Origin: Polymyxa betae
Taxonomy: Eukaryota; Endomyxa; Phytomyxea; Plasmodiophorida; Plasmodiophoridae
Reading direction: 5' to 3'
Assembly (NCBI GenBank): GCA_003693705.1
Contig: RBZT01000404.1
Coordinates: 1 to 64,000, forward strand
Length of the DNA: 64,000 nucleotides
This document shows positions 1 to 64,000 of this stretch, in pieces. The notes under the pieces are model-generated. The model had not been told where the DNA came from and made no database searches. It saw nothing but the letters and a program-made list of their open reading frames with translations. Both the position numbers and the translations under genes were made by a program. Position 1 is the stretch's first letter. The number at the start of each line of letters is the position of its first letter.

Positions 1-213
1 AAAACCCTACTAAAAATATGCAATTCTCTCCATATCATACCCGCGTCAATTCCAACCCGATTCCAGCAAACGAACATGATCCGGAACCGGCTCGACGAGC
101 CTGAAAACATTGAGCAATCACACGACCGCCAACTCCAACAGCAATCAGGACCGAGAGCCACGACACGGCTCCTGCCAAAATGGGCCAGTACGACCATACA
201 CCAAACACGACCA

Positions 214-362
214 GCCCACCATCATACCCTCTATCACCTCTCAGTAACATTACATCAAATGATCTGATCGCAGCCCATCATCATACCCTCTATCACCTCT
301 CAGTAACATTACATCAAATGATCTGATCGCAGCCCATCATCATACCCTCTATCACCTCTCTG
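214..362. repeat. 59-bp tandem repeat, about 2.5 copies
   Basis: The block beginning CCCA(C/T)CATCATACCCTC recurs with a period of 59 bases, at about 221, 280 and 339. The first two copies are nearly identical and the third breaks off at the CACCTCTC segment. Each full unit contains the element ATCAAATGATCTGATCGC. No open frame of note crosses it. It lies close to the left window edge, so the array may be a small minisatellite. No function can be read from it. Confidence 0.85.
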
Positions 363-922
363 TAGCAGTGACCTAGATTCTGGATTTCTATCTTTAAAAG
401 GAGGTATTATAGTAATTATACATTACCTCTACAATTGTCTCAATAGAAAACACAGCGCCTAAACGCAGAGATTCAGATACAGATACAGTACAACTTCTTA
501 GTTAGAGGTTTTGTGACGGTTGAACCTTGTTGAACTGAAATCAGGTTTTTTTGGTCCTTTTCAGATTCAGAACAGAATCAATTGTCGCTTTCGGATTCCC
601 AATTGAGAATCAGATACGTTTTATTAGCGGTCGCTACTTATATGTTTCATATCCCATGATCAAGCAATACAATTGATTTGAATTTTATGTTTGCAGGGAA
701 CCAAGACCTAGACGCTAGAGATCTCACGAACCGATCAACGACGCCACAGCGTTAGTTCGTTAGATTCCCAATTCGAGAATGTTGCAAATACTGAGTATGA
801 TTGAAATCTTATGTAGAGATGAAGTTGATCCGACTCCAGCTCTGGAATAAACGTGAAATAAAGGTCTGATAATATGAATATAGAGATCTAGTTTATTATA
901 TATCAAGATGCACTAGGTACAT
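363..922. other. Non-coding stretch, nothing recognised
   Basis: About 560 bases without a convincing reading frame on either strand. It is moderately AT-rich, with a short direct repeat (AGATACAGATACAG near 475-488). I see no RNA gene or mobile-element end here. Confidence 0.5.
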
Positions 923-1475
923 TTACCCATCATTTGTACCATGGTGGAATGTTGCCTTCAAATCAGCCTGATCATTGCATTGTGCTGATCGACGGTCGTC
1001 TTCACGCTTGTCTAGTTGCAACGGTTTGCCCTGAAGCTGGAGTTTCCGCTCGTTCATACCATCAGAATCTACAAGTGCCTTTTTGATTGCACTAACAAGC
1101 CATGTCTAACTTGTCGAGTTTTGCTTGACGGTTCTCATTCTCTACACCTTCTCTGTCTTCTGTTCCTTTGATCACCAAGCTGCCGATGATTTTGCCACAA
1201 TTCTTAATGCCCTTGGTCTTAGCCTGTTCTTCATCGTTGGCGCATTTAAAGACACTGATTCAGTCGTCCTTTCAGCATTCGATATCGGTAAGAAGCTGTG
1301 TGCTCACGTTCATGGATCTCTTCAGTTGCAGAAGATTTCCTTACCGAATCCAGTTCATTCACATCAAATGTTTAGCAAGAGCTCAAACCTTGTTTTAAAA
1401 GCAGGTCATTTTTTGTTTTCTCTAAACAATAGGGAGCGTGGGTTTGATTAGCAGGCATCTAACGAAGTTTGCATC
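923..1475 (-). CDS. Possible small charged protein, exons unresolved
   Basis: Reading the minus strand, two stretches look coding. One around 1100-1250 contains the peptide ENRQAKLDKLDMA. The other runs from about 1080 down to a stop at 923-925 and contains NERKLQLQGKPLQLDKRED. Both are rich in Lys, Glu, Asp and Gln and look like helical or coiled-coil segments. They lie in different frames, so at least one short intron is needed, and I could not place it or the start codon with confidence. A 108-codon frame on the plus strand over the same bases (1125-1451) looks less protein-like. No family is recognised. The alternative is that this is chance open sequence beside the next gene. Confidence 0.22.
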
Positions 1476-2140
1476 ATTCTCGTGATGAACTTAAATACTG
1501 GACCTGAATCTGAATCTCGATATTGAATTCGGTTATTGATTTTTGGCTGCTACTTTGTCTCAAAGATGCAACGTATTGTCCAATTTTCGGCATTTTGGTT
1601 TTGAACCTCTGTAGTTGAATTCCTTTCATACGAAAATACCAACGACAATATTATCCTTACTGATCCCGATTTAGCAGACGATGTAAAGCTTTCACAATCA
1701 GTTCACAATTTTATGGAAAGCATCATACTATATACAAAAGTCACATCAGAACTTGATGCCGGTTAAGCGATTGGAGTATTAAGTAATTGGCTGCAGGTTA
1801 ACGTGCATATTGTAGAATGTTGAGTTAGACAGAAATGTCAATTGCTGGATGATTGCACTGTTATTTTCATATGAGCTAAACCCAAGATCATTGACATGTT
1901 TAAGTTGATTGATTTTAGACTTTCAGTTCCTGTATGGATATTCGATGAAGATCTCGAAGAGACTACCACAGAATACAGATCTCAATACGAATGATATCCT
2001 GCATATATGAATGAACATATCAGTAATGTTTTATTGTACGATATCATACAGCATATTCCTAAAAGATCGTATCATCTACCAATCCATTACGTATGTTATG
2101 GCGATATCCATAACAAAATATTCAATATTTAAAAATTTTA
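1476..2140. other. Non-coding stretch, nothing recognised
   Basis: AT-rich sequence between the doubtful gene at 923-1475 and the 3' end of the coiled-coil gene that stops at 2141. No supported gene, RNA or repeat was seen. Confidence 0.45.
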
Positions 2141-5100
2141 CTATCTATTGATTAATGAATTTCTTGATGTGGTTCCAATTTGATTTGCAGACTGCAATGA
2201 TGCCAATCTAGCAGATGCGATTATATCCATACTCAGATTTGGAATACCATTGCGTGAACTTGATCGGGGACCATTGACAAGATCAAGGGATAAGTCAGGT
2301 AAGTTAATTGGCGAAGTTGATGAAGACAGTGATGACCTCTTTTGAAGTTTCTTTAGGAACACTTTTAATTTCGGTGCTGGCCCTGGTGTTATACTGGCTG
2401 TAGCAGGAAATGTATTGGAGATATTGATAGAATGACGTGATTTAGGTTCAGGTATGATAGGATTGACAACTGCTAATGTAGGAGGTGACTTCTTAGTTGT
2501 ATGTAGTTGATTGGATCTTGTTGATATATTGTTAGTATTAGTATGTACTATAGGATTAGATATAGATGCAATGGGTGATGATGATTCAATCCTGCTGCTA
2601 CCTACATCAACATCATCCATTAATTTACTTCTCTTCATTCGTTCCCATCGCTGCCTCCACCACTGCAACATCTTCTCCATTTTGCTATCAAACATACCTC
2701 ATTCGGACTGAATCAATACATTACGAAATCGTTATACCTGATACGCTTCTTAAGCTCTTGATCAGCAAGCGACGAATCGCTGATAAGACCGGCAACCTTC
2801 TCTCCCTCGTTTTCCAAAGAACTGGCAATCTGATCACAAAGATCCTGATTCTCACGTAGCAAACCCGCCTTCTCTTTACGTAATCTGACATTGTCAGCCC
2901 GTAAATCAATGAGAACTTGAGGCGCTCTCTCCCCTCGTATTTGAGCCTGTAGATCTGCAACTGTATCTTGCAGCGATGTATTCAATGACTCCAATTCCTC
3001 CACCTGCTTCCATGTAGCTTCTAACTCCTTTTCACGCTCGTCTAGAACTCGTCGTAGTTTTTTAACCTCAGCTGGAGTAACTGATATTGAGGATGACGAT
3101 AACGATGATGATGCCACAGCAGTTGCCATCCGTTTACGTCGAAGAGCGCTAGCAGCTGCTGCCCAACCCATGAGGGGTTTTAAGCCATCAGAGGGACACA
3201 AAACATCTCCATTAATTGTTGATCTCAGATCATTATTATCATCAATCTTGTGATTCTCAGCACCCAGAGACAAACGATCGTCAATATTATCATTATCCTG
3301 AGGTATATCGCTGGAAATCCTGTCATCGATTCGAGTTTGATTGTTGATATAACAAGCAGCCGAATCTACATCAGTTGAGACCGTTTTAGCGATGATGTCA
3401 GAAACTGGATTCTGAGCAATCGCAATCGAAGGCTCTGAGAACCCACTCCTTTCAATTGTCATCTGGTCATCGATCATTGAATTTGTTTTAGAAAGATCTT
3501 GTACGATTGGTGACATAACATTTGAATTGAAAGTCTGGACATTGTCTTTATCGATGACGATCCCATTGGCAACTTCTGATTTAACTGATGATGAAGGTGA
3601 AACATCGCTTTTAGGTTCCTCACTGGTGCTTGATTGTGATAAATACGTTTGTGGCGGTAGGGATTGAGCAGCTTTTATAGATCGATTCAGAGCTGAATTT
3701 GAGAACTGTGGATTCGATATATTGGATGATTGCACAGTTGCAGACTGAACCCGTTCTAATACATTATTGAGTAGAAGTATCCTGCACATAGCTATAAAGT
3801 ATCTCCCCAGTAAACGTCGATATCGGTCTATATCGATTTGATTGTTAGATGAATGAACAGCTATCAGCTGATTATCAGCATAACGATGCTCGTGTTTATG
3901 CTCACTAAGGGGACTTGATAAGGGCGATGATGTCGAATTCATGAACACTTCAGGCAGCATTGTGCGATTGTCCAGATTTGAATTGGTCAATTGTTGAACA
4001 TTACCGAGCTTTTGACCAATGGAGCTTGTAATAGAAGTATTACTGGATGATGATGTTATCTTTCCATTAGAAGCCTTCTGTTCCTGTTCATTTATATGAT
4101 GTAATCTAGGAGATGATTCTGACAATAAGCTTGTAGTCTGCTTCGGCATGTTCTCAGTGATCTTGTCCTTCGTTAAACCGCCAATATCATTAACCGAGCT
4201 ACGATCGATGGAAGATATTCCGCTTTCAATTCGACTGGTAGAAGGTGATTGTAGAATATTTCCATGATTAATAGGAGATTGAGCAGATTCAATGACATCC
4301 TTTCTATTGGAAGATTTTACCCCAAGTCCAATATGATATTTAATTGGATCTGTCTGAACACATTTATCTTGATAAGTTATCCCAACTTCATCACTGTCCA
4401 TTGGCAACGAATTCTTCATAGTGTTGATCGCAGGAACTGAATCGTTCTGTTTAGCAGTTAACCTTTGAGTTTTAAGATCATTGGAATTGTCAGAAGGAGG
4501 TCTCAGTATTGACTCAGATTTTGTAACAATCGAAGACATTGGTGACTGCCTCCCTGATGAGGAAGATATCTCTGTAAAGCTTGAAGTTGATAGATTAGGT
4601 GTGTTAGTAAAACCCGATTTCAAATGATATGGATGTTCGGAAGGCGATTCAGATCCAGATTTGTTCAGTAAAAGATTGTTTTGTGGTGTGGCTTGTTCAT
4701 TAACGGGCTTCATTATGGCATCCTATAAACAAATCATCCAAATAAGATGGATTTAAGAGTGCAGCAGACAACGGATTTACGATTTGGAATTGCTGGATTC
4801 CAAGTGAGCTTTTGCCATTAACTAGCTGTTGCAGCAGCTGTTCAAGATGGGCTCGCTGCCGTTTCTCTTTGTCTAAATCCGATCGCATAATGTCTAAAGC
4901 TGTTAGAGAGTCATTCAGCCTCATTCGCAAATCGTGTTCTTTTTCCTCTTCAATATCCTGATCAGCACTGTTCTGTTCTTGGGCGTTGTTTTCCATAGTC
5001 TTTGACATGGATTCAACTAGAATGGATTCACCTGATAGCTGTCTGCGAATAGCCATCTTTAAATGACGAATAGTGTTTTCCAAACGGTCAATCTGTTCAT

Positions 5101-6648
5101 TGGCTTTTGATAGCTCACTCTACTAAATATTTAGTTGAATAATTGTCAGATTATTATACACATACTTCATGAATCTTATGTGATTCTTCTAAAGACTTTA
5201 CGTACGATATCAACCGGCGACCTCGATCTGATGTTGACTCTGGTTCAGTTATTGGATTTGGTTTCTCAACAGGAGGTAAAGCATTTAGCTCCCGGAGGCG
5301 GCGTTCGAGTTCATGAATGCGTTGTTCATTGTAAGCATTAACAATCTCAGCACAAAGCAATGCATTTTCCGAATTTGCACCATCCTGAATGTCACCTTTT
5401 ATGGCCGTTATAAATACTGATTGTCGAGCTTGATCTAATCTAGCCAGACGCAATGCTTTCAAGTGTCGGCTGAGAAGTTTCTTCTTCAGCAGCTGTTGAT
5501 GACTGAGATATTCCAATAAATCCTGACGACTTATTGATATATTATTCTCTGAATCAGCAGTTGATAACTCCCTGTTACCATTCTCGTTAGCAATAAAAAC
5601 GACGATATCCAGAAACTGACATCATTGATAAACGTTTTTCTTCAGTTTTCTCTTTCTCCTTCGAGCGCTCAACGATACCTCCCATTTGGTCACGAAGCCC
5701 AGCAGCAAATTCAGCAGACTTCTGTATGTCTTGAAGAGCGTTGACAATGTTGGAACGCAACATGTAAAAATCGTATTCGCTTACTGCCAGTTGATGTTCA
5801 GATTGATCTACATATTGGTCATTGAGGAATGCAATCGTCCCGTTAAGTCGAGTAATCAGTGCCCGAATCACAGTAAAGAAGTGTTGCCTCTTTGAGTTCA
5901 AAGCTTCCCACGTCTGTTTTCGTGTCATTTCTGATATTGCCAGCATGGTATCGGCATCATGTCCAAATGTTTCTTCGAAAAATGAAGAAAGAAACTCATT
6001 CAAACGAGATGGGTATGTTGCGGCTTCTTGGAATACTGAAGTCGAATTGTTTGGCACTCCCAATTCTTCTGTAGATAACGCCCTGACTTCTGGTAATTCG
6101 ATATCATTTGATTGATCATCAGTAATGTGGCTTCTAACAGCATTCACAGCATCAAGCTCCTTCTCTGATATTGTTTCTCGTTCCCCTTCATGCTCTATGG
6201 TAAGCGGAACCTTAAAGCTGGTTCGTCGAATGCTGGAAGCTCTTTTTCTGAGCAGACGCGACCTTCCCTGAGACGAATCTTGACGTCTACGAGCATATTT
6301 TGTTCTGCGGTTGAGATCTAAAGATACATCGACATTCAAATCTCTGGCCTCTACTTTCTGATCTGGTTCCAAATTAGAATTAGTAAATGCAGCCTTTTGG
6401 GAGAAATTTGGAGCCTTGGTTCGGCCAGGTTGAAGCTCTGTTAATAAAGCGAAATCATTAACAGATGAATTATCTGTCTGCAATGACGAGATTAGAGCAA
6501 CTGCCTTGCTATGGGTGCGTTCAAGATCTTCAAACACAGACGGTAATTTCTTTAGATAATCGTTATCGATACCACCTGTAGTTGACAGCCTTTGGAGCAT
6601 TTGTTCATGGTGTTTGTGCCCCTGATCTTCTCCATCGACCAATCCCAT
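2141..6648 (-). CDS. Large coiled-coil protein, five exons, family unknown
   Basis: Five minus-strand frames join through short introns into one protein of roughly 1,400 residues. Likely introns are about 5,605-5,638 (34 bp, with a GCTAAC branch point), 5,108-5,155, 4,713-4,770 and 2,691-2,743. After each join the reading frame continues without a stop. The N-terminal exon carries a basic Arg-rich patch (RRRQDSSQGRSRLLRKR). The middle exons are classic heptad coiled coil, for example DLDKEKRQRAHLEQLLQQL. A long Ser/Asn-rich disordered region follows, then a second coiled coil and a Trp/Arg-rich motif (KMLQWWRQRWERMKR) near the C-terminus. The start ATG at 6648 is the first good one, though an upstream exon is possible. 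The architecture suggests a structural or scaffolding role. I do not recognise a named family. Confidence 0.7.
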
Positions 6649-7649
6649 AAAAACAAAGATACGAATTCAATGCCGACCAAATAACAAATCCTAAAAATAT
6701 CTGGTTGTTGTAGTGATCTCGAACACTGATCTTCGATAACAGAGTTCTGCATTATCTAGGTATGTATATAAGTCCTAATATTAATAAATCCAAATCACTA
6801 AACGAGCAATCATAGAGGTTGTGTGATTCATGTGTGATTGGGTACTGTAAAGTGTAAATCGCCAATAAGTGACGCACCGGGGCGTTGCGCACAAAATCCT
6901 GCAGCGTAATTTCGAGTGTTTATACAGTGGAGCTGTGTGATAAGAGTCTGTCTAATAAGCCCTGAACTTTGAATTGTGGACCAAATCTTGAATTAAGATT
7001 AGACCCTGGACCATCATTTGGGGGTTTCCCACAGTCACATTAGGGGCCCGCGAGAATCGTCGCTTTTCCTGATTCTTACGGGAGAACCGAATATCATGGG
7101 AGAATCACGGAGTTAATTTTGCGTGACAAATTCGTCGCGTTTATTCCCCCCCCCCCCTCCCCCTCGTCATGGAAAAAGCCATTTTCTCTGTATCTGCATA
7201 ACAGCTCGTTAAAAAGGAATGAGGACGCCTGCCCCCCAGACGCGTACGCCTGCACGCTGCCCTTCTGCTAAGACACCGCAAAGTTCTACGACCCCTAATG
7301 CAGATGTCGGTAACGATAAATCCGTTCTAGCAAGCTAGAATGAATTTCTTGCAATGGTTTCTTGCATCGAAATACTTGAAAACTTTGACTTGTTGGAGGG
7401 AAAAGCGGCCATTCATTATTTCAACTTTGATATCCCCTCCCGGAGAATCGTTTCTTAACGAAACTTTGATACTGTACCCCCTACTATTATCTATTCATGT
7501 CAGATAAGACCGAAAACGCCAAAACGTGGGTTAGGACCCTGAACCCTGATCAACATTACCATACTCTTATTACCCAGAATTACTGTATTTGGCGTATGGA
7601 ATCCCGCATGCGTTTAGGGGTCAAATTTTTCTAGTATTCTCTCTGTCTC
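6649..7649. other. Gene-poor spacer with a poly-C tract
   Basis: Upstream region of the coiled-coil gene. It holds a run of C residues at about 7147-7160 followed by a C/T-rich stretch. It also holds loosely similar AACTTTGA-containing segments near 7380, 7420 and 7460. No gene is supported. Together with the degraded ORF downstream it may be relic mobile DNA, but I see no terminal repeats or target-site duplication. Confidence 0.4.
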
Positions 7650-8334
7650 AATGGCTCGCACTTGTGTTCGAACGAAAACAAGCGACTCTGCGTGGCCTGG
7701 GCCAGGATCCCATTAAGGGCAATAACAAAAAAAAGAGAAGGTTCGTGGAACAATATCGCCAACGTCTTTGATGATACTGTTCAGCCCGAGCAAGAGGGCT
7801 ACCGCAATGCTGAGCAGTTGTACAATCGGTTCCGGGTTCGTCAATCACAACTTTGAAACGACCTGATTGCATGGATATTAGAACTTTTATTTGAAAACTT
7901 CCAATCTCGCACGACAGATACCCAACCCGCTGGGAAAAAACCCCAACGCGTTTATTCAATGCGTGAGAGTTCGAAGTCAGCAGGAATTGTGCGAATTGTA
8001 TAAATCACGCATGAGAATCCCGCTGAGTGTAAGCCTACGTACGCCCTACGGGCTACGGTGGGTAGGCAACACTCTGGGAAAACTGCGCACGGCATAGAAT
8101 TTGCAGAATGAGGTTCCGTCGCTGAAGAGAGCACTGTCCTCAAAGGATTCGTCGCAAATAGGAGAGGCTTTCCTTGCATCTCCGACTGAGATGAAGGCGA
8201 AGATTCTGAATGACGAGAACTCACACAACTGTCACAAATATATTCTGCTGTCGAACTCGTCGGCACGTTCGTATGTCAAGGCCATGCTACACCATCAACT
8301 AATCATCCAGGCCCGTACGAAGTCGTATCCATGA
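7650..8334 (+). pseudogene. Degenerate Myb/SANT-like (NAM-associated type) ORF
   Basis: The frame starting near 7662 contains NENKRLCVAWARI, then a segment ending SWNNIANVFDD, then AEQLYNRFRV. The spacing of LC-AW, W-x-x-IA and QL-x-NRF matches the Myb/SANT-like domain found in large, often transposon-associated families in plants, oomycetes and some fungi. The frame stops at 7856. A shift of one base near 7840 gives VNHNFE, resembling the normal continuation, and then hits more stops. Open but unrecognisable frames follow at 7891-8097 and 8101-8334. I read this as a broken copy. It could instead be a short-intron gene whose splice sites I missed. No transposase was found beside it. Confidence 0.35.
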
Positions 8335-9398
8335 CGGGTCGTCTACGGTAATGATCAACGAAAACGCAAGCTGGTTGTTTGCTGCTGTATAGTCGAACAC
8401 AGACGATTTGCCTACTTTTCTTAGAGGACCAGTATCATTTGCGCTTTCTTTTCCTTGAGGTTTTCCTGATAACTTGATCCTTCATAAAAAAATAATGTAA
8501 TTTATCTGTTACTGTACTCCCATCAATGAATCTCTTCGCGCTCTGCACCATTCTGAAATTCAAGCTGGCGAGCAGAATTCGAGGTATTGATCGGCCGGAT
8601 TTGCACACTTCGAACTTGCGTTCGCAGGATCGGTTCATGCATTTCATGCTCGATCGAGCAGTTGTATAGACAAGGGACCCAGCGCAACCGGCGGTTCGGC
8701 CGACGGCCGGTTGTCGGCCTCCATATATGCGACCGGCAAATGAATGCTGATACAGAGGTGGAACGAGAAGATCTATGAACGCAGACCCTACGTTCCAAAA
8801 ATAACTTCCGATATCTCTATTCACCAAGATTTCTTATTCCAAATAATCGCGGTCGCACTCTGGACCGACCGGTTGAGGATCTGGGCGGAATCACGCTCCT
8901 TTTAATTTGACATTCACTGCTCTAAAAATGGATCCGAAGCGCTCTAAGCTCTTCCCAAGTGCAGAATCTCTCGTAATCTTCTAGCAATTCGGACTGATCC
9001 ATAATAAATGAATCATAATCTTCATTTTACAAGGAGGGACTTCGCCCGATCCATGACCCTAATCCGAACCATTAGTCTGAATAGCACCAACTATTGGATT
9101 GTGCTGTTTATTGTAAATACGCGATAACACGGCTCCATTCCAAATTACGTAATCAAGGAGGATTGTTATGTGAATCCAGAGCGGTCAAAACCCAATGTTA
9201 GAGCGCTGCGCGCCAAATTACAAGCACATCGCCATTTTCCTCGTCAATCCTCGAGGGTTGGCTCTTGGCACGGGGTAGGCCATATTGCCGCTACTTTTGA
9301 CCTGATAAATGATGTGACATGTAACAATAAATACGGGAGTGTTGGCGCAGCCCTGGCTTCCCTCTTTGCTCTCTTTGTTTGGGACATGTCATGACGCC
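8335..9398. other. Spacer with GC-rich hairpin, no gene seen
   Basis: About one kilobase with only short chance frames. A GC-rich patch at 8580-8720 stands out from its AT-rich surroundings and contains an 8-bp inverted repeat described separately. Nothing else is recognised, apart from the probable promoter of the gene starting at 9399. Confidence 0.4.
8685..8713. repeat. Perfect 8-bp inverted repeat (hairpin)
   Basis: CAACCGGC at 8685-8692 is the exact reverse complement of GCCGGTTG at 8706-8713, with a 13-base GC-rich loop. A second palindrome, CTCGATCGAG, lies just upstream at about 8649-8658. There is no adjacent gene end that would make it a terminator. Role unknown. Confidence 0.6.
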
Positions 9399-10274
9399 AT
9401 GACTTCGCCTCCGGCTCCATCGTTTATAGATCCATTCTATATTCCGCCATCACAAGAAATTCTTGCATCACAACCGTATAGTTCGCCAGCAATACCAGGA
9501 GCTAATAATGGTTTTTCCAAAATATCAATATCTTCGAAGAATCATCATCGCCCTCTTGATCGCGTGTCAACTCTAGACCAGTCTGATGTGGAATGGAGTA
9601 AACCCCTTCTTAACTGCACAGAAGACATAATATTCGATAACCAAACAACCCAAGCCACGTCTACTGATGCTGATGACTCAAATACGCCAAGTAATGATTT
9701 AGGGTCATGCCCATCTCTCGAATGCGGGATCGAAGAATACTTTTCAATTTTGCATGCCCCGTTGGGACCCAATTTAGAGGCACTAGAGAATCCTCCATCC
9801 CCTAAAGTTTATTCAGCTGGATTCCCAGAATCATTGTCTTTACTGTCGAACCTTGATTCTCAAGATGATACAGTACACAGAAAACATGGTTTCAGTCAAA
9901 ACATAAAATCAAGTGGACAGAATATCCCAAGCCCCCATTCAGCAAGCCTGTATCCGTTCGATGATGATCAATCAACATCTGACACATCAAGTCTAGTTTT
10001 TGAGTTCCTCTCGCGAGGGCTACGAAACGACTATGATGATGTCAGTCAGGTGTTTGATTTCGCTGACAACAAAGACTCTTCAAAGAAGATCAGGTGTCCG
10101 TTGTTTCCAGCCATGAAGCTTCATTGGTGCCAGACTACTCAGCCCAATTCTCCCACAGCACCTTCTGCATCTACAGGCGGTTTTATTCCCAAAATCAGAC
10201 ATTTTAAGAGAAAAAACAGGCTTTTTAAAAAGTCTTTTAATTATAAACAAACTGTTCTAGAGCAGTTTCATTGA
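9399..10274 (+). CDS. Ser/Asp-rich protein of unknown function
   Basis: A single uninterrupted frame of 291 residues. I take the ATG at 9399 (MTSPPAPSFIDPFYIPPS) as start because the 20 codons upstream in the same frame read like non-coding sequence. The protein is rich in Ser, Asp, Asn and Pro with a very basic C-terminal tail (KIRHFKRKNRLFKKSF). This pattern suggests disordered sequence with a nucleic-acid-binding or nuclear-localising end. No domain, signal peptide or membrane segment is visible. It precedes the PRRC2-like gene by about 215 bases on the same strand. No family is recognised. Lack of introns and long open length support it as real. Confidence 0.55.
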   Translation: MTSPPAPSFIDPFYIPPSQEILASQPYSSPAIPGANNGFSKISISSKNHHRPLDRVSTLDQSDVEWSKPLLNCTEDIIFDNQTTQATSTDADDSNTPSNDLGSCPSLECGIEEYFSILHAPLGPNLEALENPPSPKVYSAGFPESLSLLSNLDSQDDTVHRKHGFSQNIKSSGQNIPSPHSASLYPFDDDQSTSDTSSLVFEFLSRGLRNDYDDVSQVFDFADNKDSSKKIRCPLFPAMKLHWCQTTQPNSPTAPSASTGGFIPKIRHFKRKNRLFKKSFNYKQTVLEQFH

Positions 10275-10489
10275 GGAATGAGATTTATTATTTAAGTTCC
10301 AGATATTTGTTTCGCATCTTTATAAAACTGCGAAATTCCTGACTCCTGCACCGGAAGCTTCAGAAACTGCGACACTGACGCAGTTTCTGAACTGATCTGT
10401 TTCTTGACATCCACACTTGCCAGAACTCGACCGATTCGTATTCTGATACTTTCATTCCTAAACGATATCGCCATCAGTCATCAGGCTTA

Positions 10490-12662
10490 ATGACCAGTGA
10501 ACGACCGCCGGGGGTCCCACCGCCTCCTAATGCCAAAACCTTGGCCAGGAGCAGTAATCGTCGGAAAGGCCCCCGTCCCTATAATCTGCCCAGCATGAAG
10601 AAGAGCAATATTAGCGATTCTAACCATGTGGAAGTGATTCCATCTGGCACTACTGGTTGGGCTAAGACTCCAAAACCATCACAATCAGAAGACTCTGCGG
10701 TTTCGAATACCTGGACTGTCCCTCCTCGAGTGGCTGCAGGTAAGCCTTGTCCTCTGACCATGTGGTTTCATATTAAACTTCTATTTAGACAGGAAATTAT
10801 CAGCTTTGAAAACTGTTGAATCCAGGACAAATGAAGTTACAAAAGGACTCGATCCGAAGCCAACGCCAGCGAAGGTGCCAGAGCCTGTGCCTTCGACATC
10901 TTCGGTGATTGAGAATCCATTCGGTGTTGACATCAATGTGACATCGTGGGCTCGCGAGGTGTCTCCACCGCCTCCTGCGAAACGAGCGTGGAGCGATGCT
11001 AGCCCTATGGATTTCTCTAAGCCCGTCGTATTCGACCAGACTCCTGTTGTACCAGCCGTTAAACATGCTGGCCCACTGCTTGATAATGCATGGAGACCAG
11101 CTGTTGTTAGGAAGCCAACTGTCTCTAGCATTTTGAAGAAACCGGAATCTGAAAAACAGCTCCAGAGACTTGATTCTGAAAAACAGCCCCAGAGACCTGA
11201 TTCGGTGTCGTCAGCGACTCTAAATGATGTTGCTCAGGTTGAATCAGTCATACCTGGAGACCAACAGATACCAGCTACAGTTGTTGATGAAGCTGTTCAG
11301 ACTATGACAATGAAGCAGAAGGCTATGGAGGCCATGAAAAGACGCCAGGAAGAAGAAAGGCTCCGAGAGGAAGGGAAAAAGGCTCGATTAGCGGAGAAAC
11401 TGGCAGCATTAGAAAAAAAGAAACCTGCAGCTGCAAAACCATCGATAACATTGGCAACTATCAGTGTCATGCAACGACCTAAAAGCGCTGATGAAATGCC
11501 TGCAGCTGTTGCCGATTCGAAGTCTAGCGAACCTACTCAAAGCAATGCTGTCAAAAATTCAACGGCCGAAACAGAACCTAATTTCACGAACGTTCCTGAA
11601 CCTGCCGTCGCTGAAAATGTCCATTCTGAGAAGGGCCAGGCTGCTTTTGCCTGTACCCAGAACCATCCCGAAAATGCTCGTCGTATTTCTGATGCTCGTG
11701 AACATCTTTCCGAAACTCAGAAACACTCTTCTGATTTCAGGAAAAATCGCTCTTCTGACATGCAGGATCGTTCAGAAGATCAAAAACCGTCACGCTCAGG
11801 TCGTAATCAGCGTCGTCAGGTTCATCGACGTCATCAAGACGTACCGGGATCTAGGTCATCTAGCAACGTTTGGCATCGAAGGTCAAATAGTCGAAGCGTT
11901 GATCAAGATGATGGGCAACGTTTGTTAGAAAAAGAGACAAACGAAGGCGAGAAAATGGAACCTGCGCCTGGGCTTGATTTTCCCAGCGGTGCAATTACAG
12001 ACAGGGATGTCTCCAGAAGAGATGACAAGTCTAAGAGAGCACCTAAGATTATGGCCAGGAACCAGCCAAAACCGCCCGTGTCGCCACCGTCTACAGAAAC
12101 CGCTCCTGCTCAATCTACGGTTCCTGTCGTCACGTCTTCCAAACTTAAATCTAAGCCGATGTACAATCATCGTAAATGGCGTGCCAAGGAGCCAGTCTCA
12201 CCTTCATTACCATCACCACCGCCATCATCATCATCGCCCGTTGTTGAACAGAAGAACGACGTTGTCAATGAGAAGAAGCCGACGCCAACACTCCATCACC
12301 AGCACGGCCCTCGGCAATGGAAATCGAGGACATCTGATATTAACCAATCAAGACAATCCGATAGTTTTCCATCGTCTTCGGAAAATCAGAAGAACCTGCA
12401 CAGACGAAAGCGCTTCGGTCCCGTGTTTGAGAATTCTCCAGTGGTTGGCAGTCAAGCTGGGTCATTGATGTGGTCGGCGGCTGCACCTGTAGTTGCCACA
12501 ACACCTTCACCATTGCCTCCTCCCAGGTCATGGTCGACACCCAAGTCCAATAGCCACAACGCCGAACTCTTGAACCAGCAGCAGAGCCGAGCGAAAGGTT
12601 CACCGAGCGCAGCTCTTGCTAAACGGGCTCTAGCCGAGACGTTAGCATCACGATCGAGTTGA
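10490..12662 (+). CDS. PRRC2/BAT2-like protein, two exons
   Basis: Exons 10490-10739 and 10789-12662 join in frame across a 49-bp GT-AG intron (GTAAGCC...ATTTAG), giving 707 residues. The N-terminus has YNLPSMKKS, then VEVIPSGTTGWAK. This matches the order and spacing of the BAT2 N-terminal domain (NLPSLK...P..GTGWA) of animal PRRC2 and plant MOS1-type proteins, which act in RNP granules and translation. Near residue 180 there is a charged helix (QKAMEAMKRRQEEERLREE). The rest is low-complexity Pro/Ser/Arg-rich sequence with an RS/RD-rich stretch and repeated GW/PxW motifs. An AATAAA lies at 12735-12740. Recognition rests on the short N-terminal domain and the overall composition. The family assignment is probable, the specific orthology is not. 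Confidence 0.65.
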
Positions 12663-12734
12663 TAACGATGTCTTATTATGTATACAGTATAGATAGCATC
12701 TCTAAACATTGTAAACACGCCTCTGTATTCTGCA

Positions 12735-12740
12735 AATAAA
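12735..12740 (+). terminator. Candidate polyadenylation signal AATAAA
   Basis: AATAAA sits 73 bases after the stop of the PRRC2-like gene and only a few bases before the stop of the convergent ZSWIM2-like gene at 12746. The two transcripts must therefore overlap at their 3' ends if this signal is used. Confidence 0.35.
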
Positions 12741-12745
12741 CTTCT

Positions 12746-14088
12746 TCATCGAGACGAATATGCAAATCCAGATAGAGACAGATCCAACCTGGAGCTGCTC
12801 TGCTGACCTGGTGCACGTCTACCGAATCTGATAGCAGGCTTTGGTTGTTGCCTTTGTTGGGATTTTGCCAGTCTTGGGACTAGACCAGGGAATACAATCT
12901 TGCCATCGATACGACATGCGACCTGGCAGTCGTCATGGCCCATGCGATCCCGAAGGCATTGCTCATGGACGTAATGATGGCATGGGATCTGTATCATGGC
13001 ATCTTGAATAGTGTTATTATTGCAGAATGAACATGTCATATTGGAGCAAGAAGCGGGTTCTAATATCCCTATTAACACATCTATTAAATGACCACCAGAC
13101 ATTGTCTTAAATCTCTGTCCGGGAGATGTCTTTACTAGAAAGGCAGCAAGACCATGATTATGACGTTGAATCTGAGTCCTAGCACAGACCTGACATAGAT
13201 CGTACTGATCACAACAGGCACAAGTGTATCGAGTGCCAAACACCCGTCCAGAGCATGCAGCACATTGAACATAACGATGAGGTGAGCGCCGAGTCTCTGG
13301 CAGTGAAGATCTTGATTTAGGTTGAGGAGGTAATGGAGCCCAATCTGGAGCTCGACATAATGGACATGATACCTGTATATGGTTAATGATCTCTGTTCTC
13401 CAATAAATAAACAACATTTAACAGATTCAAACTTCAATTGCAATTATGCCAGCAGTATTAAACTGATAGGAACACGATGACAATGAAATGGTAAGACAGA
13501 TATATATAGATATACCTGTTCTCCAATACTTTGTCTATATTGAGCCCATACTCTCATACATTGTTGATGTACACTATTACCACATCCACTCCGACAGAAT
13601 GTTAATGCTTGATCATCATTGATCAATACATCCATACATATTGAGCATACATCATCTGTACTAATCTCTCTCTGTAATACACCTTCTACTTCTCCTGTCA
13701 TCGCCTTCCCAGGTGCATTATTGACAGCGACTTTCCTCACTGTAGAATGCTTGCCAGATAGGATCTCAGCAACCTCTCGATCTAATAGAGCCTTCTGCCA
13801 TACTAATGGATTATCAGGAGATAGACGTAAGACTTTGATCATGATAAATAATAGATGTATACATAGATCTGCTGAATCTCTACATGAACATGTCTGTGGT
13901 GATCCTATTAGAACTCGATAACGTCTTTTACATGTGCTACTACTAGTTCCTTGATCATGAGACATCACTACAAATGAAGTAGGTCCTCTCTCTTGTACCA
14001 GATATAATCTTGATGTTTGTGCTGATGATATTCGTGCAGATACCAGATCTCCAGATTTATCTCTCCATGGATACATTCGTTGATCCAT
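12746..14088 (-). CDS. ZSWIM2: ZSWIM2-like E3 ubiquitin ligase (SWIM, RING, ZZ, RING)
   Basis: Two exons, 13516-14088 and 12746-13372, join in phase 0 across a 143-bp intron to give 399 residues. Domains in order: a SWIM zinc motif near residues 70-85 (CSCRDSADLCIH), and a first RING starting CSICMDVL at about 148 and completed across the intron by CPLCRAP. A ZZ-type finger follows (CAACSGRVFGTRYTCACC, then CQVCAR), then a second degenerate RING (CSFCNNN...PCHHYVHEQC). This order is the signature of ZSWIM2 (MEX), an E3 ligase studied in animal testis, where it interacts with UBE2D-type E2s. The protein is shorter than the human one (633 residues). It is convergent with the PRRC2-like gene, with only 83 bases between stops. 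Assignment to the family is strong from the domain order. Confidence 0.85.
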
Positions 14089-14222
14089 AGCTGTATTAAG
14101 TATACTTACTGTACTATGTGATCTGTTCCAATGACGAACATGTCCTTGTATGGTACAAATTCACTTCTCAATGATACATCCTATATATTCGTCATATTAA
14201 TACATATTGAATCTGTATACAA

Positions 14223-16116
14223 TCATGTACATACAAATGGTATTGGTATTATATCACTATCTTGATATGTTCCATATTCACCTTCATATAGATTATGTAA
14301 TAATATAATCTCCTCATGAATATGATTACGATCTTGATCATTAATACAGTTAGATATATGTACTGATTTCAGCAGATTGATGAGAAATGTTATATCAGCC
14401 TGTATAGACATTATTATTGCTTATCTCATTATTAGACACATTGACTATTACTTGATATTGAGGTATCATTGCAACTCCAGGTCGATACTGTTCATATCGG
14501 CTTCTGATTAGTTGCACGACCTGGACCAGTACGGCTGCGAATATGGTCTGATCTTGATGCTGTTTATGCAGATAGATACGTTGTAGATCACGATATAGAC
14601 CACGTAGAAATAGATTGAAGACAAGAATGGGATGGGAGATATGATCGACAGGAATGGGACGAGTACGTCCTGGTCTAGACCAATGTATATGATCTAATGC
14701 AGGTATGATTATATCATTACATAGATATATACATGTGTTGATTAATGATGTAATAATTACATATTGATGTTCATGGATATCATTATGGATATCATGCAAT
14801 ATTGAATATACAGGATTAATAGGATCACGATCTGATCTATTCATATGTAATCTGTCAGCAACGTGATCGAATAATTGGTCAAGTATTGTGCAGGTATTGA
14901 TAGCAGCTATGAGTATGTGAATAGATCTCTGAGTATTAGTATTACATAGAGATATAAGAGATGTAATAGCAGATTGTATATGGAGTCCTATATCTGTATC
15001 TACATGTACATATATAATCAGTAATATGATAGATGTATATACATGATTACATACCTGTTATATGCATACATGGATATATAGCTAATATAACATTACTAAT
15101 CATATAACCAGCATGTAATATATCAATACTATCAGTACATCTCATATTGATATAACATCCTAATAATGATACTGCACTTAGACATGTTACTTGGAGATCA
15201 TCATGACCAGCTAATGTTACCCTAGGTGTAACCCACTCTATAGTATACCTCAGTACTGTTATGTTACATGTCATGTTACTACACCTGCAGATACATCTAT
15301 AAAATCAGGAATATTGGGAAGTATACGTTGATATATATTGGAGATATGTATATGAGTATTATATGATGATATATGATGTAGATATGGATCTAATACAGAC
15401 CATATTGCACACAATGTATCCAGAATATCGTCATCATATAGATGATGTTGAATATAATATCGAACTTGATATATAACTGGATCTATATGTAGATCTGTTA
15501 GAAATTCAATCTCTGACTTGATATGTTGGAATATAGTCTTATATATAATATGATTACAATGTACTTGTTGACCTTGATATTGTATAAAGTTCAATACATC
15601 TGATATTGAATAATTCTTAGACCATATTATATAACGTCTATTAAATAGAGATATATAACGATTATATAATATATTGATATCTATCACATGTGACATTAAT
15701 ATCAATATACCATGCATATCACCAATACCACGATTTAATGCATTCTCCAAATGTTCTAATATCACTTGACGTGATCGTAATGACAATCTATCAATACATG
15801 TAAACATCGCTTGCCAATGGAAATATTGAATGATTACTTACAGATAGATAGATTCAGTATCATGTAAATTGATGGGTAATAATGTAATTGGTATATTGAT
15901 ATTGAGTATATCAGATGTGATATTGATATTATTAATAGGTGATATCCATGATATTGCAATTGGATGATGATCATGTAATAGACCAATATACAGATCTAGA
16001 TGGAGATATCTGCCTATAATCACACCTATCTCTTCCTTACATAATAACGCATTATATAAATGATCTGCTGCTGTAGCTAATATATCATTAGTATTGACAT
16101 CCATTATATCCATCAT
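14223..16116 (-). CDS. His/Ile/Asp/Tyr-rich protein, possibly CCDC142-like
   Basis: Five exons join through short GT-AG introns into about 600 residues. The starts of the introns are near 15,844, 15,288, 15,056 and 14,439. Each junction I tried keeps the frame, for example VIVN|ADITFLINLLKSV across a 41-bp intron. The protein is helical and unusually rich in His, Ile, Asp and Tyr, reflecting ATAT/GATC-rich DNA here. Near the C-terminus, HPILVFNLFLRGLYRDL followed about 30 residues later by IRSRYEQYRPG resembles the C-terminal region of CCDC142 and related tethering-complex-like proteins. That resemblance is weak. There are no signal peptide, membrane segments or zinc motifs. It is divergent from the coiled-coil gene at 16205, 88 bases away. 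Confidence 0.6.
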
Positions 16117-16204
16117 CTCTCTCTCTATACCAACACCATATCATGTACTGCTTAGATCGATCCATCTCTATCATGCTATTACAGACCATAATCCCAGATA
16201 GATC
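16117..16204. promoter_or_regulatory. 88-bp shared divergent promoter region
   Basis: Only 88 bases separate the start codons of two divergent genes (minus-strand start 16116, plus-strand start 16205). Any promoter elements for both must lie here or in the coding regions. I see no TATA box I would trust. Confidence 0.4.
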
Positions 16205-19200
16205 ATGTCCAATACTGCTGGTCTTGGTCTGAAATCCTCTTCATCATCACGTCGGAAATCGATTCCTGATTCAGGAGGATCTGGATCCCGAGCACCAGCT
16301 ATTGTTGAGAATTTATTAATAGATCTCGGCAAAGATCAGAAATCGAAATTACGTGATACATTGAGAAAGCAGGTATCTGTTAATGGACGAGATCGTACTA
16401 AACATGAATCAGCATCAACTGCTGCTTCAAATCGACGTCTTACTGTTAATAGTGTATTTAATCATTATTGTCGTGGATATTTACCACCTGGACAAACATT
16501 TGAATATATTGAGAAGAAAGCACAAGTTATGGATTTGAAACATTTCTATGATTTTATGAAAGATTTCGGCCTATTTCCAGGATGCTTCTCATCACGTCAT
16601 GAAGTCACTCTTCTATTTCAAAAATTAAATCTCATGTCAAAGAAGAAGGAATCCCGAGTCGAACTAGGCCGAGCCCAATTCGAGACGTTTATTCAAGGCG
16701 TACTGGACCTGAAGGCACCAGCACATCAACGGGGTATGACCAGTGAAGATGCATTAAATACATGGCGTCGTGGGAAATTATCTGGAGATTTCTCATATTG
16801 GAATGAGATTATGAAACCTATGACATTTGATGATATGGATAAACTTGAGGCCAGTAAGTCCTTTAATGCAATCAACAATAATTTAATAGCGATTTATTGA
16901 TTTATGACAGTTACTGAATCCCTCGGTGATGATATTCATGACCATGATGATGATGATGATGATACTCATGATATTGATGGAGCAGTACGACAGGAGATTG
17001 GAGTTCGTAATGAGCAGATACGTGAATTAATCGAGCTAATTTGTGGTCATGAACACATCCCATCACTTCCATTTTTAAAAGAATCTGTAAATATATTGTA
17101 CCAAGTTATTTGCACATATTTCTATTAATTATATTGTGTATAGGGAATATCACTACCATCTCAACCAACTCATATTCAGCGATTACGTATAGAACGTGAT
17201 CAGATACAGGAATGTATTACATGGGTTGCAGATCATATCAATGATCTTCATCATGATCAGATCGATCGATCTACATTACAGACTATACAACATCAACATT
17301 CTCGATTGATTCAGGAATTCAGTAACATCATCATACAGAAATATGATCTACAACATAATTATCATCAGATAATAGAACAGGTTCAGTTACCAATATGTAT
17401 CATGAATTAACTGAAATATATTCTTCAGATGGAGCTCTATGAAAAACACTTTCAACAGATACAGCTATTATCTAATAATCATCATTATTTACTTCAACAT
17501 CATCTGGTACAATGCAATAATCTCCTGCACATTTCTTCAATGAGTTCACATTGATCAGGATGCTGAACGTGATCGAAGCTGTCAACTACAGAATGCCAAT
17601 AATGTATTGGAGAATCATCTACATGATAAGCAGCAAGAACTTGACCGATTACGATATGAATATGAGCAGAAAGTTTCATCTGATTTTCTATTTGTTACTC
17701 TGCAAAGTTTACTGATGTGATACTCAGATGTCCATTATAAGAAGTGAGCTGGAGGCGGCTACATCAGCATCAATGAAGACGAGATCCGATTTAGAATCAG
17801 AATGTCATCGTAACCGAATTCTGCAACAACAAATCGATCATGAACGTTCTGAGCGACAGCATTTATCAACACAATTAAGCAGCGTTATGGAACAGATTGA
17901 ACGTGATCATGACGATCTTGTACAACGACAGAATGCCATCAATGATACAGTCGTACAAGAATTGCATCAGGCACGGGAACATGAAACGGATCGCACTCGA
18001 TATCTCAATGATTCTATGAAGACATTGCTGGAGAAATTCCAAGAGATTCAAACTGAGTCACTGCGCTATCTTGATCTGTATATGGAAGAGAGACAACAAT
18101 GTCTCACACTAAAAGCACAATTACTGCAGATCAACACATGCTTGGAGACCTCCCAAACACAATCTGCATCATTATTAACGTCACTGAATAATAAGGTGCA
18201 AGAATGTTCGGGATTAGAGCAGCAATTACAGGATCTACAACAAGAACGTGATCGACTCATGGAAATCAATCAGCATTATGTTGCCAATCTAAAATCCGCA
18301 TCAGAATCATTAACCAGAGTTCAGTCGGAGCAATGTGAACTACAGCAATCTCTAGAAAGTAAAATCGCAGAGATGCAGCTGTTATCACACGAGAGAGAAT
18401 CGGCTATTGCAGATTTGTATCTGACCAAATCTCAGCTTACAAATGCAACTGAGAAATCGCAACATTTGCAGGAATTATATGATCGTGAACAGCAACGATT
18501 TCTACAAGTCGGTAAAGTAGCAGTCTGGTGATATTTCATATCCATAAACAGTGCAGTAACTCAGGTCCAGCATGATTATCAATGCACTCAGCATAAGATT
18601 ACCGAACATGAATCGCAACTGAACGAATCCAGGCAGGCCAATGCCCTATTATCGGCCACAGTCTGCAACCTGGAATCACGGCTAGATCACGTGATTGATG
18701 ATATCAAACTACAAGTTGAAGACGCGATCTGTAGTAACACTCGAGCGAACAGTGACATTGAACATGTAAGCTAGGACATTAGTAGAAATATACACAGATA
18801 CTCAGATCATCTCTATAGATAAACAGGGCATTGCTAGACAAACAGAATGAATACCTGGTATGTTCGTACTCTCAAACAGATGGCAACTGATCTGATCCGG
18901 ATTCTTCTTAGATGGCTCAAGCTGAAACACAACTTATGTCTCAACGTCTATCTGCATTAGCAGAGGTAGATATCGTTTCCAACAGATTCTATATAGAGTT
19001 GAATTGTTCGATCAGGCTGCGGAACAACGTGAACAGAATTTGCTGGAAAAGGTGGCGGTCTGGGAGGCGACTAGCGCATGTCTGAATCGGGTATTGGATC
19101 GGAACGCAGATAGATATCATCATTTACAGGACGATCTACGAACAGAAAGGCAACAAACTGATCTATGGCACAAGCGGGCCTCTCAACTCAACATCGTACT

Positions 19201-19249
19201 GGACCAGATCCGGGCCATGGCTCACATCATACCGAAATATAATGAATGA
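16205..19249 (+). CDS. Coiled-coil protein with conserved N-terminal domain
   Basis: About nine exons with introns near 16,853-16,910, 17,088-17,143, 17,383-17,429, 17,512-17,560, 17,671-17,727 and 18,513-18,558, and more to 19,000. The joined protein is about 850 residues. The N-terminal 220 residues form a compact helical region (VFNHYCRG at about 80, FYDFMKDFGLFPG at about 115) that looks EF-hand-like in layout, without clear calcium ligands. A run of six Asp follows. The remainder is almost continuous coiled coil with Gln-rich heptads, for example QQQIDHERSERQHLSTQL. The last exon ends IIPKYNE. The layout resembles flagellar or centrosomal structural proteins, but I recognise no named family. 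The 3' end lies 25 bases from the convergent LRR gene. Confidence 0.7.
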
Positions 19250-19274
19250 AATTTGTTTTTACAAAACTCGGTAT

Positions 19275-22200
19275 TCAATCTCGTGAGCGGTCGTCGTGGA
19301 AGCTACCTGCGAAACTTCCTCGATCGACCTGTCCTCGAACAATAGCGAACGCTTTGAACTTGATGGGGATGTCAACCAGTAATAAGCGAGAAATGCCTAC
19401 GATCGACAACGTCAGAAGAACGTCCATTGATATTAACAAAGACATGCACAGACCTGATCTACCAATCATCTGATTACGAGATAGATCTATCTGATGAACA
19501 GTCTGCAGGTCTTGTAAGGCATCCGCTAGTTCAACAACACCACGTGATGTCAGTTGATTCTGTGCCAGCTGTATCTCTTCTATAGGACGAGGATTAGCTC
19601 GTAGGGCAGCCGCTATAGCACCCAGCCCGACATCTGTAATCTGATTCCTGCACGAATTAGCGAAAATCAAAAATCGGCACACTCTGGTACCTGTTTAATC
19701 GTAAACGTATAATCGTAGCATTACTTCGGAGTAGATCGGCAATAGATTCACAACCACGATCCCCAATGCAATTAGAAGATAAATCCAGGGTCGGGAATAC
19801 ATGCTCCCAACGGAACCTCTGCGAACTACCTCGGATGCCATTACATAACCTAAAGTGTATTTAGCAAACTCACACGTACAGGCCGAGAAGTTTATACCCG
19901 GTTACTCCAGCGCAGCTGATATTATTGCCTGAAAGACGCAGAGCTCGTAAGCGTGGATGATAGGCTAATGAATCTGAAAGCATCCGCACGCCATCGTCTT
20001 TGATATGATTGTTGGACAGTGACAGCTCTTGAAGACTTCGATTAACTTTAAGAGCTTCGACCAGAGGTCTAATAGCCACCGAGCTAATCTGATTATTGGG
20101 AAGCTTCAGAACCCGAATCGAATTGTTCTTCGCTACGATCTCGCCAATGACTTCCAGAGACCTGAAAAGCATAAGCAATATTTAAACCGCAAAAAGTCAC
20201 ATACGAAGGTGATAGAGCGACATTGTCGATGATCAACGATAAATTTTGTCGCATAATCAATGATTCCTTGAACACTGCTAAGACACGATGAAGATCATGC
20301 GGTTGATCGCAGATAGACAGAATATTTCTGGATGGGTCTGCTACGAAATCGATAAACTCTTTACAAGTACTTGCAAGGCCATTCTCGACATCTCTGAGAT
20401 AATCTTGTAAGGCAATTTGGTCATTAATTTCCTGCTTCCACACATGAACATCTTCCTGGAATTCATCATCAAAAGACTGAACAGCAGCCAGCTCATCTAA
20501 AACAATATCAGAAAGGAACATTTCAGACAAGCCTGATATAATCTATTACAAGAGTTAATGCCGGCTTTATGAGACTTAGAAATCAGTCTAAGAACCATCT
20601 GACCATCAGCACCATCATCTGTCGTATTTCGAGAACACGACGCCCCGCTGATTAACAGTTTAAAATCCTCGTACAAATCCACCGGCTCGGACTCGATCTC
20701 CAGTTTTTGATACTGCGAAAGCTTGATCACTGCAGAGAGAGTTAAGAAACCATTCCGTAAAGCTCAAATAAAAATACTTTTGCAGGATGAAATGTTTGCT
20801 GATTTCTTATCGGAATGATACAGGCAATCTCCACGCAACTCAAAATATCGCTTCTTCGGTTTTTGTTTGACGAAAAATCCTCCCCCGATCTTTCTTACCA
20901 TTAACCATCCTTTACGAATCGGGGCCTGTGATAGCAGCTCAGCTGCAGCTGCTCTCAAATCATCTTTCGATAATCGCGCCCCAGCAACTTCAGTCTGAAC
21001 AGTCAAGCTTAATCGAACAACAAAACCATCAAAATACAACATTGTACCTGAGAGCTGGGTGTGCTATCAATCTCAATACGATTTTCTTCAGACTGAAATC
21101 GGTTCTGAATATCCATAGCTTCAATATGTATGGCGTAGACTTCAGATTTCAAACGAGCATTCTCAGTCTGAAGTTCGGCGATCTGACAATCGCGCTTTTC
21201 GACAGCAGCATCGAGTTCGTCAACTCGAGCGCGAAGGTCGGACTCGGAAGCTGATAGCTGCTGGAGAAGCTCATGACTCTTTTGACTGTGCTCTAATAAC
21301 TGGTTATATTTGGTCTTGTACTCAGCAAGAGCCATTCGCTCCTTCGATGCTGCTACCTGACTCGCTTCCTGCACCATTGTTTAAGCATCACAACAATAAT
21401 CGAGTTCTCCATACAATCATAAGTTGCATCCGCATTTCGTTTTCTTGCATACGCTCCTTAATCTGTTCCATCTCTTTTTCCTTCTTTAGCTTGATAGCAT
21501 TAACTTGTTCCAAAGCTGAAGAGTCACGTCTACGGGTACCAGCAGCAGAGCTGACCAGCATCGAAATATAAAGCTCAACAGCCGCCTCATCGGGTTTACG
21601 ATCGGTACAGAAATCTTGCGGTTTCAAAATGGCAGGAATCCCTAATAATATTGTGAATAACTATGTGGAATTATCGCTCTGACGGTGACCTAATCTCTCC
21701 TCTGAAACACGGAAAGCTAAGGCCAGTTTCTCAGCAGAGCTTTGACATCGAATCGCTGCAAGATCAATGGATCCAGGCACCAAACTTTCAATCAGACCAC
21801 AGAACACAACGCCATCCACGAAACTCGACCAGAAATTATCAATCTGGAGGTTGGGAACGATTCCGGCGAACGTATCTGAAACCCACCGCAGCAGTTGGGA
21901 TCGAAACGATGGTGCTGGAATAGCGAGATTATCGTTGTGATCGTAAGCAGAGTGATTGAAATCTAAACAAAAATCCAATCAGAAAGATGACACTTAAGTA
22001 CTGGAATGACCTTTTAGGCCCTTGATAGTTAGGGCTCGTAAAAGCGACTGAAACAAATTCAAAGTCGATTTCACAACGCCATTCATAATACTATGTGGAT
22101 CGATATTCAATAACAAAACGCCATGTTCTGAACAAAACTGAAAAGCTATAGCAAGGTTGTCAAGACGATGAAATCTGAGGGAAATCAGTTCCAGAAGATA

Positions 22201-22460
22201 CGAACTGGTCCCTTGGAGTTTACGTACGACAGCTTGGGTCGCGAGTTATACGAAGGGATTCTGGCGTTGAAAGCTATTTCCAGAAGCACAATTAGACGAA
22301 CGCCATCGCGAAAATCAGTCTCGATTGAGTGAGCTGGACAAGATCGTTGCTTCAGGTAGGTATTGACCCAAGCCATTATAGCACCGATATCCTGATCGAG
22401 ACGGTGCCTTTCATGACGTGATAATTCAAGATCGGAAGATGAATTAGCCAAAGATATCAT
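19275..22460 (-). CDS. Tandem CH, coiled-coil, PH and LRR protein
   Basis: Multi-exon gene. From the N-terminus: a first calponin-homology domain (IGAIMAWVNTYL, DFRDGVRLIVLLE, then across an intron RLDNLAIAFQFC and INPHS-like IDPHSIMNG). The second CH domain contains LLRWVSDTF, FVDGVVFCGLIESL and, across the next intron, EERLGIPAILKPQDF. Paired type 1/type 2 CH domains of this kind form actin-binding modules as in alpha-actinin and filamin. Next comes a coiled coil (AVEKRDCQIAELQTENARL), then a PH domain (PIRKGWLMVRK, KKRYFELRGDCLYH). A helical linker follows, then at least five ribonuclease-inhibitor-type leucine-rich repeats (SLQELSLSNNHIKDDGVR, LRALRLSGNNI). The likely role is linking actin to phosphoinositide membranes. 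This order of domains is not one I associate with a known named protein. The exact C-terminus near 19275 is uncertain. Confidence 0.8.
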
Positions 22461-22854
22461 CGATTGTTGTAAAAACCAGGTCTAAAGATGATGTTGGATC
22501 CAAATGGGCCCATATACAATAATAAGACTGATATAGGCGGACAGGATTAAAGCAATGTATAGACCGCAATTAGCTCATGTCTTACTAAACGTAGAGACCC
22601 TTTCCTTATACATATCTACCCATATGACACAACCATACGGTTTACAGCCAACTTCCACATAAATACATGCATCAGTGAGCACAAATGCCCAACCTGGGTA
22701 ATATTACCGATAGTTTACTATTTATACACTATGGTTCAATGAAAATTTATCACATCCGTCAAACAGGTGACAGAGAAATTTATGCCCATTGGTTATGTGA
22801 GTGGTTAGAACTATGTATTCCCGATCGTGATCTTCTCGCCCTGGAAGAGTCGCG
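22461..22854. other. Spacer upstream of CH-PH-LRR gene, nothing seen
   Basis: About 390 AT-rich bases between the start of the CH-PH-LRR gene and the stop of VPS33, both on the minus strand. It must contain the promoter of the former. No gene or repeat was seen. Confidence 0.4.
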
Positions 22855-25079
22855 TTAACACGATAAATGATGGCTCAAAGACATGTCGTTACGGCTAAGC
22901 CAGCGAAGCGCTGAGATCTCTGCGAATGTTACTCCACCAATAAAACAGACCAGCACTACTTGCTTCCTCTTTTCTTGCACGCATTCTGTTGTATGATCTG
23001 CAAATAATTTTCCAGGAAGGGCTCCTAGCGCAAAGAAATAACAAACTAGAAACTGAGAGATACGGTGCACGCTACTGACCTAACGCGTCACGAATTGGAT
23101 TTTCTGACCAACCAGGTTTCAACGATGATTCTACTATCCTAATAGATAGTGGAGCATAACCATGATAGGGAAAGTGCATCGAGGTTGGAGTCGTAGGAGC
23201 AGATGATGTCGCAGGTTCCCCTATTAGCGAGAACCCAGCGCGAACGCTGGAGTATGTTGATTTTGATTCCCTCTTCAGAACGTAAGAGAGCAATCTAAGA
23301 TGAGATTCAGAGAAAGCAGACCTTGATAAGAAGCCCAGCGTTCTCAAGATTATCAAGAGCAACTATATACTTGAATCCGTCTAAAACAGGCGTAATTCAG
23401 CGGTGGGATGCATTAAACGTTCTCGACTCACAAGTTTGAAGGATCTCTCTTCGAATGAAATCAAACGTCTTTGCTTTGAGTCCGTTACCAACGACCGACA
23501 TTAAACATGCGATACGAAGAACTTGAGTCAATGGCGCCCTTTTACCGATGAGTTCTTCAGTGTACGATTCAGTTTCGGTCATATCGGCGTTTGAGATGAG
23601 ATCCAGTTGAGCTTGTGCATTCCGAAGGAATGAAGGCAACTTCGTCACCTAATTCTGCAAGTCGATATTTTGGAGATAAAATAATAATGAAGCGTAATGT
23701 CCAGGAAAAATTGAGATTAAAGATGATTTGCATCAGCCGAGAATAAAGACCTCTGCGATACGTTCAGCAATGCTGATGTGTGTCTGCAGCGCAGCATGTT
23801 CCGGCTGTACCGATTTAAACTTCTTCATGAAAGACGACATTTGTTGAATCGATTCTGCAGAATGTCGCTCCTCATACGTCTCTTGGATATGAGTGGCACG
23901 CTTTTTCAGAATGTACTTGATGGAATGGAAATTCACATCTCGAGTCTGTTTGAAGACGTCATCGTTAGAGTTTAAAGGAATTTTGGCCATTCCAGGTCGA
24001 CCCTTTGCTCCAATAGTTTTCTTATCAACTTCAATAAATCCGTTTGAGATCCCAATGATTTCATCCATAAGGCCCTCATAATTCACTGTCAAGAAATTAT
24101 CGCGAGCAGAAGCAAAACATTGCAGCATTACGCTGCTGTAATAAAACGCTGATCAAATCGACACGACGATCTAACAATATAATCTCGCTCACTTCCGAGG
24201 CGGCATTGTCAGGAATAGGTCGTTCATTCTTCATCTTGGAAAGCAGTTGTAATGTTCTAAAGGCCCAATCGCCTTTTCCGGAAATCTAATACACCTTTAG
24301 CAAAAATTGTGGATACAGGTATGTATGGAAAGCCTGAACCTTAGGAACTTTTCCAAACAGTTCTTCAATACTATGAATGGCCGACGCGGTGTAGAACAAG
24401 GTTGACGTATCTCCATCAACCACCATCTCCTTGAAACTGTTTTCCATACATAGGCTGATAACGTCGTCATCGCAAGGAAACAGCTGCGTACAAATCAATT
24501 ATCAGAAACGCATTGAATTGAAAATACCTCAAGTTTAAGCTCAATTCTAGTGACATTTCCATAAACTTTTAGCTGAACCAATGCTGCCTCACTTAGCAGA
24601 GTACATCGTGGAACGAAACAAATATAATGGCGACGTTCAGGTCCATATTGATGAAACTGAGCAGCTAATGTCTTCAGCGCACCAATGTCAGTGGCACGAA
24701 TGATATATATGATATTTGTAGATGAAGCTGGGATCGGCGAAGGGCTTAGTTCAAACATCGAATCCACTCCATGTTGTTTCAACAACGGGACCTCGATAAG
24801 TAAACCGAGCGGGCCGGATAAATTTGGGCCCAGCACCAGCGATTTTGGTCCATCAATCTCATCGAGGATCTGGGAGAAGCGTTCAGCAGATCGCTGGCGA
24901 ATCTGAATTAATGGAATGCAGGCGTTTCGAAGATGGCATGTCCCAGAAGACATGACAAAATGAGATCCGAATGGAAAGCTAAAGGCGCTGCCACCTGCGT
25001 GGCCTCATGTAACAGTAGCTACTAACCCATCACTTACCTTCATTTCACCTTCGAGTTTCACGATTCCATTGTTAACCAT
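22855..25079 (-). CDS. VPS33: VPS33, Sec1/Munc18 protein of HOPS/CORVET
   Basis: The Sec1-family subunit of the HOPS and CORVET tethers, which chaperones SNARE assembly at late endosomes and vacuoles. About six exons. Exon 1 (25079-25038) encodes MVNNGIVKLEGEMK and joins an exon starting at 24902 (IRQRSAERFSQILDEI). This fits the normal VPS33 N-terminus, though the intron there is longer than usual at 135 bp. Recognisable blocks include GPLGLLIEVPLLKQHGVDSM, CFVPRCTLLSEAAL, FPCDDDVISLCMENSFKE, NYEGLMDEIIGISNGF and FIGGVTFAEISALRWLS near the C-terminus. The gene is adjacent to the TPR-HSP70 gene on the same strand. I cannot decide between the VPS33A and VPS33B types. The mid-region looks slightly closer to A. 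Confidence 0.9.
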
Positions 25080-25209
25080 CAGAGGTTGTACTTGGAAAAA
25101 GAGATGGGCATGAATCACAATAATCATCCCAATTCATCGAATTAATTTACACAAACCCAAAACTATGAGCTATGATGCAACATTCATGTCTGTATTGGAA
25201 CAATATTAT

Positions 25210-27368
25210 TTACAATTCGTCATCCAGACGGGCTTCGCGGTCAGCCTCACGTTCAGCCGCCCGAATTCTTTCAACGTCAATCTTTCGGTATTTGGCTGCT
25301 TCCTCCTGCATGGATTTGATTTCTTCGGAGCTTAAGCGGCCGGTGTCGTGTTGAACTTCAACATTGGCCTTGGCGCCAGAGATCTTGTCGTGGGCAGTAA
25401 CGGTTAGGAGACCGTTGGCATTCAAATCGAAGCAGACATCGATTTTAGGAACACCCTTCTTGGCTTTCTGGATGCCGTTGATGGTGAATTCACCAAGCAG
25501 GTGGTTACCATCAGTAAATCCACGCTCGCCTTCAAAGATACGAATGTCGACACTGGTTTGGTAATCTTCAACGGTGGTGAACTCGTGGGACTTTCGGCAA
25601 GGAATGGAGGTGTTACGAGGAACGACAACAGCGAAGACACCGTTCTGGCACTCAATACCAAGAGACAGAGGGACGACATCAACCAGAAGCAGATTGTCAG
25701 TAGCAGAGCTACGCATTCCAGAGAGGATAGCACCCTGGATAGCAGCACCGATAGCAACAGCCTCATCAGGGTTAACAGACTTGCAGAGAACCTTGCCACC
25801 AAAGTATTCGGAGAGGATCTGCTGAACACGAGGAATACGGGTGGAACCACCGACCAGAACGATTTCATCAACTTCAGATCGCTCACACTTGGCATCACGA
25901 AGGACGCGCTCGACGGAGACCATGCAGCGCTGGAAAGTCTTATCACAGACCTCCTCGAGAGTAGCACGGCTCAGAGGGATAGAGATCTCCTCCTCACCCT
26001 CGACGGATACCTCCACGACGGTCGATTGACGAGAAGACAGCTCTCGTTTGGCAGTCTCACAAGCAGAACGAAGCTTGCGGATAGCCTTGTCGTTGCCCTT
26101 AAAGATATCCTTGCCGCGTTCTTTGGCGACCTTGCTCTGGACCCATTCGCTGAGCTCCGTGTCGAAATCTTCACCACCAAGGTGGGTATCACCAGCAGTA
26201 GCCTTCACCTCGAAGACACCATTGTGGATATGAAGCAATGAAACATCTAAAACATCATCTTAGGTAATATAGTGCTTGGAAGATGACGGGCCTTACCGAA
26301 AGTACCACCACCCAGATCGAAGACGAGAACGTTGGTTGCAGGAACTTCTTCAACTTCTTCAGAAAGAGAGTTCTTGGCCTTGATATCAAGACCGTAAGCC
26401 AAGGCGGCGGCGGTAGGTTCATTGATAATACGAAGAACGTCAAGACCAGCAATGGCACCGGCATCCTTGGTAAGACGACGCTGAGCATCATTGAAGTAAG
26501 CAGGAACGGTAATGACAGCCTTCTTGACGGGTCGGCCAAGAGCAGCTTCAGCTGTTTGCTTCATCTCTTCAAGAACCATAGCCGAGATCTGTTCAGCCTG
26601 GAACTGACGGTTGTCGACTTCGATGACAGGGCGACCGTTGGAAGCATGTTCGGTGACCTTGAAAGGCATGGACTTGATCTCGTCCAGACATTCATGGTAT
26701 TGCTGACCAATGATACGCTTAATGTTGAAGAGAGTTCGCTGAGTGTTTCCAGCAGCCTGGCGCTTGGCGCTGTCACCAACAACACGGCGACCATCTTCAG
26801 TAAAAGCAACCCAAGAAGGGGTGGTCAGGTTGCCATTAGCATTGGGCAGAACGTGAGCCTTGCCATCTTTCCAGACAGCAACACAGGAGAAGGTGGTACC
26901 CAGATCGATACCGATGACGGGCTCGTTGGCGAGTTCATGCTTGCTGATGGCGTCCTGAACTTGCTCGAGGCTGTCGAGAAGCTGGCGGCTTTCTCTGTCG
27001 TGTTCCAGACCCGATTCATAGGCAGTCTTGGCGTCATACAAACGGTCAAGCTTGAAAAGGGCATAGCCAAGACGGAGCCAGGCTTTAGACCAGGTCGGGT
27101 CCAGATCCACAGCAGCCTGAGCATCAGCAGCAGCTTCATCGAATTTGGACAAAGAAGCATAAGCAGCAGATCGGTTCGAGAAGAAGACCTTGTCTGTAGA
27201 GTCGGCTTTGATCGCCTGAGAAAAGTGATGGACAGCGCCTCGGAAATCGCCCTTTGAGAAGGCTTCATTTCCCTTGGCCTTGGCCTTGGCAGCCCATACT
27301 TTAGCCTCTGGAGTACCAGCTTCAGGCATCAGGTTCAGATCACGCATTGATTGGTGCAGATTCGACAT
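25210..27368 (-). CDS. TPR-HSP70 fusion chaperone
   Basis: Two exons (26297-27368 and 25210-26246) with a 50-bp intron inside GGGTF|DVSLL, giving 702 residues. Residues about 25-140 are three Hop/STI1-like TPRs. All five dicarboxylate-clamp positions of Hop TPR1 are present (K30, N34, N65, K95, R99). An HSP70 ATPase domain starts at residue 153 ([10 protein letters not shown]), with phosphate-2 (VFDLGGGTF) and adenosine ([12 protein letters not shown]) motifs and a substrate-binding beta domain. The protein then ends in EARLDDEL, about 100 residues short of a normal HSP70: most of the helical lid and the EEVD tail are gone. I chose the ATG at 27368 because the 31 codons upstream in frame look like leader sequence. 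There is no signal peptide, so it is probably cytosolic. Confidence 0.93.
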
Positions 27369-28513
27369 GATGGGATATTGATTTCTGGACTGAGAACCGA
27401 CTTGCAGAGTGTCCTTACAAGGTCTGACGCCAAGATCCGATCCCCAATTCTTCCAGGCCAAATTCCGGAGTCCGTGGCGGTATTGTGTAACTGCGCAACG
27501 GATCGATTTGGCCGGATTAGTTTACAGCCCGTCCTGCGACCTGAATCGTTAAACTTAAGCATGAGTTTGCCCTTGTCTAATCATAGCATCCTAACAGGTT
27601 GAACGAATTACCGATGGACATCATCTTATACGTATCTACTTATAAACTGATAGTGTTAGGATGACAATACGCTCTGATGACTTAACAGATTGTGAGCCTA
27701 ATCATATGAGTTCCAATATATGACCTTGTGCACTAATGTTATGGACGGTATCCCAACTGCGTGTTCGGACTTCATATCGGGCTCATTCTGCTTCTTCATA
27801 CAATCCATCATGTTCAGCTATCTATTCCATGTTGGAATCCCAGTACGAAGCATACATTGTAATGGCATATAAAGCGCTGTATGATCGGTGACCATTATGT
27901 TCATGAATCAAAATCATGGTGGTCACACTCGATCTACGGCCGTCGCAATCTGCCCATATTTGATTATTTCGCATCATCATTACTGCATCTTACCATGCAG
28001 TAATATGGTGATTATTTAGCGATTCAGAATCTCCTGTATCACAGTCTATGAGATGCTGGAGCGAAACATCGCTATATTGAATGTATCTGATGATATATGG
28101 TTGCTGCTATAACCGTGGTCCATTGATCTCTTTTAAAATAGTCATGTGAGACCCCCGAGTAGCATTTACATTCTTTATCAATCAGTTTCCTATGATTTCT
28201 ATGGGATATCATAGATCCCCATTGATTTCACTGTATGATTGATGCCCATGTCCTGTATGCTAAGTCGTCATTCTATTATACTCTATATGATGTTGTCGAT
28301 GTTGACCAGGACCAGATTAACTCAGAGACTCTAGTTCTGCATTTAATTCCACACATTCATCATATTAATGGAATTATATTTCATTCGGTCTCACATCACC
28401 TCTCTCACTTCGTCATCACTGTATAATACACTGCATATGTTCTATCACACACACAAACACCTCTATGGGACTTTTGGTAGTTAGTCCAGATGCTGCTTGT
28501 TAGCTAACTTAGA
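27369..28513. other. 1.1-kb divergent intergenic region
   Basis: Lies between the divergent TPR-HSP70 and calpain-like genes. I looked for heat-shock elements (inverted nGAAn units) near the HSP70 start and saw none I would defend. A short CA-rich run occurs at about 28446-28460. Chance frames only (for example 28235-28426). Confidence 0.4.
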
Positions 28514-31500
28514 ATGGTACGGTCCTATCGAGTCGCCAGCTTTCTTGCTCGTTGTCGCGTCACGATATGGGCAGCATGTACAGCCTGGAGCCCATCAACG
28601 GTCAGATCTTGTCAGCATCGTGTCTTGCTCTGTTGTGACAGCTGGAATAAAGTGAATCTGCACGACCTCAATCATGCACTACGACAGCTGCGAAAGGTCG
28701 AGCCAGGGTTGGCGATCGGTGCCATAACCCGAGACCAGTTTATTACTAGTTTCACTTGTGTGCCTGATTCTGCATCTGTTTTCGATCGATTTGATTCCGA
28801 TGGAGACCGACGTAATGATGTTGCTGAACTACTCTCTATATTGATATTATGTGCTGATGGTGATCTCGCTGGCAAATGCACAAGTTGGTCACTGGATGCC
28901 ATATGCTGTCTGGACATCCCAATTGATGTTATTGTTTATCGCCAGGTGTGTTCCAGTTATACGATTTCGATCAGAATGGAATACTATCAAGAAGTGAGCT
29001 CGTACTATTAATTCGTGGTATGACAGCTGTTCCAGGATAGAATTATTTTTGCTAATTATGATGTCATCAGGCACATTACGAGCATTAGCCAAGGCGTCAT
29101 CATCATTACGTATGCCACGTCTGTACATCATTGAAGAAACGGTTCAGAATGTGAGCAAAATTTCACTGCTATATGAACCATTGATATTGTGATTGATAGA
29201 TTCTGGAGGCAGATCCTCATGATATCCAGGAATCGGTATCGATGACCAGATTCACACAATGGTGTCTTAAATCGGCCACATTCACATCTTTAATCGAATC
29301 CATTCGTAAACCGAGTCCTGTTCCCAGTCTGGTTTTCGATTCGATCGAGGAGAATTGCATCGGCGGCCACAGCAAATCTCTGGTATATATATGTTGAGAT
29401 TGCAACAATACGGCTGATACGAGATTAACTATCATGATGTAGGGCCGAATTCGAGGTCGATACACCTGCTATGAACCGACACCCGTAATATAATGAACTA
29501 ATGTTATCAGGTTGTTGGAGAGAAGGTCTATGTGCAGGTCTAAATTCAGCTGATAATCCTCAGGTTAGTGCCTCCAATCATCTCTATCTACAATCTAAGC
29601 CCGTGTTGTGCCTGAACCACAGTTTTTACTTCGTCTGAAATATCGATCCAGAGCCCGCTCCTCATCCCAAATGGTCAGCATCGTTTTAGAACGTGATCGT
29701 CTCTGCTCGGAATCGTCATCGTCACATACGCCTATGTACCTGTATCTATTCCGAGCCAAAAGCCGTTCATCTGGTCGTCTCCTGGATCTGTCATCGAACG
29801 AGCTTGTGGCAGTGACCCAGGCAGTGACAAGTGACACAGCTCATATCAATGTTAAACCTGTAGATAGTGATGTGTATATAATAATGGCGTGCCTTCAAAT
29901 ACGCAATCATACAGCCTCCTTCCATGTCAATGTTCATTCACAGGGACATCTAAGACCTTATCTATATGAACTTCCATTCATACAGACTCGTATCTGTAAG
30001 CTATGGTCAGGACAACATGCCAAGACGCCTCCCATCTCGGTCCAATTGGCGCCCAAACAATCGATTCGCATCGATCTCATTCAGCATAATTCGCCAGCGA
30101 TGGCGTCTTTAGATGCAGAGATGGATCGTGGAGCCAAGGTCGCCTTACGCTCTATTGACCGTCATGATCGTGGACGATATCTTGTACAGAATCTCTCGCC
30201 TGATTGGCAGTATATTAGGCTATCTCCGAAATCGTCATCTACAAAGGGTTCGTTCGAGATCGTTATCATATCCGATGATAATGTCAATGGCCGTCCTAAA
30301 ATCATGCCTTCGTAAGAATCAGCTGTAGTATAAGTTTCTCTTTTCAAATTGGTTGTTTTTTGTGTTTTACTTCTAGTTTTTGAAACGATGGTTTAGAGCG
30401 AATTCGACTGTGGTTGGCTACTGGCGCCCAGACGTCCTTCGGCAGATCTTGGTCCGATTTGTTGAACCGAAATCCGGCCTCGAACGCGTTCAGTTCGTCT
30501 TACAACTTCATGATATGAGAAGCAGCGAATCTAGCCTGTGTCTATGTTTATATCGAGTTGAAGAAGCGATAGGTCAAGTTAATCTATGTCGGCTACAAGT
30601 GCTGGCCCAATCTAGATTTGTATCTGGGACGGATTCAGTGTCATTAGATGTATCTCTGGCTACATCACAGATCTATATATTAGTCCCAATTATAGACAAA
30701 TCTCTTGATTTAACTCAGTTTACAGTGACATGTCAATCTCGATTTCAAGATCAGCTTCAGCTCCAGCTATTACCAGATCTATATCGAGTATCGGCCACTG
30801 GAACTTGTTCGGATGACGTCCAATACAATCAGCCACAGTTTCTTATCTCATGCTCTACTTTCGTCATGGTCAGGATCGCCATCATTGCCGATCAGGAGCA
30901 ACACATGTATGGATGTCGTCTGTATCGTTCAGGGAGTGGATCACGAACTGCTTTTCGACGCAAATTTCTCGTTGATGAAGACCTTTTAATGGAATCGGAT
31001 CAAGGTGGATCTGTTATACTTTACATGGAGCCCAGATTGACATCCTCCATCATAATTGTTATTCATGGGCCTCCTGGGCACTTCAAAATCGTACGTATGA
31101 TTTTGTTATGACCAAGACATACCAATTCAGTGACTTTTCCTTTCAGAATGTGACCTGTAGCTTACCTGTCAAATTTGAGCAATTATCGGGATCAGATGGA
31201 CCGAGACCGGTCGTTGAAGCGACTTGCGACGATGGCTTCTTATCTATGAAAAACGATTCCATTGTGAAGGTCTGCGAGCGTGCCGAGCTCAGATTCACAG
31301 ATTCTGAGTTCATTCCATCGCCTTCAACGCTCGGCTATGGCATAGACGATTGCCTGCGAGGATGGATGCGAATGGCAGATATTGCAGATCAGCCGCGTCT
31401 ATTCGATGAAGTCATCGATCTACATGATATAGAGATACACATGAAGGCATTCAGTTGCATTGTTCAGGCATTATCTGCTCTGGCTGTAAAAACTGATCTG

Positions 31501-32709
31501 ACATCATTCCTTCGTCGGATCTTCTCTACGAAGCAGGTCTCATACTGGTCTGTCTACAATTTGAATCTGTATCATATCGAGCTTCAGAAATGGGTTCAAA
31601 TTGTCACTGATGATTATGTCCCTGTTGACTATTCGCATCAGCCCTACTTCGTTCGATATCGTGATCCGGAAGTTATCTGGTTACCTTTACTTGTCAAAGC
31701 ATTGGCTAAATTACATGGAAGCTACAAGAACCTGAGTGAGCAGACCGATGTTGGCCGCCTGCTTGAGATCTTAACTGGTGAAAAACCTCTAGTATTGACC
31801 GATTTCGATATCGATCGCATCGCTGTGATATGCCCAGATCCTAGTTTTAGCATTCTCGCCATCCCGCATCTATCCAACACCAATATAGATTTGCTATTGC
31901 CATGGCATCAAGCTTATATTCTCAGTGAAATACGCCAGTCGAATGATGGACAAATACGATTAGCGGTTGTTCGACGCATTTGGGGTCGATTTGAATCATT
32001 TCGAGGAAAGTGGGCCAATGAAAGCGATCTTTGGACGTCTGTCTTGAAGAGCGATCTGGGATTTGATGAAATCGGCACCGATTCATTCTTCGCCGATCCT
32101 GTTGAGCTGGCGTTGATGTTTAAATACGTCTATATTGTTAGAGTCCCCAAGCCCAGCAATATTTTTGTAAGGCTTGTATCAGTGTGCTGCATCAAATATG
32201 CTAATAATAGGATTTGCTTGTAGAAATTTCTGACGAGCCAGGAAGGTGTATGGCACAAGTCACTATCAAATGGTATTGGATCTGTTCACAATCCGCAGTG
32301 GATGTTCGCAACGAAGCGTGTCTCTGTCGTCATCGCATTATCAACTGGATTCCGAGATAGAACGCACCAGGCCACCATAAGCTTGATTCTATGCCGAATT
32401 CGAGGCAAGCTTCCTTTGACCGACCTCAATGAACAGGACATCATTTCCAAAAACGATGCTGAAGGAAGTAAATGCAGTCAAATTGAAGTGACATTGCCTG
32501 GATCACGATCTGGAAAACCAGCTTTGTATGGGATTATTGCTTGGTTTGGCGGTCTGCCTGGCGAAAATCTTCAGGCAGCTTTCACTTTAACCGTTAAATC
32601 CACCGAGCGTATATTTCTGTCACGTTCACAGTTTGTTACTCAAGAATTGGCAGCTGACGTGCTCAGGAATAGACCCGACATTCTGAGGATACCCACTCTT
32701 ATTCGCTAG
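28514..32709 (+). CDS. EF-hand and calpain-like pseudoprotease
   Basis: Multi-exon gene, about 1,250 residues. Near the N-terminus are two canonical EF-hand loops, DSDGDRRNDVAE (about 28794-28830) and, across an intron, DFDQNGILSRSE (about 28963-28998). Calpain beta-sandwich (domain III)-like segments follow (EPQFLLRLKYRSRA at about 29611; WFRANSTVVGYWRP at about 30386). A calpain protease core then spans about 31,270-32,130: FTDSEFIPSPSTLGY, KWVQIVTDDYVP, LLVKALAKLHGSY, and the RNPWG-type region reading RRIWGRFESFRGKW. A last domain-III-like segment closes the protein. By eye the catalytic Cys aligns with Ser (codon 31453), the His with Gln (31908) and the Asn with Arg (31975). It is probably an inactive calcium-regulated scaffold. 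The start is uncertain: the frame is open from 28514, and an ATG at 28567 is an alternative. Confidence 0.75.
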
Positions 32710-32905
32710 ATAAACAGCGTACTAAAAGATATGATATCGTTCATTTGGATTTTTTGAAGGGAACGCGAAACTTTTTTTTCACTGGAATTCGCCGAATTTC
32801 AGATCTGGCCATTGTATCGGCGTGCGGCTCCCGCTGTATGGAGACAGGGACAAGACCTCTGCGAATAATTTCTGCCACCGAATCTGATCAATGCTCTAAA
32901 ATTAT

Positions 32906-34712
32906 CTACTTAACAGGCCATCGAACATCATCTTCACCTTGAATCGATGTCGAAAGAAGATTGCTTGTGAAGTCCTCAATCGGTGCCTGCGGCTTCTCAA
33001 TATATTGCGATGCATTTGGTTTGCTCAAGCTTCACACCTGTTCCAGGATTGATTCGAATTGCTCGATCAAATTCTGGTCAAGAAGAGCACCGCTGCTTGT
33101 CAGCATATCTGAAACTGACCTGAGTTCGTCAGTAAACGCGATCCTCTGTTACATATTGTGATCCAAGCAATGAGCGTGTTTGGCGGGCTCAGTACCTTCA
33201 AAAGAGCATGTTCTATTACAATGTGCTTTTCCTGCTCAGAAGAACTTGTTGAGGTAAAAGGGAGAAGCACATAAGCGCTATCCGATGGAGGTGATGTGTG
33301 TTTGCGTCGATCGGTCATCGAATGCTGCTCACACAATGGGTTAGCCATTGTGATTACAGCAGCTTTGTTCTCCTGCCATAAATACTCAAGTAACTGATGC
33401 CACCATGCATCTTCAAGTCGGTCAGTTTCTGTGCATTGCCGTATCAGCAGCGGCTTAAAACTTTCTAAGGCCAGGGTTCGTTAGGTGAATATGAATGTAC
33501 CTTTCCAACTGTCAGTGCTGGGTTTATCTCCTGTTTCGGAACAATGGCGATGATGGATCCTGATAGCGTATCTTTTGAATGTACGGGTCTTAGAATCTGG
33601 TTCCTCATTGTGTACAATCCGCGCCCGATTTTGAAAACTTCGCAAGTTTGCATACATGCATGCGTCTTCAATTTGGGACATTTCCTGGGGTACCGGCGAT
33701 GGCATCTGCAAACACTGACGACAGTTGGAAGTTCGAGTCTTGAGTAGATTGGTCGTACGTTCGCCGTAACTTTGAAAGAAGCCTCTAGGTTGCAAGTAAT
33801 TTCCAAAACCCTGCCTCTTCTGGACATGTCGTTGTCATTTAGCTCTTGAAATATGGCTTGGATGTCTTGCAAGTCTACATTAACGATATTATGACTTATA
33901 TAGGATGATAAGTGGAAATACCATTTCGGGCGAGTGCTAACTGTAGATTTGTATAAGCGCTCAGACGATTTCTCAATTGAATAATCTTAGATACGGCCTG
34001 TTGGATAGGAGATCCCATAGAGCATGTGATGAAGGAAATGTTCACTTCTGGCAAAGCCTCCACCAATTCTAAAGTCGATTTAGAGAAAAAACAGGATTGA
34101 ATGGCAAGAGGAGAGAAGAACAACACATCTGACAATCCTTGACTTGGGGAACCTTTCAAAAATTCGTGTAGCTTTATGAGCTCCTGCAAGATAGAGGCAT
34201 CTAGTTGGATTCAAAATCAATTTAGAGACATTCTTGTGTTATACTCGATAGCGACTTAGTGGATGCAGCTGCAGATCGACTCGAGGAGCAGGATGGTAAC
34301 CACTTCAATGCATCATATGATTCTTGTAGACCATATGGTGGAGCCAGCAGCATGTGACTTCCTTTTTCTGTTAGTTGTGGGCAGATCAGTATATACATCG
34401 TCGGAACAAGCAAATTTCCAATATCAGGTCCGCCATTTGACCAAGTTCTCTGCTGGCATTGAAAATGCAACTGCATACGTACGTGTAAATGCACCCAATA
34501 ATGACGAACCCTCTATCAATTACCTGGTCCCGTAACGCTATTCGAAGCTGACTATGAAATTCTTGAGCACAGACTGGGGACATGTTCTGAGACAAGCGCA
34601 GGTCGATGACAATGGCTGTCGCTGATCTCATCTTAGATATCTGATGTTCACACAGATATAACGTCTCTGCATCATGATAGAGCCCATATTGCTGTACTCT
34701 GTGTACTGTCAT
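32906..34712 (-). CDS. Possible M1AP-like meiosis protein
   Basis: Several exons with short introns (for example about 34,477-34,528, giving RIALRDQ|LHFQCQQ), and a final stop at 32906-32908. The N-terminal third (TAIVIDLRLSQNMSPVCAQE, then LLVPTMYILICPQL) has a von Willebrand-A-like strand and helix layout. A later block (WWHQLLEYLWQENKAAVI, then SAYVLLPFTST) resembles the C-terminal half of vertebrate M1AP, where a similar LxLLKRxWLLLA and FYVIMP pattern is found. M1AP works with the TEX11/SHOC1/SPO16 complex in meiotic crossover formation. The match is by eye and by order of hydrophobic blocks, not by long identical stretches. No catalytic motif is visible. It converges on the calpain-like gene, with 196 bases between stops. 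Confidence 0.5.
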
Positions 34713-34737
34713 TCCATCATGTTATGTTACTGTCCAA

Positions 34738-34979
34738 CATATCATAAACACGTTACTTCTACTTCATTCAGTAAACAGGGTCTGAGCGTGTCTGAAATAC
34801 ACTGCAATGTGATATCGAACATCGAACTTCCAGCATCACAGACGTTGGAATATCGTGAGCTCAGCTACTATGCAGATACAGTGAATGAAAGAAGTCCTAT
34901 TCCATGGGATGAACGCAGCTGGCTGGTAATGAAATTGGTTTGGATGATCGATGCTGGTGCAGTCTCGGGAGGCGAGTAG
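34738..34979 (+). CDS. Possible short exon or small protein
   Basis: After a plausible acceptor (CAGTAAACAG at about 34770-34779) the plus strand is open and protein-like to a stop at 34977-34979. It includes NIELPASQTLEYRELSYYAD and WDERSWLVMKLVWMIDAG. A first exon within 34713-34760 would be required, and I could not fix it. It would be divergent from the M1AP-like gene. No family is recognised. It may be a chance frame. Confidence 0.28.
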
Positions 34980-35556
34980 GCTGCTGGGTGTTTTTAACCG
35001 TGTTTGCATGCTTGTTTATCAACCCATCATATCAGTGGTAGACTTGCCGATAAAGTTGTTTCGAGGCTGATTTTATACCCCGTTGATATTTTAACAGCTC
35101 TGAGATTGGAAGTAAATCACCCATCAGAAGCTTTGAAGGCCATGCCCTTTCGAAAAAGCGCCGCCTGTCCGGTAGTCAAATCGACTTGGGACAAGACCAA
35201 ATCCAAAACCTTTTCAATTGCGTTTTTGAAAGTACAAAATGAAGAAACATGGCATGCTACCAGTACCAGTAGAAAGATATGCAGGCCGACAGGTTGAATG
35301 GCGGAATCCTGAGAAAGAATAAGCCATCGGTCGCATGTAATTGGATGTGTTCTCACATCAAACAGCTGACACAAATATGTTTATTTCGGTTTCATGCATG
35401 ATCCGATGTGATTATCCATTCGAAAAAAAATGCCTCAGCTTCACTCAATGAAGTTGTGGTAATTTTTTGATCTGTTTGTTCCTATCAACAAAACTATATT
35501 GTCATTGTGGTTAGGACAGACAATCGTTCCGTTTTCATCTACGCTTTCAAACTGTT
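34980..35556. other. Unresolved stretch, no gene supported
   Basis: Both strands show short frames of 60-100 codons (for example 35004-35297 plus, 35117-35374 minus), none with clear protein character or splice continuity. I see nothing firm here. Confidence 0.35.
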
Positions 35557-36191
35557 ATGTCCAAAATCAAGAATGTTGCTGTCAAGCTTTTAAAAAAGTG
35601 CCCTTACGTCAACAATACGGTATATCGATTGATAGTGTTACTAAACGAGTTAATAGAAGTGTTATTATGAGATTATTGAGATTATACACTAAGACCGGCA
35701 TGTGCTCTTCGTATTCTGGAGAGCACCATCAAATAGATCGTTACACGCTCTATTCATTTAGTAGGATCAGCAAGAACAGGCCATGGACCAGATTAATGAA
35801 AATCCTTTACACATATCGATCATTACTTCAAGGTGCTTCTTGGTTTCCGACGTTTTGATGTTGCCACATACAATCATCAGAGCAAGCAGAATTTCAGTCA
35901 ACATAATGATCCAGTTGACAAAGTGAGCTGTGTTGCTCTAAGATGCCTTATCGTGTTTTATGAGATACATATCATACCAAGCACACTTTGTTAACTACGT
36001 TCCAATTTCGTCAATCACCGCCGATCACTTCTTTCGAATCATCTCTGAGCTCCGATGTAACATTCGAATGGATTCCTGTTTGCAATCATTTGACCTCATA
36101 TAAACGTCTTCAATTCCTTGAATGGATATCAAAATATCGCCAAGTACCATCACGATCACGTAAAATCATCGCCGGTTGCATACATAGGTTC
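35557..36191 (+). CDS. Probable small intron-split protein, unknown
   Basis: ATG at 35557 opens with MSKIKNVAVKLLKKCPYVNN, a basic amphipathic helix. A donor (ACG|GTATATC) and an acceptor near 35650 lead into a frame containing SVIMRLLRLYTKTGMC. A further exon at about 36000-36190 reads VTFEWIPVCNHLTSYKRLQF and ends KIIAGCIHRF before a stop at 36191. The pieces look coding, but I could not verify one continuous frame. The stop is three bases before the ATG of the next gene, so this may instead be the 5' part of that gene. No family is recognised. Confidence 0.35.
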
Positions 36192-36193
36192 TG

Positions 36194-39100
36194 ATGTTCT
36201 CGTCAGGACAGGATGTCATTTATTCACCAGCAAGAAAACCTGATTCGAAATCAGCCGTTAAAATCGCCCAGCTTCAGGAGCTGATCCTGGCATTAGACGA
36301 GCTAGCAATCGAGACCGATGGTGGCACATATCCCGAATGGATATTCTCAGAAGTCAAGGATCTATATACATTGCTGCGTTCGACATTCGAGCGTCTCATC
36401 AATGGCGATATGGTGCAGACGACACGCCAGGAACTGCTCGATAAAGTATATCGAATTCGTAATGGGATTGAAGATATTAAACTGGAAGCCAAGCCCGAGT
36501 CACGTAAGGTAACATAACACTATCATATTGAATGGAGAGAATATCAGCTGATACATTTCATCATATTGTAATTAGAGTCGAAGTTCGTCACCACGACGTG
36601 AACCTCGACTAACGCCACTGATATCGCATTGTACTGGAGCCGAATATTGTAAGAAGGTATTCCATACGCAGCGACAGCGAGGGCGCTGGGTTCACACACC
36701 AGGGCCTCCCAATCCGCCTCCAGAAACGGCTCGAAACCATCAGTCACGACGATGGCTGCTCGAAACTGCTGCCCTATCTGGCCGGAAACTCAAGGTAATC
36801 TGTACTTTTTCTGTGTCCTAGATTCAGGGGTGTAATCTTATGCAGTCCACAAAAAAACAATCCAAATTAGATCTGCAATTACTGCTGCTGAAAGATCGAG
36901 CGCGAAACCTGGAACAACAGCTTCATTCGGAATTGCGACGGGAATTGCGATCTGAGCAGGCTTTGTCTCGATTACGTGAAGGTAATCATTAATCGACAAT
37001 ACAGAAATGACGCTGATACCGTTGGTAGAAGATCGATGGGGATTTCAACAGATGCTGGACAAGTTAGATGATCTGGGCGAGATTTTGAAATATCGCCCAG
37101 TTCAAAGACCGGAATCCCCCGCCCCCGTTCAACCTCCACCTCATCCTAGACGCGAAATCGTTGTTGATAACAGCCGCATTGATGAACTTGAATTAGAGCT
37201 CCACGATATTAGAAAGCGCTACAGCAAAGATGTTACTGACCGTGAAGGTCATTAGTGACTCTATTCGTCACATTTCGTTTTGTGTTCTTAACTCTGCACA
37301 ATTTTATTTGAGTCAAAGTGTTTGAATGTTTTGTTTGCTCATAATTGCTGATTGGAAATAGCACGCATTGAATCGTTGATGCAAGAAATAAAAACTCTGC
37401 GCTTGCAAATCGAAGAATTAAGAAGGGTAATCGCTTTTATTGACTCTTTATTGTTCTGAGTCTAATCAGACAAAATTGGAACTCGAAAACGAAATTGCAC
37501 GGTTAAAAGCTGATTATGGTAGTGATAAGAGACTCTTGCAAGACAAATTCGACAGGTTCCTGGGTAATTGTCAGATCCAATCAATATCTTAGCAGGAGAC
37601 AGGCTTCAAGAGAATGTCAGAGAACTGACACGATCCGAAAGGCGTCTTACCAAACGCGAACGTCAACTTACTGAAGACAAGGATGATTCAGAAAGGCGTC
37701 TGAAAGAGCTCGAATCAGAATTGACTCGGTATATTCTATTGGACTTTTGCCATTAACTGAAATTTCAAACGCGATCTGCTATTCCAATAGATGGTGTCAT
37801 TGACTTGTCTTAGATCGAGAAGAAACGAAGAGGAGCTACTGGCAAAGCTAAATTGTCAACCAGAGGTTGCTCCAGTAGCACCTGAGCCTCCACCGAGTGT
37901 GGTGAAACCATTGTTCGATGTTGTCTCCAGGGTAATGAATTTTAGTGTATTATAGGCGTAATTAAGATAAACATTCATTTTACAGGTTCTCTGCAGATAT
38001 TATCTGAACAAATTCAAAAAAGAATCCAAAATCAGGAGCGAACTGCAAGCGACTCTGGAGATGTGGGTCTGTCGCCATTGTTGATATCGAATTTTCAGAA
38101 TTTAAGCATCTCAGGACGGCGAATGCTGCAGAGCGAGCACGAAGATCATCAGAACAAGAGCTTAGTGCATTGCAAAGCGGCCTGACGCAGGAAATTGACG
38201 CGCTCCGTAATCAACTGGATTCCCAAGATTTAGCGAATCGACAGCTTCAAGGCCAAACAGAGAACCTTCTAAAAGAGCGAGCGGATTTAGAACGTCGGTT
38301 AACTGTTTCTTTTGATGCCGATCGTCGAAAATCCATGGAAGAAATCAAGGGTCTGCAATCGCAGCTTGCTCTGATAAAATCAGAGCCGAAACCTGTAATT
38401 CCAGGTTTTGTTAACTGCAAACCTCCACATTTATGTTTGGGTTTTGACATTGAAGATGAATTTAACTTACATAAATCGTCTCTAGGAGCCAGCTGTTGTG
38501 GATATCGAGCCGTTCAAAAGGATGCTATTAGAGTCGTTCCATGGAGATTATCTGCATTTAGAAGACAATCCATCTGTGTTACATATCATGTTCACTCAAG
38601 GTGATGAACGAGGTGATGTTCTTATGTATATATGCCACATAGCATTGTCTTAAATCACGTTTAGTCTTATTCTCCGATCGAATTGAAAAGCTGAATCATC
38701 GAAATTTCAAAGAAAAACGGATCTTAGTTATATCGTACAATGCTTTGTATCTCTTGATGCCCAAAGCATGGGAGCTTAAGCGTGTTGTGAAGATTGATGA
38801 TGTTGATAAGATAACGATGTCCAGGAGATCTGCAGATCATATTTGCATACATCACCGCAACGAAGAAGGTAAAAACATTTTGGTTCAGTAAAGCCTGAAG
38901 AAATACTAAACGAATCTTTTCTACAGATATGTTCTTCATCTCATCAAAAAGATATGAGGTAATGATGTTGTGTATTCAGATTTGGATTGCGTCGTTTGCA
39001 ATTTTTTAAGAACGAGTTCTTCTCATAAGACATTACAGATCATACATTTCCTGATGAATGCGTTTAAGCAAAAGACATCGACCGATCTGCCGTACCATTT

Positions 39101-39258
39101 TGCAGAAAGGTACCGCAACACGAACTGGGTTTGCTGTTTGCTCATGCATTTCCAGATTCTATGTAGAGGATCACGACATGCATTATCGATTAATTGAGGT
39201 TCCAGATACGACAACAGTGAAACTGGGTCGATCCGTATTACTGGGACCAACAAAATGA
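36194..39258 (+). CDS. Coiled-coil protein with myosin-TH1-like C-terminal domain
   Basis: About twelve small exons. The N-terminal exon (36194-36510) holds helices such as KIAQLQELILALDELAIE. An Arg/Ser/Pro-rich linker follows, then long coiled coils (RDRARNLEQQLHSELRRELR; RSERRLTKRERQLTEDKDDS). The C-terminal part contains IEKLNHRNFKEKRILVISYN, ALYLLMPK, VVKIDDVDKITMSR and, across introns, IIHFLMNAFKQKTSTDLPYH, ending LGRSVLLGPTK. That strand order, including the KxFK-x-R-x-LLVT-type opening and the final helix with LP-x-x-F, matches the TH1 lipid-binding tail domain of class I myosins. No motor domain is present. The likely role is attaching a coiled-coil scaffold to acidic membranes. Individual exon borders are approximate. 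Confidence 0.7.
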
Positions 39259-39307
39259 AAGAATAATCGTTCCTTAATGGTTACATACAATAGCTCGAAA
39301 TTGATAC

Positions 39308-40807
39308 TTAGCTGAGTAAGCCAGAGCACATAACATCTAATTTCCAGAGAAGCAGAAGCAAGAATAACTGGCCTAATATTCCTAATGTCATAACGAAACA
39401 CTGCAAACTCCATGACCACGTTCTAATAGTGCTTAAACTTTGACGAATGCGCCATCGATGGCACCACCTCTCTGAACAGGTTTGTTCGTCGCAAGGTACA
39501 GATAAGGGAATCTTTTCAGTTTTTTTTAAATCTGAGCAGCATTGGATTGATCTTGCAATAACATCCTTGATGATGGAATCGACATCAGCCGCGATCACGC
39601 ATCGATCGGCAATTGAATTAATAACATTGTGCACCTCAGACTTGTCCACAGCAAATGATTTGATATCTTTGATTTTTGAGCTGCAATACGAATTTACGTC
39701 GTAGTCATGAATACGAAAACAGTCTTGAACCATCTTTTGAACGATCGCCTTACACATTGCGAACTTGTAGTTTGAGAGCGATAAAAAAACAATCTTGGAG
39801 ATAACAGAACGAACATCTTGTAAATGTCGTCTGTTGACATCTCTGATAGACTTCGTGACAATCATGTCCATACTGACAGCAACAATGTCATCGCGGCTCT
39901 TCTTCCTAAAAATCTCGTGTATCAACTGATCGATAGTCGCTCGAGCAAACGCCCAATCCGCTTGGCGAACATTTTCTACGGCTGCCAACGTGATGCCCTG
40001 AACGATACTGGTAGCACACACAATATGTTCATCGCGAGATTGATGGATAACATGCTCGATGACATTATCAATAACTGAACGAACATCTCGCTCGTGTTTG
40101 ATACGAACTGCAGAATGGATGGTATCGATGATGACGGATTTGAATAAATTATGATTTTGTGAGCGCTCAATAGCAGAATCAACCAATGTCTCGATCTGGG
40201 CTTTTACGAAGGAATCACGCTTTGAGAAGGCATAAACGACAGCATTCGATAATACATTGGACAGTTCAGGATCGACAGCATTCGATTTCTGAGAATCAAC
40301 GACATCGAAACAACTTGTTAAAATATTATCGATGATAGAGCGAACATAGTCAGCATTATGACGATGTAAAGCACAAGCTGCTGCTTTGGCAAATGCAGAA
40401 TCGATCGTTCTTGTTTTGGCATTATCAACCATCTGCCGCTGATGAATAGCGAAATCAGTAATGACAACCTGGGCATTCTCTGGGTCTCGAATCTTAGGCC
40501 AGCGAAAATGATTCTCGGAATTTGAAACCTCGGAATGGACGGCGACAGATCCACCAGAATTGTCTGAAACGACTTGGTGATCCTTGCCGACAACAGCAAC
40601 CGCATCGTCGTCAAATATCTCGATGTGGGATGCTTCCGAGATCGGTGCAGGATTCTGCAATGGTAGAGAAAAGGAGACATGACGACCTGAAAGCATAGAG
40701 CCTCTGGTACCATTAACAGAAGGGGACCGAAACACATTCCGAACTGAAGATTGAGCTAATGGTTTTAGTTGAGAAGGAGATTGATGTACTTTGATAGCTT
40801 TCTCCAT
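39308..40807 (-). CDS. Tail-anchored protein with repeated helical units, unknown
   Basis: Single exon of 499 residues from the ATG at 40807 (MEKAIKVHQSPSQLKPLAQS); the frame stays open upstream to 40930, so an earlier start is possible. From residue about 150 to 430 a helical unit recurs every 35-45 residues. Examples are YVRSIIDNILTSCF, FVKAQIETLVDSAIE, VRSVIDNVIEHVI, FARATIDQLIHEIF, VRSVISKIVFLSL and AIVQKMVQDCF. The C-terminus is one hydrophobic segment (FVMTLGILGQLFLLLLLW) ending LDVMCSGLLS, typical of a tail anchor. The bulk should therefore face the cytosol. I do not recognise the repeat. It converges on the TH1-like gene, with 49 bases between stops. Confidence 0.65.
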   Translation of the reverse strand: MEKAIKVHQSPSQLKPLAQSSVRNVFRSPSVNGTRGSMLSGRHVSFSLPLQNPAPISEASHIEIFDDDAVAVVGKDHQVVSDNSGGSVAVHSEVSNSENHFRWPKIRDPENAQVVITDFAIHQRQMVDNAKTRTIDSAFAKAAACALHRHNADYVRSIIDNILTSCFDVVDSQKSNAVDPELSNVLSNAVVYAFSKRDSFVKAQIETLVDSAIERSQNHNLFKSVIIDTIHSAVRIKHERDVRSVIDNVIEHVIHQSRDEHIVCATSIVQGITLAAVENVRQADWAFARATIDQLIHEIFRKKSRDDIVAVSMDMIVTKSIRDVNRRHLQDVRSVISKIVFLSLSNYKFAMCKAIVQKMVQDCFRIHDYDVNSYCSSKIKDIKSFAVDKSEVHNVINSIADRCVIAADVDSIIKDVIARSIQCCSDLKKTEKIPLSVPCDEQTCSERWCHRWRIRQSLSTIRTWSWSLQCFVMTLGILGQLFLLLLLWKLDVMCSGLLS

Positions 40808-42142
40808 AGTGAATAAGTTGAGATTCATGAAGAGCACAGAAAGGAGATATACAATAGACGATCCACGATAGTCGCAATTTGACCGGATCCTGCCTGAATC
40901 ACACTCGGGATATCGAACAAGATTAATCACATCTATCCAAGGTCAGGATTTTATTCTAGAAGGAGACTGGCGCCAGTTCATTGCTATTAGAGCCATCTTG
41001 CAATGAATTCCAATGCGATTGGTGCAGATTGTTTCTTGCCTGCATTGGTGAAGAAAACAGTCGGTCATTGTACTGAGTTTTCTTCTCCTCGATCGATCTC
41101 ATAATGTTGTCGTAATTATTCATGTCAGCATCACGACCAACACGATATCAGCCATTATTCGGTTCAGCACACGATCCATCTTATTTCTTTGAAGTTAAAT
41201 ACGACGTTCTTCATCGGTTGGGCTGAGTAAATATGCTAATAGGACCAAGTTAAGCTTTTGTTAGATTTGAGGTCTACTATGGAATCTGTGTAGCAGTTAA
41301 CCTGGTACTATCGTCATGGGTTATTGTTAATTGGATGTATACGGATCCATCTATTAAAATCACGACCAATCCTACATGCGATACAGTTTTGAGTGACATT
41401 AACCGATTCGGGGTCATGTAATGATGTGAAAGATTCCTTCCCTAATGGCAGACTTATTAGACATACAGATGTATAGTAGCAGCATGTGCTAATGCATTGC
41501 TGGTTCTTATACTACCGGTCATGCTAAAAGCAAGACTGATATCAATACTGGTTATCAAACTTGTCGTCATTCAAGCTCTGCTTACTATAACCAGAGCAGT
41601 ATTCATTGGCATCGCCTTCGTCATCACAATCACAGAACATCTCAACACAGTCAAATGCGTTCGCGATTAGTGATATTCCCCAAAATCAAAGATTGAATTT
41701 TACTCTAGGGAATGAAAACGGGACTCTACGATAATTTTACCACCTTCACATCGTTCGCCTTCCTAGTCACTTTTTCAGAGCTAACCTTAGGCCACATGTT
41801 CTTATACGCGATCGGTCTGTTGGACGTGATCCAGGAGGCTGTTGGAATGTTCTTCCCCAGCCGTCCAATTGGCAGTGTAGACGACGAGATGAATAAACTG
41901 ATTTGATTCAATGTGGTTTGGTGTTACATATTTAAACATTTGATTGAGTATAGCCTGAAATGGGGTCATGGGATCTGCCTTGATAAGACCCCAAGCTCTG
42001 TAACATAATAGACACTGCGTGTGAGTGTGTTGTGTTGTGTTGTGTCTAATAAGAGAAGGATAAAGGCCTCGCCTTTCTTGGTTGCTCTCTGTATCTCTCC
42101 CTATCATCTCTTAAGACATTCGTTGTCGTCGTCGTCCCCCTC
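40808..42142. other. 1.3-kb spacer upstream of PSMA7
   Basis: Contains a TGTGT-rich microsatellite at about 42017-42045 and a CGTCGTCGTC run at about 42126-42135. An isolated 64-codon frame (41712-41906, plus) has two hydrophobic stretches but no supporting context. Otherwise I see nothing. Confidence 0.4.
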
Positions 42143-43224
42143 ATGTCGTCCTGTCAGTATTGCACGAATCCCAGCCGTATTGGCCTGCTCATTTTGATTT
42201 TTAGATGACCGCGCGCTAACCACATTCAGTCCCGGTATGCCTTTCTGTATTCATGAAGGCATAGTTCATTCGATTTTGTCTAGATGGTCACCTGTTCCAA
42301 GTCGAATATGCGATGGAGGCTGTGCATAAAGGAGCTACTGCTGTATGCTGATAATGTCGAATTGCTGCTCAGTCTTACTGATTGCCCATAGATTGGAGTT
42401 CGAGGCAAAGACGCCATTGTTTTAGCAGTAGAAAAAAAATCGACTGCAAAACTCCAGGTTCTTTTGCTATAGTCAAAGGTATCGGCAATAAGATCAATAA
42501 TATTCTTTAGGATTCCAGGACCATTAAGAAGATTGCACGTCTTGACGATCACATCGTTCTGGCATTTGCTGGTTTGACAGCCGATGCGCGTGTTTTGATT
42601 AACAAGGCTCGGTTGGAATGTCAATCTTATCGTCTAAATGTCGAAGATGCTTGCACTGTTGAGTATATTGCTCAACATATTGCACGTATCCAGCAGGAAT
42701 ATACCCAGGTTTGCACTCGACATGAAACCTGTCTATTTCTTCATGTTGCATTTTGTGTTCCTTTCAGTTTCTAATTTGTTGAGTAGACGGGAGGATGCCG
42801 ACCTTTTGGTATATCAACCTTGATCATTGGTTTCGACAATGATGGCTCTCCCCGGTTATTTCAAACCGATCCTTCGGGAACGTACTCGGCCTGGCTTGCC
42901 AATGCTACCGGCCGAAACTCCAAAACAGTTCGTGAATTTTTGGAAACCCACTTCAAAGAAGATCAGTCTGCAGACGTAACTGAAAACAATTGTTCTTTGA
43001 CCGCAACTAATTTCAACCAGGAATCTGTCAAATTGGCTATTCGAGCTTTATTAGAGGTTGTGGAATCAGGTAGCAAGAATATCGAAATTGCTGTTCTGCG
43101 TCATGGTATGCCTCTCGAATATATGTCCGATGAAGCTGTAGAAAACCTTGTCGGCGTGATTGAGGCCGATAAAGCTGCAGAAGAAGCAGAGAAAAAGTCC
43201 AAGAAGACTGAGGCTCAGAAGTGA
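42143..43224 (+). CDS. PSMA7: 20S proteasome alpha-4 subunit (PSMA7)
   Basis: Six exons: 42143-42152, 42205-42234, 42284-42342, 42392-42457, 42511-42708 and 42787-43224. They join in frame to 266 residues. The protein starts [20 protein letters not shown], the classic alpha-subunit N-terminus, which is recovered only by splicing a 10-base first exon. Further family blocks are [53 protein letters not shown] and [20 protein letters not shown]. The C-terminus is a Lys/Glu-rich tail ([10 protein letters not shown]) as in other alpha-4 subunits. The alpha-4 subunit forms part of the outer gate ring and is not catalytic. Assignment is very secure. The micro-exon is worth noting for gene-finding. 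Confidence 0.95.
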
Positions 43225-43265
43225 TTCTTCTCCCATAATGGTTAGATAATGAACAGAAGTTCAAT

Positions 43266-45123
43266 TCATCGATTGTTTCCGAAGTTTCGGTCCGTTAGGC
43301 GCTTTAAGAATGTAGCAATAATGAAGACGACGATCGATACAATCCATATTGCAAGGGCGCATATTCGATGGTATGCAGCCTTTTTGGTGACAACATCTTG
43401 GGTGAAAGGTTTATCTGTATCGTACCCTTCTGTTAACTGGATCCAGAACCATTTCCACAAGCCTGCTGTCACTAATCTTGTAACCAAATGCATCAAACCG
43501 CAAACTAATATCTGTGAAACCAGCATCAGCCTGGTTTTGACTCTCTCTAAGCCACCTACCTGAAGTATCAGATTGTTCCGAAATTCGCCAAGAAGCTTGG
43601 TCAGTTGCTGCTGAACGAAGATTATAGTTTCATGACCATCACATTCATTAGACGAACAAAGCGAATTTATCAATCGCCCATCAACCGTATCTGACGCTTG
43701 CCTGTGCCGTAATACATTAATCAGAGTTCAGTTTCTGGTCAGAAGTATATACCATTGGATTTCTGGTTGAATATCTTCAATTCCAAGTTCTCTCTTAATC
43801 TGGTTGGCATTGTATAAGAATCTGTTGAGAAGATCAAGGAAGTTCTTCAATCTCTGATTATGTTCATTGCCCAAGAACGGGAACACAGCTGGCATCCAAG
43901 CTAATTCTATATTACAGGCCCATTATCTACAAACCTTCTTCTTCCAAACCAACAACGATACGTACGTATTGTGACCGTTTGACGACAATGAGTTGACAAC
44001 TGCTTCCGGATAAACTCGCTGTGGTTGATACTGGCCCATTGGGCAACAAAATCGGCCAGCGCTTGGACAAGACATCCGCCAATAACGAGAACGTGTAGGT
44101 ACCTCAGAATATTATAGGCCAAGATTCGAATTTTCGTTTGAGCTGAGGTGATGTTTCGTTTCCTAATACGAAAAACCTACTGGATGAATTAGACCGGATG
44201 AATGCTTGCCGAGCAAATTCTTGGTCACTGACGTGTTGTGCACATCGAATATATGAAGCGATGCGTAAAGCAATATCAATGTTGGAGAGCAGCAGGATCA
44301 GACCCAGAGCAGATTTCAATAGGGCTTGGTAGTAATCCTGGCAATCTGATGGTTGCAATGATTCTTTCAGAGATAACATTGATAGTAGAGATGATAGCGA
44401 TGCTGGTGTTCTGTCGTTCAACTTGTCAGGCAACTGACCTAATTCTAAAAGATTCTATCAAGTATCAGAAGGGATTAGAACTCGGTACATTGCAGCACTG
44501 ACCTGGATTTCTTCCATTGATGGAACAGGGATTTTTGGCAGAGATATCTTGGGCCTATTACTGAGCTCAATTCCTGTCAGCAATCAGATTGTCCCTATCG
44601 TTGAACCAATCTGCTGATGCCCACCTGATGCTAATGCTGCAATCTCTGGGACATCACTCAGTTTCTCTGTGATCTTCTCCACTATGAAATCTGGCCACAA
44701 TTCCATATCGACCAGCTGGAACCCTTCCCAGATCACATATTTCAGTTGATCATCCAACTTGAGTAAAGTCTCAACATCCATGTTTTCAGCATTATCATCA
44801 ATATTCAGTAAAGCTGCGGTTGTGTCGATCACTAATTGTTCGCTTTCCAAAATCTTGGTTTCGAAATCACCTTAGAGGGGGAGTTAGCGTCAAAAGGCAA
44901 GTTTAGAAACAGAGATACTGGAAGCTTTGTCAAGAGATTGGAAATATTGCTGGCAACGGTTGCTAATAGTCTGATTCAAGAATGAGGAATATCGATTGAA
45001 GGTATCTGGAACCGAAACAGATGTCGGAAATGATGTAGAAGGCACCAATCCAATCCATGATAGAAATCTCAGCTGTACACAGCAATTAGGAAGGCTTCGA
45101 TCAGTGTTGAAATAGTTGATCAT
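43266..45123 (-). CDS. Multi-exon helical membrane protein, unknown
   Basis: At least six exons with introns of 37-52 bp that restore frame. Examples are LDKAS|SDFETKILESEQLV near 44,875-44,922 and SNSS|TQTKIRILAYNILRY near 44,140-44,178. The protein is about 450 residues, mostly amphipathic and hydrophobic helices (ALLKSALGLILLLSNI; LHVLVIGGCLVQALAD). A final strong membrane segment (ICALAIWIVSIVVFIIATFL) precedes a basic tail (KRLTDRNFGNNR). The layout suggests an endomembrane or peroxisome-like helical membrane protein. I considered PEX3 and PEX11 and could not make a convincing match. It converges on PSMA7, with 41 bases between stops. Confidence 0.5.
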
Positions 45124-45275
45124 ACGCTAGTCACTGCATGCAGGATGAAAATGATCACTAAACAGGTAGCCTGAGTCTGAAGACGAACACCCGTTGGGAC
45201 GTCAATCGCTGCTGTTAACCCTGGTTTCTTCCAGTCATCGTGGTCGTCGCCTTGCACAGATTCATGAGTCTAGGT

Positions 45276-45569
45276 TCATGTCATTGACGATGGTGTTGCA
45301 GACTCTTCAATACGGACATCATCGATTGAATTGAAGATATCAATGTCAAAATCATTGCCATCATCAACGGATCCTTGATCTGGCCATTCTAATGAAACTG
45401 CATCGTAGCCGTCTGTTGATTGTTCAACACTATCACGTCGCTGACGTTCATTAAGACTCAATGATCTTGGTCTCATTCGATATGAGATTTTGATTCGAAC
45501 ACTGAAAACTGACACACTGACAACCGTTTCTGATTCTGATTCAGACTTCCGATCTATCAAACCCATCAA
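45276..45569 (-). CDS. Small acidic protein, unknown
   Basis: A 96-97 residue frame with alternative starts MMGL or MGL. The first third is Ser/Glu/Val-rich, the middle basic (MRPRSLSLNERQRRDS), and the last third strongly acidic (DDGNDFDIDIFNSIDDVR). Low-complexity pattern without a domain. It could be a stand-alone small protein or a first exon of the membrane protein gene downstream at 45123. I could not find a donor and acceptor pair that would join them. Confidence 0.35.
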   Translation of the reverse strand: MMGLIDRKSESESETVVSVSVFSVRIKISYRMRPRSLSLNERQRRDSVEQSTDGYDAVSLEWPDQGSVDDGNDFDIDIFNSIDDVRIEESATPSSMT

Positions 45570-45626
45570 TGTGAAACAATATTTAAAGTACCCTGGGTTT
45601 TTGGGTATTATATATTGTATAATAAA

Positions 45627-47690
45627 CTAATCTAAATTCAGCAAGTCACCCTGTACTGCAAAGGTAGCAGTCTGAGCCTGCCTTGGGCGTCGATTGTTGA
45701 CGCGAGTTGGGCGTTCCAAATTAGCATGCGCTAAACCGGTCTCTAAGAGAGGTTCTACAGCCGTTGAAACCGAGCTTGATAATACAGGAGACTTCTTCGA
45801 ACAATCTGACTCAGGGATTGGACTACCTGGGGCTAAAGGCGTCTTCGTGGCATCACACTATTTCGTGAATTAAATTCTGGAAAACCGACCGTTCTGAGGC
45901 AGTACCTTGTCGTCGGAGGCAAATCCTTTTGACTTTTTCAGAGCCAGAGCTTTAGGCTGCTGCGGTCCCATAAACATTGCCGGATTTAGGTTGAGCTGAG
46001 TTTGTAAATCAGCAATTTTACTACTGGTTTTAGTACTTGATGCCCCAGCTAGTGTTTTCTGCTAGCGGTTTTTCAATTAATGGAAGCGTCTGTTAAAGGG
46101 CAATACTGACCTTATCGTTTTTGTTCTCTTCAACCACTTCCAAAGGAGATTTCACTTTTTCGTTCTCATTACTTATAATCTTCTTTTCAGTGATCGACGA
46201 TGGCTCCTAATTTGATACGTGATTAGGACATTTCAATAATGATCAGGATCCTGACCTCTTCCGTCTGAGATAAACTGGATAGAATCTCGGATACATTCGT
46301 TTTATGTCCAGGTCGAGTACGAACGATAAATCCAGAACTATCCAGTTGGGAGATATCGATGCGGTTTAAGCGCAGCGTCTGGATAAATAATATGACATTC
46401 TCCATAGCCTCAGAAGATATTTGCCCCATATCTTCACGAATCACATGGGGTAAGTCATTCTGACAATAATAAGAACAATGAGAGTTCATCAATTATTTGC
46501 TTCTACCATTATCTCTTGGTATTGATCGCGAATTGATTTCATATTTTCAGGGGGTACTGGCCCAGGTAATGGTCGATTATTGATCTTCGCTGAGAATTCC
46601 TCATATTCAATTTCTGCTGTCACCTGGAAACCACAACGTTAGATTTAGCGAAATATCCAACAAAGTGGAGGACCGCTTGCAACGCTTCTATCAGTGCATC
46701 GGATTGGAAGAAGTGCATAGCACAGCGATCTGAGGGTCAAGTTAGATCGGCAACCAATATATTACGTTTGTAGGACGTACAGAACTCCCTGGACGCACGA
46801 AGGAAATGGCTCTCAACGGCTCTGTCGGCATAATTTTGAGCAATATTCGCTGCTGTCATAAACTCGAAATAGAGGCATAGATTCCACTTGAACTCAGAGC
46901 CCATGTTCCGAAGGTCTGATCGAATGCAATTCAGAAGCCACGAGCACGAAATGAACTCGTCAAGGGCCAATCCGATTGCCTATTCAAACTTGAGTGGAGA
47001 AGAGAGAAGCTTATTGATCAGGGAAACTACAGTTTCGTCTGGAATCGATCCAGCAACTCTCTGACGGCCCATTTTGAGATCTTTCTCTAGCAATCTTATC
47101 CTCCTTTTACAATCGGCATAATCTGTGTCCTATAATCTTTTAGCAATTCGAAAGATATTGTTGGACTGTATGTTACAGCGATGTTGACATTAGTAACACG
47201 TTCATGTATACAGATCGAAGTTTGGACCAAAGCAGCTGCCTACACGCAGGCTCAGATATAACGACAACTATGTGCATCAGGGCCGACCTCATATAACATA
47301 TCCATTCGCTCTGATATTTTGGCATCGTCGCTAAGACGCTTAGCGATTGTACGTTGAAACTTACACAGCAATGGCCAGTACGATTTCGATTTCAGTTTTC
47401 TAAGTTTCTGTCGAGTCTTTTCATCTAGGAATGGCATTTCCTAAGCTGATCTCGTTATTCCTGAGCTCATCTGCAAAGAAGCGGGAAATACCAGGAGCAA
47501 AGCCCATTCGGCCTTTAACTCGTCTTTCTTCAAAATGCATGATGGCGTTAGAAGCTTATCATTCTTGCTTAACTCTGTAAACAAGTTGTCCGATGCACTG
47601 CTGGGACCATTACCCATACTGGGTTCGAATTGCTTCGCTAGCGTTCTCGAATAATTCGGCAAATGGTTTGATCTCGGCGAGTACAGACAT
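45627..47690 (-). CDS. Multi-exon helical protein, unknown, Pro/Lys-rich tail
   Basis: ATG at 47690 gives MSVLAEIKPFAELFENASEA, then several short exons. Recognisable coding blocks are LDEKTRQKLRKLKSKSYWPL (about 47,420), SEFKWNLCLYFEFMTAANI (about 46,880), INNRPLPGPVPPENMKSIRD (about 46,570) and ISSEAMENVILFIQTLRLNR (about 46,400). The C-terminal exon has KIADLQTQLNLNPAMFMG, followed by a basic, Pro-rich tail ending GDLLNLD. The KI-x-x-LQ-x-x-LN-x-NP motif resembles short linear motifs in actin-capping regulators such as WASHC2 and CapZIP, but this alone is weak. The upstream helices could be a bundle. The gene is divergent from the TTLL-like gene with 73 bases between start codons. No family assigned. 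Confidence 0.5.
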
Positions 47691-47763
47691 ATGGTCACAA
47701 AAACATCAAGGCGTTTCAAAAAAATTAAAGACGAGCACGGTCGAAAATATCTGCAGATTCGAA

Positions 47764-50310
47764 ATGTCGAAGCTGCCGGTTCTGCTAGCCGATTTAACCG
47801 ACTTGATCACAGTCGCCTGCCATCGACAAGAGAGGACTGATAAAGGCGATCCTCCTCCTTTAAATGGTGATGATGCCCTTGTTGATAAAATGGCAATAAT
47901 GTTACTAACACAGTTACGTCAGATCATGTTACAGCAGTACATGAGGAGGAGAAGGAACCTCCTAACCTCTTCCAGTCATTTCGAATTGATGAGCCCTTAA
48001 GGATACTATCAGAGACAAAACCGCTCATAGAACGAGATCTAGATGGAATCAGTGACGAAATGGATCTGTCCGATTTTCAGGATGAGAGCTCGATGAGGCA
48101 TTGGCTACGCGAGTACCAGAAGAAGAAGTAAAATACGATAGTGTTGCGACTGCAAACGGCATTCGAATGATTTGGAAACAGGGTTTACGTTCGGCCGCTT
48201 GTAGTTTACCCAAGCGCTGTTTTCCGTGCTCTTCATGAGATCTATAACAGAGACGATGAGAAAGTTGTGTTCGACTTCATACGATTCCGAGCTGCTAATC
48301 TAACAGTAATATAACAGCCATTGACTTGGTGAAATGTATGAAACGATGCATCAGATCAATATGGGTCCCAGTGTTTGGGTTCAGCGACAGATGGATATTG
48401 CTTTGTGGACAAAAAACGCACATATGCTATACCGGGTGGTTGTCCCGAGCCAAAGCATAGAAGTACAACGCGATATTCGAGTTATACATGCCCTAATGCA
48501 ACAGCAAGGGTATTTATTTACGTTTGTATTTCCTGCTTTTCAACGTTAACGTCTGAAAAGTTTCACCTTGACAAGCGATGATGGTTGGCATTGTTTGTGG
48601 TGTGCAGAAGGGGTCCGGTTGCGGTTGAAACAATACAGGTAGTGATGTTTTGCATGCTGGAAGCCCTCGTTTTGATTGTCAGCGCAGAGCAATGGTCGAT
48701 GGTCAGAAGGTTAATCGATTTCCTGGAAGCTATTTAGTTACCTCGCCAACATTTTGGGCAAATTTCTCCATGGACCTGAAGAAGTTGCATGAGCTGAAGT
48801 AAGTTATACATGCAAACACTTCAGTATATACTGAACTTGAACAATGATGAAGCATCCCGGCTATGTTTCGTTTACCGGATCAAATGAAGCAGTTACAAGA
48901 ATTTCGTGAGAAGAACCCGAAGCACTGGATAATGATCGAAAAATTCGTGTCCCAATCTAGTCCCAGGGTGCGGAATTGTTGAAGTTTAAACTGTTTTATA
49001 TTAACTCGTTGCTCGGATAGGCACCTCAAAGAATACTTGTACAACCTGCTGCAAATCTTTCAAAGAAAGAAATTGGCCTTGCTGTAGCAACGCATTTTAT
49101 TGATAAGCCCAAATTGATAATGAAGCGACAGGTCCTTCATTCAACAAGCTTGGATTCTGTGGCTCGAGAACCGATTTTGTTATTAGGCTGAAATTATCAT
49201 GCACGCGTCGGTGACATGTTTCGACCCGCTTCGTTGCTATATATATGATGAAGGAATTGTATATTTACGCGAACCAAAAAATTGGCCGCAAACTGAACTT
49301 CATTACGGGTTTGCACGTACTTCACGCGCTCCTAAAAAGGTAGTCAAGACAGCCTTTGCGTTCAATGCAAAATCAAACAAAACCAGGTCTGGGGTATCGA
49401 CGATGACGACGATGTCGTACCAGTTGAAGACCATACTGGAAAGATCCACCGATCGTGGACTTGGTTGAAGTCGCTATTGCGATCAAAAGGACATAACGCT
49501 GAGGCATTGGAGAAAGAGATGCGAATCCAAATTTTAAAAATCATCATCAGGTTAAAAATGATACCTCGACCTATGATGTTCGATATTCTCATTTCTTAGC
49601 ATGCAACCTCATGTCATCAAATTGATGAGGTGCAACGTACATCGGCGCGATAACTGCTATGAGATATTTCAGTTTAAATACTTGCTCGATAGAGACTTGA
49701 AGTATAACGATTATTCTCAGAATATGCCAGACGATTTGCTTACTTTCACACATAGGCCCTGGTTAACTTCTATCAGAACTCCAGCTCTAAAGTGTATTTC
49801 GCCAATAGAGCTCGATGTTATCTCAGGGGCGGTTGCAGATACATTGAATATGGTTCACATCAGGCCACGATGGCCGATCACTATTCCAAGGTAAACTACA
49901 CTATCAGATTCTTGGTGCTTTTATAGAACAGTGTTTCAATTTTTGCAGGAAGAAGCCAAGACGGGCACGTCCGAAAGGTTTGGAGCCTTTTCAACGTAAA
50001 CGAATCCCATATCCACTTGAACATCACGTGGAAATGTCAACGCCAAGTGACCTTTTTCTCGTGAATTGTTCAAGCATCGACCCTTTACAGCTCGAGTTGG
50101 GCAACGCGATGTATAATGAATGTAATATTCAGACATGTATGCAGTAAAAATATAGGTAACAGTTTCCCAACAGGTATTTCGGAAGAAGAGCGAAAAGGTC
50201 GCTTCGTGAGATTATATCCGAGCTCAGATTACACGGACTCAAACGAAATCTTTGTCAACTCGGACGACTTGCAACAGGCAATAACCAAACGACTGAACAA
50301 ACTGAAATAA
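47764..50310 (+). CDS. TTLL-like protein, probably inactive
   Basis: Multi-exon gene with an N-terminal helical region (MSKLPVLLADLTDLITVA), then a tubulin-tyrosine-ligase-like core. Matching blocks in order are DDGWHCLWCAEG, QKVNRFPGSY, FRLPDQMKQLQEFREKNPKH, ASVTCFDPLRCYIYDEGIVY (the family VTSYDPLRIYLYEEG stretch), GKIHRSWTWLKSLLRSKG, CYEIFQFKYLLDRDLK and ELDVISGAVADTLNMV. These are diagnostic of polyglutamylase-type TTLLs. Catalytic positions are altered: the lysine of the WIVKP motif is not seen (WIMIE), the KFDxR motif before the DPLR block is absent, and the metal-binding LLEVN reads LTSIR (about 49763-49777). An extra 20-residue insert lies inside the last block. I infer a pseudoenzyme. 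Exon borders between 48,100 and 49,200 are uncertain and might hide better residues. Confidence 0.68.
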
Positions 50311-50405
50311 GCATATGCACTTCTCAAGACAAAATATGAAAATTGTTTATTCTTGAGCTGCGTATCGCCTATTATTTTGCCGCAAAAGGATTATAAGAAA
50401 AGCAT

Positions 50406-51433
50406 CTATTCAGCAGCGGCCGGAGCGGGCTCCGAATCAATCTGCTTTTCGGCCGGCACGCTAACCGGAGCAGATGGTTGATCCGACATGGCCTGACATA
50501 ATGTTAAGCCCCATATGAGAGAAACAACTATCAGGTACATTGTTAGAGGTCATATTTTCATCATTGCGACGAGGAGACCGCGAACGAGAGCGCGGAGAAC
50601 GAGACCTAGAACGAGAACTTCCACGCGAACCTAATATGATAGTTGTCAGAACTGACTGGAACTCTAAATCAAAAAGAGGTACCAGAGCGGCTGACAGCTC
50701 GGCGTGGGCTCGCGCTCCGAGATGATCGTCTCAAGTCTGATGCGCAATTACGCTCCAAGTGACCATCCTTACCGCATCGGTAGCATCGGTTGCTGGACGA
50801 AAAGTCAACTGAGTGAGCCATCGAAAACGAACAGGATAACAAATAAGAGACAAAGAAACAAGAGGTAATGATGCCATACAAATCGGAGTGGGAAACAACC
50901 ATCCGCCGCTCCAATTCTTCCAATAAGATCGCAAATGGAATTCGATAACGCATTACCTCCAGTCTCCAGCTGAGCAATCACGAGCCCTGAACTGAATCAG
51001 AACTCTTGCTGTCGCAATCAAATTTCAATTTACCAATGGCCTTCTTTTCCACAGTTATAGCATTTTCCACTGCCAGGTGCAGGTCGGCGATCCTCACGGT
51101 AGCCTTCGAAACTTACAAATTGAACTAAAAGGATTACTTTTTGGATTCACCTCGAGGATGGCGAGCACGTTCAACAACTAGACGAACGCCGTCTAAACGG
51201 TACCCATCGAGCTCATAAACAGCATCCTCTGCATCACGCGAGTCCTCAAATTCAACAAATCTAAGCGCGGAGGGGTTCAGTAAGCGAATGCGTCAAGCTT
51301 GGACGCACACCAACCCGTAATCATGCTTCAAATCGATGTCGATTACTCGGCCATACTTCGAGAACAGATACTCGATATCGCTGGTTCGGGAGCGGCGCGA
51401 GATATTGCCAACGTAAAGACGAGTTCGAGACAT
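50406..51433 (-). CDS. SR splicing factor, RRM plus two zinc knuckles (RS2Z-like)
   Basis: The start [20 protein letters not shown] is a typical SR-protein RRM beginning. The RRM is completed across an intron ([20 protein letters not shown]). Two CCHC zinc knuckles follow, each split from its neighbours by introns: [14 protein letters not shown] (about 51,070 and 51,000) and [14 protein letters not shown] (about 50,770). An RS domain with repeated SRSRSP follows. A last 47-bp intron gives an acidic, Ala/Pro-rich C-terminus ending PAPAAAE at 50406. Binding of RNA by the RRM and knuckles, with RS-mediated spliceosome recruitment, is the family role. Metazoan SRSF7 has one knuckle. The two-knuckle form is the hallmark of plant RS2Z proteins. 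Confidence 0.88.
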
Positions 51434-51929
51434 GACAGTAGAAATATAGTGGTGACGTCGGTGATAGAGAGTGAAGGTAAAGTCCGAAGCGGAATGTGGT
51501 CGAGATTAGAGCAATTGTTTTGCCAGGCCAATGGATTACACTTTCGGAGGCCAAGCCCTCCCCGCATTCCATACATAGATAAGTATCTAAAGTACTTTTA
51601 CACGATGTAACCTAGTAATTCTATACAGACGATAAAATCATACATGACTTGGGAACCCGAGTTTCATCTCTCGTTCCCATATTCATTCACTTTTTCTGAT
51701 TCTTCATGTACGGTGACATTATAAAGTACAAGTTTCGTCGCTGAAAGTTCTTCCTTTCAGAAATTCTCGAAGGTAGCCATTCTTCCGGTCTTAAGTTAAG
51801 GCTTCATTTGCAGTGATACAGCATTCATAGTAGTCAGTGGATGCTGCATTTAACAATTCTGATTGTAGACATGATTGGACCAGGAAACAGCTGCTATAAG
51901 TGTCTCTGAACGGAGTTGTTGAGGTCAGT
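51434..51929. other. Divergent spacer between SR protein and MTHFS
   Basis: About 500 bases between two divergent start codons. No RNA gene was seen. One chance plus-strand frame (51299-51610) mirrors the RRM exon. Confidence 0.4.
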
Positions 51930-52654
51930 ATGGTATCAGATCATCTAATAGCAGCTTTAAAGAAGCAAGTGCGGCGGCAAGTACTACAACGCTTGCAACG
52001 GATACCAGATACTGAGGTCAACGCGCAAAGCCAAATAATCACCCAAATTGTGGCAACAAGTGATGATTGGATCGGTGCACGAAGCATTGCTTTATTTTAT
52101 TCAATGCCACATGAAGTACAGGTCTGGATAATTATCCAGAGGTTAAATCGCTACCCAGGTCTCTGACAGTAATTACTATGTGTAGACGAAATATTTGCTG
52201 AAACTCGCTTTCGATGACGGCAAACGAGTTTACCTTCCCAGAGCGTATGGCCTCGATAAACTGACCATGTTGGAGGTGTTCAGTCCGGAAGAAATTGAGA
52301 GATTTCCTTTGAATGCATGGGGTATTCGTGAGCCTATAGGCGGTAATCGCCACGATCCGATGAAAACTGGCGATCTCGATATTGTGTATATACCAGGGCT
52401 TGCGTTTGATCATTATCACAATCGATTAGGTACCAAGTTGCATTCACAGCATATTCACCGCCCATTCATAACCTGCAATAGGCTATGGGAAAGGTTATTA
52501 TGACAAATGGCTCGACGAATGGCGCTCCTGCTCGCATCCGGTGCCAAAAATAATCGGCCTTTGCTTAAAAGAGCAGATGTTGGAAAAGGTCCCCATCGAT
52601 GAGCACGATATTGTGTGTGATCAATTGTGCTATAGTGATTTGAAAGCAGAATAA
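51930..52654 (+). CDS. MTHFS: 5-formyltetrahydrofolate cyclo-ligase
   Basis: Three exons, 51930-52121, 52186-52429 and 52482-52654, give 202 residues, against about 203 in human. The enzyme converts 5-formyl-THF and ATP to 5,10-methenyl-THF. Landmarks are the N-terminal basic helix (LKKQVRRQVLQRL), FYSMPHEVQ and the folate-binding WGIREP. PGLAFDHYHNRLG and GKGYYDKWL, the latter two joined across the second intron, form the ATP-binding loop. A conserved ending (IDEHDIVCD) follows. I chose the ATG at 51930 rather than 51900 because it aligns with the family N-terminus. The stop codon overlaps an AATAAA (52650-52655). Functionally it pairs with the ADC synthase gene further right, both in folate metabolism. 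Confidence 0.93.
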
Positions 52655-52699
52655 ATTGCAAATATGTGATTTGGTGATTGTACATATTGTCAAAAGAAA

Positions 52700-52771
52700 T
52701 ACCGCCGCCGGGACTCGAACCCGGACCTCCAGTTCCGAAGACTAACACGCTGACCATTGCGTCACCAAGCT
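52700..52771 (-). tRNA. tRNA-Arg (anticodon TCG), acceptor stem mispaired
   Basis: Reading the minus strand: D arm ACGC-AATGGTCA-GCGT (perfect 4-bp stem), then an anticodon arm TTAGT-CTTCGGA-ACTGG with anticodon TCG (plus-strand CGA at 52736-52738). The variable loop is AGGT and the T arm is CCGGG-TTCGAGT-CCCGG (perfect 5-bp stem). The 3' acceptor strand is CGGCGGT with discriminator A. The 5' acceptor strand is AGCTTGG, which pairs at only positions 1, 3, 7 and, by wobble, 5. Positions 2, 4 and 6 are mismatched. The arms are too regular for chance, so this is a tRNA gene, a recently decayed copy, or a tRNA-derived element. Confidence 0.75.
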
Positions 52772-52829
52772 GACAGAATTCCCGCTTAAATCAATAATAA
52801 TGTATTGATATCAATATCGTAATTCATCA

Positions 52830-53739
52830 TTAGTCATCCTTATTCACAAAATCATTGAGAAGTTTGCAGACGATTTCCATATCAGTTGTGGAAAGATGAT
52901 GTCTGTGACTTGGCCTATCAACTTGTTTCGCGCTTTCAGGTAGCGTGGGCGATGTTGGGAACATCGAAACGCTTCTAGCTTTCAGGGATCTAACAGAAAC
53001 TGGAGGAGTCTGCCAAACTTGTTTCATGCATAAATCTGAAGATCTCTCTTTTGCTGTGTCCTGCATAATATCCAGAACATCGACTGATGTGGTCAACTGT
53101 ACGATAGCATTGGCATTTGAATTCTTGAGAAGATAAGAAGATTGAGAGACCGGCTGCTGCTCGCCAACCAGATCTACGATGACCTTACCGACGTTTTCAA
53201 TTTCCGATCCGGACTTCAACTGGGATGAGCGTTGGTGAGGCGTTTGCTTCAATGCCAGCTTACACGATGAACAGTGAGAACCAGATGGTCCGTTACCACT
53301 GAATTTGAGTCATGTGGTCTCAGCCAACAATCGGCAACGAATGGATGTCCAAAATTGACGGTCCCGTCTCTGACAACACAAGCTTGGGTCATCCCCGAGG
53401 AATCATCAGCTCGAAAACGTGAGAACACGCCACCAATGTTCAGTTTCCATCTAGCGCTTCACCATCAATTCATTTCTTTGTACCAATTCTATTGCTACTT
53501 AATGAATACCATCGACCCGTCATATGGAATCTTGCTGACACTGTCGATTACAGCACAGAGCCGGCAGTGAATTCGGTCTGGTTTGGACGTTGAACGAGCG
53601 CCTTCGAGCAGACTACGGAGCATAGCGCATTCGACCCAGCTGCCACAATCGGAAAATCTGAAGAGGCTTGCGAATGCTCTTCTTTACTGAATAGATATTT
53701 CGTTGATCGATCGAGAATCCGATTTTCAGCAAGCGTCAT
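52830..53739 (-). CDS. Unknown protein, three or more exons
   Basis: The last exon (52830-53252) encodes a Ser/Val-rich segment ending with a short helix (TTDMEIVCKLLNDFVNKDD). A middle exon at about 53,260-53,440 contains FGHPFVADCWLRPHDSNSVV. The first exon starts at 53739 (MTLAENRILDRSTKYLFSKE). Introns lie near 53,440-53,560 and 53,253-53,270, but I did not fix their ends. The middle block could be a small folded domain. The rest looks disordered with several TP and SP sites. No family recognised. It sits 78 bases downstream of the stop of the RBBP5 gene, on the same strand. Confidence 0.45.
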
Positions 53740-53817
53740 CCACGCTAAGAATTGTTTGAATAATCATTAATCAGAGGTTCACTTTTACAATGAATAGCAG
53801 AAAAGATAGACAGAGAA

Positions 53818-55548
53818 CTAAAGAGTCTTTGGAGAAACAGGTATGTGCTTGAGATCATCACTGTCGAGAGGATGGTAAACTGTTCGGGTTCCAATGTCGA
53901 TGATTTCATCAGTGCCTAACTGCAGCAATGTTAGGGCAAACATATCGTGCAGAAATTGTTAAATTATACACTGGACTGGTTCATAATTGAATTGGGCTCA
54001 TCCTCGTCTCTAAGATAAACATTTTCCTGCAGTTCAACAAAATCAGGAGCGAACGCACTCCAATTCTTATTAACATTTTTGCTCCACAAAACGATCTGTT
54101 CAGATTTAATGACTGCGAGCAGTAATGGTGTATTTGGATGCCATTGCAGCGACACGATTCCCAGACTAGTTCCATCGAGTAATGAGACTAGCGATCCATT
54201 AATAACATTCCAGATATAGATACTAAGAACACATTAGTGTTTGTTGGCAACTTGAAAAGCCTTCTGTCCAACCAACCACACCAAATCATAGTAACGAATG
54301 AAACAATACGATTGTTCAACCTGTGTGGAGAGTTCATGTGCAGTGCTCCTGCAGCAACATATTCACCATTATTCGACAAGCATGAGCAATAGAACTGAGT
54401 ACGGTTTACAACATCCACCACCTCTTTCTGTAGAGAGGTCAGGCAATAATCAATAACGGAAAACTGGCAACTACAAACCCGAACTTGAAGTGATGGAGCG
54501 TCGCAAACTCGTACTCCTAAAAACCTAAATCAGCTCTTTAAAACGTTGTTCGTGTTAGATGAAATTACGATCATTCGACGTGACCACCAATGTATCATTG
54601 ATTCCGATGGCTAGCTGTATTTGTGTTCCGTTTCCGGCAAAGGAGGCCGCTATAGACACATGGCGAAGTTATAAACGAAAATTCAAGCTGGCAACAGCTT
54701 ACATGCCAGCATTTCTAAAGAATGAGAATCATGTTTAGTGACACAAGCTAGCGACAACCCTAACGATTCAGGTTATCCGATGCAAATCTCAGCATAGCTG
54801 TCATTTGAAATACCGATAAGAAGTGCATCGCCATTTTCGCTGAAGCGAACACATTTCGGTACTGATTTTGATGAGGGCGCCGAAGCGTTGATAGTTGTTA
54901 AAGCAGCTTCCGTACCATTAAGTCGAGCTAAAACCGGAGGGCTTCCGTTAAAACAAATTGCACATCTGCTCCACGATCAGCAAATGTTATAAAGTTTCAA
55001 CAGCAACAGATGTTAAACCTACAACGACATATCAAATGGATGCTGGTCTGCATTAAGAACCGGGAACGGAAATGAAACTACATGATCTATAGTACCGGAT
55101 TTGACGTCCCACTGGACAATAACACCAATGCTTAGAGATCCAAGTAGCTTGCGACCATTATGTGTCCAGCTGACAGAATTAACTACACCTGCTGATATCA
55201 TGATTTAATATCAGCTAGAAAACAAACGAAAAAAACAACAGTCGAAACCGGACCAAAGAATACAATACAATTGACATTGGGTGATGGTAGCACACTTACT
55301 AGCAACGTCCTGTTCAAGTCTACGAGCGATCCCTCGTGTTTCGAAGTCCCAAATATTCACATTACCAGAGGATGTTCCTGCAGCCAGCAACGTTCCCCAT
55401 CGGTTGAAAGCGACACATGACGTCCCCTCAGTCCCGGCCATAACCCCATCGTAGAGTTCCGGGCAATCACCATCGAATGGGTTCCTATACAGGTAATGAG
55501 AGTCATTATGACAATACTACAGATAGAGCACAGGAGAGCCTTGTTCAT
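53818..55548 (-). CDS. RBBP5: COMPASS WD40 subunit RBBP5/Swd1
   Basis: A core subunit of the COMPASS/MLL H3K4 methyltransferase complexes. About seven exons. The N-terminus reads MNKALLNPFD across a 47-bp intron, matching the MNLELLESF start of human RBBP5. Family blocks are VAFNRWGTLLAAGTSSGNVN, IWDFETRGIARRLEQDV, NSVSWTHNGRKLLGSLSIGV, VVNRTQFYCSCLSNNGEYVA, SLQWHPNTPLLLAVI and the diagnostic NWSAFAPDFVELQENVYLRD. The last intron leads to an acidic tail (TDEIIDIGTRTVYHPLDSDD) ending at 53818. In human RBBP5 the corresponding acidic region contacts ASH2L. The 5' end is 152 bases from the stop of ADC synthase. Confidence 0.92.
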
Positions 55549-55700
55549 GTAGGATAGGGTCGCAGGGTTCTCGAGTCATGTAGAAATATGTAACGTAACT
55601 GATGACGTTTCAATGGGCGCGGACTGTTCTGCCCCGATTATCACTACATAATACACATACTGTAGCAGACTGAACAGAATATACAATGAGGTTTTAATCA

Positions 55701-58613
55701 TTATGACATTAGATGTCTGGTCGTGTATTGCATAGGAGCTTCCGCTTTCAGCAGCATTTCGGCGTGTTCGGATTCAGGGTCAGAAAGCGAGACGATCGCT
55801 CCGCCAGATCCTATTGATGTTGATGACGGCATACAGATCACAGTTCGAATAATAACACTAAAATCGGCGCTTCCATTAACAGAGAGAAATCCGAGGCATC
55901 CAGAATATATTCCTAATTACAATGGTTTAGACGGCCAATATGTCATTGCAAAAACAGCAACAAACTCAACAAAACGGAATATGAATCAAACAATTACCTC
56001 TTGGTGTTCCCTCGATTTCCTCTAATAACTGAACGGAACGCCTTTTAGGTGCGCCCGTCATGGACCCTGTAAAGTGTTAAAAAACAATATTTCGTTTCAT
56101 GAGATGTCGTGAAAGTAGACATCTACAATCAGACCTGGAGGAAACGCTGCTCGAATACAATCAACAGCTGTATGCCCTGCTGACAGCCGCCCGACAATCG
56201 TACTTGTGAGCTGAAAGACGTGCCTGAATCGTTGCAATTCGCAAAACCGATCGACGTGAACACTGCCTGGTATGCAGCATTGGGCCAGATCGTGTCGAGC
56301 TAAATCAGTGATCATGAGGTTTTCTGCTCGATCCTTTGAATGCAATTCAATGTCATATTATGCGATAACAGTTTTATGCCAACCTTGGAGCTGTTTTCCA
56401 GCTGGGACTGCAATGCATAATCTTCATCTTCAGAAGCTCCTCGTTTAATGGTCCCTTTGATCGGTTGAGAAATAACCTTTCAAATATTTCAAGCTAAATA
56501 TGGCGGAACAAAATGGGCGAACCTTTAAATCTCGATCAACCCTGACAAATCGCTCTGGTGAACAACTGCAAATAGCAATGTCGTCGAACTGCATGAAAGC
56601 AGAGAACGGTGCTGGGTTTGATTTTCGAAGATCAAGATATAGGCTTAACGGATCGCAAACACTATTCGCCTAAATGTTCAAACTAGTTAGAAGACAGATA
56701 ATAAGAAGAACTGCAGAGCAGTGAGATACACTAACCGAGACATGCTGTGTTGTTAGACAAAGTTCGTATGAATGTCCATCAGCAATGTAATCAAGACATC
56801 TCGAAACTTTTTGCTGATAAATTTCCTGTCGATCATTAATTGCCATCTCAATGACAATCGTTCATTTCACCTTGGGATCGCGACAGGTAAAAGCGGATAT
56901 CTTTTCGGCTTGCAATGACTTATCATCCTTTAATTGGATTGTACTTTCTCTTATCATTCTAAGCAGGATGCTCAAATGGTAAACATTGTGTAATGTCAAA
57001 ATGATGACTTACGATTCAAAGTCAGAAAACCAATTTTCAACGTTTAATTCTGATTGGACATCAGACAGATGGACAATGTATGCAATGTTATTTCGATGGT
57101 CTAAAGCGATAAATCTGTCTATGAATGCAAACGTTGATGCAGGATAATCTTGAGAACACCAGTTAGAGTTCGGATCACGTTCACCACATTCCTAGTTTCT
57201 TCCTTAGATCAGTTAATTAATAAGAAATGATATTTACCGATTTCATTTCATATGAAAGATAGCCAATATAGCCACCGACAAAATCAAACGGGAGTTCGGT
57301 ACTGGTTCTTTTCGCTTCTTCAGACAAGGTGAACGCTGAAAGTTTTGCCTATAGAACAAAATGAGCGGAAGACAATTCCAACTAGAAGAAGCCCTACACG
57401 TAAGACATCGAAAAACGATTCCGATTCGCTCAACATTGTGTGATAGGCGCCAGTGTCAGCGACATAACGCTGTTCGACATTGAAACTGAGACGATGATCG
57501 GTGCTGATGGATAGATACGAGAATTCTCCACCATCTGAACTATCTAGCCAGACACACTCTGAGCTGAACATATCAAACATCATTTACCATAATCTTCAAA
57601 CAAAGATTCAATCACCTTCGAGACGAAATGGATTTCAGCCTAATTCATAATATGACAATGGAAAGTGAAATCAGTAACGCAGTCTACCTAACTGCCAGAG
57701 ATTCAGCTGAGAACGTGGAAGAAAGTTTAACAGAACGATAATGAAGCTGGAGTCGCTTAACATCAATATGCTGTAAAGGCGAAATAACATTCTGATGACA
57801 GAATTCAGCGTCGTGAGAGCATTTCATGACAAGGAAACCTTCGGGACGGGTACGGCCGGTCCAGCAGTTTTCACATAGATAGACAGAAAGTTACGAATAA
57901 GGCAATCGCCATATTCAGTCAGATGGCTTTCTGGGTGGAATTGAATGCCGATTTGAGGCTGATTTGATGGTCCCAGAGCGTGTACTGCCATTACAACACC
58001 ATCTTCAGTCCATGCAAGCGTGTCGAAATTGGCAGTGCATCCAATGGCACACAGCGAATTATAACAAACGGCTATAAAAGGTGATGGGACATCTAGATAA
58101 TCATTAGAAGAGATACAGAATCGGAATTACGTCAGGACAGACCTTTGAATAAAGGGTGAGTTTCGTTGTGATAAACCGAACGAGGGAATCCATGCCTGGG
58201 ATTGGTAACTCGACCGATATCAGCGCCATGATGTGCAGCAATGCCCTGCATTCCAAGACAAATGCCTAAAACTGGAAGGGATACATGCTCCAGAACATGT
58301 TTATTCACACCAAAATCAGCAGCATTTAACGGATTCCCGGGACCTGATCACATCAGGTTTCAGATTCTTTTAAAAAACGGTGGCGCGAATAGCCTAAAAC
58401 CATACCTGGCGATAAAACGATAAAATCTGGATTGTAATCGTCGATTAGCAAGTCGAGGTCGGTCGGTGAGACCGTATTCGGGACCAGATAGGGTGCCACA
58501 TTGGTCACTTTATGAATCAAGTTACTGACATTGGCTGTGAATGAATCGAAATTGTCAATGATCAGCGCGCGTCGCCAACGACCGCTCTCGTCCATTTGAT
58601 CAGATCGGATCAT
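55701..58613 (-). CDS. ABZ1: Fused PabA-PabB aminodeoxychorismate synthase
   Basis: Makes 4-amino-4-deoxychorismate from chorismate and glutamine, the step towards p-aminobenzoate and folate. Multi-exon. The N-terminal glutamine amidotransferase domain starts RALIIDNFDSFTANVSNLIH and has the nucleophile motif LGICLGMQG, HHGADIGRVTNPRHGFPRS and the His-Glu pair in GIQFHPESHLTEYG. The C-terminal chorismate-binding domain has QPIKGTIKRGASEDEDYALQ. The lysine in PIKGT marks PabB, since TrpE has PIAGT. It also has DRAENLMITDLARHDLAQCC, FQLTSTIVGRL, AAFPPG, SMTGAPKRRSVQLLEEIEG and a final YSGCLGFLSVNG. The fused form is known in fungi, plants and several protists, and is absent from animals. Exon borders between 56,500 and 58,000 are approximate. 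Confidence 0.92.
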
Positions 58614-59166
58614 GAAATATATTACGCAATCAGCTGCTTTGGTAAAACACCAAACTTAATTTATCCAAAATATTCATGACATGATCGAGAATAAACATCC
58701 ATTTCAATACCACTGCCTTGCTGGTTTATCAGTTGAATTAGAAATGTGCAATTAGCATATCATGAAAGCGATCGACAGAATTAAGTATTAGTGCAAAAAT
58801 CTCTGACTGACCATTCTCGTATCAAAGGGAATTGTTTTTGTAATATGAAATCATGGCTACCAGAAAGGAATCACAAATCACGTGTAATCTAACTATCAGG
58901 CTAAGTGCATGGAAATAAACTTGTACAGTAATTGATTTGACATTTTCTTATCAATCTACACGAGATAATGATTGCACGAGGCCCCTAAGGCCACTGATAT
59001 CAACGACAGCCACCTGCTGCCAATGAGTCGAATTTACAGGGATCAGATGCTACCGGTTCTGGCACAATCAAGCGATATCCGATTTGTGATGAAGAAACGA
59101 CCTGATATTCGGGGGTCTAACCCAAGCACTCGACTCCTGAGGCTTCAAATGTTATAACAATAGAGA
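58614..59166. other. Spacer with no supported gene
   Basis: AT-rich sequence upstream of ADC synthase. A 61-codon plus-strand frame (58972-59157) has no recognisable features. The region may contain 3' exons of the doubtful minus-strand gene that starts at 59416. Confidence 0.35.
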
Positions 59167-59416
59167 TCATAAACTGCAGAGAGCCGGTCCTGAGAAAAAC
59201 GAGATTTGTACATTGTAATTATCCACAACACAGCATTGACAGTTCGACAATGCTGATAAGTTTGAAGTAAAACCGCTCCATTCATATCGTTCAGCAACTA
59301 TCCGAACCAAGCTAATGGACTCGTTATAGATACAGCACCAATTCGTTGTGATCATACAGAACGATGCCGTCTTGTGCAAGGTCATGTACTGTCATTCGGG
59401 CGGTCTGTTGGGACAT
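59167..59416 (-). CDS. Possible 5' exons of an unknown gene
   Basis: ATG at 59416 opens a protein-like segment, MSQQTARMTVHDLAQDGIVL, continuing YDHNELVL to a donor-like GTGCTG. A second protein-like segment in another frame, IVAERYEWSGFTSNLSALSN, lies at about 59,170-59,320. A short intron could join them, but I could not set both ends in phase. The start is 129 bases from the divergent ELOF1 start. No family is recognised and the gene's 3' end is not visible. Confidence 0.3.
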
Positions 59417-59545
59417 TTTCAAAGGTAAAATGATTTCGCAAAAATTTTTCACAAATTGCGTTGTCGTTGGAACTGAGCCTGACGCCCTTCTGCGTCTGTG
59501 CCTCTAACCGGGCTCAAGGTCTCTGATTGATTACTGCACCGTACC

Positions 59546-59898
59546 ATGGGCAAGCGAAAGGCGAAAAAGCGTGCTGTCAGGAAAATTAGTGATAAGCTCG
59601 CGACGTCGTTTGATTGTCCGTTTTGCAATCATTCCATGACTGTCGAATGTAAAATGTAAAGCAGCATGTCAATTTGCTCTTGAAAATACTGAATTGTCGT
59701 ATAGGAGACCGCTTGAAGGCACAGCAGATATTGCATGCAGAATATGTGATGCCCATTATAGGATGCAGATCAATAGTAAGCTGCAAAAGGCACCGTGTTA
59801 ATTGCAATTGGTGATATTTTTCAGGCCTGACCGAACCGGTTGATGTCTATTGTGAATGGATCGACGAATGTGAAGCTGCGAATGCTCAAGAAGATTAA
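59546..59898 (+). CDS. ELOF1: Transcription elongation factor 1 (ELOF1/Elf1)
   Basis: Three exons, 59546-59655, 59705-59775 and 59825-59898, give 84 residues, the normal family length. Elf1 is a small zinc-ribbon protein bound to elongating RNA polymerase II. It aids passage through nucleosomes and transcription-coupled repair. Landmarks are the basic N-terminus MGKRKAKKR, the first zinc pair FDCPFCNH, the second pair ACRICDAHY, and the conserved C-terminus LTEPVDVYCEWIDECE. All four zinc cysteines are present. The two 48-49-bp introns split codons and the reading is only intact after splicing. Confidence 0.95.
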
Positions 59899-60066
59899 TG
59901 AAGAGATTTTTCACAACTCTGCTCCAATTGCGTTCAAGGCATGCTTAACTTATTTGTAATCGTAGAGTCATCATAAAAAGAACCATGTCTTAAAACGCTT
60001 TTCCAATTGACCGAGTGATTCATCGTAGAAATCGTTTGTCCAGATGTTGCCTCCAGTTTATTGGCA

Positions 60067-60864
60067 TCATGCTGTACAGAATTTAATTCCGATTTCGTCT
60101 GACGACGAAGCTTCAAGGAGAGAAACTTTGCCTGATCGTTCCAGTATTCTGGCAGCTTCCACAATAATCATTGCATCAAGCCCATGAAATGCTACGTCAA
60201 ATAGTAAATATCGGCACATGATAAAAAATTGTTAGCATCAGGATTTGCATCCTTTTGAAAGAAGAAACCTCGGGTTACCTTGACCATGTGTAGCATCCCC
60301 TTCACGAAGCTCATAAACAGTACAGATTTCATTAACCAGGTTTGAATCTCGGGCCCAATTATGTATGAGTCCGGCAATATCAGAGATCGTAAGAGAACCA
60401 GAAACTACGACAGCATCGCGAGCGTTCTTATCTCGCCAGATACCATGTCCTCCAGATACAATCGCTTCAAGTACAGCAACGATGCCTTCGTATGACAGCC
60501 GACCTATGAGACTATTTTCATTTTGGAAAATCTTCGCGAAATAGCGATGAGAAAACTATTCAGAAAAACGGTACAAATTGAGAAGCTTACGATCAATAGT
60601 CTGATTATGAAATATATTGATGCCGTTACTGCCACCAGAAGGATTTTGCACAGGAATGCAGTTAAGACGATTCTGTTCGAGATACGCCAAGACGATATCG
60701 ACCCACATGGACACTATCATTCAATCAGCTTGAAGAAATCCACAATAAGGGAAAGTAAGACATTGTTTCTGACGGGTTGCAATCACCGGCTGCAATGTGA
60801 AGAATGGTGGCATTGACCACATGGCTAATACGGCTGCATCGACTTTATCCAGGGATAGAGCCAT
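60067..60864 (-). CDS. VPS25: ESCRT-II subunit VPS25
   Basis: VPS25 joins VPS22 and VPS36 in ESCRT-II and recruits VPS20 for sorting at multivesicular endosomes. About four exons. The N-terminus has SMPPFFTLQPVIATRQKQ, the strongly conserved PPFF motif that binds other ESCRT-II subunits. It then joins across a 48-bp intron to LSMWVDIVLAYLEQNRLNC. Later blocks are LIGRLSYEGIVAVLEAIVSG, LIHNWARDSNLVNEICTVYE, and FHGLDAMIIVEAARILERSG with the C-terminal IGIKFCTA. These correspond to the two winged-helix domains. The ATG at 60864 puts 15 residues before the PPFF motif, close to the family norm. It is convergent with ELOF1. Confidence 0.92.
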
Positions 60865-60999
60865 AATTGATATTACGAATATGACTCCGGCTCAATTAAA
60901 CCGCAATTCTGAATTTGATCATACACAAATGATAATACGTGGTAGTACTGTAATCTAAACAGCAAACATCTTATAGGTTTATTTAAAGACAATACAATA

Positions 61000-62275
61000 T
61001 TAACGAAGCCATTTACGACATTTTTTCTTACCACATTGACATTCGATTTCTTTCTTTGAAGCGTCGAAATTGTAATCGAGAGCTGCGAATACGATTAGTT
61101 GAGTGCCGATTGAAAAACAGGTAGCTTTACTGAGCTCTTCACCAGCGCGAATCGCCCGTCTTGTGAAAAAGCAAACTTGCGGGACTCGAGGATCTCGGTA
61201 TTGCCTTTCAATACGACATGAGAACAGGTTCGGATCGCAGCTGTGATTCACAAATCGGCTGATATTTCCGTGAGTCGTGGAATCGATTGAGAAAGCAGAT
61301 TCGCCATTCGGCAACTCGAACGCTTATGGAAAGATTCAGTTGATGAATACACAACATTGAGGGAGCCTACAATCGGTCCAGATGTAGTTCAGTTGAAGAG
61401 GGAAATAAACTTCTTTTTGAAGGCGTTGTGCCTCTGCCTCACTGATAATCTGCCCGAAATACTCGCACACAAATTGCCCAACAGGAATTGGTAGAACCGA
61501 TACGACACCGAATCCGCATTTCGCTGTCTTCACGATTTGCAATGGATATCGCGCCCTCTGCCAAACACAGTTGACACATTTTAAAAGACGTCCATCAAGT
61601 AATGGAATCCAAAACAATTCCTGCACGATAGAGCAGGAAGTGTGAAGTGCGAACACTTAGAAACCCCTCAGGGAAAAGATGCCCTACCACAGTATGAACA
61701 GCTTTCTGAATAACCCTATTTCGACAGGTCTTCGGATCGCAGAGGCATTTATGATTGCATTCAACGACATGTCCAACGCCATTGAAACTCCTAAGCGGAT
61801 CTTAAAATGAAGTGAGAAGATTACACATCGATCATACAGAGAGCCATCTGGGGAATATGTTCTGCCACCCTCCATAACACATTCACAGGTTAACGGAGAG
61901 CAGATGCCGTCTTTGCAATGGCATCCATCTAAAAAGTCGTCAGATGCATCATGCAACGATTCTGCCAGAAAGTACATAGAGCTTCTGGGTCCGGTTCCGG
62001 TGCAGACTCTGTAAAAATATTTCGATGAATAGGAATGTACCTGCAAAATTATCATTCATTGAAACAACGATCAACACAAAATAAAGGGCAACCGTGGAGG
62101 TCGGTCAGAATCAGAAATGGGGGATTCAGCAGCTAAACTCGCCTGATTTTCATCCAGAAGATTGATTGCAGCCTCAGCAGTTAATCGCTGTTCCAGTAAG
62201 TATCTAGACCTAAAGTTCAGACTTAGAACTTACGCAAACACACGAAGACTCTCTGATTACCGTCGTGATAACCAT
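61000..62275 (-). CDS. SUV39-type histone H3K9 methyltransferase (SET)
   Basis: Several exons. The start at 62275 (MVITTVIRESSCVC) is joined through a GTAAGT donor to RLTAEAAINLLDENQASLAA. A pre-SET zinc region follows (DGCHCKDGICSPLTCEC, then ECNHKCLCDPKTCRNRV). The SET domain has the SUV39 hallmarks: PLQIVKTAKCGFGVVSVLPI, GQFVCEYFGQIISEAEAQRL and RFVNHSCDPNLFS. Across an intron GEELTLDYNF appears, where most relatives have FDYNF. A post-SET CQCGKKKCRKWLR closes the protein. The NHSC motif and post-SET cysteines predict an active lysine methyltransferase, with H3K9 the likely target. I found no chromodomain. The start lies six bases after the stop of the upstream gene, so the 5' end deserves caution. 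Confidence 0.85.
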
Positions 62276-62281
62276 TTCAGC

Positions 62282-64000
62282 TCAAGTTTGGCAGTGCGTT
62301 GAACAGCGATAGTTAATCGCGAAATCTAAACCAAATTTTAGACACAGAAATTGATACATTTGAATTCCAGTAATTATGGAATTCCGAATATACAGATCAA
62401 CCTGTGCCAGGTCAAGCGGGTTCAGCTGTCCAGCTTGTTCTACAAAAGCATCAAAATGAGCCTGAAGACCACCATCCAGCGAATCTGCTTTCAGATGTCT
62501 GCTGATTAGCAATTCCTGAATAAATCGATCAGATACGTGATCACTGCAAGTTCTTTGCTCACCTCCAGCTCGACGATACAATCCTCCAGCAGATGCTCTG
62601 GTGATTTATACTTAATCACTTTAGATAGGATATCTTCAGGCCTATACAGCACGGTTTGAGGCTCGGTCGTGAGATGCATAAGAGATTCGCGATACTCATT
62701 GGATGGGTTGCAAGGAACGCGTCTCCAAAGACGAGAAACAGATTTATATGATCGAGACAGAATGCTCGCTATCGCCAACAGCAACGTATCGTCTGAGCGA
62801 AAATTCGGAACTTGACTTAAGGCGAATGGATCTAGCAAATACCTCGACGAGGATATTTGATTTTGTACTTCGTGATGAGTTCAATTTCTTCATCAGACGC
62901 ATCTCTGGAGTCAAAGATCTCTGGACCTTGCTCCTAAAGAGTACTGGTTCAACCAAGGACGAATGAAAACCCAGTAAATTGGAAGGGCCCTACACTATAC
63001 AGCTGCCGTCGATGAGCTCGGTGATTCAACCAAAAGGGTCGACTGAAATCTTCATTGGCGTCTCTTATCCAGGCAGTCAAGCCAAGATTCACTCCTCGCC
63101 ATAGTGGTGCCACTTCCCACATTTGAAATGCTTCTCTCGTTGGAACCATGCTGCTTGAACAATCGTAAATCGCTACCCGGAACAGCGGAACAGCCAACAG
63201 CTTACTAATTAGCTGAAGAAGACTTCGATGACTGAGCTCGATTGTTAGTAGAAGAATGGCTGTCTTGGCGAAGGAGCTCTGTGAATTAGTTAATAACTGA
63301 TTTCAAAGTATAGGCAATAATTAATAGAATAATGATTGTTGTTGGAACAAACAGAAATTAATTCGCCCCACTCTGTCGTGAGTCCGGCCAGAACTTTTCA
63401 TCATCGAAGGAAATCGATTTCGAGCTGAGATCGGAATGTCTGGAGCCAGGTCAATGCTGATAAATGATTGTATATAGCAATTACAAAAGCAGACTCTGAA
63501 GTTCAGCGACATTGTAGGTGACATTATCTTGCTGCCCAAATGGAAAGAATCGCACCGGCTCGAGTTTATCTGTTCCAATCATCGGATAGCTGGGCGGATC
63601 GGGCGCCATAGAAGTCCAACGAAAAGATAAGCGACCCTTTGTTCAATCAGCATAACGGCACTCAAGCATACAGTGTTCGATAAGAATTAAAGCAAATGTG
63701 GTAACAATCGCAGAAAAACGTGAATAAACTTACAGCATCTTTATATTGAGATCCAAGCTCAGAAAACTGAGATCCATCTGTATCAAGAAATTCTCTATCA
63801 CGCCTTCTCTAAAAAAAAGAATTCCAAATTAGTGAACTTAGTTACTGATTTCAAAAATAAGATTCAATCGTAAATTGTAAACACAGCACCGAGCAATGAC
63901 CAATTACCCGTTTCGTTTGGATCATGCTATTGGGCCTAGAGAGACTGGACTGTTGATCTGCACATTTAGCCAGAATTGTATGTCGCTATGGTATGAGCGA
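62282..64000 (-). CDS. Unknown helical protein, 5' end beyond right edge
   Basis: Exons read from the right: NSMIQTKR joins RRRDREFLDTDGSQFSELGS, then GRLSFRWTSMAPDPPSYPMI and LEPVRFFPFGQQDNVTYNVA. Further exons read AILLLTIELSHRSLLQLISK, REAFQMWEVAPLWRGVNLG, DPFALSQVPNFRSDDTLLLA, LYRPEDILSKVIKYKSPEHL and KFGLDFAINYRCSTHCQT (stop 62282). The donors seen (GTAAGTTTATT at about 63,731 and GTAATTGG at about 63,905) keep the frame. Most of the protein looks like helical repeats (HEAT/ARM-like spacing), which suggests a large scaffold. I do not recognise the family. The frame is still open near the window edge, so it may be N-terminally incomplete here. Confidence 0.5.

What the first reader, a model, noticed from the sequence alone, without database searches (positions are those of the whole stretch)
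25210..27368. HSP70 with a built-in Hop-like TPR clamp and no lid or EEVD tail
The sequence shows one reading frame, broken by a single 50-bp intron, that runs from three TPRs into a full HSP70 ATPase and substrate-binding beta domain. The TPR part keeps all five dicarboxylate-clamp residues (K30, N34, N65, K95, R99) that in Hop bind the EEVD tail of HSP70 or HSP90. The HSP70 part has itself lost the EEVD tail and most of the alpha-helical lid, ending EARLDDEL. From known families, co-chaperone TPR and HSP70 normally meet as separate proteins through that tail. I infer a chaperone that cannot recruit Hop or CHIP but can dock onto other EEVD chaperones, possibly delivering an HSP70 motor to HSP90 or to canonical HSP70. 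The weak lid predicts fast, loose substrate binding. I know of no standard family with this layout.
Basis: partly seen in the sequence, partly recalled or inferred. Interest (0 to 1): 0.85.

Follow-up and report, generated by a model that had tools for sequence, protein, structure and literature searches.

The report
Chaperone fused to its own adaptor
This gene makes an HSP70 folding machine with a built-in adaptor of the kind that grips the tails of other chaperones and without such a tail of its own; the layout is real and recurs in many eukaryotic sequences, but its job has not been tested.

Summary
The minus-strand gene 27368-25210 (one 50-bp GT-AG intron) encodes 702 residues: a three-repeat TPR domain closest to Hop TPR1, a complete HSP70 ATPase and substrate-binding beta domain, and a short lid without EEVD. 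It is not peculiar to this genome: 141 of 279 fetched database proteins share the layout. The nearest is from Plasmodiophora brassicae (75% identical in the HSP70 part, same ending), so the window is probably from another plasmodiophorid. The five clamp residues are nearly invariant, and 0 of 142 sequences end in EEVD; six ATPase residues are unchanged in 131 of 131. The HSP70 parts form one branch (100/99) against the six canonical HSP70s sampled, with a short-lid clade inside (100/100); the TPR parts alone do not resolve one origin. Best reading: an accessory HSP70 that docks by its TPR onto EEVD-type tails of other chaperones, canonical HSP70 first, HSP90 second, while Hop and CHIP cannot hold it. 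Docking is inferred. Ten literature searches turned up no description of the family.

The parts
26297..27368 (-). Exon 1: start codon, TPR domain, first third of HSP70 (residues 1-357)
26247..26296 (-). 50-bp GT-AG intron
   Evidence: the conserved motif GGGTF-DVSLL is restored across it
25210..26246 (-). Exon 2: rest of the ATPase domain, interdomain linker LLLVDV, substrate-binding beta domain, short lid, stop
26934..27293 (-). Three-repeat TPR domain with cap helix (about residues 26-145), Hop TPR1-like
27279..27281 (-). Clamp residue K30
27267..27269 (-). Clamp residue N34
27174..27176 (-). Clamp residue N65
27084..27086 (-). Clamp residue K95
27072..27074 (-). Clamp residue R99
25213..25341 (-). 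Short lid: residues 660-702 (one helix in the orthologue's model), ending EARLDDEL, no EEVD

Best explanation
A TPR-HSP70: an HSP70 on a branch of its own, in which a Hop TPR1-like carboxylate-clamp domain precedes a complete HSP70 motor that lacks the EEVD tail and has a short lid. Shown by sequence: layout, clamp, ATPase residues and interdomain linker, missing tail, short lid, recurrence in several eukaryotic groups, and EEVD-type partners plus a separate Hop-like gene in the same genome. Inferred: the TPR grips the C-terminal tail of another chaperone in trans, most likely canonical cytosolic HSP70 ((I/V)EEVD), second HSP90 (MEDVD here). That puts a second, J-protein-driven HSP70 motor on a chaperone already holding a client and keeps Hop and CHIP off that tail. 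Having no EEVD itself, it cannot be held by Hop, CHIP or EEVD-dependent J-proteins. The short lid would let it release clients quickly.
Confidence: 0.55

Rival explanations
1. HSP90-docked HSP70: the TPR binds the HSP90 tail, so this HSP70 hands clients to HSP90 without Hop.
Against: By sequence the TPR is nearest to Hop TPR1 (73.6 bits) and far from the HSP90-binding TPR2A (36.9 bits) (TPR1 best in 86 of 88). A Hop-like gene is present, so there is no gap to fill.
Confidence: 0.25
2. A localised HSP70: the TPR targets a fixed site, for example in the flagellum, through a non-chaperone C-terminus.
For: The organisms that could be named mostly have flagellated stages (recalled). A canonical HSP70A sits in the Chlamydomonas central pair (7sqc and 7n6g among the matches). 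The listed member from Bremia lactucae, which as recalled rarely makes zoospores, is about 155 residues shorter, with a gap in the middle (P0229).
Confidence: 0.15
3. An ER-lumen HSP70 retained by its DDEL end.
For: The last four residues are DDEL, which resembles HDEL.
Against: No hydrophobic signal stretch is seen in the first 25 residues (read by eye; no predictor run); the orthologue ends RLDDE without the final L; the genome has a separate HSP70 ending HDEL (L011).
Confidence: 0.02
4. An annotation or assembly artefact that joins two genes.
For: A TPR gene and an HSP70 gene could be joined by a wrong gene model.
Against: The junction lies inside one uninterrupted exon, and the layout recurs in 141 homologues, 7 of them MMETSP transcript ORFs.
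Confidence: 0.01

Closest known systems
TPR-HSP70 proteins of Plasmodiophora, Amorphochlora, oomycetes and Mesostigma (database names such as 'Heat shock 70 kDa protein 18')
   Same: Same co-linear layout, clamp (N34 changed in Amorphochlora) and missing EEVD
   Different: Oomycete members keep a longer, still tail-less lid; the stretch between TPR and HSP70 varies in length
Canonical cytosolic HSP70 (HSPA8/Ssa type)
   Same: ATPase residues, interdomain linker, substrate-binding beta domain; 52-54% identical to the genome's own three cytosolic copies
   Different: N-terminal TPR domain; 43 instead of 143 residues from GRLS to the end; no EEVD; separate branch of the tree
Hop/Sti1 TPR1 domain
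   Same: Three TPRs with all five clamp residues in the same spacing; 38-40% identity at 0.9-1.0 A
   Different: One TPR domain, no DP domains, covalently joined to an HSP70
SGT, RPAP3, CHIP, PP5 and SPAG1 TPR domains
   Different: Attached to modules other than an HSP70 motor (recalled)

Membership tests
TPR-HSP70 group (as delimited here) | Clamp TPR domain before a co-linear HSP70 | tested here: met
TPR-HSP70 group (as delimited here) | HSP70 part on the fusion branch, not with canonical HSP70s | tested here: met
TPR-HSP70 group (as delimited here) | No EEVD tail | tested here: met
   0 of 142
Canonical cytosolic HSP70 | ATPase residues and interdomain linker | tested here: met
Canonical cytosolic HSP70 | Full lid and EEVD tail | tested here: not met
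Carboxylate-clamp TPR co-chaperones | Lys5/Asn9-Asn6-Lys2/Arg6 clamp in a three-motif TPR | tested here: met
Carboxylate-clamp TPR co-chaperones | Binding of an EEVD peptide | not testable with these tools
   needs a binding assay
Hop/Sti1 | Several TPR domains plus DP domains | tested here: not met
   one three-repeat TPR domain and HSP70 only; a separate Hop-like gene lies on C217

The most novel reading that the evidence does not exclude
An ancient chaperone class, undescribed in the papers searched and possibly dating to early eukaryotes: a tail-less HSP70 that joins the HSP70/HSP90 network from the opposite side, as the gripper of EEVD tails. It would couple two HSP70 motors, or HSP70 to HSP90, without Hop, while escaping CHIP triage; the short-lid form would be a specialised fast-cycling branch.
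Probability: 0.35. Interest if true: 0.8.

Novelty: new variant of a known kind. Interest (0 to 1): 0.6.

Why it matters
Textbook HSP70-HSP90 cooperation runs through a separate adaptor that grips EEVD tails. A recurrent HSP70 that carries the gripper and lacks the tail reverses that logic, and this can be tested with two recombinant proteins and four peptides. It would show a chaperone insulated from Hop and CHIP. None of the eight fusions that carry an organism name is from an animal, yeast or land plant (capped lists, most hits unnamed), so the usual model organisms may have hidden this HSP70 branch.

Tried and rejected
First guess that the organism was a chytrid: dropped when the nearest homologue proved to be from Plasmodiophora. 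Single origin of the TPR part by its own tree: not resolved. Heat inducibility: one GAAnnTTC/TTCnnGAA pair in 1 kb upstream of this gene (my own estimate is about 0.5 expected by chance, not run), against six in 1 kb upstream of the HSP70 in L012 and three upstream of that in L009; weak evidence against heat induction. First short/long lid labels by HSPA8 end position misplaced five short proteins (P0065, P0153, P0184, P0197, P0258) whose last residues were aligned far downstream; relabelled by residues from GRLS on. ER retention by DDEL: rejected, see rivals. Three fetched HSP70 proteins without a clear TPR match (P0275, P0277, P0279) were left out of the fusion counts. Literature: searches listed no paper whose title or abstract start describes an HSP70 with an N-terminal TPR domain; one search listed 30 of 38 papers and 15 of 51, and the library holds open-licence papers only. 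Passages were read in PMC11453091, PMC9909605, PMC8913300, PMC2939883 and PMC4403447; no paper was read whole. Protein listings show all 93 hits but only the best 120 of 889 and of 4060, so no absence from a taxon can be claimed.

Full report
Observation. The minus-strand gene is as described. Exon 1 (27368-26297), a 50-bp GT-AG intron (26296-26247) and exon 2 (26246-25210, stop included) give 702 residues. Exon 1 holds TPR motifs and the first third of HSP70 (profile positions 1-198 of 599), exon 2 positions 199-536. The TPR-HSP70 junction lies in one uninterrupted exon, so the fusion does not depend on the intron.

Relatives. Three database searches, each with a TPR part and the start of the HSP70 part (query 1-165, P0028 1-150, P0152 20-215), fetched 279 proteins; 141 carry a TPR match before an HSP70 match, 128 of them with a nearly full HSP70 part. 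The eight with one are from Plasmodiophora brassicae (P0152), the chlorarachniophyte Amorphochlora amoebiformis (P0258), the oomycetes Saprolegnia diclina, S. parasitica, Phytophthora nicotianae, Bremia lactucae and Pythium oligandrum, and Batrachochytrium salamandrivorans (P0159, one strain, possibly a contaminant); P0028 carries the code of Mesostigma viride (reading of the code recalled). The nearest is P0152: 75% identity in the HSP70 part, 56% in the TPR part, nearly the same end. Together with a 24.4-Mb assembly (P. brassicae is recalled to have about 25 Mb) this suggests another plasmodiophorid (Phytomyxea, Rhizaria; lineage). Seven MMETSP entries are transcript ORFs with both parts.

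Motor. The six ATPase residues checked and two J-protein contact positions are unchanged in 131 of 131 sequences over 600 aa; the linker aspartate in 130 of 131 (roles recalled). The model of P0152 (pLDDT 90) shows TPR, ATPase domain, beta sandwich and one last helix, 672-705; its matches include lid-truncated DnaK, BiP and Hsc70 as well as longer HSP70s.

Lid and tail. Residues from GRLS to the end fall in two groups in 131 sequences: 28-52 (44 sequences, the query with 43 included) and 74-147 (87), against 129-143 for four canonical HSP70s of this genome; the longest few of the second group reach canonical length. None of 142 ends in EEVD, although some database entries may be cut short. In the 47-row tree 41 fusions stand on one side against six canonical HSP70s (100/99), and the 18 short-lid proteins are one clade (100/100) once five rows mislabelled in that call are corrected. 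An earlier tree of 58 rows, 52 of them fusions, agreed (99 for the split, 100 for its six short-lid rows). The TPR part alone does not resolve one origin.

Partners. The genome encodes HSP70s ending IEEVD (L009) and VEEVD (L012), a third cytosolic-type copy whose end was not traced (L010), one ending HDEL (L011, BiP-like), and a mitochondrial-type, an HSP110-type and a GRP170-type copy (L013-L015; types assigned by recall). Its main HSP90 frame ends MEDVD, and a Hop-like gene with TPR and DP matches lies on contig C217. So EEVD-type partners exist and the fusion does not replace Hop.

Reading. IEEVD and MEEVD tails bind TPR cochaperones through the clamp, and two classes of cochaperone compete for the motif (PMC8913300, passages, abstract start). 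An HSP70 that has the clamp and lacks the tail should therefore act in that network as a gripper and not be gripped. Which tail it prefers, whether it displaces Hop and CHIP, and what it does for clients are not shown. In the orthologue's model the TPR cap helix (131-150) runs almost directly into the ATPase domain (154); across the family the stretch from the residue aligned to query 120 to the IDLGT motif varies from 30 to 87 residues (query 33), so a close coupling is not general.

Verdict. Real, conserved, undescribed in the papers searched, but not unique to this genome. I rate it a new variant of a known kind.

Noticed in passing
L012 upstream of the HSP70 start: Six GAAnnTTC pairs between -220 and -84, an apparent heat-shock element array; three pairs in 1 kb upstream of L009, one in 1 kb upstream of the TPR-HSP70.
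   Followed up: partly
L016 (G000:C452), HSP90 C-terminus: The HSP90 frame that covers nearly the whole profile ends TMEDVD instead of the usual MEEVD.
   Followed up: no
window 30979-32223 (+): Calpain family cysteine protease domain (Peptidase_C2, E 2.1e-25).
   Followed up: no
window 12746-14160 (-): Neighbouring frames with SWIM, RING-like (below its cut-off) and ZZ zinc fingers, an arrangement that recalls ZSWIM2 (recalled).
   Followed up: no
window 24495-25004 (-): Frame with a Sec1-family match just downstream of the TPR-HSP70 (E 2.2e-8).
   Followed up: no
P0152: The Plasmodiophora orthologue is labelled 'mitochondrion' in its source although the longest contig holding it is 1.9 Mb, so the label looks wrong.
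   Followed up: no
P0229 (Bremia lactucae): About 155 residues shorter than the Pythium member, with a gap over the end of the ATPase domain and part of the substrate-binding domain; deletion or gene-model error is open.
   Followed up: no
P0159 (Batrachochytrium salamandrivorans BASA81): Long-lid TPR-HSP70 in a single chytrid entry; possibly contamination.
   Followed up: no
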